This document shows, piece by piece, positions 1 through 64,000 of a DNA stretch of 64,000 nt. The stretch comes from Antitrichia curtipendula. Taxonomy: Eukaryota; Streptophyta; Bryopsida; Hypnales; Leucodontaceae. The notes beneath the pieces were generated by a model, which made no database searches, had not been told where the DNA came from, and saw only the letters and a program-made list of their open reading frames with translations. Where the stretch lies: contig OX579633.1 in the NCBI GenBank assembly GCA_951230915.1, positions 3,224,001 through 3,288,000 of the forward strand. The letters are read 5' to 3'. How positions within the stretch are numbered: the first letter of the stretch is position 1; each line of letters starts with the position of its first letter. Made by a program: the position numbers and the translations under genes.

Positions 1-881
1 AGTTTAACTTCTTAAAGACAAGGAAATTGGACCCATAAATGTGAAGGTGTGTTTTGAAGTGAAATTTAGAAGGATGATTTTATAAAAATGTTCAAGCAAA
101 AGTTTTAAGCTTTGAACATTACATTACGTCCATTCAATTGGATCTATTGTTGGCTAATATTTATCAATAAAATTTGAAACTAAAAATCAAATTTCAATCT
201 AAACTAATCGTTCACTGACATTTAGTGATTTGTACGAGATTTTTTTTCTTTGGATTTGAACTAGATTGCTAGTTTTTGAAATGAGCATAATCATGCTCTT
301 TGAATACAAGATATTTTTAGAGAAGACTTTTGAAGATCTATGGGGAATAAATATGAGAATATTGATACATCAATACTGCCCTCCATAAACATAACAAGTG
401 TCTTAATGAATTTTAAATCAAAATGATATTAGAAAAATATTAGATCCTTACTACCTATATACTTGCATCCCCTTAATGTGAGAAACCGTTAGATTACATG
501 TCAAATTATTTGAATGTCAAATAAATGTGCTTCAAGCAATGATAGCATGACAAGCATAAATGATATTTTATAATATTATTGAAGAAAGGGTCATATTGAA
601 GAGATTTCTTTTGGTATTCTTTTTCTAGTAGAATATTCCTTTATAAGAGTCTAACACTCACATATTGATTTACTCTTTGAAATTTTTTAACATCAAATGT
701 TATAGAAAGGTTTGTTGGAACATATCAAATGCTTGATAAACCCATTGATGGAATGGGTGCAAATTGGGGGAATAAGTTTCTTGCAACGCTCTCTTATTAA
801 ACAACTAGGAAAAGTGAAAAAAACAACTTGCCTTATATATTTTGACAGTGTATTTTGTATTTCTCGAGTGTCTCAATTTAA
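1..881. other. AT-rich intergenic DNA, no gene seen
   Basis: No open frame of protein-like composition, RNA gene or clear element boundary is visible here. The sequence is AT-rich and resembles the repeat-derived spacer elsewhere in the window. Confidence 0.5.
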
Positions 882-1722
882 TTAATTTCTAAAGAACCAT
901 TGTCCCTATAGAGGACAAAATGGATTCAGGGTAGGCCTTTATTTGAAGACTTAAAAATACATTAGCTTTATGGAAATACAGTTTTTATTTCCATTGGTGC
1001 CCAAGAGCAAAAGTTACACCATCCTTAGCACAATTTTCAACTTATAGGGCAACAAAAGAATTCTACCAAAATTTGAAATAATTTTTTATTGATCATATTT
1101 TTTTTTATATGTAAAGCATTGATTGCTTCCATTTATATTAGTGATGTGAAAGTTATAGAACATATTCTTCTTCAAAAAATATAGTGAAAATTGAATTCAA
1201 TGAAGTTTAGTTTGCTTGCTAGAACAATCTCACTGTTGAAATTAGAGTGTTTCAATTCCATCCTATAGCTATTAACAATTTAGCTTTTCCTTCTATCTCA
1301 TATCTACTTTTAATCATCAACTTTATAGAATGAAAATCACCTTTTTTTTAAGGAAAATTCTCTACTCTTAACTCAATTTTTCATGATGAAATGTTTTTTT
1401 AATTCAAACTCCATAATGCAAGGATTTTAAGTTTAGAAGATTCAAAGTCTTATAATGAAGTCACTCAAGGTGCAAAACAGTTGATTTTCTTCATTGTAAA
1501 CGCTAACATCTTGTAATCTATGCGGCCAAAGTTTTTGAAATTTTTTACACACACTCTCACATCAGGCTAGTCCAAGACCCTACAAGTAGCTATGCCCCCC
1601 CCCCCCCCCAAAAAAAAAGAAGAATACATCATAGCTTTTGCTCTTTACAATAGAAATGGCGGTTACGAGTGTGTTTTTTGACAAAAAGAAGAGCATGGTC
1701 CTTTATGGCTCAAGGGCCTCTA
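882..1722 (+). mobile_element. Degenerate piggyBac-like TTAA element, copy 1
   Basis: The stretch shares blocks in the same order with the better copy at 31217-32132. These are a 'ttggtgcccaagagcaaaag' block near 995, an 'agaacaatctcac' block near 1222, and a 'caatagaaatggcggtta' block near 1648. TTAA motifs lie at its left border. It encodes no transposase. A run of about 14 C followed by A residues sits near 1595-1618. The 72-residue frame starting at 1638 lies inside the repeat and is not a credible gene. Confidence 0.5.
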
Positions 1723-1859
1723 CGTTGGGTCATACAGATGAAAAGACGGAAGGTCCTGCAATTTTCTCCTGGCGACGGAATACCCTGGCCCAACAAACTT
1801 GCTCCCATTTACATGCACCCTTGTTGATCTTTTTCAATATCAAAAATTGTTCTTGAAAG

Positions 1860-3960
1860 ATGTTGCTTGTGCTGACTCATCAATGGATGGTCCATGGCGT
1901 CACTCATAAATGGAAAGGCTAGTCCGGAAAATTAATAGGCCACCTTTGCAGGCTCTGGAGCGTTTTTTGCAACAGGTTCACAATGCCCATGCCAACCTTG
2001 GTCCCAGTTCAAACGTAAGTTACAAACACCCCCGTAGGTCAGTCCCAATTCTCGTTCGTCGTCACTGGCAAACATAACCCTATGTTTCGTAAGAAGGGCG
2101 TGACGAAATCCACCTTTCTGCATGACAGACTTTGATGGATCTTCATTTTTCTTATTCGACAGACTGAGGCTTAAGGTAGAGCCACCCATCACCAATCAGC
2201 ACCCCCATTGGCAGTCAGCAGGGTGGCAGGAATGGAGTAGAGGCTGGGACTAATTTCCAAACATGGGTTCTTGGTTTCCGACCATCAATCCCTCCATTCT
2301 TTTTATGACACACATCTGCTTGGTTTGTACTTGGTTTGGAGTGCCAAAGTGAACAAGAAGTAGTCTCTTAAATGAGCAGTTTTGGAGTAGTCTATATTGG
2401 GCATGGGTCTGGCGCAACTTTTGCCTTCCAAAATTCACTGTATTTTCACTTCAACTGATGAAATTACAAATCTTTCAACAATTTTCCTCATTTCTACCTC
2501 TCCACTTGTGGTAATATTTCCTTCGCTTCACTATGCTCCACATCATGTCCCACAGTTGCTTATTTGATCGGTTATCGGTGGTCACACCTTGTTGTAACAC
2601 TTGACCCTGAACAAAGGCTCAACAAAAACTTAACTTATTGTCCACATGTTTCAAAAAAACTAAGAAAAAAACTTAACAACAACTTGGATAGTTTGATCAC
2701 AAAAACTCTGCTTGAATACCGTAGTATTTGGGTGATTTTAGGTGCAGTTTACCTTCCAGTCAGAATCGGATTGTGGGACATATATCAATTAGTCCTTCAA
2801 TGCTTGAGTCTTTTCGAGACTGATTTTTTGAACATTTTTTGCTTATATCTTTGTACAATCCATTATGTTATGTCAAAAAAATGCTTTGAGTGAAGAAGAT
2901 ATTTGGACAAAACATGGACTTGAAGTGCTCTCAATTCATCATCCTAAATATGAATGTCAGAGGGCTCACGGGATTAAATAATCTCCTCTAATGTGTACTA
3001 ATCCCGTGGTGCTAATCCCATTGTGCTATTAGTGAATCATCCAAATATTTGTATCCTCTTCGGAAAACTCATTTTTTTCATTGTTTCCACTTGAATTTGG
3101 TTGCTTTGTGGAGATGCTCCGCTCCGCAAAAGTGAGTTGCATTTTTCTCCGTCCCTTTTGGGGAGTCCAAGATTCTATAACTGTTCCCTTGTCGTGCCCT
3201 TGATTAGAAATGATGGTTGAGTGGTGATCACTGCCATGAGTGTTGCCATGGATGAAATGGAGGGCAACTGAGGGGGCTTCTGTCTGCATTGATGATACTG
3301 ACTTAACCCGCTCAAGGCCCGGGGCCTTTTGGGTTTTAAAAACATCATTGTTTTTGAAGTGTTATAGTCCAAAATGTCACTAAGGTATAGAAATCTCAAC
3401 CGTACAATCTTGTAGTATACATGACAAAAATTAAATTTGGAGTCATTTGCTTAAATAGAGTGCAAAATTAGAATGTTTTAGTGTAGAAAAAAAATGCTGA
3501 GATTTTCCTAGAAACACATTTGAAGGTGAAATTCAATTTCTAAGCCTACTCAAATGAAGAAACTTTAATTTATAAGGTGATTCCAAACCAGCATACAAAC
3601 ACATTGGTGAAAAAATATCATTCAATTGACTCATTGTGTTTGCAAAATGGCTTTGATATGTCAAAAAAGTAGCAAGAAAAGTTGCAAAAAACATATATGA
3701 GGCTGAACCTCCTTCTACTAAAATGCTTCTCAGTCACTTATAACTTCTTGGATTGGTATGAAATTTTATCCACACAAACTAGACTAGTATGTGCAACTTT
3801 TTCAAAAACTTTTATTGGAAACGGACACTATATGAAGAAGAAAAAAGCCACCAACTTTCACTACAATTCAAGATTTTGAACTTCAAACTGCTCCCAAACA
3901 TTCAAAACAACTTGAATTGACATGAAATTTTTACCATAATAACTAGGCTAAGAGGGATAT
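1860..3960. other. Intergenic DNA, no recognised gene
   Basis: Short frames occur on both strands (for example 2564-2893 plus and 1932-2195 minus), but none has recognisable motifs, splice context or similarity to a family I know. The part from 1860 to 2280 is less AT-rich than its surroundings and could be a remnant of something older. Confidence 0.4.
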
Positions 3961-3979
3961 ATAATCCAACAAATTTTAT

Positions 3980-4260
3980 AAAAAATGAAAATCGGATGAA
4001 GGAGATACAAGTCGGGCCCAAAGTTGTAGCCATCAAATGCAGTTTGGTAAACTCAAATTGAAACTTTGAACTTTGATTGATTACCAAAAATAAGTCTATA
4101 TTGGATTGATATGAAAAATTTAGCACATAAACCAGAAGAGAGAGCACAAGTTTTCCAACAAGTTTTATTGAATTCAGACATTGAATGCAAAAGTCACAAC
4201 ACTTTGAATTGGACTTGAAACTACGTGAGGACACTTTTGGTCCGCTTGGGCGATGAAGGG
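3980..4260 (+). repeat. Dispersed repeat S, copy 1
   Basis: This stretch resembles 34975-35230 in the same orientation. Shared blocks include 'gttgtagccatcaaa' and 'ttggattgatatga'. The 146-residue minus-strand frame over it (3902-4342) therefore lies in repeat DNA and is unlikely to be a gene. Confidence 0.5.
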
Positions 4261-4342
4261 TTAACCCACTCCTCAACAATTGATTACTAGGGCCCCATGA
4301 TGAACAAACTAGAATAAGATAGAGGACATAAAAATTGGTCAC

Positions 4343-6639
4343 ACTTTGTTTGTGGGGTCAAATACATAAATGCCACATGATGGTAAACTAGACATTTGAA
4401 GTCTGTGGTTTTAACGTACCTTTGAAGAAAACTAACATTGGATTTTTAAAAATTTGCCACCCAATATAAAATTTGGAAATATTTAATTCAAATTTGGATT
4501 AAGAGGGGCCAAATTAACTAGAAGAGGTGAAGAATGCACGACACAAAGCAACCACCAAAATAGAGGTAAGTTTTTACTCATTTATCCCTGGATGGGGTAG
4601 GAAAAACACAAAGCACAGACTTCAAATGACCACTCAAAATTGTCATTTCTATTGAAAAGAGTTAAAAGTTTGAAAATTGTTTTATTTGCACATCTAATTA
4701 TAGGATCTTATACCTAACTAGCCAATGTAAAAAAGTATAGAATAAATTTTATAAATTTTGACTGCACAAATTGTAAGATATTAAGTGAAGAAAACAATTT
4801 TGTTTGTATATTAGGAGACTAGATTTTTGACTTTGAACCTTCTTACCTTCAATTTTTTGCACTACATAGTTTTGAGGTTTAAATCTTTATGGTGGGGAAC
4901 TAAGTTTAAGGTTCTTAAATTTATTTCTTAAGAAACATTCTATTTGGACCATTCTTAGAAATATTAATAATTTAAAAATCTAAATTATTAATATTTAAGA
5001 ATATTTTTTAAATAATTTTTTTCAATAGTTTAACATCACTTATCCAAATGAAATGAATAAAAGCTTTCCATAAGACAAAAATATAATTTATGAGGAAAAA
5101 AAAAACTGAATTTTTTTGGCTACCAAATCTCCCATGTTTTGAGCTTATTTGGGCATAACTTTTGTTCCCGGGCACCAATTGAGTTTTTGTTTTTTTTAAT
5201 TCCAAGAAGATAATTAGTTTTTTTAATATTCAAGAAAAGTTTAAAAAAATCATGACAAAAATTGAGACCGTAGGTACTCACTTAAAATCCAATTTGTCCC
5301 CCAAAAAGACAATGGTCATGTAGGGGGTAATGTCTTGCACTTATGCCATAAATTCAGAAGCCATCCTATTTCTGCCATAATGTATGCTTGATGTGCATTT
5401 CACTGAAGTTTCAAATGTATTCTAGTGATACATACTGCCTTTGTCTTATTGTCTTACTAAAATTTTATGAATTGAGAAGTGTGCACGTACAACTCAAAAT
5501 GTTCAATTTATTGATTTTGATTGTTGAGCGTTGAACAAGCAATGTGGAATTTTTAGAATTGATTGATTGAGTGGGAACTAGTTTGAATTTGACATTACTT
5601 GCTTAATGATCAAAATCAATAAATGGAGCGGTTTCATGATACACGCACTTTATATCCGATTTGGAGTTTTTAAGTGGGATGGATGGAATAGTAGCCAAAA
5701 AATGACACAAATAGACATGTAGCACAAGTAGGGGCTCCTATCTTGGACCATCTAAACCTTCTCTACTTTCTTTCTTTCTTTCTTTCTTTTTCTTTTCTTA
5801 CAAATAGAGTGATTCTTCTTTTTCTTTTATATTATGAATTTAATTTTATTATTTTAATTTTTAATTTTCAAAACGAGGTGTACCACTTAAGTTTTCACCT
5901 CTCTTAATGTAAAATTCTTGAATAGAAAGGAAATCCTTTATCAAGCACTGTAATAAGAGTAATTCATGTTATAATGGCCTATAACTTATTGATATGTTTG
6001 CATGCAAAGATTTTCTAGTAAAAGGAGTCTTGATTCATGGAAAATAAAAGAGCCTTTGCTTTGAAGTTCAAGAATATTATAAGATACTTTGGAAAAGGGG
6101 GCCATTTCTTGGATATCTAAATTTTTTTTCAAATACGATCTTTAGTGACAATAGGTCCAATCCCTTTAGAACAAGAAAAATCAAGTGTTGAAATCCTATT
6201 CCTTTAATCTTAGTAGTACTTTGTTCAAGTTCTACAATTAAACTTGTTTAATCCGTTACATGTTTTTGAGGCCTAAACAAGACCACAAATTCCCGGACTG
6301 TGGGAAACTTGGAAACTTTGCCATATTAGCAATCTAATGTGGTCGAGAGACTTCCATGTCATGTAATATTATATAATAATTATTTAGTTAATTTTAAATA
6401 ATGAATTATGGTGGATTAAATTTTTAATAATTTAATATTTTGATAGTAGTACATTAGTTCACAACCCTAAAATGGTCTTCCCATGACTTCAAAAAACATC
6501 TAATGTCACCCTCTCTTCAATGACACTCTAAAATATCTTATACATTTGCAACAATAACATTATTAGGAGTACACTTGTCTTACATTTAAACTATTTAATG
6601 AATATGTAGATCATGAACAAAGCACTTATTTATTCATTC

Positions 6640-6710
<71 letters not shown>

Positions 6711-8050
6711 TTAGTATTTGAAAATGTCATCTTTTCTTAGTTATTTGGGGGAGAATTACAATGGATTCTTTTACCAATATTCAAAGTCTAATTTTCGAAG
6801 GAAATATTAAATATTAAAAATATAAAATTCAATGGTTTGAACATGTTTTCAAGCACATTTTATGAATTGTCAAATTAAAAAAATCCTATATCATATTGTT
6901 TTTTATCTACAAGTTGTGCATTTTTTCTATTTCAATATATTAAAGAGTTAAAAGATTTAATTGAGAAATGAATAGGTCTTGGAAATTTTAAATATCCTCT
7001 TCCTTACTAGCTTTTGCACATTAGAGGCTATTTTAATTAATGCAAAGACCAATAAGAAAGATCTAATTACTAGTCTTCATATTGATCTATTTGCTAACAA
7101 TCTACTAGTAGTTAGATCTTTCTAGTTTGAAGTTATTTCATCTTCATTGGAAGAGGGGGAGGGGACTAAAAAATTGTCCCATAAAAGACTCTAATCATAA
7201 TAGTTTGTAGACTTTGATGGGGTCACTTACAAAAAATAATATTATTGTTTGTGCATAAAAAATGTTGTGACGTCAATGTTGCTTATAAAGGTTCTCTACT
7301 TGATGATTGTAACTCTTATGTTATGTAAGAACAAATTTTGTTATCTTTATAAAAACTGTTCATAACTCACTACCAAATATTTGTATGCAGCTTCTAACAA
7401 AATTCTTTAATGAAAGATTTCTTAAATTACGGCAACACTATAACAAGAACATTCCTTTTAAGGGACATCTTCAACTTTTGGTTCAAGAATTTTATGATCT
7501 TTTCCATTATTCTCTCCATTGTTCTAATAATTGTATGTAAGCTTTTGCATGATTCTTCTCCAAAGATGGAATTCAATTAGATGAAGAACAATATGTTGGT
7601 TTTGTCATTAAAACAAAAATATAGAAAACCACCAAAATTAAAATCCACATTTAAACTCAAAAAAAGAAAAAAGAATCATTATTCAATCAACAATGAAATT
7701 TATAAAGAACTAATAATTTTTGGTTAAATTTTTATTTATGTGGTTCTTATTTGGTAAGTGTAGTAGTAGATCCAACTATGCAAACATGATTCATACATTA
7801 TATATTACAACTAGAAGTATTAAGTTATTCTTCTAAATTGCAATTCATAATATATTTCAACAATTATAGGAATTTAGACTACCTTTAGTCTTTAAGAGAT
7901 TATCTATATTGTATTTGATATGAATATTTTTCACTTTCCCTTCAAAAACTCAAAATAATTTCAATTTTTTTCCAAAAATCCAAGATTTATAATATCATCT
8001 CTAAAAATAAAAATAAAATCTTCAGCAAAAGTAACAAATAGGAACCACAT
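4343..8050. other. AT-rich gene-free region
   Basis: I see no supported gene in this 3.7-kb stretch. It contains a CTTT-rich microsatellite near 5766-5800 and the long AT microsatellite listed separately. The rest is low-complexity AT-rich DNA. Confidence 0.5.
6643..6707. repeat. (AT)n microsatellite
   Basis: An uninterrupted alternating AT tract of about 65 bp, read directly. Its length is probably polymorphic and may be imprecise in the assembly. Confidence 0.95.
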
Positions 8051-8059
8051 AAGGTATGA

Positions 8060-8390
8060 GTTCCATAAAGTGCCTATTTAAGGGCTGAAAATTAATTTTA
8101 TGAGACTAGACTTAAAATATTTTTCCATAAAATTTTCTTGAAATCAAAATGAAATTGGCATTTGATACAAGTCATTTCATATTTTTTTGGAGCTTCATGG
8201 AATTAGTTATGAATTTTTGTAGTTGAAACATAGTAGTCACTAAAAGTGTTCACCTCTTGAAATGTATTGTACATTGTTTGTCTTGTATGTTGTTGGTGCA
8301 ATGAGAAAACAAAATGTACCTTTATATCAAAGGACACTTTTAGAGCTTGAGCACTTTATGAACCTCCTAACTTAGTTGCAAATTTTGAAC
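8060..8390 (-). repeat. Dispersed repeat U, inverted copy
   Basis: The reverse complement of this stretch matches 18775-19050 in order. Shared blocks include the 'ttcataactaattccatgaa' type and the poly-A plus 'tgcaccaacaatgtac' type blocks. Part of the same family recurs at about 9228-9355 in plus orientation. No coding capacity is seen. Confidence 0.5.
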
Positions 8391-8479
8391 TTCAATTAAG
8401 CTTATGTAGTCATATGCCTATGTCAAAAGGGAGGCTTCTAATATGAATTAACCCTAGAAGCACGCCAAAGACACTAAAT

Positions 8480-9838
8480 GTCTGATGGATGACTTCACCT
8501 GAGATTGTAGAATGGAATAAATATTTTTTCATCCAATATTGTTTTGGGAAGCTACTTGAGTAAATTAATAGTGAATAGTATTGCAAAATTTCCTAATTAT
8601 GGTATCATTGATTTTTCTAAACAAGAAGATGCTTAATTTACAGATTCCCCTTGTAATTTATTTTGGCCATTTCTTGCTATTTACTCTTGATGTGAAATTT
8701 GGTCATAAACATGATTTTTTAAAATTTTAGCTCAACTACTTAAATGAATCTTACCAAGTGAAGTTTATACTCCAATTGGAAATTTTGAAGAATTAATAAA
8801 TTTCAATATTTTGTAGCAGTATGAACTAGCAATACATTGTTTGTTGATTTTCTTATTTAAGAGTGACGTGGTAACTTTGGATTATACCAAGATGTTAGAT
8901 ACTGTAATATACATCTACGATGAAAATTTCTTATTTTTTTGAGTATATTTGGTATCTGATATGAATTTTTTTTTAATTTTCTTAAAAAAAATTGAACATT
9001 TATGACTTGTCATAGACATATGATTTCACTTCCAAAAAACTAAATGTAAAACTTTTCACCCATACCTAGTTTCCAAACATGGTGACGGACAGTGAGGCTT
9101 GAAATCATTGGTCACAGGCCCTATTCTTCTAGGGTTCAAAATTGCCCCCGCAACCTTTTGTTGGACCACCCAAAACATGCAACCCCTCTTTGCATGCCCC
9201 CCCTTTTTGCATGTTGCTCCTTGTGTTCAACTTCAAGAATTCGTAACTAATTCCACGAAGGTCCAAAAAATATGAAAACTACTTGAGTTCAAGTCAAATT
9301 CCACTTTTTCTTCCTACTAAAAGTTTTACTGAAAAATTGTTTCCAAGGAGTTTTTTTAGCTTCCCCGAAAAGGCAATCCGCTCTTTAAAAAGGTCAGTCG
9401 CTTTAAGAGCAGACTACCTTAATATAATATAATGCCGCCCCCGCCCCTTTTGCATGAGGCTTCTCTTTCCCTGTCCCAAGAAGATGAGCCAATTTCAGTA
9501 GTTCACTGTTGCCGTCCCTTGGTCCGGGTCAGAGGCTCATGGGGGGGGGGGATCCCAGTCTGACACAAGTAATAACCAATGGCTCTGTAGCTGGGTCGGT
9601 CTTGGGCCTTGGGCCGGTCCCACGGGAGGTAGGTTCGGCAGCCATTAGGTTCGGCGACCCTTTACTCGAGACGGTATCAGAGGTTTCGACCGACCCACCT
9701 AACCTACGAGAATGAGAGATAGGCCACGCACATGATTCCTTGCTGGGTACGTAACAAGAAGTGACCTTTTTCCTTCACCCTTGAAATAGCTGACTGACGG
9801 ATGACCCCCATAGTCCGTCAGCGAGGTCGGGGTGAACT
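8480..9838. other. Intergenic DNA with partial repeat and GC-richer tail
   Basis: The stretch includes a fragment of repeat U at about 9228-9355 and a run of 10 G near 9541. From about 9420 to 9838 base composition becomes GC-richer. The frame at 9509-9715 there is low-complexity (G, P, V-rich) with no family match, so no gene is called. Confidence 0.4.
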
Positions 9839-10729
9839 GGCCAGGGAGGATTGACCCCTGTTTTACCCCTGCAGAAAATACTGGAATTTTTTATTTACCG
9901 CATACGATAAAATTTGCAACTTCTGAATTCATATTTGCAGTCAGAGGCCCAAAATTAGCCAGGTGGTATGAGGGATTAAAAAATTTAAGCGGCACAAAAT
10001 AGGGGGACATTTTTACATTTACCCTTTTCATGGGACAATACATGCGTCAATCCTCCTTGGCTGGGGTTTGAACTAGGACCCTTGCTTGTCCCCTCCAAGT
10101 CATTCCAGGGGTGCAAGTGAAAGCAAAATCCCCCTATTTTGTGCTTGATTAATTTACCTTGTACACCACTCCTAGTGAAATAGAAGCCTCTAGTTGGAAA
10201 TATGAATTCAAAATTTTTCAATTTTATTGTGAGTGAAAAATAAAAACTCTCAATGTTTTTCTGAGGGGTCAAGCGAGGCAGTCAATTTACCCCAACTGTC
10301 AATTGACCCCTATATGCCTCACAATTTATGCATGGGAAAAAACATTGGAATTTTTTAATTTGCAACATATGATAAAATTTTGAATTTATATTTGCAAATA
10401 AGAGACCCCAAATTAGGGAAGAGGGGTGAAGAAGTACATAAAAACTCTGCAATTTTTTTACAATTAAGGTATCTTTGGTTGGACAATGGGGGGAGAGTCA
10501 AATCTTTCTATGACAAGGGTGAATTGAACCCCTCATTGTTCCACAATGGTAAACATTGGAATTTTTTTATTTGCAACATATGATAATGTTTTGAAATTCT
10601 GAATTCATATTTACAATCCGAGGCCCCAAAGTAGGTGGGACATGTGAAAGAGTTATCAGTAAACGTGGAGGCAATTTTAAAAATTTATCATTGGTTGGGT
10701 CAATTCTCCCTGGCCGTCCTCCCTGGCCA
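9839..10729. repeat. Cluster of four MITE-like units, one inverted
   Basis: A unit bounded by 'ggccagggaggattgac' and its inverted form 'gtcaatcctcc..ggct' runs from 9839 to about 10064. A second, inverted unit follows (about 10065-10300, recognised by the inverted 'cacaaaataggggg' and 'ttttgaattcatattt' blocks). Two further plus-orientation units lie at about 10300-10545 and 10545-10729, the last ending in a double 'ccctggcc'. Another copy lies at 37964-38199. The units have TIR-like ends and no coding capacity, as in miniature inverted-repeat transposable elements. Confidence 0.6.
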
Positions 10730-10859
10730 TAGTGTCCGTCCTGCAGGATTTTAAATGGAAACTTAATTGCTTTCTTTTTTAACTGCAGGTATAACCGGTA
10801 ATAGAACAAACTACAGTAGGTAGCTACTGTAAAGTAAAAACTGAACTGAACCTCACTCC

Positions 10860-13800
10860 CAGTTTCCCACTGACTATTCGTGCTCTAATTGGTGCATTTT
10901 CTTAACGCGGTCTACGATTGGGAAGAGGTTTCTACCCCCAGATGTAATTAATGATTGGATTTCCTTACCCGCTCCAGGATTGGTGGATATTTTCACCCGG
11001 GAGGTAAGTCATGATGGACTGGCCGGCTCCGTATGGGGCATGCATGGGGATGGTCATGGTCATGATGGGATGATGGCCATCCGTGAACCATCGATTGGAG
11101 AGGGTGTTGGTGTCAGTGGCGAGTGGCGTCAGTAGTGTGTTCTGTTTTTTTCGCAGAGCAGGCGAGGAGGACTTGTTTTCGCAGGAGCCAGCAGTAGGAA
11201 ATGATGGAGGAGCCCCGGCCCTTTGTCGCTGCTCTTACGTGTCTCTTCTTCTCCCTCTCCGTGCGGGCTTGCGTGCAGATGAACTCACTTATAAGGTACG
11301 TGCACTTAGAATCGCCACTTGAATTGAATGCCTTCTGGACAAGTTAAGTGGCGACGTTGAGTGGACATACCTTATCTTGATTATGAAGAGCAGGAGCAAG
11401 CTTTGGTAACTCGAATTTGACTGCAAGATTACGGCAGGGTTGAGAGGAGAGAGTGAGAGAGTGAGAATGGAGAGAGTCGGACTGTGTACGTCGGAGATTG
11501 TGCAAGCGCTTTCGGAGGAATGTCCATTTGGGGAGGGAGTAGGGCGGCTGAGAGACCTAATTTATGATTTGAGCAGCGTCTTGCTCGATCTTCGGCGTTT
11601 AAGACGTCGCAAGGATTGTGGGAGCGCGGAAGATATTGGAGTTTAGAGCTGTTTTGGAGGAGCTTCCATGGATTCTTGCCTTCTGGAGAGGGTAGGCTGG
11701 CCGAGAGACTTAGTTTACGATTTGAGCTGTTTTTATGGAGCGTCTATGCATCGTCTTGTTTTACCGTCGGCGTTTAAGGCGTTGCGAGGATTTTAACAGT
11801 CCTTGTGTAGGGAAATGTATTGGAGCTTAGTCTTGGATTCTTGCTTTACCGTGGTCGTATGCAGAGCTTTTTTGAAAACTGTTCGTGTCGGAGCGATTTG
11901 GAGTGTCATGGTCGGTTTATACGGTGTTTTGTTCCCCATTTTCACTCTCGGTCTCGTGTCATGGTCGTTTCCCTCCATCTGTGGAGGCTGACACTGGTAT
12001 TCTCTCTTTAACCCCTGAAGGTTCATGCCTTTGTTTCACCAAAAACTAATCCAAAACTGCCATTTCAAACTGCAAAGAGCCATAATGAAGAAAACCTACT
12101 TTTTATGGCATATCCAACCTTACGATCTTGCATCATTCTTGTGGAGAATGCTCGGACAAAAATTCGAGTGTTAGATACAGTATTAGTGTTCAAAGTGAGA
12201 AGAATTTTTTTTTGTCCCTTGCCATACTAGGTTTCCAGAATTCAAATCCTTAACTTAAATTTTTGCTTTAAAGAGTTTTGAGATTACAGCTTCATGGTGA
12301 AAAATTGAGTTGAAAATCTAGGGAAAAAAATTCAATAAAATCAATTTGATTTTCCTTCTTTGAAAAATTGAAGAATATGAAACCTTACGGTGAGATTGTT
12401 TTAGCAAGCAATCCTAAACGTTCTTTCTTCCATTGCATTCAATTCAAAACAAGACTCTTCATAATTTTTCACATCACTATGACATTTATAAAGACAATTA
12501 TAATCTTCCAAAAAACAAATTTATTTTGATATTTTGCAGCTTTTTTGGTAGCCCAGACTTGAGCATTTTGTTTGTGTGTTTAGGAGGACATAATTTTTTC
12601 TCTTGGCCACAAAATTGAATAAAAATGATATTCCTCAAAAAGCTAGTATGTTCCCTTACTTTCAAAAAAATGTTTCAATAAATTACTGCTCCCAGTTGTC
12701 CAGCAGTAGTGGTGGGTCCTGAACCGACTGACTACCAGTTTTTTTGCAACAGTTACTGGTGGAAGGCGGATTTGCGGTTAGAGGTGCGCAACAGCCGTAG
12801 AGCGATTGCTTTTTTGTTCCACGTATTCATCATAACCCTTCGCTCGGATTGGTCCTACCTTCATTGGCGACATTCCTCTGCATTGGAATCGAGATGCAGT
12901 GCACGATGAAATTGTTATTATATAGACTTTTTGTATTTTATTGTTCTGCTTCATGGCCTTGTTTGGCAAGTAGTCATTGGATGTTTTCTGGTTGCATTTT
13001 GATGCAATGGTTCCATCTTGGATTTGTATTTGCTTTGCCTGTCTTGTGATGCCCAAGGTGCTAGTTGATTGAAGAAATTCGATTACTACCGTAGCAGCTT
13101 CTGAGTTTGTTTATTTTAACGTTTGTAGCTATCGTACTGTTGACCTAACTCATGCTGGTGGTGGATGTGATGATGGTGGTGCTGGAGTGATGATTATATG
13201 TCGTTTAATTTTTCTAAGTCCGTTAGAGGTATTCTTTCGTGCAACAGCACGTCGAGCTGGTGAATGATTTCTTGTCAGGTGACTGTAATGCTGCAAAACG
13301 CTTGGAAGATCGTCAACTGGGAACCTCGAAAGTTTGTTGATGTGCAGATGGATATGCGATTGATATACAATCGACCATTTTGCAGGTGGTAAGTGGGTCT
13401 TATGAATGTAAAATGATGTACACTTTTGGGTCCAGCAATGGGCAGGAAGTGCCTGTTGAAAAGTTTACGCAGTTGAGGTGGAGAATAATGACAACCGTGG
13501 GGAATTTCTCTGGGTTTAGCATGTTTCAGCAGTGGAACTTGCAGAATATTCGGTGGATTTTGTGTTGACATACTGAAGGAGGATGGGATAGTTGTCGCTT
13601 ATGTGGTTTCCTCATTCACCTGTGGCAGTGAGGATTGTCCTCGAGGAATATGAACCTGCAGGGGAATTTGTGTTTGATATGCCAGGTGATGTGATTGTGA
13701 ATACGTAGACGTTCTGTTTGACTAGAGTTTAGTCCAAAGCGTTCAATTTGAGCTGGCACACGGGTATGGGAGTTTCACGTCCTGTCTACTGCGGGAATTT

Positions 13801-14130
13801 GGAAGTCTTTGTCGTCAAAAGCGTGCAACAGCTGTTTTTTCAGTGTGAATTTTTTCAATAAGACTTGTAGCCACATCACTATTTCACGACTCAGAGCCAG
13901 AGGAGACAACCTTGTTTGTTAAAGTGCGACAAAATGCAGGCATGGAAATCTTGGAATTTCAGAAGATGGTGTAATCTAAAAGAAAACTTCACTGTGGCAT
14001 TATTTGGGAGCACTCGATTGGCACTGGAAGTACGTTCTCCCCTTTTCCTCAGCTTAGCAGATCGCACTGTCCAAAGGTGAGGTAACTTGCCACTGTCAAT
14101 GGCATTCCTTTCTAGGGCAGTGGGGTCGGC
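10860..14130. other. Gene-like region, unrecognised and possibly decayed
   Basis: Composition is less AT-rich than the flanks. A plausible first exon is at 11201-11295: two ATGs, then a short hydrophobic stretch like a signal peptide, ending at a GTACGT donor. Further downstream a plus-strand stretch at about 13279-13388 reads open and contains 'AWKIVNWEPRKFVDVQ', with a 'tcttgtcag' acceptor before it and a GTAAGT donor after it. The next open segment, to 13568, contains 'GQEVPVEKFTQLRWR'. Around 13640-13708 'VRIVLEEYEPAGEFVFDMPG' can be read in another frame. Frames change without clear splice sites, so this is either an undeciphered multi-exon gene or a pseudogene. I do not recognise the family. 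An inverted piggyBac-like copy interrupts it at 12010-12650. Confidence 0.3.
12010..12650 (-). mobile_element. Degenerate piggyBac-like TTAA element, inverted copy
   Basis: A TTAA followed by CCCCTGAAGG marks one end (TTAA at 12006-12009). The reverse complement carries the family's internal 'aacaatctcaccgt' block (about 12390). The distal end is not recognisable. No coding capacity. Confidence 0.45.
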
Positions 14131-16930
14131 TCCGTAGTTGCACCCTCCCCACTGCGTTCAGTAGCAAAACTTGTTTTTATTGAGAAAGTTTGACAAATGC
14201 TGAAAGTGCAGTGACAGATTTTGAGAAAGTTTGACTAATGTTATAGAGTGCATGGGTGAAATGAATAAAGAGAGGTGAAATACTGGCAAAACTTTCATTT
14301 ATTGACAAACATGAGCTCAAGATGTTGGACAAAAATAAGTTACATTTTTTAGTAAGCGTGTGCATAGAGATAAACCATTTGGTACATGTTAAGTCATATT
14401 TTGCATTGCATTTTGACCCGGTAAGGATGCTGTGGACCTAAAAGGTGCGATGGATGACTTCAGTATTAATCCCTGGTGACTTCAGTATTAATCCCTTGCC
14501 CAAGGTACCAAATTTTGATGTCGACAATACTTTGAAGTTAAATAAAATCTATTTAGGTTGTTATTTTTAGTAGTTTATATTTTTGAAAAATTATTTTCAA
14601 AATTTAGTTTTAGCATCACAAATCTGATTCTCAAAATGAATGATTATGATTTTTCTATTCAAGATATTGTGCAACGGTGTCTATTGCAATTTTGACTTTT
14701 TGTAGTGTTGAGGGCTCTTGGAAATGAGCCTTAAATATACTGGATCTTTGAGAAAAGTGCTCATTGTTTTTGGTGCACTTTTCTTACAATTGTATCGATT
14801 CATGCCTTAATTGAACAAAAGATTTTTAGTGTTGAATGCTTCCTTTACGTAAAGCTTTAGCAAAATTTTAGAGCATAATGGTAGTTTGGGCAAACATTGC
14901 AGTCATTTGAAGTGCAAGACCTTCCAAAATTTGGGCCCTTCTATACAATGTCAATTCTCTTTTGACCATTATAAGTTTTTAATCATTACAGTCAAATATT
15001 TCAATATTTTTCCTAGAGCTCTAGGATGAAAGATTCCATTGATTTCAATGGTAAAGTTTGGTGGATGTCATTTCACCACTAAGGAATCCAAATGGAAGGT
15101 GGTCTTGGCCGGTGGCAATTTTGCGATTTTGCATTGGATGCTTAGGGGTTAACATCCTCATGATCAAACATTATAATCTTTCAATCCATAAGTAATGTTG
15201 TTGTGTTTTCTTTTCCCATGTGATCTCTAACATGTCTAGTTTAAATTTGTATGGTTACAATTCAAAAAAATTGATACAATTTATCAAAATATTGTTCAAT
15301 TCAAAATAAATTTCAAGAAGCTCAAAAAACGCCTTGGACATTTAAGGGTTAACTCTAGAAATAAAAAATGTAGCTATTGGTTCAATAATAAGAGATTTTT
15401 GGTGATTACTTTTGTTATGAAGGGGGTGATTTCTTCTAGAATTGAATCAATTGAATTCATATTCTTTCAAAATGATAATAAAAATATAGTTGCATTTAAA
15501 AGATCCTTTGATGCTAACAATCTTGTAAAGAGGATTTTGGTCTCATGAAGTTGGTGACCTTTTAATATAACAAGTATATTTGTTGTCTTATAGATTGTAC
15601 TATATCAATTATGTGAACATGCATTTTCATTTTGAATTGTTTTGTATAAGTATTAAGATAGATGATTCCATTCTAGTCACTTTGTAGGCATTTTCAAACT
15701 ACAACACTGTAGTGGAAAGGGTGTCTTGGAATACTAAGCTATAGTATAAGAACTTGGTGCTTCAAGACCATATGAGAACCAATTTGGTGTTCACATGGGC
15801 TTGGAGCACCAAACATTGACACTATATAGTGACTTCCAAAAGTAATTGGCTACCATATAAATCACTCTCATAAACTAAGTAATTTGGAATTATGAAGTGA
15901 AATTTGGACATGTTGTACAAAAGTGATTCTACCCTCATGTGCAATTTCACTTAAAACGGACTATATTTAGACCTATTATTATTTGAATGAATTTTCTATG
16001 TAAAATTAATTTTTTTGTGAAAAGCCAAAATGTCTCAATTCTTTTTGCATGAAGAATGTACATCTTGACTAGAAACATATGTTACAAGTTTCATGAATTT
16101 TGGATTTTTATTGATTGAAATCTTATTGATTGAAATAATTAAAGTACCATTTTTTATTACTATAGAAAGTTTACTTCTGAATTTCACGTTCATTCAATTA
16201 TTTTTGCAATACTAGTGGCACAAAACAACTTCCGCAATGAACTTGTCAGGGAAAATAGGACAAGTGTTTCTTACAATGACCCTCCACATTGTTAGATGTG
16301 ACCAAAGGAAGTGGGAGTCCAAGACCAAATGGTAAAGACATTTTGCGTGGTTTAGGTGTAAATTCATAAAAGACTACAACCAAGAAGTTTATGTTTATTA
16401 TTTGATCCGACTTAGTGAAGCATAAGATCAATTAGATAGACAAAATCTATAATTGTGAGATTTTAGCCTGTCATGGTCTCCTAGAATTTTGTTAGGCTTA
16501 TCTCAAAGAGGTGGCCAAGAAAAAAGATCAATGAAACTTGCAAAAATATTACCTACTTTGGCTATGTAGAATTATGAGTGGGCTTCTTATCCTTGAGGAA
16601 CAACATGGACCTGATTTCTTTTTAGGTGGCACCGTGGAACCAAATTACACCATTTTAAAATAAAACCTTAATTTTTTGTCAAAATAAATTTAGTCTTTTT
16701 TCTGCCAAAATATATCCATATCTATTTTAAGCATGAATGAAATCACCAAACTTGGTTGAAAAACTGCATGAATAGAATTGAAAAGTGTTATTTGATCCAA
16801 AAGATGCTTGAATGCAAATATACTATACTTGTGGACAGTGTACCTTGACCAAAACGTAAGCCTAACTTAGACCATTACTTATCTCTCAACCAACTTTGAG
16901 AATTCAAGCATTAGAAAGAAAATCAAGCCT
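14131..16930. other. AT-rich intergenic DNA with repeat T
   Basis: Repeat T occupies about 14505-14750 and matches 26690-26945 in the same orientation, including a long shared block around 'gagggctcttggaaatgagcc'. A 22-bp direct duplication around 'gacttcagtattaatccct' lies at about 14458-14497. No gene is supported. Confidence 0.5.
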
Positions 16931-18040
16931 TAGAAGGGCCACTAGAAAGTGACCAAACCAGTTTATTAATAAAAAATAGGCAACCTGACAAATCTAGCTG
17001 CAATATATTGTCAGTGTGTGTGAGTTTCATGAAGGACATTAGAACTCAAAACAGGTGTAGCAAAGATAAGTTTAATAATCAACGACATCAGATTATACAA
17101 TGATTAATTGACAATTGAAACAAATTAAGCCAAATGATGTGATTTTTGAAGGTAGTTGCCAAAAATTTAGAAACAATAATGATTTCTATCGAACTCTATA
17201 AGCTACTTAGATTAGCATGCTTGATGATGAGAAGGAGAGTTATTTATACAAGTGGAATAGTAGTAGATAAAACAATCCATGTGGGACATGTAAATTAGGA
17301 GTAATAGGAGCACAACCACTCAAAGTTAAGTGAAAAGCAGAAATTGTGTTCAAAGTTGAATTTCAGACCCCATTTAGATATAGTAGAATATTTAAAAAAA
17401 AGAAGATTTGAACTATAGAAAGTTGGAGAATCAATATAGTTTTCATCTCCAAAAATCCCTTTGAGGTTTAGAGCCTTCAATAAAAAGTTATGGACAAATT
17501 TAGAGAGGGTATTTAAATGTCAAAGAAAAATTTCCTTCCAACCCCTTTTAGAATTTTGTCCATAAATTTTTATTGGAGTCTCTAAACCTCAAAAGGAATT
17601 TTGGAGATGAAAACTAGATTGATTATCCAACTTTAATTAGTTCAAAACTTTTTGAAAAACAATATTCTACTATGCCTAAATGGGATTTGAAATTCAACTT
17701 TGAACACAATTTTTGCATGTGATCTCTCTTCAAAAGATTCCATACCCTTTGCAAATTCACCATGGACAATTGATTTATCTATAAAATCAACCACTTCATC
17801 CTTCATTTTCATCAATTGTCAATAAATTGTGACTATCACATTGCCATTCAAAATACTCTTGATGGTAGATGTCATTGGACTAATTTTAACATTTGTTTCT
17901 TTTTCCAAAATTTGGTTAGAGAGTTCAAGGTATGCAATAATCAAGGTTAAGGTGCATATCAACACTTGGATTTTGAACCACTGACAATCATCCGAAGTCA
18001 TGGCGCAAGGTGAGCGACTATAGGGAAAGAACAGTCTTTA
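16930..18040 (+). mobile_element. Non-autonomous element R, copy 1, with foldback core
   Basis: The stretch matches the minus strand of about 58440-59370 and, in shorter form, the plus strand of about 33350-33790. Shared blocks include 'agtgaccaaacca', 'caccatggacaattgattt' and 'gcgcaaggtgagcgacta'. At its centre, 17339-17716, lies a large palindrome with arms of about 170-180 bp. No transposase frame is present. Confidence 0.55.
17339..17716. repeat. Foldback palindrome, copy 1
   Basis: The left arm begins 'aaattgtgttcaaagttgaa' and the right arm ends with its near-exact inverse. Internal blocks around 'tttcatctccaaaaatccct' are mirrored in both arms. A second copy is at 58589-58965. The transcript would form a long hairpin. 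Confidence 0.75.
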
Positions 18041-18774
18041 AGTAAAATTCTTGAGCCAATGCAAAGCTAACAATCCAAACCTCAATGGACTTCTACGTTA
18101 AAAAAGGAAGGAGAGGAAATGATTATAGATTAGGAAAGACCTTTCATACAATAAACAAAAATTCAAATTTATTGGCACAAATAACAAAGCTTGAAAAGCT
18201 ATAACAATTATGAATCTTCTTATTGTGAGCTAAGTTGCGGTCTATTTGAATCTTGTCAATTTGTTGGATATTTAGATGTGGAAAAAGAATGACAAGACTA
18301 GGAATTGGGGAGTGTAGTTTGGAAGATTCCACTTGCATTGAGTAGTTGTTGGATTTAGTCATTGTTGGATTGGAATTGCTCTTAGAGCATTTGTACTAAG
18401 GCTTGTCAAAGATATAGTACATGTTAAACTAGGATGACAAGTGCTCCAAGTCCCTCAAAACATTCTCATGGCATTCAATCCTAGCGAGTCAAGCAATGAA
18501 TCACTATTCATCAAATCCTAAGTTTAGTAAGCTTTACCCTATATTCTACTTGGAGATTGATTAATTGACCATTAATGGCCGGGCACATTTGGTGAGCATG
18601 GATGGAGACAAGAATTTTAGGGCTCTTCAACAATAGATCTAAACATCTAGCACAATAAATTTGGAGAGTGTCAATGCCAATGCTCTTAGCTTCTATCTAT
18701 TCAAATCCTCAACCCCTTTCCATCCAGAGCCACTATCCAAGGCCATTACAAAAATGCTCTCTATGGAAGGAGGT

Positions 18775-19118
18775 TCATAAGGTGCTTGAGCTCTAAAAAC
18801 ATCCTCTAACGCAAACAAAACATTTTGTTTTCTCAATGCACCAACAATGTACAAATAGTGTACATTTCAGGAGGTGGACGCTTTTAGTCACCATTGCGTT
18901 TCAACTTTCCAAAAATTCATAACTAATTCCATGAAGCTCCAAGAAATATGAAATGACTTGGGATAGATGCCAATTCCACTTATCTTTCAAGGAAAATTGA
19001 TTTCAAGAAATCTAACCTCCCCAAATTAAATTTTCAGCTCTTTTAATGAGCGCTTATGGACCTCCTACCTTACCAACCAACCAGCCAACCAACCAACCAA
19101 CTTACCAACCAAAAGGCC
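18775..19118 (+). repeat. Dispersed repeat U and a CCAA microsatellite
   Basis: The part to about 19050 is the plus-orientation copy of repeat U (inverted copy at 8060-8390). It is followed by an imperfect (CCAA)n tract at about 19071-19118. Confidence 0.55.
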
Positions 19119-19390
19119 GGAGGGTAAGTAGGTAAAAGTGGATATCCTGTGTTTTGTACTTTGTGTACCAAACAGTCCGTCCCAAATCAAGACGAGGACC
19201 CAACCCTGCTGCAGTTCTGGAGTCTGGACTCGGGAGAGGAGCCCTCGCCTGGACCCCGCCCACGACAACAGCGCCACGCACTCAAGTTCATCAGCTTCTT
19301 TTCGGGGAAGGGACACACTTTCTGTCTGGCCAGAAGCTTACTGGAGATCGAGAATTAGGGAGAGACGGAAGATTGGTCAGGTCCGGTCGG

Positions 19391-20038
19391 AGCTCAGAAC
19401 CCGGGGGATTCGGAATTGCAGACACAGGGAGCTCATATCGCGTTCCCGGTGTTCATTCCCGGTGAATTCCCGGTGAGTCTCAAATTTCCCACTGAACTTT
19501 AAAATTTGACACCTGTAAAAACTTTCTATTTACAGGTATTTTGGACACATGTTGCAACTACACATACACAGGGAAATTTGAGACTCACCGGGAATTCACC
19601 GGGAATGAACACCGGGAATGCGATATGAGCTCCCTGTGAGACACAGTTCATGTGGAAAAGCAGCAAGTGATCGAGAGGCAAAGCAAGGAGCCCAGCTCGG
19701 GGGTTCCTTGGAGGACGAAATTGTATCACAATGGTGCATTGGTTTGTTTTTTCGGTAGTGATGATCGAGCTCCTCAAAGTTATCGCATTGAGTCACGGCA
19801 CTGTGAGCTTTAGTCCCCGGAACTCAGAACCCGGGGATTCGGAATTGCAGACACAGTTCATGAATGTGGAAAAGCGTCAAGTGGTCGAGAGGCAAAGCAA
19901 GGAGCCCAGCTCGGGAGTTCCTTGGAGGACGAAATTGTATCACAATGGTGCATTAATTTGTTTTTTCGGAAGTGATGATCGAGCTCCTCAAAGTTATCGC
20001 ATTGAGTCACGGCACTGTGAGCTTAGTCCCCGGAACTC
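19391..20038. repeat. Direct segmental duplication, about 215-bp unit
   Basis: Two near-identical tandem copies share blocks such as 'ggattcggaattgcagacac' and 'gaggacgaaattgtatcaca'. Copy 1 is 19391-19819 and is interrupted by the 211-bp insertion described separately. Copy 2 is about 19820-20038 and is uninterrupted. Several short frames cross it, but none is a convincing protein. Confidence 0.8.
19428..19638. mobile_element. Foldback MITE with empty-site evidence
   Basis: The inverted arms 19423-19490 and 19571-19638 are 68 bp each and read as matching by eye, around an 80-bp spacer. The 8-bp sequence AGACACAG occurs at 19420-19427 and again at 19639-19646. The tandem sister copy (near 19845) has AGACACAG once and no insertion. 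That is the expected filled-site/empty-site pattern of a DNA transposon with an 8-bp target duplication. An 8-bp duplication and CAGGG/CCCTG-like ends would suit a hAT-derived MITE, but the exact ends are ambiguous because the repeat overlaps the duplication. Confidence 0.75.
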
Positions 20039-20039
20039 G

Positions 20040-22890
20040 TTGAACACAACACAACGAATCAGGCGTTCCGATCCTCTTTCCGCGTTCTTTTCTTCCCCGA
20101 GTTTGCTTACAGATGTTTATTCCATCTTTGGAACGCTCACAACCCTACCGGAACTCGCTTTGTAGTGGGTCTCCACCGTAACTTCCCCTAATTGGAATTG
20201 GAGGGATTGCCAGCAGGGGTTGTTGCAAGTGATATAAGAGACCTTCAGCAAGTATAAGGGAGATTTTCCTCGACCCACGCAAGATTGGAGCTTGCGGAGA
20301 CTGTCGCTACTGTGACTCCTCCAATGATATGGATTTCTCCCCTTGGAAACATGCCAAACAAATCAATAATGTGAGGTAGAGAAATGGTGTACTGGGATTT
20401 GTATTTAGAGGAGTATGTTATGATCTCATGATCTAAATTGAAGGTTTTTATATGAAGTACGCAATGGTGGGCAAGACATTAAACCTGGTTTTTGAAATCC
20501 TAGGTAGTTTTGAGGAGGGTATGTACGTTTTTGAAAAAACATGTTTTCATAGAAATCACCTAAAAGGCTGAATTTTGAGCATTGTCATGAGAGTTGGCAT
20601 ATTTTCTCTGTCTCTTCCTATCACCTCCCCTTCCACCACATTTTTCTTGAGGTTTACACCTCTCCAAGATTTAAAGCTTCAATCTTGGCTTCTCCCCATG
20701 AAGGCGCACGTGTCAAAATCCGGAATGTGAAACCCAGTTGTGTAGTGAACCAATGTAGACATTCAGTTTCGCACTGCCACCAATGAGAATAAAAAAACAA
20801 GTGTTCAGATCCGTGTTGCATTCCTCTAGCTACTAGAAAGAAAAGAAGAAGGCTGTGCCACATATGCTGAAGAGAAAAGAGAGGAAGTCTATAGTAACTG
20901 AGACGAATTCTTCGCCCTGTCTGTCTGCGTGGTTGGCTAGTTCACTTTTCTTCGTTGCAATTTAATTTTCAATTTGTGCCCCAAAAACAACTGTAAACAT
21001 TGGCGACGGATATGCTTGATGCCGCAGAGCATATAATAATTGTAGGTGTGGGCCACAAAGCCCGAGGTGCATGCCGAGCCAGTTGCTCTTGCCCCGATGC
21101 CAGTGCCCGCATCTTCGCCACTTCCGTCCCTTTCCGCAGCGGCGACTATCCTCGTGCCTTGGGGATTATTTTGGCATCTGGTAGGGGCTCCATTTGTCGG
21201 TTTCGCTTTGTTTGTTTCTCAGTTTCAGGTAGATTTGGAATTGGGTCTTTAATTCATATACTTCATTACTTCATAACCCTCTGTCTCTTATTTTCTTGAC
21301 AACCTGCATTTATGATTGCAGTCCCTCACGTACGCTCACTCCTCTCTCCGACCAAGTTGTTTCAGGTTCATGTGATTCTCTTGTTTCAACTGTTTGAGTT
21401 CTTCTGGAGAGTCTCGACGTACACACTGGGCTCGTGAACTGTGTTTGGGATGACGTTTGGAAAACCTGAAAGGGTGTGTGATCGATAGTGGCCATAATCT
21501 GCACAAGTATTGGTGAGGAATTCGGCTGTTGAGTTGTGATTTTATTCTTCAGTCAGCGTCTGCACGTGTAGTTTAGTTTTAAGCTGGTTTTGTAGGAATC
21601 CTGGTACAAAGTGGCGTGAAGGTTTGGAAGGGTGGAGAGCTCGTGTCTGTGGGAGAACCCGAGCATGCAGCGATAGTTCTTAGATGATTGCCGAGAAGTC
21701 AAATCTTCGCTCCGTGGTGAATGAGCAGAAGTTTTGGTTTTTGAGGGTGGTGAAGTTTGTTAGCATAGAGGTGGGTTTTAAAGGCGTTCCATTAGCTAGC
21801 AAGAAGATCGAGGAAGGGAACTGTTCAAATTCGTCGTGTGACTCGCATCACTTGCGCTTTCCGATTTCGCTTGTAGTCATAATTAGAATGGTCGGCTCGT
21901 GAGGGCTACCTCAACATCTGTACTCCCTGACCTCTCTAATCAGTTCCCAAAATAATAAGTGAGGAATACTTTGAATGTGTGAGTACGGGACAAGTGTGCT
22001 ACAGGTAATGATAGTGTGGCAAGCTAGTGTGCAGGAAATTCCAGAAGGTCATTTTAGAGAACGGTGTATTAAAGATGGAACCCAGAGTTTGACTTCGCCG
22101 GGCATAATTCATGCATACTTCTGTCTGCCAGAGCCTAGTACGTACTTCCTTTAAGGCAGCCCAGGCAATTTTGATAGTCAGTAGAAGTCATGAGTGCTGC
22201 TCTATCTCTCCGCCTTGAAGCTAGCGTCGCATGAGTAATGAGCGAGCACTCTCCAATTAATTCTACCATTTCCTTTCAACAAGAGCTAGCGTGAGTCGCT
22301 ACTAGCCGCTCATCTTTTCAACAATGCCAATTCTGCATCAGCTTCTAGTTCTCAGGATCCCTACCTTGAACCTTATACAAGACTCACGCTTCACAGAACA
22401 TTCTTGAATTCGCCTGGCTAGAAACCACCTTCTTCTTCAAGACCTTACGTGCACACTGCACAAGGACACATTCTTCATTTACACTGCCAATGCTTACTCT
22501 TCTAGCTCCTACAAATTCTGAAGTAGGTTTCCAAAAGGCAGTGTAATTACGTAGCTTCTAACTGGTGAACGAATGTTCGATCTGTGAGGACCATTTCCTT
22601 TTCTTGTGATTGTTACTGCTGCGTCTGGCTTTGCGATACACGTATCGAGGTATAGATTCGGATGCTGTCTTGTTTCGTAGATTGTAATTGCATAAGTGCA
22701 TGTGAAGGGGAGCAGGACATCTGTAAAGACCATTCCTTTTCTTACGATTGTTTCTGCTACATCTGACTTTCCAGGACACCAAGCTAGATTCCGATGATGT
22801 GCTGATGAACGTTGCTTTCTTTCGCAGATTGTAATTGAACAATTCCAAACGATCTTGCAATCTGCACAGACAATTTCCTGCAATGGCGAC
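20040..22890. other. Intergenic and upstream DNA before the PHT1 relic
   Basis: GC-richer stretches occur at 21000-21250 (short frames, no recognised product, possible exon ending at a GTAGGG donor near 21181). A diverged direct duplication lies at about 22580-22690 and 22715-22845. It shares 'accatttccttttctt..cgattgtt' and 'cagattgtaattg' blocks and sits in what would be the PHT1 5' leader. No gene is supported. Confidence 0.35.
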
Positions 22891-25305
22891 ATGGCAATCG
22901 GAGCAGACTCTTCTGAGGTCCTGGGCGCCCTCGACCAAGCCCGCAACCAATGGTACCACTTCACCACCATCATCATCTCCGGCATGGGCTTCTTCACCGA
23001 CGCCTACGACCTCTTCTGCATCTCCACCGTCGCACCCCTGCTCGGCCGCCTCTACTACCACGACCCCTTATCCCCCAAACGCAGCGTCCCCCCCTCAACG
23101 TCTCCGCCGCCGTCAACGGCGTCGCCCTCTGCGGGACTTTCTGCGGCCCGCTCTACTTCGACTGGCTCGGTGACCAAGTCGGCCGCGAAAAGGTTTACGG
23201 CTACAATCTCGTGTTCATGATCGTCACTTCTCTCGCTACAGGACTCTCCTTCGGAAGCTCAGCTAAAGGCGTCATGAGCATGCTCTGCTTCTTCCACTTC
23301 TGGCTGGGCTTCAGCATCGGAGGAGGCTGCCCTTTATCAGCAACCATAGTGTCTCAGTATGCGAAGCAGAAGACAAGAGAGGCGTTCATTGCAACGGTTA
23401 TTGCAATGCATGGATTGGGATTGTGGCTGGGGCAACTGTATCGATTATTGTGGCCTGGGTCTTTAGGAGGTAGTACCCGACGCTGACGTTTGAGGTGGAT
23501 CCACTAGGGTCACAACCAAAGGAAGCGGATTATGTGTGGAGGATCATTTTAATGTTTGAGGCGTTGTCGGCGCTGGTGACGTTTAACTACAAAATGCAGA
23601 TACGGGAGACGGCGACGTATACAGCGCTGGTGATAAGGAATAATCGGAGGGTGGCGATGGATATGGGGACGGTGCTGCAAGTGAAATTTCCGATGATTGT
23701 GGATGCGCCGGTGGATCATCATCGAGGTAAGTACGGGATGCAGCTTTGGTTTCCCAACTCTTAATTTGCTGCAGTTTATTTTTATTACTACGTTTGCCGA
23801 GCTTGGCGAGGTAGTCTCGCGACATATTCATACTGTTAATTCGGTTAAATTGTCGGCATTCCATGCAGTCCTTTGATACGTACACTAGCTGTGCCGATAG
23901 AGATGCAAACCAATATGCAAAATCTTCAGTTTTATAAATATGGTATCCGAGAGCTTGGTGTGAAAATCTCGATACATATTCATGATGCCAATGCAGGATA
24001 ACGTCAATTCGTTATATCGACATGTACACTAGCTTGATGTGCCGACAGGTATGCAAACTAATATGCAGATTACGTTTCATACATAACATTGTGCACCGCT
24101 TAGGGAGGAGTTCCGGATGGAATGTAGAATCGGGACCCCATGCAATCCACACAGACACTTGTAGATGTCTCCTGTTCAAGATGTCTCTTCTGTAGACATC
24201 ATGCAACAGAGGTTTACGATTCTGCAACTGTCCCACATTTCATTCATAATATTCTGCAGCGCTAAGCGAGGATTTCCGGATATAATGTAGAATCGGGACC
24301 CAAGTACGAGTCCCATCCAAGTGCAAAAAATTTGTCCTCGAAGTTGAAGTGCAGTTTTCGAATTTTTATTCTCTACGAATCTACAGCTAATAATGTCAGG
24401 GCAGGACCTCGGACACAATGCGATCTTCAAGATCCTGCAGTCTGATTTTACGGATCTTGGTTGAACATTGACAATGCCATTGAATTTTCGTTATTGTCTT
24501 TAACAATAACAATCACCTAAAGTCATCAAAATTTAATTCATTTGCAAGTTCTTATTACCTACCGACTTTGTTGTCCAGCTAGCTACGTACCTAACTTGCA
24601 AATAATTTTCGATCACCATATCCTTGATTGCCAACAGCCGACCATTACGTAACTGCCGCTCGTACGACCTCCACAGGGAGCCTTGTGGCGACCCAGAAAA
24701 GTACTGCGGAGAGAGTCACGTCGCCTTCCTCGTCCACTACGCATTCACGTTTTTCTTTGCTAACTTTAGTCCCGAACGCCACCATGTTTATTATTCCAGT
24801 GTCCGGAGCTTTTTCCTACGAGGCTGAGGTCAACTTATCATGGGATTAGTGCTCCGGCGCAGGGTTGTCTTGTCGGACACATTTTTGGGTTTCGGTGACG
24901 TGTTGGACGTCCGACGTCCGAAGTAGCGTGTTTTGAAAAAAGCGGAGGCGATTGCGGGGGCTTTTGGGTTTCTGTATGCAGCCCAAGGGAAACGAAGTAG
25001 CGTGTTTTGAAAAAAGCGGAGGCGATTGTGGGGGCTTTTGGGTTTTCTGTATGCAGCCCAAGGGAAACATCAACATGCAAAGGAGAAAGGCTATCCGAAT
25101 GGGATTGGGATTAAGAATGCGTTCTTGTTGTTGTCGCTGATTACTCTGGCGGGATTCTTTTGTCCTTTTTTTGTTGCCGCAGACCAAGGGGAGGTCGCTG
25201 GAAGAGTTGTCTGGGGAGAATGATGAAGATCAAAGGGAGAACAGTAGCCTGCATGTGCAACTGAAGCAACCATGGAGTATTGATCGCAATTCAGTAAGAC
25301 TTTAG
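22891..25305 (+). pseudogene. PHT1-type high-affinity phosphate transporter, broken
   Basis: PHT1 proteins are plasma-membrane proton/phosphate symporters of the major facilitator superfamily, normally about 520-540 residues with 12 membrane spans. From the ATG at 22891 the reading matches the PHT1 N-terminus, including '[20 protein letters not shown]'. The frame then shifts in a C run near 23087-23093, continuing as '[14 protein letters not shown]' and '[17 protein letters not shown]' (usual GGDYPLSATI is altered). A second shift near 23410-23440 and an in-frame TAG near 23475 precede 'PKEADYVWRIILMFEAL'. A GTAAGT donor follows near 23728. The central membrane spans are not found. The C-terminal part resumes near 24740 ('YAFTFFFANFSP', 'PNATMFIIPV') and ends with 'GYPNGIGIKNAFLLL' and 'TKGRSLEELSGEN', stopping at 25303-25305. 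With two frameshifts, a stop and missing exons this is a pseudogene. Confidence 0.85.
24917..25067 (+). repeat. 75-76-bp tandem duplication inside the PHT1 relic
   Basis: Two adjacent copies (24917-24991 and 24992-25067) differ at a few positions. Each begins with 'cgaagtagcgtgttttgaaa' and ends with 'tgcagcccaagggaaa'. The unit encodes the PHT1 segment like 'AIVGAFGFLYAAQ', so the duplication arose within the coding exon. Confidence 0.85.
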
Positions 25306-27023
25306 AATGATTAGGGGTAGTCACACCTTCTTCACTCCATTCTCAATTCTCAGAGAATGAGGGCATGGCGCTTTCTTGTTGGCTGTCGGTGGCTTGTGGA
25401 GCTCCCATTCTCCAAGAGAATGCCCATACTTCTCCCCTGGAGGTAAAGAAATGAATGTCGAGAAAATTCCACAAAGAGTTTTTAATCTTGTGCTGTTCAC
25501 ACCCCTCTGTGGCTGATTTCACCATTGACTCCCTACTTGTATTATACGTAAACCGATATGAATATTTTTTGTTAAGGTTTAGGGCATAGCTCATACTAGT
25601 AGTTGTTGTTGTTTTTGTTAAAATGGCGAGATTTGAAGGAATTGGCGCTTTTCTAAAGGCCCACTGTGTAACCTCATATTGTAAACCATTGGTGGGAAAT
25701 GTCACTTTCATTTTTTGGACAGGTTCTAGTCCGCAACAAGGTTGTAATGCATGATTATGAGGCTTTGTCCGTGTAATTGGGCATTACAAAATTTTCATCC
25801 AAAATATTATGTTATTATTTTTATCATCCAAGGTTTTTCCCTCCGAGGTTTACGTTAGGCAATGCCTCTCATAGGAGGGCATTTTAGAAAGAAAAAAAGT
25901 GCCTCCTCATCGGGCTCTACTCTCCTTGTCAGCCCTTTTTTTTCCAAAATGCCCTCCTCCTCGGGCATTGTCTTCTATTAAACTGGTTCTAAATCTTATT
26001 TGGTTAATCCATACTATGAATATTGACAATTGTTGCAACATTTGTAACAACACACACTTCCTTTGCATAAAAAACATAATATTTTCTTTAGTTTGTCATA
26101 CATGGATTTGAACTCACTTATTGCATATCCTAATTGAGTCCTTTGTATGCTTTTAGTCCTCCACATTTTTACATGGATAAATGGACTAGAATTAGAATAA
26201 GGTTTATCTTTGAGTTTCCAAATTGCATTCCAAAATTGTTGCTTGTATAGTTATTGCTCTTGATTTTAATCCTTGCAAATTCTTGTCTAAGATATAAAGT
26301 CTCTATATATGAGAGCCTAAGGTTGATTTTAGAAATGCCTATTTGCAATCTTTTGAAAATTCATAGTTTATCAATACAATGCCCTATAATAACAACAATG
26401 TGTGAATTATATTTATTTGAACAATTTCAAGTGTAATTACTTTAATGAAACAAAAATATTAACCCTTTAAGGATGACAAATTCATGATTTTAAAATAACT
26501 ATTTTACTTGATCATATTGTAGAAGATAAATTTAAAAAAAATCTTTAGTTCCTTAGATTGAATATAGAACATTGCATGTATTGCTTCAAAAAAAAATTCT
26601 TCAAACAAATTATAAAAAAGAAACTTCGAAATTGATAAAAAGATATATATCCTCAAATATTGACTTCTTCAACTTTAATCTCTAAATGCCCAAGGCACCA
26701 AATTTTGGTGTTGACAATACTTTGAAGTTAAATAAATCCTAACCAAGTTGCTATTTTTAATAGTTTATATTTTTTGAAAATTCTTTTCAAAGTCTAGTTT
26801 TAGCATCAAAAATTTGGATTTTGAAAGTGATTGATTATGATTTTTCTATTGAAGATTTTGTACAAGGGTGTCCATTGCAATTTTGACTTTCTGTAGTATT
26901 GAGGGCTCTTGGAAATGAGCCTCAAGTACACTAGATCTTGTAGAAAAAATCACATTAGAAATTAATTTAAAAAAATTATAGAATAGATTTTGAGAACCAT
27001 GTTTTAGGTGATTTTTAATATAA

Positions 27024-27108
27024 CAATCGATGTCTAAGTTGATGGATTTTAGGTGATGTTGAATCTTCCAACCCTTGTTTTTATGTCAACAATGACATCC
27101 AATGTAAT
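27024..27108 (+). repeat. Single arm of the 56541-56711 foldback family
   Basis: This matches the left arm of the palindrome at 56541-56711, including 'gtttttatgtcaacaatgac'. The opposite arm is absent, so it is a half copy. Confidence 0.6.
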
Positions 27109-27172
27109 GGTATGGCGTCTAGAGATTCAATACCTACCCACAAACTAAAACTCCTCATAACTTTCATTTCAT

Positions 27173-27728
27173 TAATCCCTAAAGTCCCAAAGTCCCTAGC
27201 CTACTTGTGAGATCTCAATTTTTGACATGATTTTTCAAAACCTTTTTTCGAAGATAGGAAATTAGATTAGCTTTGTGGGAATATAATTTTTATTTCAATT
27301 AGTGCCTGGGAGCAAAAGTTATACTTCCCTAAGTCCAGAAAGTAGTTCAAGGGACATCTCAAAAAAATCACAAAAAATTTAATTCTTTTAGTTTTTAATT
27401 TTTTTTCTCAAATTTTACATTTTAATCTATATCTGAAGCTTTGAATCATTCTATTTGGACTAATGATGAAAAAGTTATGGACAATCTTGTTTTGGGGGCA
27501 ATCTTCTTGAAAAAAACTTGTTTTCTTTACTTTAAATGCAAATATCTTTCAATTTACATTGTCAAAGTTTTTGAAATTTCTTCCATGCATTTTTGTACTA
27601 GTCTAGAACAAGATTCAGTGGTTAGATATGCAAAAAAAAAGAATTTTTATAGGTTTTTTCTCTTTGCAATAGAAATAGCAGTTTTGAGTGGTCTTTGATG
27701 GAAAAAAGGCCTTGGGACTTTAGAGGAA
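27173..27728 (+). mobile_element. Degenerate piggyBac-like TTAA element, copy 3
   Basis: It starts at a TTAA followed by 'tccctaaagtcccaaag', contains the family block 'tataatttttatttcaatt', and ends 'gggactttagagg' near 27725. Shorter than the 31217-32132 copy, with an internal deletion. Non-coding. Confidence 0.55.
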
Positions 27729-28767
27729 TGATTCAAACCTTTCCATGTATATATACACCTAGAGAACTAATTTCAAATTTTTATTTCTTAAAAAAGTGAT
27801 TTTTCAAGAATTTTTTTGGGTTGCCTAGGATGCCGTTGAATGCTGAAAATTATATATCATGCAATAACTTTTTAACCATGTAGTCAAAAGTTAAGAGAAC
27901 TATTGTGCCTTAAATCTACTCCTCAGGCACATGTTGTGCGAAAATTCCAAAGAAAAATAAATAAAAATTTTGTTTGCCCCAAATCGCTATATTGCCAAAA
28001 AACAATGTTTGGACCGTTAGGGATTAATCTGAAAATTCAAGGTTAATAAAAGTCCAAAAATTATTAACCAAATTGGGTTAGGTGTAACTTCTTGTATTTC
28101 AAGAAAAATTGACTAAAAAATATTTTAAGATGTGCACCCCTTCTATAGGCTTTCAAGGACAGATGCTCGCACGTACACCTGGGCGCATGTCTGAAGAGCT
28201 ATAAAGAGCACTGAACCTGCAATGCTATCGTGACGACTCGGTGCGAAGCAATTCCACTGATCCGGCTTGTGCAGGTGCGTCTTGCAAATTAGGGTTAGTA
28301 TCAGGACTTCCAAAGGAGTTTGCATCCTTTCTTGTGCTTTAGCTGTGTCACAAAAATCCAATTTTGCTCACCAGCAAGTTGGGTTATGCTGTGTCGCAGG
28401 AGAATTTGTGCCCTTTGGATGGATGGATGGATTTAGGGTTCAGGCTCTGTGATTTTGCACATTTTTCGAATGTTCCATTTCTCGAGCTTTGTGGAACAAA
28501 CTAGGCACCACAGTGAAAAAAGTCCGGTGATGCCAAGCCCTAATTCCAGAAGATGGTTGATGAGTGTGAGAAATTTTCATGGAATATAGTGCACCCTCAG
28601 TCAGTTTTTTGTGATACGGATGCGGGTTTTTAATTTTCTAGGGTTTTGATCTGCACGAACGTGTATAAAAGAAACAATGCGTTAGTTGTCTCGTATCAGG
28701 CACGAGGATTTCTTGGTGAATCGGACGTTGTTTCTCAGCCGTATTCTAGGATCGTTTTGAGCGGAGA

Positions 28768-30568
28768 ATGAAGGCAGCCGTGTATGCCGAGCTCCGGCAG
28801 GCACTATTGCAAGAGGACAAGAAAATCTTGGAATCTGTGAAGGAGAAGTATCCATGGGTGGAGTTCGATACCGTGGTGGCCATAAAGTCACAGGAAAGCT
28901 CGCGTCAAATTCGGATGCAACATCACAAGTTCCGCACGAGGCAGCGTATTCAAGAATTCATCGCAAGGTGTGTATGTAATTTGCAATGACCGGACTCTCT
29001 TAAGTGACCTGGCATTTTACATATAAGAGTTTTTTTTGTTGCTTCTCCAGATTGATCTATGGTAGAGGATACTACAACTGTTACGGACCGGATGCCGTCT
29101 CCTATGCTGACCCCTGTTACCAATAGCAAGTCATCTATTCATACAGTCGGTTGGCCTTCGATGAGCAAGTTGGGTGTAAACATGGCTTTGCTAAATGTCT
29201 TGGCCACGCATCTTTGAATGGAAATGGGGTTATCTACCATCATTAATAGCGATCTACAACCTCCCGCTTTGAAATTGCATAAGAGATTCTTTCGTTGAGA
29301 TAAAATTTTATCTCGGAGAGTTTGGCTCTTGAACCCATAGATCTCTCTAGAGCTCTATACATCTCCCCCAAATCACAGCCTGTTTATGTAAAAATGCTTA
29401 AAAGGACACAAATAGTTCCTCTTAACTTAGGGTTCGCTAACTGGCTTCAATCTTGGGTTTAGGTATTCAGGTGGCGAAGATATATTGGAGATCAGCAGGG
29501 CATATGATATTCCTCCCTGCTTTCTGATGCGCATTTTGTTGGAGCACATGGCAGGCTTGCAAAAGCATCAGGTGAGCGCTTGCCTTAAGGATCCATCTTC
29601 GTTACCGGACTCTTCGACAATCGTCCAAGCGCAGAGGGTTGCAAACAGAGAAAGTGCTGCCACAGTTTCAAGGGGCAGGCTCTGTGCAGACGTGTTTCGT
29701 TGCATTGACAATGACACCGTGAGTTCTCCTGCGGTGGAGACGATACGAAGGGTTACTGGATTAGAGTAAGTTCGAGGCATGGGGTAGAGATCCTGTACTA
29801 TGTCATTGTCATCACTTGCGCATATTTAAAGCTCGAAGCTTAATGACGATGACCTTGCTGGCAGAAGTTTAACCACTTCTTGGCTTTTGGAGGCAGTTCG
29901 CTTCTTCATTTGGTCAAAGCGTACCCTTATATCCATGTTCACATTACCTTGCAGATATGAAATGCTGCTGTATGAGAAATTGCAAGAGCTAGGTATTTCC
30001 TACCAGTCAGAGGATGACTTGAGGGCAGCTGGCTTCAGCAAAACCCCTGATGTGAAGCTGGATGCTCCAATAGGCGTGCGTGGTCGCATGGTAAACTGGA
30101 TCGACAGCAAAGCCTCATTTGGAGATGAATATAGCCACAAATCTCAAGGCAGTGATCAATTTCAAAGGTATCTTTACCCTTCGCAAATCCTCCGAATTTC
30201 TGGTCGTTTACTGTATTGGATTTGTTTATGATTTGGTATGATGGCCTAATGCGTTTATGCTACCCTAAACCAACTTAAACAGTATATTTCTGTTGCCCAA
30301 AGGACTGAACGCAGAGTTTTGTCTAAAATCCCAAATCTGTGGTTTTCGTCATTTCTTCCTCGTGATTTTTGGCTGTGCGTGATTTGTCGCGCTAAAGTTC
30401 AAATCTGGGTGCAGTTATGTGAACAGGTTTGGTCCGGGAATGGTTATCTACTGGTTCGGATATATAGATGAACTTAACGACAATCCCGACATTCTTCTGA
30501 TGGATCACTTTCCGGACAAAAGTGAAGTTTATTGTCTTGCTGTATTACCAGTGCAAGCTAGGCCATAA
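28768..30568 (+). CDS. CDIN1: CDAN1-interacting nuclease 1 homologue (PD-(D/E)XK type)
   Basis: CDIN1 (C15orf41 in humans) is a predicted divalent-metal nuclease of the PD-(D/E)XK/Holliday-junction-resolvase-like fold that binds codanin-1 in animals; its plant role is not known to me. Four exons join in frame: 28768-28967, 29463-29765, 29955-30167 and 30415-30568, all with GT..AG introns, giving 289 residues against 281 for the human protein. The N-terminal half is helical, as in the family. The catalytic region reads 'GFSKTPDVKLDAPIG' then 'WIDSKASFGDEYSH', followed by 'NRFGPGMVIYWFGYI'. Where the human protein has ESK at the active-site strand this one has DSK, a conservative change that keeps an acidic residue and the lysine. 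The start is the first ATG in frame at 28768. No lesion is visible, so it is probably functional. The next gene downstream is a tRNA. Confidence 0.9.
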
Positions 30569-30996
30569 CTTTCTCACCCAGCTGTGAATTTAATTGGCAC
30601 CTTAAACCCCACTTTCTACAAGTGATTTGCAAGATTGGTTTTCTTGGCCACTGTGGACTTCAACGGTGGGATCTAGGAGATTCTCAACATGCTTTAGCTG
30701 TTTAACAGAAAGTGTGGGTTCCATTTGGCCCATTCCAAGCATGTTGTTGCCTTGGTGATGATCATCATGGTCATTGCTTTGAAAGATGCTTGGTTGACTA
30801 TGACATCTAATTTTTAGTGCTCTTAAAAGAACATTGAAAGTGTACAGATTGCAGTTTTTGTAACATTGATTTCTTTGAGGAGCAATGTTTCTACTCTGCA
30901 AGATTATCTTATGCATTCAAAGATTTTTGTTAGTAGTAAAATCATTGGAAACACACTGGAGGACATTAAGGAGCCTGACTTTTCTCTGGGTCTTCA

Positions 30997-31067
30997 GCAC
31001 CGGTGGTCTAGTGGTAGAATAGTACCCTGCCACGGTACAGACCCGGGTTCGATTCCCGGCCGGTGCA
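30997..31067 (+). tRNA. tRNA-Gly (anticodon GCC)
   Basis: The 71-nt sequence folds as a cloverleaf. The acceptor stem GCACCGG pairs with CCGGTGC, with discriminator A. The anticodon loop is CTGCCAC, giving anticodon GCC. The D-arm/A-box region is TGGTCTAGTGG and the T-arm contains GGTTCGATTCC (B box). CCA is not encoded and there is no intron, as usual for this nuclear tRNA. A run of T directly downstream fits an RNA polymerase III terminator. Confidence 0.97.
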
Positions 31068-31072
31068 TTTTT
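31068..31072 (+). terminator. Pol III T-run terminator
   Basis: Five T residues follow the tRNA-Gly directly, with further T-rich sequence after them. This is the usual polymerase III stop signal. Confidence 0.6.
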
Positions 31073-31212
31073 ATGATTTTTCTATTTTTTTAAAATTGAG
31101 GGTTGTAAACAATTTAGAGCGGATTCCAGGCTTTCCAGCGTATGGAAAGTATGCATTAATTGGTTATCATAAGCAATAGTTATGGGCATTCAAAGTTTTG
31201 GTGGTAGATAAG

Positions 31213-32136
31213 TTAACCCCTACAGGCCCATTTGTCCCCTGGGGGGACAATTTGGGTCCGGGTAGGTTTCTATGACCTCAATTTGTAGAGAATTTTTTTG
31301 GGATTTTTTGAGGTTGTGCGGTTCTGCGAGAGCTTTGTGGATATATAATTTTTATTTCAATTGGTGCCCAAGAGAAAAAGTTATGCCAAAAATAGAGTTT
31401 GGTGGGCAACACAAAAAAATCACAGGAAGTCAAAATAAATTTCTTAAATATTTTTTTCAAAATCTATGTTTTTTTGTCTACATTTGAAGCTTTGATTCAT
31501 TCCATTTGGACTAATAATGAAAAAGTTATGGATAATCTTAGTTTTTTGGGCAATCTAAGCATCTTCTTGAAAAAATAACTTTTAGGATTCATTTTTTAAT
31601 GCAATTTTTACAATTTTCAGAAAAAAAAATTTAGACAAGGTTGAATTTTTTTTGCTAGAACAATCTCACCGTTGGGATTATGGTATTTCAATTTTGTCTT
31701 AGAGCTATTAACGATTTAGTTATTCCTTCAATCTTGAACCTACTTCTACTTAATAATTTTTTAATGAGTAAAAGTTTAGTGTTTTTTTCTTGAATTTTTT
31801 TTCCTAGATTCTCAACTGAAGTATTCAACATATAAACTTAGAAAATCAAAATCAACAATACAAAAAATTTAAGTTAAATAGGGTCAATGCCCAAAAATCT
31901 AGTCAAGCAAGGTGCAAAAAAATTTGTTTTCTTCACTTTGAATGCAAATATCTTGCAATCTATTTGGTCAAAGTTTCTGAAATTTCTTGCACACATTCTC
32001 ATACTAGTCTAGTACAAGATCCTACGGTTAGATATGCAAAAAAAAACAATTTTTATAGTTTTTTGCTCTTTGCAATAGAAGTGGCAGTTTTGAGTGTGTT
32101 TTGATGGAGAAAAGGCCTCGGGGCTTTAGGGGTTAA
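31213..32136 (+). mobile_element. piggyBac-like non-autonomous element, best copy
   Basis: A TTAA at 31213-31216 is followed by CCCCTACAGGCCC. At the other end 'ggggctttagggg' is followed by TTAA at 32133-32136. TTAA target duplications with CCC..GGG termini are the hallmark of piggyBac superfamily transposons. The roughly 916-bp body has no transposase frame, so it must be mobilised in trans, if at all. At least five related copies are in the window (882, 12010, 27173, about 47160 and 53870). Confidence 0.65.
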
Positions 32137-32139
32137 ACG

Positions 32140-32829
32140 CAACATGCAAGATTTGCTTTCTCTCGCAATGTGGTATTTTTCACCCACATGTTCTGTATGG
32201 TAGCCGACCCATTTCCAACCACCCTCCTATTTCCAATCTATACACTGTTCTGTTGCAAGGTTGTCAATATTGCAACCAACCCTTGGTTGATTTTGCAATC
32301 AGCCTATGGTTTAAAATATAAAGTTCTATGTGATCATTTTAGGTCAAAGAAAATCTTCCACTAAAAAATTCATAATGATTACATTTTTTGTAATAAAATT
32401 CTGGAAAAATATGCAATCCTTCCAAATTCTATTTCTATATGTGGGAAAAATTCCGCACTCAAAAAAACTATGCTCCAAATATCTGTAATTGCTTAAGTCG
32501 TTGGAAATGGGTCATTTGCCATATCTATCATCAACTTCCAACAAAGTGCAAACTTGGATAAATGTAACTATACCTAATTTCAATTGCTTTCTAAAACCGT
32601 AGTCTAGATTCTTACCTAAAATGTACTCCTACTATTCATGTGAGTCTAAAGTTGGTTACCCTAGATCCTATTTTTAGTACTTTAAAAATTTGTAGTTTAT
32701 TCATACAGTGTCTAAAAAATGCATTCTAAGAGAATCTAGAATCCCCTACCAACAAGACTCCACAAAAAAATATTTAATTTTAAAATTTTAAAATTTTAAA
32801 ATTTTAAAATTTTTAAAAATTTAAAGAAA

Positions 32830-32860
<31 letters not shown>

Positions 32861-33350
32861 GGAAACCATATTGAATTGCTTATTTGTGCAATTTTAGGTA
32901 TGGTTACCTTAATCCTTCCCTTGGGTTTAAAATCAACAACTACCATAATGTCTTCACATAAAATTAATAACACAATGAATAGTTATAAAATAAACTCAAG
33001 AACAAATTATATCACCTCTATAACCTCTTCATGTCTTTTTCATTGAATATGCCAAACCTGACACATGTGGAAAAGATTTGATTCTAAATGTCTAATCGAT
33101 CCACCACCTAGACTTCAACATTTCTTTTCTCTCACGAAATCAATTCAAAAGCTTGTATGTCCATTTAATTACACTCTTCGATGTATAATTGGTAAGGTCT
33201 TGGGCTACAATAGTCCTTCCCAAACAAGTTAGGATCAACACTCTTCTTAACATCTAGGACTTCAAAAAATCCTCCTATAAATCTAGTAGCATTGTTGACA
33301 AAATACTTCTCTAGTGCTTGTCTATGCATAAAAGAAAATCATAGGCCTGA
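32140..33350. other. AT-rich spacer with low-complexity tracts
   Basis: The stretch contains an 'aaattttaaaatttt' type tract at about 32776-32822 and a (TAA)n tract at about 32829-32860. No gene is seen. Confidence 0.6.
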
Positions 33351-33790
33351 GGAGGGCCGCTCCAGAGTGACCAAACCACTCTATTACTTAAAATGCATTT
33401 GACAATGAGTGATCTTTCTTCAAAATATCCCACATCCTTTGAGGATTCACCATGGACAATTGATTTCTCTATACAATCAACCACTTCACCCTTCATTTAG
33501 ACCATTTGTCAATGAATTGTGCTTAACATTGCTCAAAAAATGCTATTGATGGTGGATGTCATTGGATTGATTTTGACACTTATTTTTTTCTCTAAAATTT
33601 GGTTAGAGTACAAGGTATGCAATAAATAGGGTTAATATGCATTACAATACCTAAACCTTAATTACTTAATATCTTTTACTTGAATTTTGAACCACCGACA
33701 GTCATTTGACGCCATAGCGCAAGGTGAGTGACTATAGGAAAAAAGCACTCCTTAAGCAAATTTAAATGTTATCTAAAGGTCCTTTCACTT
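33350..33790 (+). mobile_element. Element R, short copy without foldback core
   Basis: It shares the outer blocks of the 16930-18040 element in the same order ('gagtgaccaaaccac', 'caccatggacaattgattt', 'gcgcaaggtgagtgacta') but lacks the central palindrome and its flanks. Confidence 0.5.
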
Positions 33791-33799
33791 ATTTGGAAT

Positions 33800-36019
33800 G
33801 GCCCTCTGGAGGCCTAAGATTTCTTATAATGGGGGACATCGAACTTAATATTTCAGGAATGATATGTTGTAACCACATCACTCTTATGAAATTGTTAGTT
33901 GTATACCATATCCTAAAGCTACAAACTATCACTACAACATAAAAATATGTGTACAAATATTAGCATACTACCTTTGTTGCCTCTTTGAATGGAATAGTCA
34001 ATTTTTGGGTTGTCTAATAAAATAGTATCTTTTAACCGATACATGACACTACAGCCAAAAAACAACCAAAAAAGAATCGTACCATGTGCAAAAGAAGTGC
34101 ATCTATTCATCCTCCAAATTTTGTATGAAAAAGGGAGGTGTTCTACAATAGTTTAACTTCCAATTAATTCTTTTAGATTTTTTTAAACCAATGATTTATA
34201 CAAAACCAAAATCAATGATTTCCATTGTCACCACTTTGTCCTTCAAAGGTTAAGAAGAGGAGTTTTTTTCTTTTGTGTGAAAACAAAAGCGAAAAAATCC
34301 CCTCAATTTGTAGGTCACTCATTTTGTATTTCATAATCTCTCATTGTTAATTTGAAGACTTCAATGTAATATATAAATTCAAAATTTATAAATTTAGTCA
34401 TTTATATTAAATAATAAGGGTTGTTTTACACTTCAATGGAGAAGAGTACCAGTCAAAAATTGTAGGAAAACAAAGTAATATGATTGGAACAAATTTTGTC
34501 CTTCATTGGATTGGATTTACACTACAGCCAAGACTGTGTACGATGGAGAACTTAAAGCATGGATGAAAAACTGACATGGATGCCTATATGGCAACACTTT
34601 TTGCAAGAAGAGTTCTTTGGAGGTCAAGTTTTGAGGGCAGCCTCAACCCCCCATATAAGAAATTTGGCCTCCAAAGAACTCCAACACTATAACAAAACAT
34701 GGTAAAAAAATTGCACTCAAAATTGAGTGCAGTTTTTTTTGCCACATTTTTGTGTAGGTCCACTGCGCACGCGGTCAACTTCTTTTGCAATTTTCAACTA
34801 TAATTTTTAGAATTTTGGAACGTGTGATATACTATTGGAAAGGTATTAAAATATTATTAACTTGTGACAATTTTGGTAGTGCAGCACAACTACTCATCAT
34901 TGTTCTATAATTATTTATTTTTTTAAGAAAAAAACATTTTTGTAGTATTAGCAATTGAAAATCATAAATTTTGTTCTTCACCAAACATTGGATGGAGAAG
35001 AAACAAGCTCCAAGGTTGTAGCCATCAAAATGCAATTTAGTAAACTAAAATTGAACCTTGTATATTTAAATGATTCCCCAAAATTCAATAAGTATTGGAT
35101 TGATATGAGCATTTTACCACACAAACTAGACAAATAGATGCATTTTTGTTTTAATGAAGTTGGGCACTGGATGCAAAAGTTACAACTTCTCAAATTTCAC
35201 TATAGCCCAAAACCTACAAAATATGTCCCTGGAGACAATTAGGGGTTACGATTCCTATTGTGGCCAGCCAAAACTCTCTCGTTGGTAAAATTCACCGGTG
35301 GACTTAAATATGTGAAGTTGGTCGGAAGACTTACAGTACAACTAGTTAAAACTTTGTGTGACATTTTTTGTTATTGTCTTTCCATCTTGTCCAATGTCCC
35401 ACCGGTTGCCTCAAATAACCATGTCTTTACCAAGCCTTCTTACAAGCCTTCTTGATCGACCGGCGCACTTCTCCACCGTAGTCTAAACGAGCCCTAAGTT
35501 CATACATTTTTCATCGTCCGGATGCTCGTAGCACTTCTCAAACACTTCTCAACGCTCCGATACTATCCTCTATCTCTACGAATCCACCTCTCTATTTCAA
35601 AACAAAGCTATCTGAATCTTTTACACTGCGCTCCACACAATAAGCAAGCCTCCACAACTCCAATGCACAGTAGCTAAGTCCCGGAAACAGCTGATCCAAA
35701 GTTACGACCACATTCAGAACAGAAAAAAACAGAAGATTGAAAAGGGTTGAGAGTTCAGTCTTCGTCTTGGAAAATTCACAATTTGGAAATTAAACGTCCA
35801 CCACCATTACATTGAATACGGGCAATGGGCAAACTTCCACTTTCAATACTACCCCCCACACTAGACTAGTTGCAAAGTCCAACTAATTCGATCCAAACAG
35901 ATGCTCTTATGTCCATAATCACATCACATTCTACAGAGTAGGGACCCATGCCCTACCTTTACACTCTACAAGCGCAGTTCAGGTACTAATTCCACAGGCT
36001 GGCTCTCTCGTTATGTGCT
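33800..36019. other. Intergenic DNA; repeat S copy 2 and a stem-loop
   Basis: A short hairpin at about 34607-34682 pairs 'agttctttggaggtcaa' with its inverse. Repeat S recurs at 34975-35230. From about 35450 composition becomes more balanced, up to the 3' end of the NEET gene, and probably includes its 3' UTR. No protein gene is supported. Confidence 0.45.
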
Positions 36020-37191
36020 CTACTTCTTTAACAGAAGTGGACCCACATTGTCACCGGTTTCCTTGTTGAACTTCACATGAGAGCCGTTGCACAGTGGGAA
36101 TGTCTCCGATCTCCAGCATCTGCAGCATCACAGTTTAAAAGAAATTCAAGAGAAAAACAGAAACAGAAAAAATCTTCAAAACCATACTCTAAATGGGAAG
36201 ATATTATCGACAAGTCGTTGGCAACTAGCATACACATCAAAGAATAGGAAAGGTTCTTCAACTGAGCTCCAAATGGTAAACATCGGTTGAAAACAAATAC
36301 AATAAGAAAGGCAGGAAGCTCTCGGCCAGAATCACGTAGAAATTAATGAAAGCCACCCAGTAAAGAGATCTTGATGGATATTCCAAAGCAGGGATGGTGT
36401 ATAGATTGCTGAGAGAGCTTGAGGAAAATTGAAACGCAACTATGTGGAAGTTCCTCAACGGAGCTCCAAATGGCAAAGATCGGTTGAAAACAAGAAACAA
36501 GAAGAAAGGCAAGACGTTCGCAGCTACAATCACATAAAAATTTATCGAAGGGTAATGGCTAGCTCGGAGAGCTTAAGAAAGATTCACAATGGAATTTAGA
36601 AATTTTCGTTGGACGAAATGAAACGGAGTTTACCAACTCAAATCAACCATTATCAGCTGCTAAGTGATCATCTCCGTTTCATTACTATGCTGGTGAACTC
36701 TTAAAACTCTCGTCATCGAAACGCAACTATGTAGAGGTTCCTCAACTGAACTCCAAACGGCAAAGATCGGATGAAAAATAAAACCAACAAGAAAAGTAGA
36801 ACGATCGCAACCACCACGTAAAAAGCTCATACAGACACAAATAAGCTCTTGACGGATGTTCCAAAGCAGAGACAAGAATTGATTGCAGAGACAGCTTGAG
36901 AATGACTGTACCCCAGAATATATGCGGGCATTGAGAAACACTTGAATCCCGTTCAGTTTACCTGCAGTACGCCGTGAGTGGCTTGGAAAGCTCCCCAGCC
37001 TGCACCGTGTCCACCACCTTATCAGAGTCCTTCCGAATAGAAGGGTTGATATGCGCAGGACTCGTAGAAGTCTCCACCTCCGCACGCACTCCCACCCGCC
37101 CTCTTCTCTGCGAGGAGCTTCCCACTCCTGGTGCCGGAGTACACACCGCCACTCCACGGAACATTGCGGAAGCACTCGCCAATGCCGCCAT
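36020..37191 (-). CDS. NEET: NEET-type CDGSH 2Fe-2S protein, probably plastid-targeted
   Basis: NEET proteins hold a labile 2Fe-2S cluster with three Cys and one His, and act in iron and redox homeostasis; the plant form is found in chloroplasts and mitochondria. Two exons, 37191-36962 and 36119-36020, join in frame (GTAAAC donor, GCTGCAG acceptor) to give 109 residues. The first 40 or so residues are rich in Ala, Ser, Gly and Arg, like a transit peptide. '[16 protein letters not shown]' and '[16 protein letters not shown]' follow as in Arabidopsis NEET. The cluster motif reads C-R-C, then 'FPLCNGSH', so all four ligands are kept. The invariant Asp of CDGSH is Asn, and Glu replaces the usual Gly in 'SGTFPLC'. 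The C-terminus '[12 protein letters not shown]' is intact. The 842-bp intron holds a triplicated repeat. Confidence 0.9.
36250..36800. repeat. Triplicated repeat inside the NEET intron
   Basis: Three diverged copies of a block beginning 'ttcaactgagctccaaa' and running into 'aagatcggttgaaaacaa' occur at about 36255, 36450 and 36737. They are direct repeats spaced roughly 200-290 bp apart. Confidence 0.65.
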
Positions 37192-37202
37192 CGCTCAGAC
37201 AG

Positions 37203-37480
37203 ACCCTTCAAACAAGAATCCCAAAGCCTTTCCAAGCAAAAACCAAACTGCCCCTTCAATCAAAGACCAGCTCCTCCAAACAAGAATCAAGCAGCCCTTC
37301 CAAGCAAGAATCAATCAGCCCAACACACAAGAATCAGCCCTCTCAAGAAAGAATCAAACAGACCTTCCAATCAACAATTGGTAAGCTCTTTCGAACAAGA
37401 ATCGATGAGCTCTTTCAAATAAGAATCATCAATCAGCCCAGACTCGTTGAGCTCTTTCAGACAAGCCTCTTTGTTGGCAA
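37203..37480. repeat. Degenerate minisatellite around 'caagaatca'
   Basis: About a dozen imperfect units of roughly 20-30 bp contain 'caagaatca' and 'tttc(a/c)aa'. The overlapping Gln/Asn/Ser/Lys-rich frames (36974-37538 in three frames) are explained by the repeat and are not called as genes. The tract sits just upstream of the NEET start. Confidence 0.6.
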
Positions 37481-37700
37481 GATCTTTCAACACGCGCTCA
37501 CCACACTCCCTCCACCTGCGCTTAGAAGGGGCCGCTGAGGTTTGTTGTTAGGTAGCGAGCGTGTGGGGGGCACGGGAAAGACGAAGGCGCGCACGAAATT
37601 GAAGGCACAAGCTGCCGTCCTTTGCTTAGGATTACGCGATGCTGCCAGTGATGGTTCTGGTGCGTCATTGCAATTGGGTGGTGGAATTGTGTGGCTCAGC

Positions 37701-37837
37701 ATGCCGGGCTCTGGTGATCCATTAGCAATTGACTGGGAAGAAAGGCTTCATTCTCTTCTTTCGAAAGCTGCAGTCAGGACAGTGCATTATGAGCGGATGG
37801 AAAAGCGTTGGGGTGGGGTGCCATTGATGTTTTCAAG
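37701..37837 (+). other. Possible first exon, divergent to NEET
   Basis: An ATG at 37701 opens a 45-codon frame containing 'GDPLAIDWEERLHSL' and 'HYERMEKRWGGVPLMF', ending at a GTGCGT donor at 37838. The frame is also open upstream without an ATG. I do not recognise the protein and find no following exon; a MITE starts at 37964. It could be a truncated gene or chance. Confidence 0.25.
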
Positions 37838-37963
37838 GTGCGTGTTTGGGTGCTTTTGGATGAATGTTTCCGTCATGGTTGGATGAGATTTTTTTCGGTT
37901 TGCAATGGGGGGGGGATTAGTTTAAGTAACATGTCAACCCAGAAATCTTGGAGGAGTGTGGAT

Positions 37964-38199
37964 GGCCAGGGAGGATTGACCTCTGTATTGCCTGGTGTTT
38001 AACCCCTGCAGAAAACACTGGAGTTTTTTATTTGTCGCATATGATAAAATTATCAAATTTTGAATTCATATTTGCAATCATAAGACCCCAAATTAGCCAA
38101 GAGATGTGAAGAAATACAAAATTTAAGTGACACAAAATAGGGGGCAATTTTTACATTTATCCTTTGATGGGGCAATACTAGGGTCAATCCTCCCTAGCT
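37964..38199 (+). mobile_element. MITE, isolated copy of the 9.8-10.7 kb family
   Basis: It is bounded by 'ggccagggaggattgac' and 'gggtcaatcctccctagct', which are inverted versions of each other. Internal blocks 'ttttgaattcatatttgcaa' and 'gacacaaaataggggg' match the 9839-10064 unit. Confidence 0.7.
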
Positions 38200-38835
38200 A
38201 AGTGTAGATAGGCATGTGAGAATAGACGCCCTTATTGCCGGGGTGGGGGTGGGGGTGTTGAGTTATTTTTTGCTATAAAAAAATGATTTTATTCTGCAGG
38301 GAATATTTGGCAAAATATTCTTGCTTTTTATTGGATGAAATCCCTATTTTGTTATCAAATCTAGGAACAATATCACTCTATTTTGAATGAATGTATATTA
38401 TTTTGGATGAATAAATGAAAATTCATCCATAGATTGTAATTTCATCCATTTCCATGGATGTAAATAGCTTCATCCTTCAAATCATCATCGCTTTCTACAT
38501 TGCCTCAATTAAATGAAAAATAAACCTTGCTTGTTGCCCATTTTGTAACTAGTTATTTTTTTATAGATGATCAAATTTGAAAAATTTGAAACCATAGTTT
38601 GGATCTTCAACATAATTATGTTGGGATCTTGAATAATCTTGTGTTTTTATGTGCAAATATGCACAAGATTCATTTTTTGTGTGAGTATTTTTATTGGAGT
38701 TGTATAAAATTTTCTAGTTTCTAGGTTAATAATTATCCAAATCATGTTAAACTTGTCCCATTGGATGCATAATTTTTGTATGCATAACCAGTCTTTGTAG
38801 GGTTCTAAACCCAAGTTCATTGGCAATCTCACTAT

Positions 38836-38867
38836 CATTAGAGCAAAAATGGGCCCTCTAAGTGCCC
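38836..38867 (+). repeat. Left terminal inverted repeat of the 14.8-kb element
   Basis: 32 bp, pairing with 53609-53640 with a single mismatch (T against C in 'ccctctaag' / 'ccctccaag'). Preceded by the pentamer ACTAT. Confidence 0.85.
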
Positions 38868-39570
38868 TTCACTTTGTGCAAGCCGGAATAAATCAAGGCT
38901 ATGTCCCATGGTACTAGAACTGTACCCAAAGGGTTGCTATCTTGTATAAAAATGTAGGCAAGGACTACCTCTGTTGCCTAGGGCATGGCAGAATGGTGGT
39001 ACAAATGGAAAGGCTTTTTAATTAGGCTCGCATGCTTGAGACATGCAGGTACTGCCTTGACTACAAATTTAATAGTCATTCTGGATGTACGCATGGTCTG
39101 ACTAATGCGGTTGAACCACTTCTGGGTCATCTTGCTGCAAGCACATTCAGTGACTTGTATAAGTCCTTCAATATAATACAGGATTCAACGGATATCAACA
39201 TTCTAGGAAAGCCATGCACAATATTACCAATACTAGTAAATTATTTGGAGGATAATTTGTGAATTCAAGAGCAAAAACAGAGTATAATGCAAAAATCACT
39301 GATATCACTTAACCCAATCACATTAAGTGCCGCATCGTCAATTAAACTTGTCAAACATTGTATTGTAGTTTGTCTCAAAAATTGACAGTGACTGTTTGAA
39401 GCTTGTGAGCTCAAATGGAGTGATACTAAAGTGTTTTTCTAAAATCATGTAGCCTGACTTAGCAAGGCTTAGCACATGATATAATCTACTAATATCGTTA
39501 TGAGAGGCAATAAAGTAGAAAATAGCCTCATGTAATTTCAATACCAATACTTGTCAACGACAATCTGAAA
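38868..39570. other. Left subterminal region of the element
   Basis: Non-coding between the left TIR and the stop codon of the first minus-strand gene. It probably includes that gene's 3' UTR and may hold transposase-binding sequences. The plus-strand frame at 39032-39262 has no recognisable features. Confidence 0.4.
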
Positions 39571-41220
39571 CTATACGAGAGTCAAATGGTCCAGCCTGCG
39601 AATCCTCAAGACTTTGGGGGGGAGGACATCGTGGACTGTTAAGTTCTTCTCTGCACGCCTGTTTACCTTCCTGTCAAGCGTTGTAGGATCACTAACGTAG
39701 AATGTGAATTCCGTTGGGGCCTCAGTTCCCATGGTGATCTGAACTTCATGCCTCAGGTGATTTAGAGGCCAATCAATCCCAACGTTGAACATGAGGGGGA
39801 TCTGTGGGTCCGCGTCGGCTACAACACACCGTAGGACTACCATCTGAACAGGCTCATCTTGGTCAAGTGGAACCCAGTCTCCAAGTAGCCGCTCTCTCGT
39901 GAAATTAAAGTTCACATAAAGCGTTTGCCGGGCAATGTGATACCTGCATCCAATGAATTGCCACCCAACTCATGAGAATTTGCACGTAGAAATCAGCATA
40001 GTACATTAAAACAGGCCAATGAAAAGAAACAATTGAGTTAGAAAGGCGTGTAAGTTTGCGTAGTACCTGAACACAATGCTGGGCAACGACACTGTGCAGC
40101 GGATAATGTCTGCTCCCACCGTCACTTTCTGGTTCCAACCAGCATCCATCAAGTCTGCGAAAACAGACTGGTCTAGATTCCGGAAAGAATACAACAAAGG
40201 AGTCCTACTCCGGTTTGGTGCGGTAGCGAACAAGTCCACAAAAACGCAAACTGGCATGAACCACTGCACATGCGATCGTCGCGACCCCGTGCTAGGCTTC
40301 ATGGCACCCAAGAAATCTGCACGCATTTTAGCACAAAAGCATTCGGAAGTGGACATGTCGGGAAGAGGCCAACCTGTAGAGCTGAAACCTGGCAAGGGAA
40401 TCTCCTCGAGGCTCCCGTAAAGTTCGGCACCTGCTGGAGGGACGTAGTGCCACTTGTAAAAAAATACGGAAGCCTTGAGCAGCTCCCGGTGTGATCAGTC
40501 GTGATGAATAGCTTCTCCAATGTCTACATGAAGCCCCACGACCACTCCCACAATAGCTCTAGGATTGATCCAGTCCTCGTAGAAACACGGGTACAAATCT
40601 GTAATTCCAAAGCGATAAACTGTAGTTAGCGTCATACTGTATGTCACCTAGTTGGTTCACTTGGAATCTATTCTATTTGAGTGTATGAATTCCAACTGTA
40701 CATCACACCCCAATTTCAAAACATGAAAGACTACAACAGTATCAAAATGCACGCATTAGTATCTTCACTTCTAGTCGGTGCAAAGCTTGCATTCAACAGT
40801 AATAGAGAAGTCTCAAATAAGACTTGAAAACTCTACTCCTCTCAACAATGAGATAAGAATTAGAAGCTAAAAATTTTGGCCAACTGAACAAGTCAAGAAA
40901 TACTTACAGTTGCAACGGAGTCTCGGCTGTGCAACATTGGGATCCAATCTCAAGTGCCGGGATTCATATGCATGGCGCACTCGCACTCTAGATACCACCT
41001 CTGTTGAGTTACCTGATACCTCAAACTCCTTTATTTGAGCCTTGTAAAGGGACATGGGATTGTCCTCTCCGTAACGCGCATAGTCCCGGCCCCATGCACT
41101 TGCGATGTCTGGCTGCAGAGTCACCCACGAGTTGATCTCGAATTAGGTTGGAATCCATCGCCCCTCTGTGTCTTGGGAGTTATGGAGGATGATTGATTCT
41201 ACCTTATTCTTGGGCGGCAT
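39571..41220 (-). pseudogene. Element gene A, unknown protein with two nonsense codons
   Basis: Three exons join in frame: 41220-40908, 40598-40067 and 39943-39571, with GTAAGT/AG and GTACTA/AG introns, for 405 codons plus stop. The protein starts MPPKNK, the same six residues as element gene B. A TAA interrupts codon 26 (consistent with CAA to TAA) and a TGA lies in exon 2 just after 'VDIGEAIHHD' (consistent with CGA to TGA). Away from these the frame is clean, so the gene decayed recently or the stops are tolerated. Features seen are a patch 'LYPCFYEDWINPRAIVGVVV', a Trp/Pro-rich middle and a C-terminal domain with 'TRERLLGDWVPLDQDEPVQM', probably beta-rich. I do not recognise the family. 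Position and shared start suggest an accessory protein of the transposon. Confidence 0.65.
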
Positions 41221-41638
41221 CTTAAAATGAACACATGCAACCAACAGGCAAGTAAGTGTCTAAATTACATGGCCCAGATGAGTTTGTGTAACGGCTTTAG
41301 TGAAAACAATTGGCAGCAAAAGGAGGTCTCAGTCTAACAGAAACCGAAAGTGGGGGAATCGGTTTCATACTTTGGGGAGTTGATGATCTGCCTTTGAATC
41401 GACCACAGTACTGCTCAGGCCAGAGCGTTGCTGGATCAAAGGGTTTAGACTCTAGTCAGACTTGAATGGGATAAACTTTGAAGCCAGCATCACATACGTT
41501 CTAAGGGCAATTACTGAACAAGGAAAAGAATGAAACTTTCACGACACTATATATACACAATCGAGTTGGCCAACAAAACATGGATGAAAGACAAACTGAT
41601 TCAAGGGCACAAGTGTCATGTCATGAATTCTTAGTACC

Positions 41639-44600
41639 TTAAGCTGCTATAAGCTCCAGCAGAATTGGGCCACATGGGTCAAAAGCTAGACTCACTGCTC
41701 CGAGTACCTGGGGGGGGCACAGAAAACAGCGAAACATATACATGAGATTCAACTATTATAACTGCACCTTATATGAAATTGGAGTGGTGTCTTCATTGTA
41801 ACTACTCAACATCATGTCTTTGGTACAATGGCCCCTATTGATTCACATAGTTTAACTGCAGAGAAATTGTAGAAGGCAGTACGTTTTACTAAGTGTCATC
41901 GTCAGCCACTCCCTCCCAATCGACATGTGCATGTCCCTTAGATACCACCTTTGAATTCTACATATAAGTAGGTAAAAATCTAGCCGTTCTCTTATGCATC
42001 ATATACTGTGTTGCTTTGAAGACTACTTAGTGCCTACTCCCGAGTGTGTGGCCGTTCTTTTACAATTCTAAAAAACAATCAGTGTTGAAAATGCCCAGGG
42101 TGGGAGAATATTAAGAATCCGTTGCCAAGTACAAGTGATTGTTGACACCAGGGGTTTAAATAGTCTATTTGTACCACTATAGGGAGTTGTTTTTCAATTT
42201 TTTTATTTCTAGTACATAAATTATAGTTAATTTAATGTATTACTCACTCCCACATGATTACAATAATCTTAGATAACTTGTCCTGAACAGACTCTTCCTA
42301 TTCATTGACAGTTTTTTATTACCATGGTAGCTAATTGTGTACTTTTTATTTTATTATGCTAGAAATTAAAGGTATCCAAGCCCAACATCAAACAATAAGA
42401 TCGTCCAATCCATTCAGTTGTTAAAAACAAGAGCTATTGAGTAGAGGGATATCATTTGTAGAACAAAGTCTCTTGCACAATCCACCTTTCAGATTTGTAG
42501 GGTGAAATTGATGAAAGCTAAATTGGGGACAAAAATATTAATAAAGTTATGAATGCGACTCAGAGAGTAAAATTTTGGTTAGAATCATGTGAAGAAAGAA
42601 CCACCAGATTCTTGTTGACTAAAATTCAATGTGGTTGTGACTCACCTCAGTTTTGCTCCACCTTCCTGTTGCCGTTCTAGAATCCACGCTGCCTGCCTCA
42701 GCAGATTGAGGGGTGCGATTGACTCGGGTATTCTCATTTTCAATCTCTGTACGTGATGTTGTAGTGACCCATTGGTCATCAACTCGGGCCATGTATGTGT
42801 ACATTGTAGTAGGCTACACTGAGGATTCTTTATCACAGACAAGTCGCAACAGTGAATGCATTGGCTTCTCATTCACTGATTTATAGAGATCAATCTTACT
42901 TAGCGTATTGAAAGTATAATTCTTTTTTCAAGTTGAACTTGACTTTCAAATCTAATTACGGTTTAATGGGTTGTACATCAGACATCCCTTGGTACAGAGT
43001 ACAAAATACATAGAACGACATTATATTATGCATGGTGAAATTTATTCACTGGTGAAGTACAGTGTCACAAACAAGTCAAAGGGGACATTCAATCTCAGCC
43101 TAAAGCGCAAAATTGTAGCCCCCGTGATCAACAAAAAACTTATCTGTCTCACCTGGGTACTATCATCCGACTATGTACAATCGGCTTCAGTCTTTCACTA
43201 TAGAGGAACAACTGGTAAAAAGGACCAAGCCGTATATTTTTTTGGTACCTCAGTTCCTATTATATTCTATCCTATACTATCCAACTACTGTACCTATACT
43301 TCCTTTGTAGAGTATATTTACACCAAATTGGCCACAAAGTAAACTATGCATCTAATAGTTTATGAAAGCAAACCGACTGAGTGAGGGATCAATCACATAC
43401 ATTTGAGATGATGATATCTATATTCTCAGTGATAACTGCCTCAGAAGAGGCCCCTGCAGCAAAGGTATTGGGTTCCATTACTGGCTGAAACAAAGACCTC
43501 TTATACATTGGAAGACTACAAAGAGTGGTGGGAAGAGGTGTGTAGCCCAACTCAGCAAGGCTAGTAGTGCTGGCAGTGTTACCAGTCCCCTCACTCTGGA
43601 CTCTATCATAGACTCGGAAACCCACGTCACTAGGAGATGCTGACCTGATGCACACGTTGATATTAGTACAAGGGGTCTGAGGTTTTCTGTTTTCCACCCA
43701 TGCTGACGAAGCCTGCTGTGAAGCACGGTCCAGATCAGTTGGCGTTGTTGGAAGATGCATGGTTCTTTGCCGCTTTGTGATCGTTGTGTGCTGTTCCGTA
43801 TTGCTTGAATCGGGACGCATGCAAGTCTCTCCAGGATCTGCCACTCTGCCTGTCACATGAGCAAGTTCTACAAAGTTACATTTGGTCCAAATATAAACCC
43901 AGTCTTCATCTGCTGAAAACAAACTTAGACATTTCTACTGCAAATTCCAATTCAACAATCGGGAGCCGACTAACTCCAAGTACAGCTCATTGAATAGGAC
44001 TCGGATCTTACCTGTCATGAAACCGTTCTCAACGGAGACTGCTACGCTGGAGACTTCAGCCTTCATCTTCTCTGTCAGGTCATAGCCCCATTGCGCAAGC
44101 ATTCCACCGTCGAACTCAGAAGAACATCGTGGACAATTTAGGACCTCTTCATGCAACAAACTAGCAAAGCAAGTTGGATGAAACACGCATCCACAACTAG
44201 CAGAGATAGAAGACCGAGATATGAAGCCAAGATTGCATTTACAACACAGTTGCAAATGTAGAGGCAACATACTGGGAATCGACTGTTCTGCAGGCCACTT
44301 TGGAACGACCTCCTTTGGCTGCAGATGGAGATTTGCAAGGCGAGCCAGGCGCAGTTTATCCTTGGCCGCAGAAAGATTGTCCACTGCCTCCTTCAAGGTC
44401 TGCTCTACTCCAGGCAATTCTTCATCTTCTGCTTTCTTCAACGCCAATTGAGCAGTTTGTTGTTTGTCGTTGTGGTCCTTCATTTGGCAGAGGAGAATGT
44501 GAGCCTCCTCTTTCTTGTCATCTGCCTCTGAGGTCAGGCCTTGCTGCTTCAGGAGTTTGAAGTCGGCCATTGCTGCCCCCCACTGTTCACCCAACGGCTC

Positions 44601-45467
44601 TTCTTCTGAGCACAGGACAGCGTATGCATTCTTCAATTGCTGAATGCGGCAAACAATCTTTGTGTACGCCTCCTCAATCAATAAATGCTTATCAGCACAG
44701 GTCTGTGCTTCCTGCATCGCTTCCAATTCGGCGCTGGTACTACTAGCAGAATTCCAATTGTCCCCAGAAGCTCGAGCGTACCTTTCAATTAGATGACAGA
44801 GGCCTCTGACTTGCTCACGAATTGCCATTGGTCCCAACTTCCTTGGATTATGAGCAGACCTCTCCAGTCGTGCCTGCCGTCGCTTTGCTGCCTCTGCTGC
44901 CCAATTCACATTCTCCTTGTGCACAAACCAAACAAGTAGAAACTTCATGGAAAATGCCTCGTTGTCTGGGCGTCCCCCGTAGACCCGTGAAAAGTGTCCT
45001 GCAAACAAAGCTACCTGCTCTCGATCCCTGCAATGTGCAAGTGGGAAGCGGTGCTTATCGCGGTTGCTTGGCTTCCACTTCCGAACGACCTCCTCTTCAG
45101 TGACTGAAGTCTCCGCCAAAGCCTTATCAACCTCGCATCCCAAATTGCACAAACCAACCACCTTGGCAAAAAATTCTGTGGAGTAGATTGCATCTCGCCC
45201 CCGCAACATTGGCGCCACTTCATACAACTTGTTGCGCAATGTGCTTGGAACTCCAGGCAAAGGAATAGGTTTCCAGAAGTCGGCCTCGCCCTCTTGAGGC
45301 TCTTCCGGCAAAAGAAGCAAGTTGCCCTTGTCCTGTGGCTCCCAACCCTCCGTGATATTGCTGGCACCACCTTCCCCCAAGCCAACACCTCCGCCATCGT
45401 CCACCAGGAACGTCCCAATCTGAGTTCTCTCTAGTAAAGCGTGCAGCGCCTTGTTCTTTGGCGGCAT
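41639..45467 (-). CDS. Element gene B, RING-finger and coiled-coil protein
   Basis: Four exons are proposed: 45467-44012, 43912-43401, 42813-42646 and 41707-41639, phases agreeing, for about 734 residues. The first two exons are well supported. The last two rest on splice consensus and open frame only; without them the protein would end at 43389. The ATG at 45467 begins MPPKNK, as in gene A. Residues about 300-390 are Lys/Glu/Leu-rich and likely coiled coil. A zinc-binding module at about 408-448 reads C-x2-C, x13, C-G-C-V-F-H-P-T-C, x11, C-P-R-C. This is a RING-like pattern in which the first His position is Cys, so it could act as an E3 ubiquitin ligase or only as a structural fold. The tail is Ser/Thr-rich. 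No lesion is seen. RAG1 carries its RING in the same polypeptide as the transposase; here it would be a separate protein. That comparison is inference. Confidence 0.65.
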
Positions 45468-47032
45468 CTTCACAGATTGTTGCGGTTCCAGTCGTTAGTA
45501 TATTCAATCCTACTTGCTGAACAGCTCACACTCTCACGGCAAGGGCACAAGTGTCAAATGCTCATGTCAATTGGCAGTTGCAAGCGTGGGCCCTCTCAAT
45601 TCCTTAGTTAGCGGCAGAAAATCAAACAAAGCCAGGCGGTTTTAGCACCTCCGTCCAATTACTTTGCAATTTGCATATTTTCTGAATTGGCTGTAAAGTC
45701 AAAGCTTGCACTCTTACAGTCAGGCAAGCATGGGAACTAACAAGCCATAGCTGACCTGCACTCTCGAATCTACCAAAAGGCGCCCTAAACTCTCAGATTC
45801 CCAAACTGCCAAGCAAATGAACTGTAAATTTAACACAGATTCACCCCTACCAGACATAAGATACTCTAAATTTAACAAAGTGCCAGGCGGAACAAATTGA
45901 CTGGAAGATGAATAAAGTTTCACTGCAATGGATTCGCAACCTCTGACTTGCTCTGACTTCCGTCACTCTTGTGTGCAGTGCACGACTGAGTAAAACATTA
46001 ACGGGCATGAACAGTATGAAATAGTCTTTGACGCCGGTGCTTGTCTCTGGTGAGGCTTGGTCGTTAGGGCTGGGAAGGGCATGTGACGCATGGCAGCCTC
46101 AGAGTGAAAGCCCAAGCCTCTAAACCAGGCTTGGTACTAGGCATGGAAGATGACTTGGTACTAAGCGAGAAATTGTGCATAGAGGTATTTTAGAAAGTAG
46201 GCTCGGAAGTAGGCATGGAACTAGACATGGAACCAGGCTTGGACTCTTTGATACGATGGAGTTAGATTTTGAAATCTTGGATGTGATAGATTGAGGTTGT
46301 AGGCTCTTAAATTGTATATATAATTAGACTTGACGATTTTGAAACTCTAAGATGTGATTGACTGAAGCTTCAATTCTTAAATTGTAAATGTAATTTGACT
46401 TGCCGATTTTGAAATCTTAAATGTACCCTAAACTAGGTTGCACTTGCACTTTTAAATTATGGTCATTTAATTTATAGTTCACAAAGTTTCATTTATTGGT
46501 TTTGGCAAGAACAACAACATTGAGGCTAGTCAAAAGGCCTATTTGTTGTGGTATTTTTGCCATACGGGTGCCTTGGATTAGTTTGTGAATAATAAAAAGC
46601 CGTATTGTTCTAATGCACTTCACTGAACCCCTAACTATATTCTAAGCCATTGTTGTGCTTAATTTTTTGTCAAACTCCAAAATAAACAAGTGATTGGATC
46701 CCATTTTAATGTAATTCAAATTTTCATTAGATGTTTAAATAAGTTGCTTTATTATACATCTCCTAACCATTGGAATTGGAGAATGGAATTCATTTGAAGT
46801 GGATTACTACTGTTTAGAAATTAGAAATTTGACTATCCAAAATACAAATGGCTTAGTAAAAATCATTGATATCACTATAGGTCTTTTATATTATTGGCAC
46901 TTTGGATTTTTGGGAACTTGCAAACATAAATTTTATTGACTTTAAATTTTATCTTTGATAATAAAGTTGACAAAACAATATATATTTATTGTTAATTTTT
47001 ATCTTTTTGCCATGATACAATCTATAATTTTA

Positions 47033-47129
47033 GGCCCCAAATGCTACACCTGGGGGTCCCAAGTGTCTCAACTGGGGCCCCAAGTGCTACACCTGGGGGT
47101 CCCAAATGTCTCATCTGGGGCCCCAAGTG
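47033..47129. repeat. 43-bp tandem repeat, about 2.3 copies
   Basis: Units start at 47033, 47076 and 47119 with 'ggccccaa(a/g)tg'. Each contains 'ctacacctgggggtccca' and 'tgtctca', and each unit is itself partly palindromic. It lies inside the AT-rich insert of the central spacer. Confidence 0.85.
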
Positions 47130-47159
47130 TTTTATTGTGCAAACTGGAGGCGCTCAACG

Positions 47160-47908
47160 GTTAAAGACATAATATTTAAGGATTCAAAATTCTAAAATAA
47201 TTATTTCAAAATAGTAAAATAGAACCTTTAAGAATATTCCCAAAATATTTCTATTGTTGCTTTTCATTTGCTTTCAAAGTTCAAACCACGTTGATAAATT
47301 ACTCCAGCCCACCTGCCAATTACATGCTCTCTTTTTGAAAGCCAACCAAGCTCACTCATGTAGTTTGTATTGCTCCCCGAACAACTCAAAAAATGACTTT
47401 TAAAAACAATATACTAAATTTGGAGTCAATGCTCAATATTTTTGGAACAAAATCTAATCATTAGATGAAGGTTGTTTATTATAACAATATAACTATTGGA
47501 ATTGGAACTTTTCAATTCTATAAGTTAATTCTTAACAATTTAGTATTTTAAACCATACTCTACTTCTATTGTTTTACTACTTTTTTTTTATATATATAAC
47601 ATAAACCCTATTTCTTCAGCATATTATGGTGAAAGTGACAAACTGGCATCAACGTATTATGGAGGATCCATACATTTCTATGTAAAAGATATTTATTTCT
47701 GAAACTTCCAAGCATCATGGTCTTGCAATTGACAATGTTTTTTAATTTTGAACTTACAAGACTTTATGCTCTAACAAATTACTGACTGAAGGCTCATTCG
47801 TTTGGATTTGTAAATGAATAAATAGAAGTGAAGATTTTAGCCTTGCTTTGGGTTTGAGGGTTTGAAGCAACTATAGACCTAAGAACATTGAATTGTTTTA
47901 GGGGTTAA
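47160..47908 (+). mobile_element. piggyBac-like copy nested in the 14.8-kb element
   Basis: The internal block around 47495-47570 matches the family's 'ttcaatt..ctattaacaatttag' region. The right end 'aggggttaac' with TTAA at 47905-47908 matches the family terminus. The left end is unclear. Nesting implies the host element is the older insertion. Confidence 0.4.
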
Positions 47909-48199
47909 CTAACACTTCTTTGATTAAGCTATGAAAATAGTTATACAATAAAATATTATTAATAGTATTCTAATTTCAATAGAGATAGTTGTACAAAAAA
48001 ATGACCAACAAAATTGTAGTTTCTATATAACCACCTAGGCAGGTAGGCTTGAGTGGAAAATGAAGCCCATAAATCACTAATATGTTAATTCCTACAAAGT
48101 GTTATAATGATTATGACTTATCAAATTTCCTCAAAACTTGCAGCACAATGGAATCCAATAAGTCTTTCCTACACCTCAGTAGTTATATCTCAGTTTCAG

Positions 48200-48241
48200 G
48201 TTAGGGTTTAGGGTTTGCCAAGGGTTAGGGTTTAGGGTTTG
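48200..48241 (+). repeat. Short interstitial telomere-type repeat / telo-box
   Basis: Two clusters of (TTTAGGG)-type units are separated by 'tttgccaag'. TTTAGGG is the common plant telomere repeat, and its complement AAACCCTA is the telo-box promoter element of plant genes expressed in dividing cells. Either origin is possible. Confidence 0.7.
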
Positions 48242-48504
48242 GCTCATTGTTCATATCACTCACTGCCAATAACATATTGCACAGTAAGCCAGCCAAGCAG
48301 TCACTGAAATGATGGAATTTTGAGGTTCACCGTGAGGGCCCAGACCCTCCAGTACAATTGGAGCATTGACCTGTCTCTGTGTCTAACGGGCATTTTTAGG
48401 TACCAAAGTACTTCCGAATGTTACTGTCAAGGTTAAGTACCTCTGAGATATCCATTTCTTTTTGGACTCTAAACCAATTAAATTGTTTCCCACCTCCATG
48501 TCAC

Positions 48505-48750
48505 TTTTCCCGCTACTTTGAAGAGGCAGTTAGTCTCTCCCATGATGTTTTCAACAGTAAAACATTGTAAATCACATTGAGCCAACTTACCCTAGCCATT
48601 CGGTACAAGTACTACTAATAATAATATATGGAAAAAAATACATTAAATTTATTGAAGCAGCCAATGAAAATGTTTCCCTCTGCCGTATATTACTTTTTCC
48701 CGCTTAATTAGTTTGTCCTTGGCAGTTGGCACACTACCATTCCCGCCAAA
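48505..48750. promoter_or_regulatory. Three E2F-type sites upstream of the transposase
   Basis: TTTTCCCGC occurs at 48505-48513, TTTTTCCCGC at 48694-48703 and TTCCCGCCAAA at 48740-48750. The last is the exact inverse of the consensus TTTGGCGGGAA. CCAAT motifs lie nearby (for example near 48660 and 48903). E2F sites drive S-phase genes in plants, so the promoter may tie transposase expression to DNA replication. That link is inference from motifs alone. Confidence 0.45.
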
Positions 48751-49380
48751 ATTTGCTTCATCAGGCTCCAGTGCAGCATGAGATGGCTAATTCTATAATG
48801 GAATGTAGTAGGCGAGGGGGATCTTGTCAAGATGCTATGCATTGACCTCAGTTTTGTAAGGGCAGCCAATGACTAATAACTTGTATTAAAATACTAAAGC
48901 AACCAATGGAATTGTTTCCCACTTACCTCCACATCAGAGTTTCCGTGTCCTGTCAAGCTCTTTTCTGCCTTGTTTGACCCTCACAGTGGTTTCGCTCCAC
49001 GAAGCCGATTTCTGATTGCAACAGCAGATGGACACGAATGTTGAACCGGGTATTGGGCACGAATGCCAGATGGTGTACACTAATCTTAGTAGTGGTTGAA
49101 TTAGGTTACACTGACACTGATTCCACACCCTAACTGCTCAATCGGCATGAAGAGAATAATTAGTTAGTAAACTCCAGTATGTGCATGGCCGGGTGCATGG
49201 CTAGTCAGTTCCATCTCCTTTGCTAAGCTAACTTCCGCCAGGTCTTTCAGATTGAGCTCACTGTTGCATCTTGGAGTGGCAAGTATGTTGCTTAGCATAG
49301 TAATAGAATGTATTAGTGTGTGATCTTGCAGTTCTAATTGACTGCTTAAACTGTAGCCGCTTGTTGGCAATTTAGCCGTC

Positions 49381-52300
49381 ATGGCCCTGCATGATAGAAC
49401 AAATATATATAGAACAGCCGGGAGCTATACACCAAGTTGTATCCTTCCGCCAAAATACAGGCCAGTAATATGTAGAGGCCAAAAATCCATTGATCAGCCT
49501 GCCAGGGTAGACTTTGCAGCCATGCGCTTAGCAGGGAATTGCAATATAGACTTGTGGTTAGACGGCTTGATTTATCCAGAACATCCGGTAACCCGAAAAC
49601 CTCCACAATTCCATGACTTGAAATCATTCCTGTGCTTTCTTGGTGACGGGCTTACCGACTTCTATGGCTATGTCCAATCTCTACACAATGGGACTGATGT
49701 TCGCCTGAGAGAATACATGCTACGATGTTCTGAATTAACACAACAATTACAAGAATTGGTCATGGAGCGGAATTTGAGTATTTTACAGCTGCAAGCCGAC
49801 AAGAGTGCCCTACAGAATGTTGTTGCGTCTTCTGAATTGCAAGTGTCGTTGTTGCTAACTAATATGCATGAGGTGGAGACTGGCCGTGAGGAGCAAGTAA
49901 GGCAATTACAAGCTGAAATTGCTGCACACGTTGAGAATAAAAGAAGGCACATGGAAGAAACCACTACGGAGGTCAATACCTTGATAGATACCAACACGGA
50001 GCAAATCAACCGCATAAAGGTTTGTCATGAAGACCAACTTCGAGATCTCAATGTTGAACTTCTGGAAACCAATAATAACTTGAACCAACTGCGTCTTCGG
50101 TTTCAAATTCTGTCGAATTCTCCCATCCAACTAGCAAGCGGCCGAAAGAGGAAGGACTTGAGTGATCTGTCGTCAAAAGGGAGACACGTCGAGTGAAGCA
50201 AGCAGTCAGGTAAATCTTCTTGTAAATTACTTGCACAATATTATGATAGGCTTCGATCATTCTTCACATGTGATTGAGGTCGCATTGTCTCCCATATGAA
50301 TGTGCTCATTGTGTGTTTACATCTTGTGGTTGATCAACTGATTGTTGTGGCAGATACCTCCTTCAACCTGCCACAGTGAGATCTATCCAGAACACTAATG
50401 CGAGCACAGGAGCACGGAAGCGCATTTGCGGTCCCATTGGCAGCCAACAATCTACAGCCGCGGTATTTGCTAACATCCTGACGAAAGGAGAGGCTGCAGC
50501 TATGATGGCGGCCCCTAAATTGCATGCAACAAGTACCCAGATTGTAGGCAATGTCCTTAAGTCAATTCGCTGTGAGGTTGGTCCTCACGAAATCCTCGCA
50601 GTTTGTGATCGTTCTGGCGTTTCTCACAAAGGCTACACCTCAATCTACAAGACATCTAGGGCTGGCATTCGGCATGTAGATTCCAAATTGACTCAGCATA
50701 TACTACCAAATCCACATCAGGTACGCACGCCTCCTTCATGTATCATGCTTGTTTTTGTGATATTTTATGCTGATAATAACGCTTTGGCGGCATGCCATTG
50801 TAAGTGTCTAAAGTAATCAGTATTGGCAAACTTGCCAGGGTTGAACCTATTATTTGGATTGATTTAGGAGTGTGTTTTGGGTCATAGGTGGGACTTCTGA
50901 GAACTGAACTGAATTCAAACTTGAGGAAGTATGTGGGAGACTATTACCACATCAACAACTCTATGGAGCTTCCACATGATTCCAACAGGAAACAAGACTC
51001 TAAACAGAAACCTGGTCCCACTCATTTGCATCTCAATGAATCAAACACCTTCTTTGTAGACCTGGAGACCGTGATGAAATCAATGGTGCACTTCTACAAA
51101 TTTACACCTGAAGGTTTGCTCACTTCTTGATCATTGAGTGTTATTAATTTATCTTTCATTTTGTGACTCTCTGTAATGTTAGCCTGTAGCCTGAGTGCGG
51201 GAGCATTCCAAATTGCCCGATGTATTCAAGTTAATTTGCAGTGGACTTATTGCCGCACTACCTCTCAGAATCTTTTAAAACTGTACCATGTGCATATATG
51301 GCCTAATTGATTTGTTTTTTCTTTGATGTGCTCCAAACAGAACTGAATGGTGCCCCGCTGATTTTCGTCCTCAAAATGGACGAGGCAGAGATCATCAAAC
51401 AACAGAAGCTTGAGCGGCTTGGCATTTCAATCATGAATCGAGCTGTCAACCCTGATATCACTCACGACGATCCAAATTTTTTCAGTGTACAGTCAGATAC
51501 CAACATTTGGCCAATTGCAACATTTCGTGTGATCAAAGAGTCTCATGCATGCTTGAAATGGGTACTAAATCAAACTAGTATTCCTACTGTGATTAAGGGT
51601 CACTCAAGTGGCCAAAAACTTGTTGTTGAACACATTGGAGAATTTGCAGTGGAGTGGCATTTGGCTTGTGACATGAAGACTATTAGTGCTTATATGGAAT
51701 GAGTCATGGGCCCACGGCAAAGCATCCTTGCATTTATTGTTGGCAAGAACGGGTCCAAACTCAAGTCCTGACAACCACCAACCACTCAAGCAACATCCAT
51801 CGAAAAGGCCAAAAGAACATGGGACGGAGGGTTGTTCTCCACGTTGATTGGGAATGCGCCTATGAGAGGATCAGATGGCCCAGGACTTTGGGACCCCATA
51901 CTAGACATCCCCTTGAGCCGGGTGCACATCTGCATGTTGCACGCACAATGTCGAATAATGGAGAAGATTATCCACTTACACCTCTGCTATGTTTGGAACT
52001 TGAAAGATGCCAACCTGAGAAGAGAAGTTGTAAGTGCCATGGAACATGCTTTGTCCAAGGCGGGGGTGGCTGGAGGATCAGTTGTCCTCACCAAAGATCC
52101 TAGACTTTCTGGCAAGAACTCGGACTTGCCGAACAAGCTGTCATTTAATGGCGCTGCTTGTCGAAGGATGTTTAAACCTAGCTCGTGGTCCAACTTGGAC
52201 CAAACATGGAAAGACGTTTGTGAAGCGGAGCGAAATACCTCAAATCAAGGTCGAGCGAAGAGAGAACGCTAGAATATGTGGGCTGCATTTGCCGACCTGC

Positions 52301-53052
52301 AAGTCTATTTCAGTAGTATGCAATTATCTGTTAGGCAGAAAACTGAATACAAGGGAAAAGTGGAGAAGTGGGGCAGATTATTTCTCAAGGCATTCGGCGA
52401 ATCTCATGTCACACACTACGTGGTTAGTTATTTCTTCCCTTTCCTTTCTGCTTATTGCTTATTTCAAGTTACATGTACCTAAGACTAAAATTACCCAGTG
52501 TTAGTTCAGTGCACCAGCTACGGATTCGCACTAGTCGTTGATACATTGTAATTTATGCAATTCAATTTATCCTATAGCCTTCACTGCTTTCTTTAATACA
52601 TTCCCCTCATATTGTTGCAGCACTGCTTGGTGAAACACTCTACATGGTTTGTAGATACTTATGATAGCCTGGCTGCTTGGTCTACGCAAGGGATGGAAAA
52701 ATCCCATTACACCGCCAAAAGTGCCTTCCACAAACACACGCAGCACTCCGGAACATCTGCTCATAGAAGCCCAATCATCCAGACATACGAATGGTGGTTT
52801 CGTACAATTCAACACAGGGAGTATGAACTAACAGGGAGGATGCTCCAGCCTGCTAGTGATCCTACAATTGATCTGGCTTTAAAGGAGAGAAGACGCCAAA
52901 GTTCTATTTCTTCCTCAGCTCTCACCAAACATGCAGAATGGAGGCAGAGGAGGATTCGGATTGGCAGTGTATGGGCCCCAAATCCCCGAGTAGAACAGCC
53001 TGCAGAAGCCCAAAGCGATGAGGAACCGGATGAGCTTCCTGTCCTAGTATAA
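49381..53052 (+). pseudogene. RAG1/Transib-like DDE transposase, decayed copy
   Basis: Five exons: 49381-50209, 50354-50720, 50888-51113, 51341-52422, 52621-53052 (about 980 codons). Residues about 110-240 are coiled coil, followed by a basic 'GRKRKD' signal. Catalytic candidates are D at 51379-51381 ('LKMDEAE'), D at 51670-51672 ('LACDMKT'), CIYC at 51729-51740 and E at 52696-52698 ('WSTQGMEKSH'). D to D is 97 residues (108 in RAG1), D to CxxC about 20 (19), D to E about 276 (254). The block H-x4-H-x13-W-x3-G-x-E has exactly the spacing of RAG1 H937, H942, W956, G960 and E962. A helical insert with 'VHICMLHAQCRIMEKIIHLH' separates D2 and E, as in RAG1 and hAT. Lesions: a frame change between about 50163 and 50196; a one-base loss near 51697; a compensating shift at about 51770-51830; and TAG at 52270-52272. 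RAG1 numbering is from memory. Confidence 0.75.
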
Positions 53053-53608
53053 GTCCAACAAATATTTGAATGTTTCAATCTTATTCTGATAGGAACTCAT
53101 CAAGAGTAACTATGTTCAATTTCCAATTTTGCACTGCTCCACAGATCTCTTAGCACTGTCCTTTGTACTAGTCATCCAATCCCAATCTAGTTACGCAAAG
53201 TATTGCCTTCATTTTCATTAATAAAAGCCAGTGTTCAATCCCGCTACTTTGTGTGACCAACAATTTCTCTTCAAACCACAGTCTGTGCTGCAATGACCGC
53301 CACAGCAAGTGGCGCAAATACTAGTACCACATCATGTGGTGAATTTTATATCCTGTTGTAAGCTAAAGGACGTGGTGAAGGCAGCACCCGCAAGTACCTG
53401 CTTTTCAATTAAATAATACCTTGGTGTACCAGATTGCAGGGTTGACAGTGAATGGCCTGCAAGTTTCTGCCAATAGGAACAGTAGTTCATACAAGGAGCC
53501 ATCATGTTCTAGTGAGCCCCCTTGAGCGGGAATAGGGGATTTCTTCCGTCCTTGAGGTGTTACTATTAAAACGTATTACTTCTATTTCACTAAAGGGGTC
53601 TCTCTAAG
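53053..53608. other. Right subterminal region of the element
   Basis: Non-coding between the transposase stop and the right TIR. It contains two AATAAA-like polyadenylation candidates (near 53218 and 53412). Nothing else is recognised. Confidence 0.4.
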
Positions 53609-53640
53609 GGGCACTTGGAGGGCCCATTTTTGCTCTAATG
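53609..53640 (-). repeat. Right terminal inverted repeat of the 14.8-kb element
   Basis: 32 bp ending in ..TTTTTGCTCTAATG, the inverse of the left end with one mismatch. Followed by the pentamer ATTAT. Confidence 0.85.
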
Positions 53641-56540
53641 ATTATTCTAGTTGTTCCTTTTGCAACTACAAAGTGGTTGCATGCTCTTTAAAGGATTCAA
53701 AAACATTTGAAGAGTTTTAGCCATGTAAAGAACATGGCAGCCTAAAAGTATCTGATGGATGACAGAGAATCTTTCTATATATAATTTTGTATGCAAAGAG
53801 GTCTTGTCTAAAAAAACCAAGAGTCAACATTTTTACCTCCAATAAATGCTTTTGGTTCTTTTGACCCCCTAAAGGCCAATTGAACAAACAATTGAAAATC
53901 TGTATAGATTCCTATAAAGTCAATTTGGGTTGGATGTTTACAAAATTTTTACATATTAAAGTATAAACATGTATCCCCTTAGTGGGAGTATAATTTTTTT
54001 CTAATTAAGGGCCCAAATCCATATTTATGTTGTTCTAAACGTTTTTGGCAATTCAAGCAATTTGAGCATCTTTTGCTAAAATCCTTGTCTATTTTTGAAA
54101 TTTGACATGTATATAACTAATAAAATATGGCATAAAATTGTCCCAAAATGACAAATTTTAGTTTTCAAATCACATTCTAAGAGGAGTCAAACTTTGTTAG
54201 CTATGTCAAGGGAGTTTCAAGAAGAAAAAAAATCTTCTACTTTAAGTCCTATTATCTTGCAATTTCTGAAGTCAAAGTTCTAGAATTTTTTTCCCACATA
54301 TTCCAAATGTTTGCCTTTAACTTTTCACCATTTGGATTTCATACAAAAAACTTCCTCATTGCACAAGAAATCATCAAAAAATGACTAGTGTATTGCCAAT
54401 TCACTTAATTACCTTGCATTGCAAGGTAATTTAGAGTAAGCTAGACTCTATATTTCCTTCTAAATTTTTTTATAAGTGAACCTAATGTCATATAATTATT
54501 AATGGTCAAAATTTTCATTTTTGTGTAGAGAAAAAATTTTACTTCAAGAGGGCTTGAAGTCTGCTCACCCTATTTTATAAGAATAAAAAAAAATTGGTTT
54601 TCTTACTTCAAATGTTATAATCTTTCAATCTGCGTGGTCAAATGGGTTGAAATGTTTTCCATTTACTGCTTTACTTGTATAATACACTTTTGTATGGTTG
54701 GAATTCAAAAAAAAGTTTAATTTTTAATTTTAGACAATGCAATGAAAATTAATAGTTTTGGATTTTTTCTCTTCCAAAACGCCCTCCAACCTTTAGAGTT
54801 TAAGCCAATGATTCACATGGTACCCCAAAAGATGGTTTCTACAATGACCAACCCATCATTTCAAGGCTGACCCTTAAAGGATGTTGAGGCCAAAAATTGG
54901 TCAATCGATGACTTCATTATTCAGTGTAGAAACAATTAATGTATATAATGGTCCAATAATCACAACATTTTGGAGATTACCTTGGTCATAGGAGGCTACA
55001 TCCTTTTAGGATTAAGAACTTCATCTATATCCTTTATTCTCCTTGTTCAACAAACTCTTTCAATGCTTCTTCCAATTTATTGCTTCTATTGTGTTTTTAA
55101 TATTTTATTGTTTCTATTTTATTTTTAATATTTTAATTTCATATTTCATTGGATTCTTTTATTTCATTTCACCAATTCATAATGAGTCTATTTTCTACAA
55201 GCGACATTTTGCCATTCAACCTAATATAAACAACAATGACATGCCCTAAGGAAATAAAATGAAGATGATAGCATATTTTGCCAAAAATCTAAGCCCTTAG
55301 TGAATATATTCGCCAATAGTGTATGCCTATCACAAAGTTGTAGCCTATTTTTGTCATCTTTTTTACCATCGCCAAGCTTGCATTAGAAGCACATCATAAT
55401 CCTAAACTTTTGCTAGCTTTCCACACGCTTTACCATAGATAGGGTTTCAAGTTGGGCTTGTAGCCTGTCACAATTGTACAAGCAAAGTTATCCATTGCTA
55501 GCAACTATTGCACATTTTTGTAAATATTTTATATTAGCATATCCATTGCCAACAACAATTGCACATTTTTTTGTGAATATTTTATGTTGCCATGTACACT
55601 TGACAAGTTTTGCTCTACTATAGGAAGTGGTCCTTGGTGGCATTTGGTCAATTTGGGTTATTGTGAAAATTTGTAGAAAATTTAAGAAGGACGAGATTCG
55701 CTCATCTCCTCATTTTGTATTTGGTTTTATAGTTGTACCATTGATCTTTGTTATGATTGTGTATATTTTGAAGAGAATGGGCCTAGTTGGGTGATTAAAA
55801 AATGATTGTGATTTTGTCTTGTTGATTCTAGAGTTGTTCCAATGGCTACTAAATTGTTGATTTTGCTCCTTGTGCATTATTTAAACTAGGATTTCTTTAA
55901 GTTTCACCAATGTGCATCAATGCTAATTTGTTTCTCTTTGTGTATTTCATTTTTGTTTGTGTTTTGAGAGAAATGGATTCTAATTGATCCATAACTTTGG
56001 AGTGGAGGTAAAGAAGGGACTTGATCATGTAGATTTTGCTGGAACACAAATAGAGATTGCACTTGATTTGTTGCATGCATGAATAGAACTCTTACCTATA
56101 GAAGTGTTCATAGTGAAAGGAAAGATACCCGAAAAGAAGACAAAGTCCATCACTGGCAATTCTCTGAAGAAGTATTTTTGTAGCAACCATAATATAGACA
56201 ATCTTGGCACATTGTGGGTGTTGAAGAAGACTAGCACAATTCCCTCTGAGGTGTTAATTCCAAAGTCAACAATCGCAAAATCATCATGTAATAATACGGC
56301 AATTTTGTTGTTGTCAACTTCACTACAAAGTAATATGGCTATGAAGTTGGTTTATCTTGGAGGCCTACCTGATTTGGCTTCACTGCTAAAAGAATTAGAA
56401 GAGATAAGCTTTCATGATCCCAACTTTCATATTTGTGCTTTCTAGGGTTTAGAAAGAAGTCTTCAAAAATATATTCTTCTGCAAAATGTTTATGTTAACA
56501 TGTAAAAAAACATATTTTAGGTGATGTTTAATATAATAAT
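53641..56540. other. AT-rich DNA outside the element, piggyBac-like copy 4
   Basis: About 53870-54808 is a diverged piggyBac-like copy: left 'gaccccctaaaggcc', right 'cctttagagtttaa', with the 'ttcttacttcaaatg..aatcttt' block shared. From 54810 to 56540 only short AT-rich frames occur. The plus-strand frame 56104-56445 has no recognisable domain, though it could be an outlying piece of the transposase relic at 57.5-60.5 kb. Confidence 0.45.
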
Positions 56541-56711
56541 CAATGTCCAAGTTGATTGATTTTAGGTAAGGTCAAATCTAACAACCTTTTGTTTTTATGT
56601 CAACAATGACATCTAGTGTAACATTTTGATGTTACATTGGACGTCATTGTTGACATAAAAACAAAGGTTGCTAGATTCTATGTCACCTAAAATCAATCAA
56701 CTTAAACATTG
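56541..56711. repeat. Foldback palindrome with ~75-90-bp arms
   Basis: The left arm begins 'caatgtccaagttgattgat' and includes 'gtttttatgtcaacaatgac'. The right arm is its near inverse with a loop of only a few bases near 56634. A half copy is at 27024-27108. The transcript would form a microRNA-like long hairpin, but no mature product can be inferred. Confidence 0.7.
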
Positions 56712-58439
56712 AGAAACTCTGGTTTCTTATAGTGACAACAAATTGTAATGGCTTCTTGTTTTTAAAAGCACACGAGATCTAAAATGTATAAGTTTTATTT
56801 ATACAAGTAAAGATTTAATTTTGTGTTTATCTATGTCAAACACGTCCAAAATTCAAACACCTCCAAAATTCATAGTTTATTCTAAGAGATGTATAGTGTC
56901 CATAAAATGCATGCTTTGATTCCAAGCCACAACAAACTAATAGATAATTGAATGATTAGAATGCTAATTTGGGCAAGTTTAGGTGCAATTCATCAAATAG
57001 TTGAGCCTAAAAATTAAACATTTTTTCTTATAGAACATGCTAAACATTGATTGGAGTATTGCAGAAGCAATGGTTGTAATGATCATTCACAAGTAGAACA
57101 AAGTTTTCATTACCTAGAGAGAATTATTTTTTCCCAACTTCCAACAGTATTCCAAAGATACAGTATTTCATGAAATGAAATTGATAATTGATAGTAAAAC
57201 AATAAGGTAGTGGTGCTCAATTATCAATCCCAATTATGCCAACTTCAACAATGTATAAAACAACACACAAAACAATATCAAAGTGTGAAACTAATCAAAA
57301 GATTGATTTTTTTTTGCAATGTATAGGCACTAATGTTTCTTGTATGTGGCTACTAGCAGGTGACCAACCTTAATGTAGAAGATGAGCTTCCAAAAAAAAT
57401 GAAGAGGAACTATGAAAGTCATAGCAAATTTTAGGATTCTTGGGTTGCTAAAATATTGCGGACAGACATAACTATTTGAGTCGACGAAAAGTACCATAGT
57501 ATCAAGTGCATCATTCTTAGTAGTCACAGGACGTGTGAAACTACTTGCATCCAAGCTTGATACCATCTTAAAGCATGTTAGTCACCAGAAAACAAAGAAA
57601 GATCTACTGCATTTGGAAGTCAAAGAAGGAGAGTTTTATGTTTATGAGAATTGCAAGCATGCTACCAACATGAGACTTTATAAAACAAGGAATAAGGATT
57701 CTGTAGAGTTGCTTATTGTAAAAGGAATGAAGGGTGAAAGAGTAAAAACAAATTCAATTTGCACTGATTTTTCATTTGTTAGCCCAACGTCCTTCTATGC
57801 TTGAATACGAAGCATGTCAGTCTTTATTCAAGTTTTTACATGTCCCTGGTCCGTTGAAGTTTCATTTTAGGTTGGAAAATGACTGATGCAATGTTGAAGT
57901 AGGTACTATAACAAAACCATGTAGTCATGCAATCGTCCAAATTTTTGTTTATATCATGTGACAAAGTAACGACCAAAACCATGTTGTCATGCAATTGTCC
58001 AAATTTTTGTCTATATCTTATGACGAAGTAGCGACCATAGATAATTAGTCTTGAATCTCCATCCATGTCTAATACATTAGTGAGTGGCGTTGATTTCCTT
58101 TACTAGTTGGATTAGAGCAAGTTGATGTTTCACCCACTATAGAGAATCTCACTAATATTATAATTTCAATTCTTGAGATTGTTGAGAAGACAAGGGGGAT
58201 TTCCAGGGAGCAAGTCAATAGCATGTTGGTATCATTTAGGATAGATGGGTTTTAGTGTTTTAGGGCATAAAGAATGGAGTTACAAAAAAATCCAACAATC
58301 TACAACTCTTTTTTTAGAGGGGATTCATTGTATGGCTCACCATACAAATTTAGACGTTGCTCACTTGAGCAAACTCCTTGTTGTGGATAAAAAAAAGAAA
58401 TGTCAAAAAATAGTCCAATGACCAGGCTATTACTAGGAA

Positions 58440-59370
58440 TTTTTTTGATGGCAATGTGAAAAACCTTAATCATTGACAATAGGTGAGAATGATGGGTAAA
58501 GAGTGTTTCTTTTAGAAAAATCAATTGTCCATGGTGAATCTCCAAAGGGTATGAGATATTTTGAAGATAGATCACTCATTGTCAAATACAGAAATTGTGT
58601 TCAAAGTTGAATTTTAGACCCCATTTAGGCATAGTAGAATAACTTTTTTCAAACAAATTTGAACTAAGTTAATGTGGGTAATCAAGCTAAATTTCATCTC
58701 CAAAAATCCATTTGGTATTTTGAAACTCCAAATAAAAGTTATGAACAAATTTAAGAGAGGGTTTGGATGGGACATTTTTTTGAACATTTTCAAATACTCT
58801 CTTAAATTTGCCCATAACTTTTAGTTGGAGTCTCAACATCCCAAATGAATTGTTAAAGATGAAATTTAGCTTCATTATCTATATTAATTTAGTTAAATTT
58901 TATTTTTTAAGAGTTCTTTTACTATACCTAAATGGATTCTGAAATTCAACTTTAAATACCATTCCTACATTTGACTGCACTTTGAGTGATTGAGCTCTTA
59001 TCAATCCTAGTTTATATATCCTACACAATTTTTTTTACCTACTACCATCCACTTGTATAAATAAATTTCCTTCTTAACTTCAAACATACCAAACTAAATG
59101 GCTTATGATGCTAGTTGGAAAACATTAGAGTTCTCCAATTTTTTTGGCAACTAGCTTCAAAAGCCACTTCATTTGACTTAATTTGTTTTATTTGCCAATT
59201 AATCACCGTACACTTCGAAGCAGGTGATTATTAAACATACCTTTGTTGCATCCTCATTATTGAGTCTTGACATCCTTTGCGGAAGTCATACAAGTTTGCT
59301 ACATTTGGCAAGCCGCCTAATAGACTTGTCATGTCACTTTTGGATGGCCCTCTAGAGGCAATAAGATTCA
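58440..59370 (-). mobile_element. Element R, inverted copy inserted in the hAT relic
   Basis: The reverse complement follows 16930-18040 in order: the 'caattgtccatggtgaat' block near 58526, the foldback at 58589-58965, then the inverse of the 'gacaattgaaacaaattaag' block near 59190 and 'ggccctctagagg' near 59348. Inserted within, and so younger than, the transposase relic. Confidence 0.5.
58589..58965. repeat. Foldback palindrome, copy 2
   Basis: It is the same family as 17339-17716, with mirrored 'tttcatctccaaaaatcc' type blocks and arms of about 170 bp. Confidence 0.7.
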
Positions 59371-60460
59371 ATGGATCGTTAAGACTTGTTGGATCTCAAT
59401 GTTGAGTCCAATCCAAAGGGTGATTGACGAGTATAAGACCTTGATTATGAAAATGACTAAGGACGCATTCAAGCACAAGGATGTTGAATCTAACTAGGAG
59501 TCAATGTGCAATGTACAAGTCATTCTTGGATTGACGTGCTTGCTTCCTTTGCTTGTTGTTCATTCTCTGATCAAATTTATCCAAGGACGAGATGTTTATG
59601 TGTGTGACTATGTAGTGGCAGTTAAACAATGTTAATTGCAGCTCTACTAGTTTTATCTTGATCTAGCTACTAGATTTGACACCCTTGCTTTTGGAGACTT
59701 CACGTCAATCCTTGACTGTGTTCACCCCATTGTTTCCATAATGTGGCAGGCTCCGTACTTGGATTTGAATGGTACAAATATTGAACACCTTGCCTTTTTT
59801 ACCAAAGCTAACTTTTGGTAGGCTACTCGTCCTTACCTCATCATTAGAAAACTAGAGATGGTGACAAAGGAGATTTTTGTTGACATTGTTGAAGTTATGA
59901 AAACTTCATGTGTTGGCGTTGTAGAAACTTTAATGAAATAGCTAACAACTCGTTTTTCAGAGTCCACTTTGATGGATCCTCACTTGGTTTTTGTTACCCA
60001 TAGTATTGGTTGCAAAAAGAGAATTCTATTGAGCTTGATCTAGAGACTGCATTCCCAATGCATTTGAGTATTGCAAAAGCTCAATATATTGTGGATCGTG
60101 AAGTAAAGGATTCATTTGAGGTTGTATACATTGTTCTTGCTTTGTTGTTTGCTCAAACCTTAGACATACAATCTTTTTTGTTCAAAGTAATTATGCAATC
60201 TAATGCAATGGCAACTCTGCAACAATCTTTTGACACAAATCCATTTACTTAGATTTGGAGATCGATCACTGCAAATACTTTTCTCAAGAGGAGCTATTGG
60301 AGTACCATAAACTTGCAAACAACACCTTAATGCAAGTCCTTAGTAGCGTTGAAGATGAGAGAATGTTTTCAACATTGAACTTCATGAAGACAAAGCTTTG
60401 AAATCGACTTCAAGACCACTTGCCAATAGTAATTGGAGTGTATTCCTATAGCCAGTTTAC

Positions 60461-62832
60461 CATGATAGTCAATTTCGTTAAAATGGTGCTATTCCGCTAC
60501 TTTGGTAGTTTTTACAGTTCAGATTGGGTGGTCTGAAGCCCTAGATGTCTAAAATCTACACCCATCTTAGATGTCACTTTTACGGTTCAAACCGCATGGG
60601 CTAAAATCTATAATAGTTCAAGATTTTTGAAATCTATACTTGTCCTAGATGGCACTTTCACAGTCCGTACCGGGCGGTCTCAAAATGGCAGACGGAATAC
60701 CGCGGTTTTAACGAAAATTCCCATCATGCAAAATTTCCCGTACGATTCAACCTCCGATGATTGGTACTCAGTGAAAAACCAACAGGTTGAAGCTGATGAA
60801 ATTTCGAGCATGTAAGTTTGAATTTGTTTTGTAGTTCTTGCATTCTCACTAGCAGTTGTCATCCAAAGCTTGCGAGTCTGATCTCATCGATGATTGTGAG
60901 CTCTCTGCAAGTTACTGACGAATCGCTCGTTCACTAGGCGGAGTGGATATGCAGACCGTCATGAGCAGGTGGTTCGTCTGGGACAGTCATGGAATCCCAA
61001 TCACCATGGACTGTACACGATGCTCGATGTGCAGCAGGACCAGGTGGTGAACAGGTAGTGCAGGTCTGCAAGAAAGACTGTGTGATCGCTTACTGGAGCG
61101 TGGCAGGATCATCGATATCTTCAGCTAGACAGTGCAAGGCAGTGATCGACTCTAGTGTACGCACTTGTAGATCTACAGTAGGTGATCGATTACTAGTGCA
61201 GATCATCAATATCATTTTGTGTAGGCGATTGATTACTAGTGCATGGATTTGGAGCATGTGGATCTGGTTCATTAACCCATAAACACCGCTAAGGATGTTT
61301 TCCGGCCAGTGAATGACAAAGAATCTCTCCATGCAAGACAGAAGTGCAACTAGTCATCTTCCAGATTTTATGTGAAGAGGGAAGATCTTCTACAGTAGTT
61401 TGACTTCCAATGAGTGCTTTTGCATTTTTTTAATCCAAAACAAATCATTTCCACGGTGACCAGCTTGTTGTTCAAGGGTTAATATGTGATGTTGGCCTTT
61501 AGCTGAACTTGATTATAACTTACGGAAGTATTATTCAAACTACTTAGTTACTTATTATTTTGCCCATAGCCACATTCTGTTGATTTGAAATGCTTCGTTG
61601 CCAAGAAATCTCTTTGATTTTGATCGCCTCCTAAACTGCTTGTATGTGAATGTTGTATCCACTTTGGAGTGCAGCTAGTTGTTGTTTTTTTGTTTCATTT
61701 TAAACAAATGAAACAGAATTTCATTGCACAGGGATTCAAATAGAAAGCCTGTTTGAGTAATTTGCCATATGGATCATTACACTAAATTTTTTGTGTAGCC
61801 AAAGTTAATTTCAAATAATTTTTGCTATAGCCCACTGTTATTTAGTCACTGAAGTAATTACTGTAGCCAAAATTTCAAGGTCTGAATAAAACCAGAAAAA
61901 TCACTGTTCACAATACAATAAACCACCGTCCCTCCCAATCATTGGACTCAGCGGAGAAGGTGAAAGAACCACAAGGTGAGAACTTATAAGAGCTGGAAAA
62001 AATACCTTTATGGACAAAATAAGATCTCTTTGTGCACAAAGAAAATTACTCTCGAGGATGAACAGCACATTGTTAAGAATGCGATGAAGCCAGCTAGGGA
62101 TAAAAAAAAATTACAGAAAGAAATGAGTAATCCTTTAACATAATCCCACGCTTATAGAGTTTTCAACCTCACTTAATTTATAAAAAAAAGCACCTCAAAA
62201 AAACAATTCAAAAAGGAAGCTTTCCAGCCCTGCAGATTCAATCAGGGTCATCAATTTCCTGAACAATTTTAGATCGACCTCTACTCCCCCACATTGGCAA
62301 AATTAAAGGATGACACTATCAGCGCACTGTGTTGGAAGCGTATATACCAGGAACACCGTAACAATGATCTGAACAGGCACTGTACAGGGAAGGTTTGATA
62401 AGAAGAATTGTGATTGCAACTACCATCCTAAACTCTCCGAAATAAATGTCTCATCTGGCATAAACAAGTCATGTCATATTTGGAAGCTTCTCTGACCTAA
62501 CATGTAATAGATTTGCAGCAGAGCTGCAAAGCCAAGAATAGGACTTGTTTGTCAAGTCCTCAAACTTGATGACTCGTATGCATTCTATTTTGCCTATCAG
62601 CCTACATATTCGTAGACGGAAGAAAAGAGGGAGGAAGCACTGGAAGGCAATAGAGCCCTCAAGAAGGTCCAAACTGACCGTAAACCTCTAGTCACTGGTT
62701 GTTATACAGGAAATCTTCGCTAAGGTATCTTCAATCCAGTTCTGGGTGACCAATACCAGTGCACCATCTAAAATTGAGAAGAGGAACATGGCTTTTCAGT
62801 GAAAGTAGGGGCACGCACTTCGTGCACACTAA
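60461..62832. other. Intergenic DNA and 3' flank of the HECT gene
   Basis: At about 60500-60690 a block containing 'tagatg(t/g)cactttcac' is repeated in tandem with divergence. At 60880-61280 composition is balanced, with repeated 'gtgatcgattactagtgca' motifs, but no gene is recognised. About 62300-62832 is probably the 3' UTR of the HECT gene on the minus strand. Confidence 0.4.
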
Positions 62833-63916
62833 TTATCGAAGCTGGAACTGGTTTCCTGTCTCAAAGATGGCAGTAATAAGATTTTTGTTCAATTCTTCAT
62901 ATGAATCATAGTCGGGAAGTATCAGTTCGTTGAAGCATGTGTGCGCCTGTAGAAATCACGAACATGGCCATTCACAGTCAAACACTAATCTCAGTAATAA
63001 CATTTACTTCCCTACTTCAACCACACAAGATGAAGCACTAACAGGAGAAAGAGATAAGCGAGGATTGTTACAGGAGACGGCATACTCACTTTTTCTCTAC
63101 CGGATCAAGTGATTTATTTCGAAGGATTAGAAGCAAATTGATATGACTTGTAATATCACTAAACTAAAGGCATTAATGATGGGCACATAGCCATAGATAT
63201 TGTGTCGGAACAAATATATTTACCTGAGGTAACCTTGTCGAGTCTGACACGCGAACGATATGGAACATTCTTAAACCTTCACTACCTCGCAAGCCCTGTG
63301 GCCACAAAACGATTGCAAATAAGATACAAGTCACATAGTTTACAGTTCCCGCATGCTGGCCAACACACAAAAAAAATCTGCAATTCACATATTGAAAAAA
63401 TTCAAGGTGAAAAGGTGGTACCTTGAAGCCTTCTGGATATGGCACCTGCTCATACATATCCCCCAAAGAAAAAATTAGCTACCTCTGCTTAAAGCTATTC
63501 AACATACAAAACCTGAAAGAGAGAAGCAGTGAAGATGTACTTGAAATAAAAAAACTAATACGATTGGAGAATTCTGAAATTTCACCTTCGATGTACCAGT
63601 TACAAACTGCAGCAGCCTGGCCCGCATTTCCTGATCCCAAGATTCGACCAACTGTAAAACGAAGAGTAAATTAACATCGGATAGAAAGTTCCCTCATAAA
63701 TCCGGTGACTAATGGCAGCTACTAAGAAAATAGATTTTAAAACCTTGTTCAACAAGGTTTAGTGATCTTACACATCCATGTCAGCTGCAAAAAAATACCA
63801 ATATGCAAATGCACTTAAGAAGTAGACACGAATGTATCATTACCTGCCAGAACCACCTAATTACATGACAGTCCGGAGAGTCGTTGAATCCCGCCTTGTA
63901 TACTGTATTTTTCCTC
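62833..63916 (-). CDS. HECT-type E3 ubiquitin ligase, C-terminal exons (partial)
   Basis: HECT ligases take ubiquitin from an E2 onto a catalytic Cys and pass it to the substrate. Five exons join in frame with consensus splice sites: 63916-63844, 63651-63586, 63445-63422, 63295-63224 and 62946-62833. They read 'YKAGFNDSPDCHVIRWFWQ', 'LVESWDQEMRARLLQFVTGT', 'VPYPEGFK', 'GLRGSEGLRMFHIVRVSDST' and 'AHTCFNELILPDYDSYEELN', ending 'QFQLR' and stop. This is the HECT C-lobe. The active-site Cys is in 'AHTCFN' at 62940-62932. The third exon is a 24-nt microexon. The acceptor of the first listed exon is the least sure. The N-lobe and the rest of the protein lie beyond the right edge. The subfamily cannot be told from this part. 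No lesion is visible. Confidence 0.88.
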
Positions 63917-64000
63917 CTATAGAGCCACTCGTTCCATCAATAAATGAGTTGAAACAAATGAGCAGTGAGCTGGATTTTGCAATTATCGGTTAAGATAACC

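Follow-up and report, generated by a model that had tools for sequence, protein, structure and literature searches.

From our analysis of a 64,000-nucleotide stretch of DNA of Antitrichia curtipendula (the window), we conclude that it probably contains a decayed 14.8-kb copy of a DNA transposon with terminal inverted repeats (TIRs), belonging to a lineage with a conserved three-gene set. In three copies, the same termini enclose genes for a DDE transposase of the RAG1 fold, a protein with a RING pattern and a protein with a ubiquitin fold (gene 3). The initial annotation of this DNA had proposed a single TIR transposon with three genes, and this proposal is upheld by two further full-length copies, by shared selection on the genes and by their linkage throughout the genome.

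The inverted termini that had been described were confirmed. The left and right TIRs are identical at 31 of 32 positions (Table 1), their pairing extends to 34 nt at 97% once two flanking bases are added, and the termini of the element are CATTAGAG. A 23-bp core of the TIR has no further site in the 64-kb window at up to 3 mismatches and did not occur in 100 shuffles; in the genome (400,189,583 bases in 303 contigs), 66 places were found at up to 3 mismatches, against none for the reversed control. Two more full-length TIR pairs were identified in the genome, C6 (14,831 bp) and C8 (16,215 bp), both of which carry the three genes arranged as in the window copy. The similarity of C6 to the window copy spans the whole element, from 38836 to 53640, with 14,485 of 14,732 aligned positions identical (98.3%), and the flanks of C6 have nothing in common with those in the window. 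This end-to-end alignment between unrelated flanks sets the boundaries independently of any duplication, and the extent originally assigned to the element therefore stands. C8 is 68–82% identical to the window copy, in pieces. The termini CATTAG...CTAATG are common to the window copy, C6, C8 and a further element, C3. Gene-less copies with these termini, which the initial annotation had named as evidence against the unit, are present, as in the 408-bp L013, but look like ordinary non-autonomous derivatives.

Table 1. Features of the element, in window coordinates.
Feature	Position	Strand	Remarks
Left terminal inverted repeat	38836..38867	+	5'-CATTAG...; C6 similarity begins here
Gene 3 exon 4	39571..39943	-	ubiquitin-like (beta-grasp) domain
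Gene 3 exon 3	40067..40598	-	15 homologues; in-frame stop here, none at this place in C8
Gene 3 exon 2	40908..41112	-	C6 96%, C8 87%; splice to exon 3 backed by P0029
Possible first exon of gene 3	41203..41220	-	MPPKNK; ATG and GT donor only; tentative
RING gene exon 2	43389..43912 (upper boundary approximate)	-	open frame; C6 94%, C8 52-56%
RING gene exon 1 (MPPKNK start)	44012..45467	-	open frame; P0017 65% over 96%; C6 96%, C8 74%
C4HC3-type RING domain, within exon 1	44124..44248 (coordinates read by eye)	-	eight ligands
Transposase exon 1 (encodes the N-terminal part; assumed start codon)	49381..50192	+	open frame, GT donor; amino acids 96% C6, 82% C8
Transposase exon 2	50354..50720	+	GT-AG; one stop in C6
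Transposase exon 3	50888..51113	+	GT-AG; C6/C8 comparison
Transposase exon 4	51341..52422	+	homologues P0001-P0016; no stop in C6/C8 rows
Transposase last exon	52621..53052	+	H-x4-H and presumed catalytic E (VHCLVKH...GMEKSH); one stop in C6
Right terminal inverted repeat	53609..53640	-	...CTAATG-3'; C6 similarity stops here

Gene 3 lies nearest the left end and the RING gene in the middle, both on the minus strand, and the transposase gene lies nearest the right end on the plus strand. As models, the three spliced genes hold: GT–AG borders were found in all introns tested (four of the transposase gene and three of gene 3), the single intron of the RING gene was read by eye, and in the homologue P0029 exons 2 and 3 of gene 3 are fused at the predicted splice. 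Exon 4 of the transposase gene contains the first D (KMDEAE), the second D (ACDMKTI) and the CxxC motif (HPCIYC), and the homologue P0001 tracks this long exon and continues for about ten residues beyond the predicted donor. The H–H and H–E spacings in the last exon (5 and 20) are of the RAG1 type, and comparison of this exon with RAG1 gave a score of 60 (0 of 2000 shuffles each way). For RAG1, residue positions 702–980 were checked against PDB chain 9jpu. A RAG1-fold transposase core is present in the predicted model, from which the last exon was left out and which has a mean pLDDT of 61. The earlier identification of a RAG1-like transposase is thus supported by the predicted fold, without sequence-profile support: in the profile comparison with RAG1 (hhalign) the probability was 0.15, not significant and within the range of 20 shuffles, and we discarded it as proof of kinship. 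No domain scored above the cut-off when the transposase exons were scanned against Pfam, and PDB sequence searches with the transposase returned nothing related. RasGAP_C, ABC_toxin_N and Ac75 (Pfam, below the cut-offs) and NUS1 and Calpain-5 (PDB) were regarded as chance matches.

The RING protein reported previously is substantiated by the eight-ligand C4HC3 pattern (C-x2-C...C-x-C-x2-H-x2-C...C-x2-C), complete both in the window copy and in P0017, the one homologue of the RING gene among 7,994 candidates, whose end falls within a few residues of the RING-gene donor. The protein had no match in Pfam, and in the PDB it matched four RING proteins, only at E values of 0.9–3.2; the PDB match to BAIAP2 was dismissed as chance. 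Judging from its sequence pattern, and with less certainty, the protein may be an E3 ligase. The same six residues, MPPKNK, open the RING gene and the possible first exon of gene 3. To the product of gene 3, entered before as an unknown protein, we assign a ubiquitin-like fold at the C-terminus, where the predicted model (mean pLDDT 55) shows a beta-grasp fold. Foldseek returned no match for gene 3 at an E value of 0.001 or better, and staphylococcal superantigen-like beta-grasp proteins were also listed (E from 0.005). The ubiquitin fold is common to many non-ubiquitin domains.

The window copy is disabled and in its present state cannot be active. Two frame changes (at about 51,700 and 51,770) and an in-frame stop (at about 52,271) interrupt the transposase gene, and gene 3 contains one in-frame stop. 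These lesions were absent from the initial annotation. In C6, single stops lie in the RING exon, in transposase exon 2 and in the last transposase exon; in C8 there is one stop in the RING exon and another in exon 4 of gene 3. In these gene models, every one of the three copies of the window family contains stops or frame changes. The stop in gene-3 exon 3 is at amino acid 34 in the window copy and at amino acid 154 in C6, so that the two copies decayed independently. The long transposase exon is stop-free in both C6 and C8 and is open in many relatives. Between the window copy and C8, dN/dS is 0.128 for the transposase (882 codons), 0.098 for gene 3 (366 codons) and 0.370 for the RING gene (630 codons). 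The corresponding values between the window copy and C6 (0.65, 0.49 and 0.75) are high, as would be expected after loss of selection.

Genome searches gave at least 115 match rows for the transposase, 106 for the RING gene and 132 for gene 3, counts which are lower bounds and in which one element may yield several rows. A transposase row lies within 15 kb of 89 of the 106 RING rows (54 of 64 loci) and of 88 of the 132 gene-3 rows, compared with averages of 0.85 of 100 and 1.1 of 132 for random placement, in controls that used a guessed length of 34 Mb for contig C5. The genes are therefore not mainly unlinked host genes, another finding that had been named as contrary to the proposal, but 10 RING loci and 44 gene-3 rows do lack a transposase match within 15 kb. 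Seen from the 115 transposase rows, gene 3 lies within the same distance of 87, the RING gene of 55 and both of 43; at least one partner is present at 99 rows and neither at 16. Much of this absence may be due to decay or to divergence beyond detection, and lineages without the RING gene are possible. Sixteen transposase rows are alike in score, in identity and in having a stop-free frame of 395 aa; three of them are on other contigs, which may be small, and could repeat chromosomal copies. At each of the 16, both partners lie within 8 kb. Stretches of four copies of this family that were compared are 99.8–100% identical, and its gene-3 rows contain one TAA each, perhaps read past the exon. 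Such near-identical copies of a relative suggest that the group jumped recently.

Twenty TIR loci were fetched from the genome and scanned for the three genes. Gene 3 was found in ten: L025 and nine loci that carry the end CATTAGAGCAAAACTGGGGTCTC and resemble it; seven of these ten have RING-like frames, in six cases two in opposite directions. The other ten gave no RING or gene-3 match and one short transposase match (L028), and second ends were not found for them. In another assembly, the homologues P0013 (transposase) and P0027 (gene 3) are on contigs both of 298,184 bp, and almost surely share one contig. This is one of three gene-3 homologues on contigs longer than 100 kb; for the others, on contigs of 212,732 and 102,782 bp, there was no transposase homologue with a matching contig.

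Transposons often capture host genes, and the RING gene and gene 3 could accordingly be passengers outside the transposition system. Such a role would agree with the 60 of 115 transposase rows that have no RING match within 15 kb, and with the faster evolution of the RING gene (dN/dS 0.37). However, both genes are under purifying selection, recur beside transposases of only 40–50% identity and accompany every one of the 16 recently amplified rows, and for just 6 of the 64 RING loci is the nearest transposase match further away than 30 kb. The idea of captured passengers is largely refuted by these observations, and we consider it very improbable. It is also conceivable, by analogy with the comparable anti-silencing protein VANC of Arabidopsis VANDAL elements, that the accessory proteins would remove host repressors rather than regulate the transposase. 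A RING protein together with a ubiquitin-fold protein suggests targeted ubiquitylation, and the differences between the window copy and C6 (220 transitions to 27 transversions) are as expected of methylated, silenced DNA. We regard anti-silencing as a tentative and rather unlikely explanation.

The pentamers ACTAT and ATTAT reported at the ends of the window copy are present and match at 4 of 5 positions, but their interpretation as a target-site duplication is not supported, the flanks of C6 being CCTTG and GGATT (1 of 5). Seven elements have both ends: the window copy, C6, C8, C3:20126292-20139256, the short L013, and L014 and L021, which come from separate short families whose ends are alike and carry less weight. 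Their 5-bp flanks match at 4, 1, 0, 1, 0, 1 and 1 of 5 positions, on which scores a 5-bp duplication was rejected, and no perfect flanking repeat of 3–10 bp was found at any of the seven (C3 by eye). The window copy and C6 have diverged by only about 0.8% each, which makes loss of a duplication through point mutation unlikely in C6; an end of C6 may have been rearranged. The search for further copies advised in the initial annotation thus yielded the same TIRs and three genes in C6 and C8, but not the 5-bp duplications. A short duplication of 2 bp, since blurred by mutation, seems doubtful to us. It would fit the 2–5 bp duplications given for CMCT elements (PMC12730594), and taken over all seven elements there is a weak excess of agreement between the 2-bp flanks, at 8 of 14 positions (binomial P 0.0145 for a per-base chance of 0.264, uncorrected for the number of duplication lengths tried). 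Yet the repeat is perfect in two of the seven only, the window copy (AT) and L014 (CA), and the close copy C6 is flanked by TG and GG.

By the architecture read from its sequence, we would file the element as a CMCT-clade transposon and not as Transib, RAGL or CACTA. This clade is characterized, besides duplications of 2–5 bp, by the motifs C(2)C and H(3-4)H and by ends that are mostly CA..TG (PMC12730594). With RAG1, ProtoRAG (RAGL) and Transib the element shares the transposase fold and the order D, D, CxxC, H-x4-H, E; it differs from them in its CATTAG termini instead of a CAC heptamer, in having no consistent 5-bp duplication and in its lack of sequence-profile similarity. RAG1 also has a RING, but within its one chain, whereas here the RING is a separate gene. 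RAGL elements are described with 5-bp duplications and a TIR consensus like the RSS heptamer, and the portion of the source seen mentions no ubiquitin-fold gene for them (PMC7204232); the TIR of our element lacks the heptamer-like feature (CAC...), and a Pfam scan of exons and homologues showed no RAG2-like (kelch/PHD) partner. In Chapaev, likewise of the CMCT clade, two subgroups encode a RING finger, which follows a Chapa domain in one protein (PMC4411706). In our element the RING is encoded separately, and the transposase exons scanned gave no Pfam domain above the cut-off. EnSpm/CACTA, ESTA and Plavaka resemble it in the motifs C(2)C and H(3-4)H, in having CA..TG ends and, in some cases, in carrying extra genes; it is distinguished by the absence of CACTA or CAC..GTG ends and of a 3-bp duplication, by other accessory genes and by the absence of a transposase Pfam match in the exons scanned. 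CACTA and Transib proper were ruled out on termini and duplication. RING fingers are also recorded in proteins of Gypsy-family and Pao retrotransposons (PMC3630058). We found no description of the three-gene set in our searches of the open-licence literature. Viral and bacterial origins were rejected, as none of 42 transposase candidates in viral_contigs (two patterns) and none of 59 in GTDB genomes was confirmed; an exact 22-mer of the TIR was absent from viral_contigs.

Lanisha is a lineage whose authors are reportedly the team of the moss Ceratodon genome. It was proposed as a superfamily in 2020 (Maumus, McDaniel & Carey, Repbase Reports), and is described as an EnSpm-like lineage of DNA transposons within the CMCT clade that shares the motifs C(2)C and H(3-4)H (PMC12730594). 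Our element, compared with it by description only, has the same CMCT-clade transposase motifs, has CA..TG ends and lies in plant-type DNA; the moss team would likewise point to a plant host for Lanisha. The chances that it belongs to Lanisha are about even, and in that case only the gene set and folds would be new, not the lineage. Less probably, it could represent a separate plant superfamily, with a RAG1 fold, duplication-free insertion, its own ubiquitin module acting in trans and one family amplified recently.

For the three-gene transposon that we favour, a transposase dimer would bind the CATTAG termini, the D-D-E site would cut both ends and the element would be pasted elsewhere, apparently leaving, unlike RAG and Transib, no consistent target duplication. 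Cut-and-paste by a RAG1-fold transposase is strongly favoured; because no target duplication was found, only the fold and the copies point to this mode of insertion. The ubiquitin-fold protein may be a partner or substrate adaptor of the putative RING E3 ligase, and the two may operate in trans, their target being either the transposase or host proteins involved in silencing or repair. RAG1 may do likewise with a RING in the same polypeptide, and its RING has been suggested to control the transposase. We infer that the two accessory proteins work with the transposase, and propose with moderate confidence that the RING/ubiquitin-fold pair helps it in trans.

RAG1/Transib elements in the strict sense are mainly known in animals, in which they gave rise to antibody-gene recombination, and plants have distant EnSpm/CACTA cousins. 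A plant lineage of the RAG1 fold, with at least 115 transposase rows and near-identical copies, would allow the role of the RING beside a RAG1-type transposase to be asked, since here the RING is a separate, removable gene. If no target duplication is made, strand transfer must follow a geometry other than that used by RAG and Transib.

Relatives were found in the same genome (L025 and L029-L037, all matched by the TIR search). The ends of L029-L037 are CATTAGAGCAAAACTGGGGTCTC, and the end of L025 is similar. Gene 3 is present in all ten relatives, and six of them also contain a pair of divergent RING-like genes whose orientations are opposite. The transposase is located at the far end in those loci where this end was reached. 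Compared with the window element, this is another gene order, with a fourth gene. In the own-genome search with the transposase, score and open frame were identical in 16 rows, two of which lie on contig C7 in the same direction, at a distance of 9,045 bp from each other; this family is apparently very recent.

Within the window element, the RING gene and a possible start of gene 3 both encode MPPKNK as their first residues, with 20 of 22 nt alike between the two starts, and this common beginning perhaps represents a duplicated 5' end.

Location of relatives and window features (C1-C10, contigs of the same genome)
Feature	Location	Remark
Relatives L025, L029-L037	C1, C2, C3, C4, C6, C8, C10	
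16-row family	C7:3429991, C7:3439036	14 further places
Sugar-transporter-family frame	window 22917-23486	outside element
TPD-domain (PF14811) frame	window 29830-30231	outside element
tRNA-Gly(gcc)	window 30997-31067	outside element
MPPKNK, possible gene-3 start	window 41203-41220	within element
MPPKNK, RING gene	window 45450-45467	within element
Tandem 43-bp repeats, n=2 (GGCCCCAA...)	window 47033-47118	within element
Short interstitial TTTAGGG repeats, plant telomere-type	window 48200-48245	within element, between RING gene and transposase
L013	C1:51947393-51947800	408 bp

Locus L013 lacks genes, has both termini of the window family and is probably a non-autonomous derivative. L014 and L021 represent short TIR families that end in CATTAGAGCAAAAATCAGCCCTCCGGAGGG; a different lineage from the group to which the window element belongs may mobilise them.
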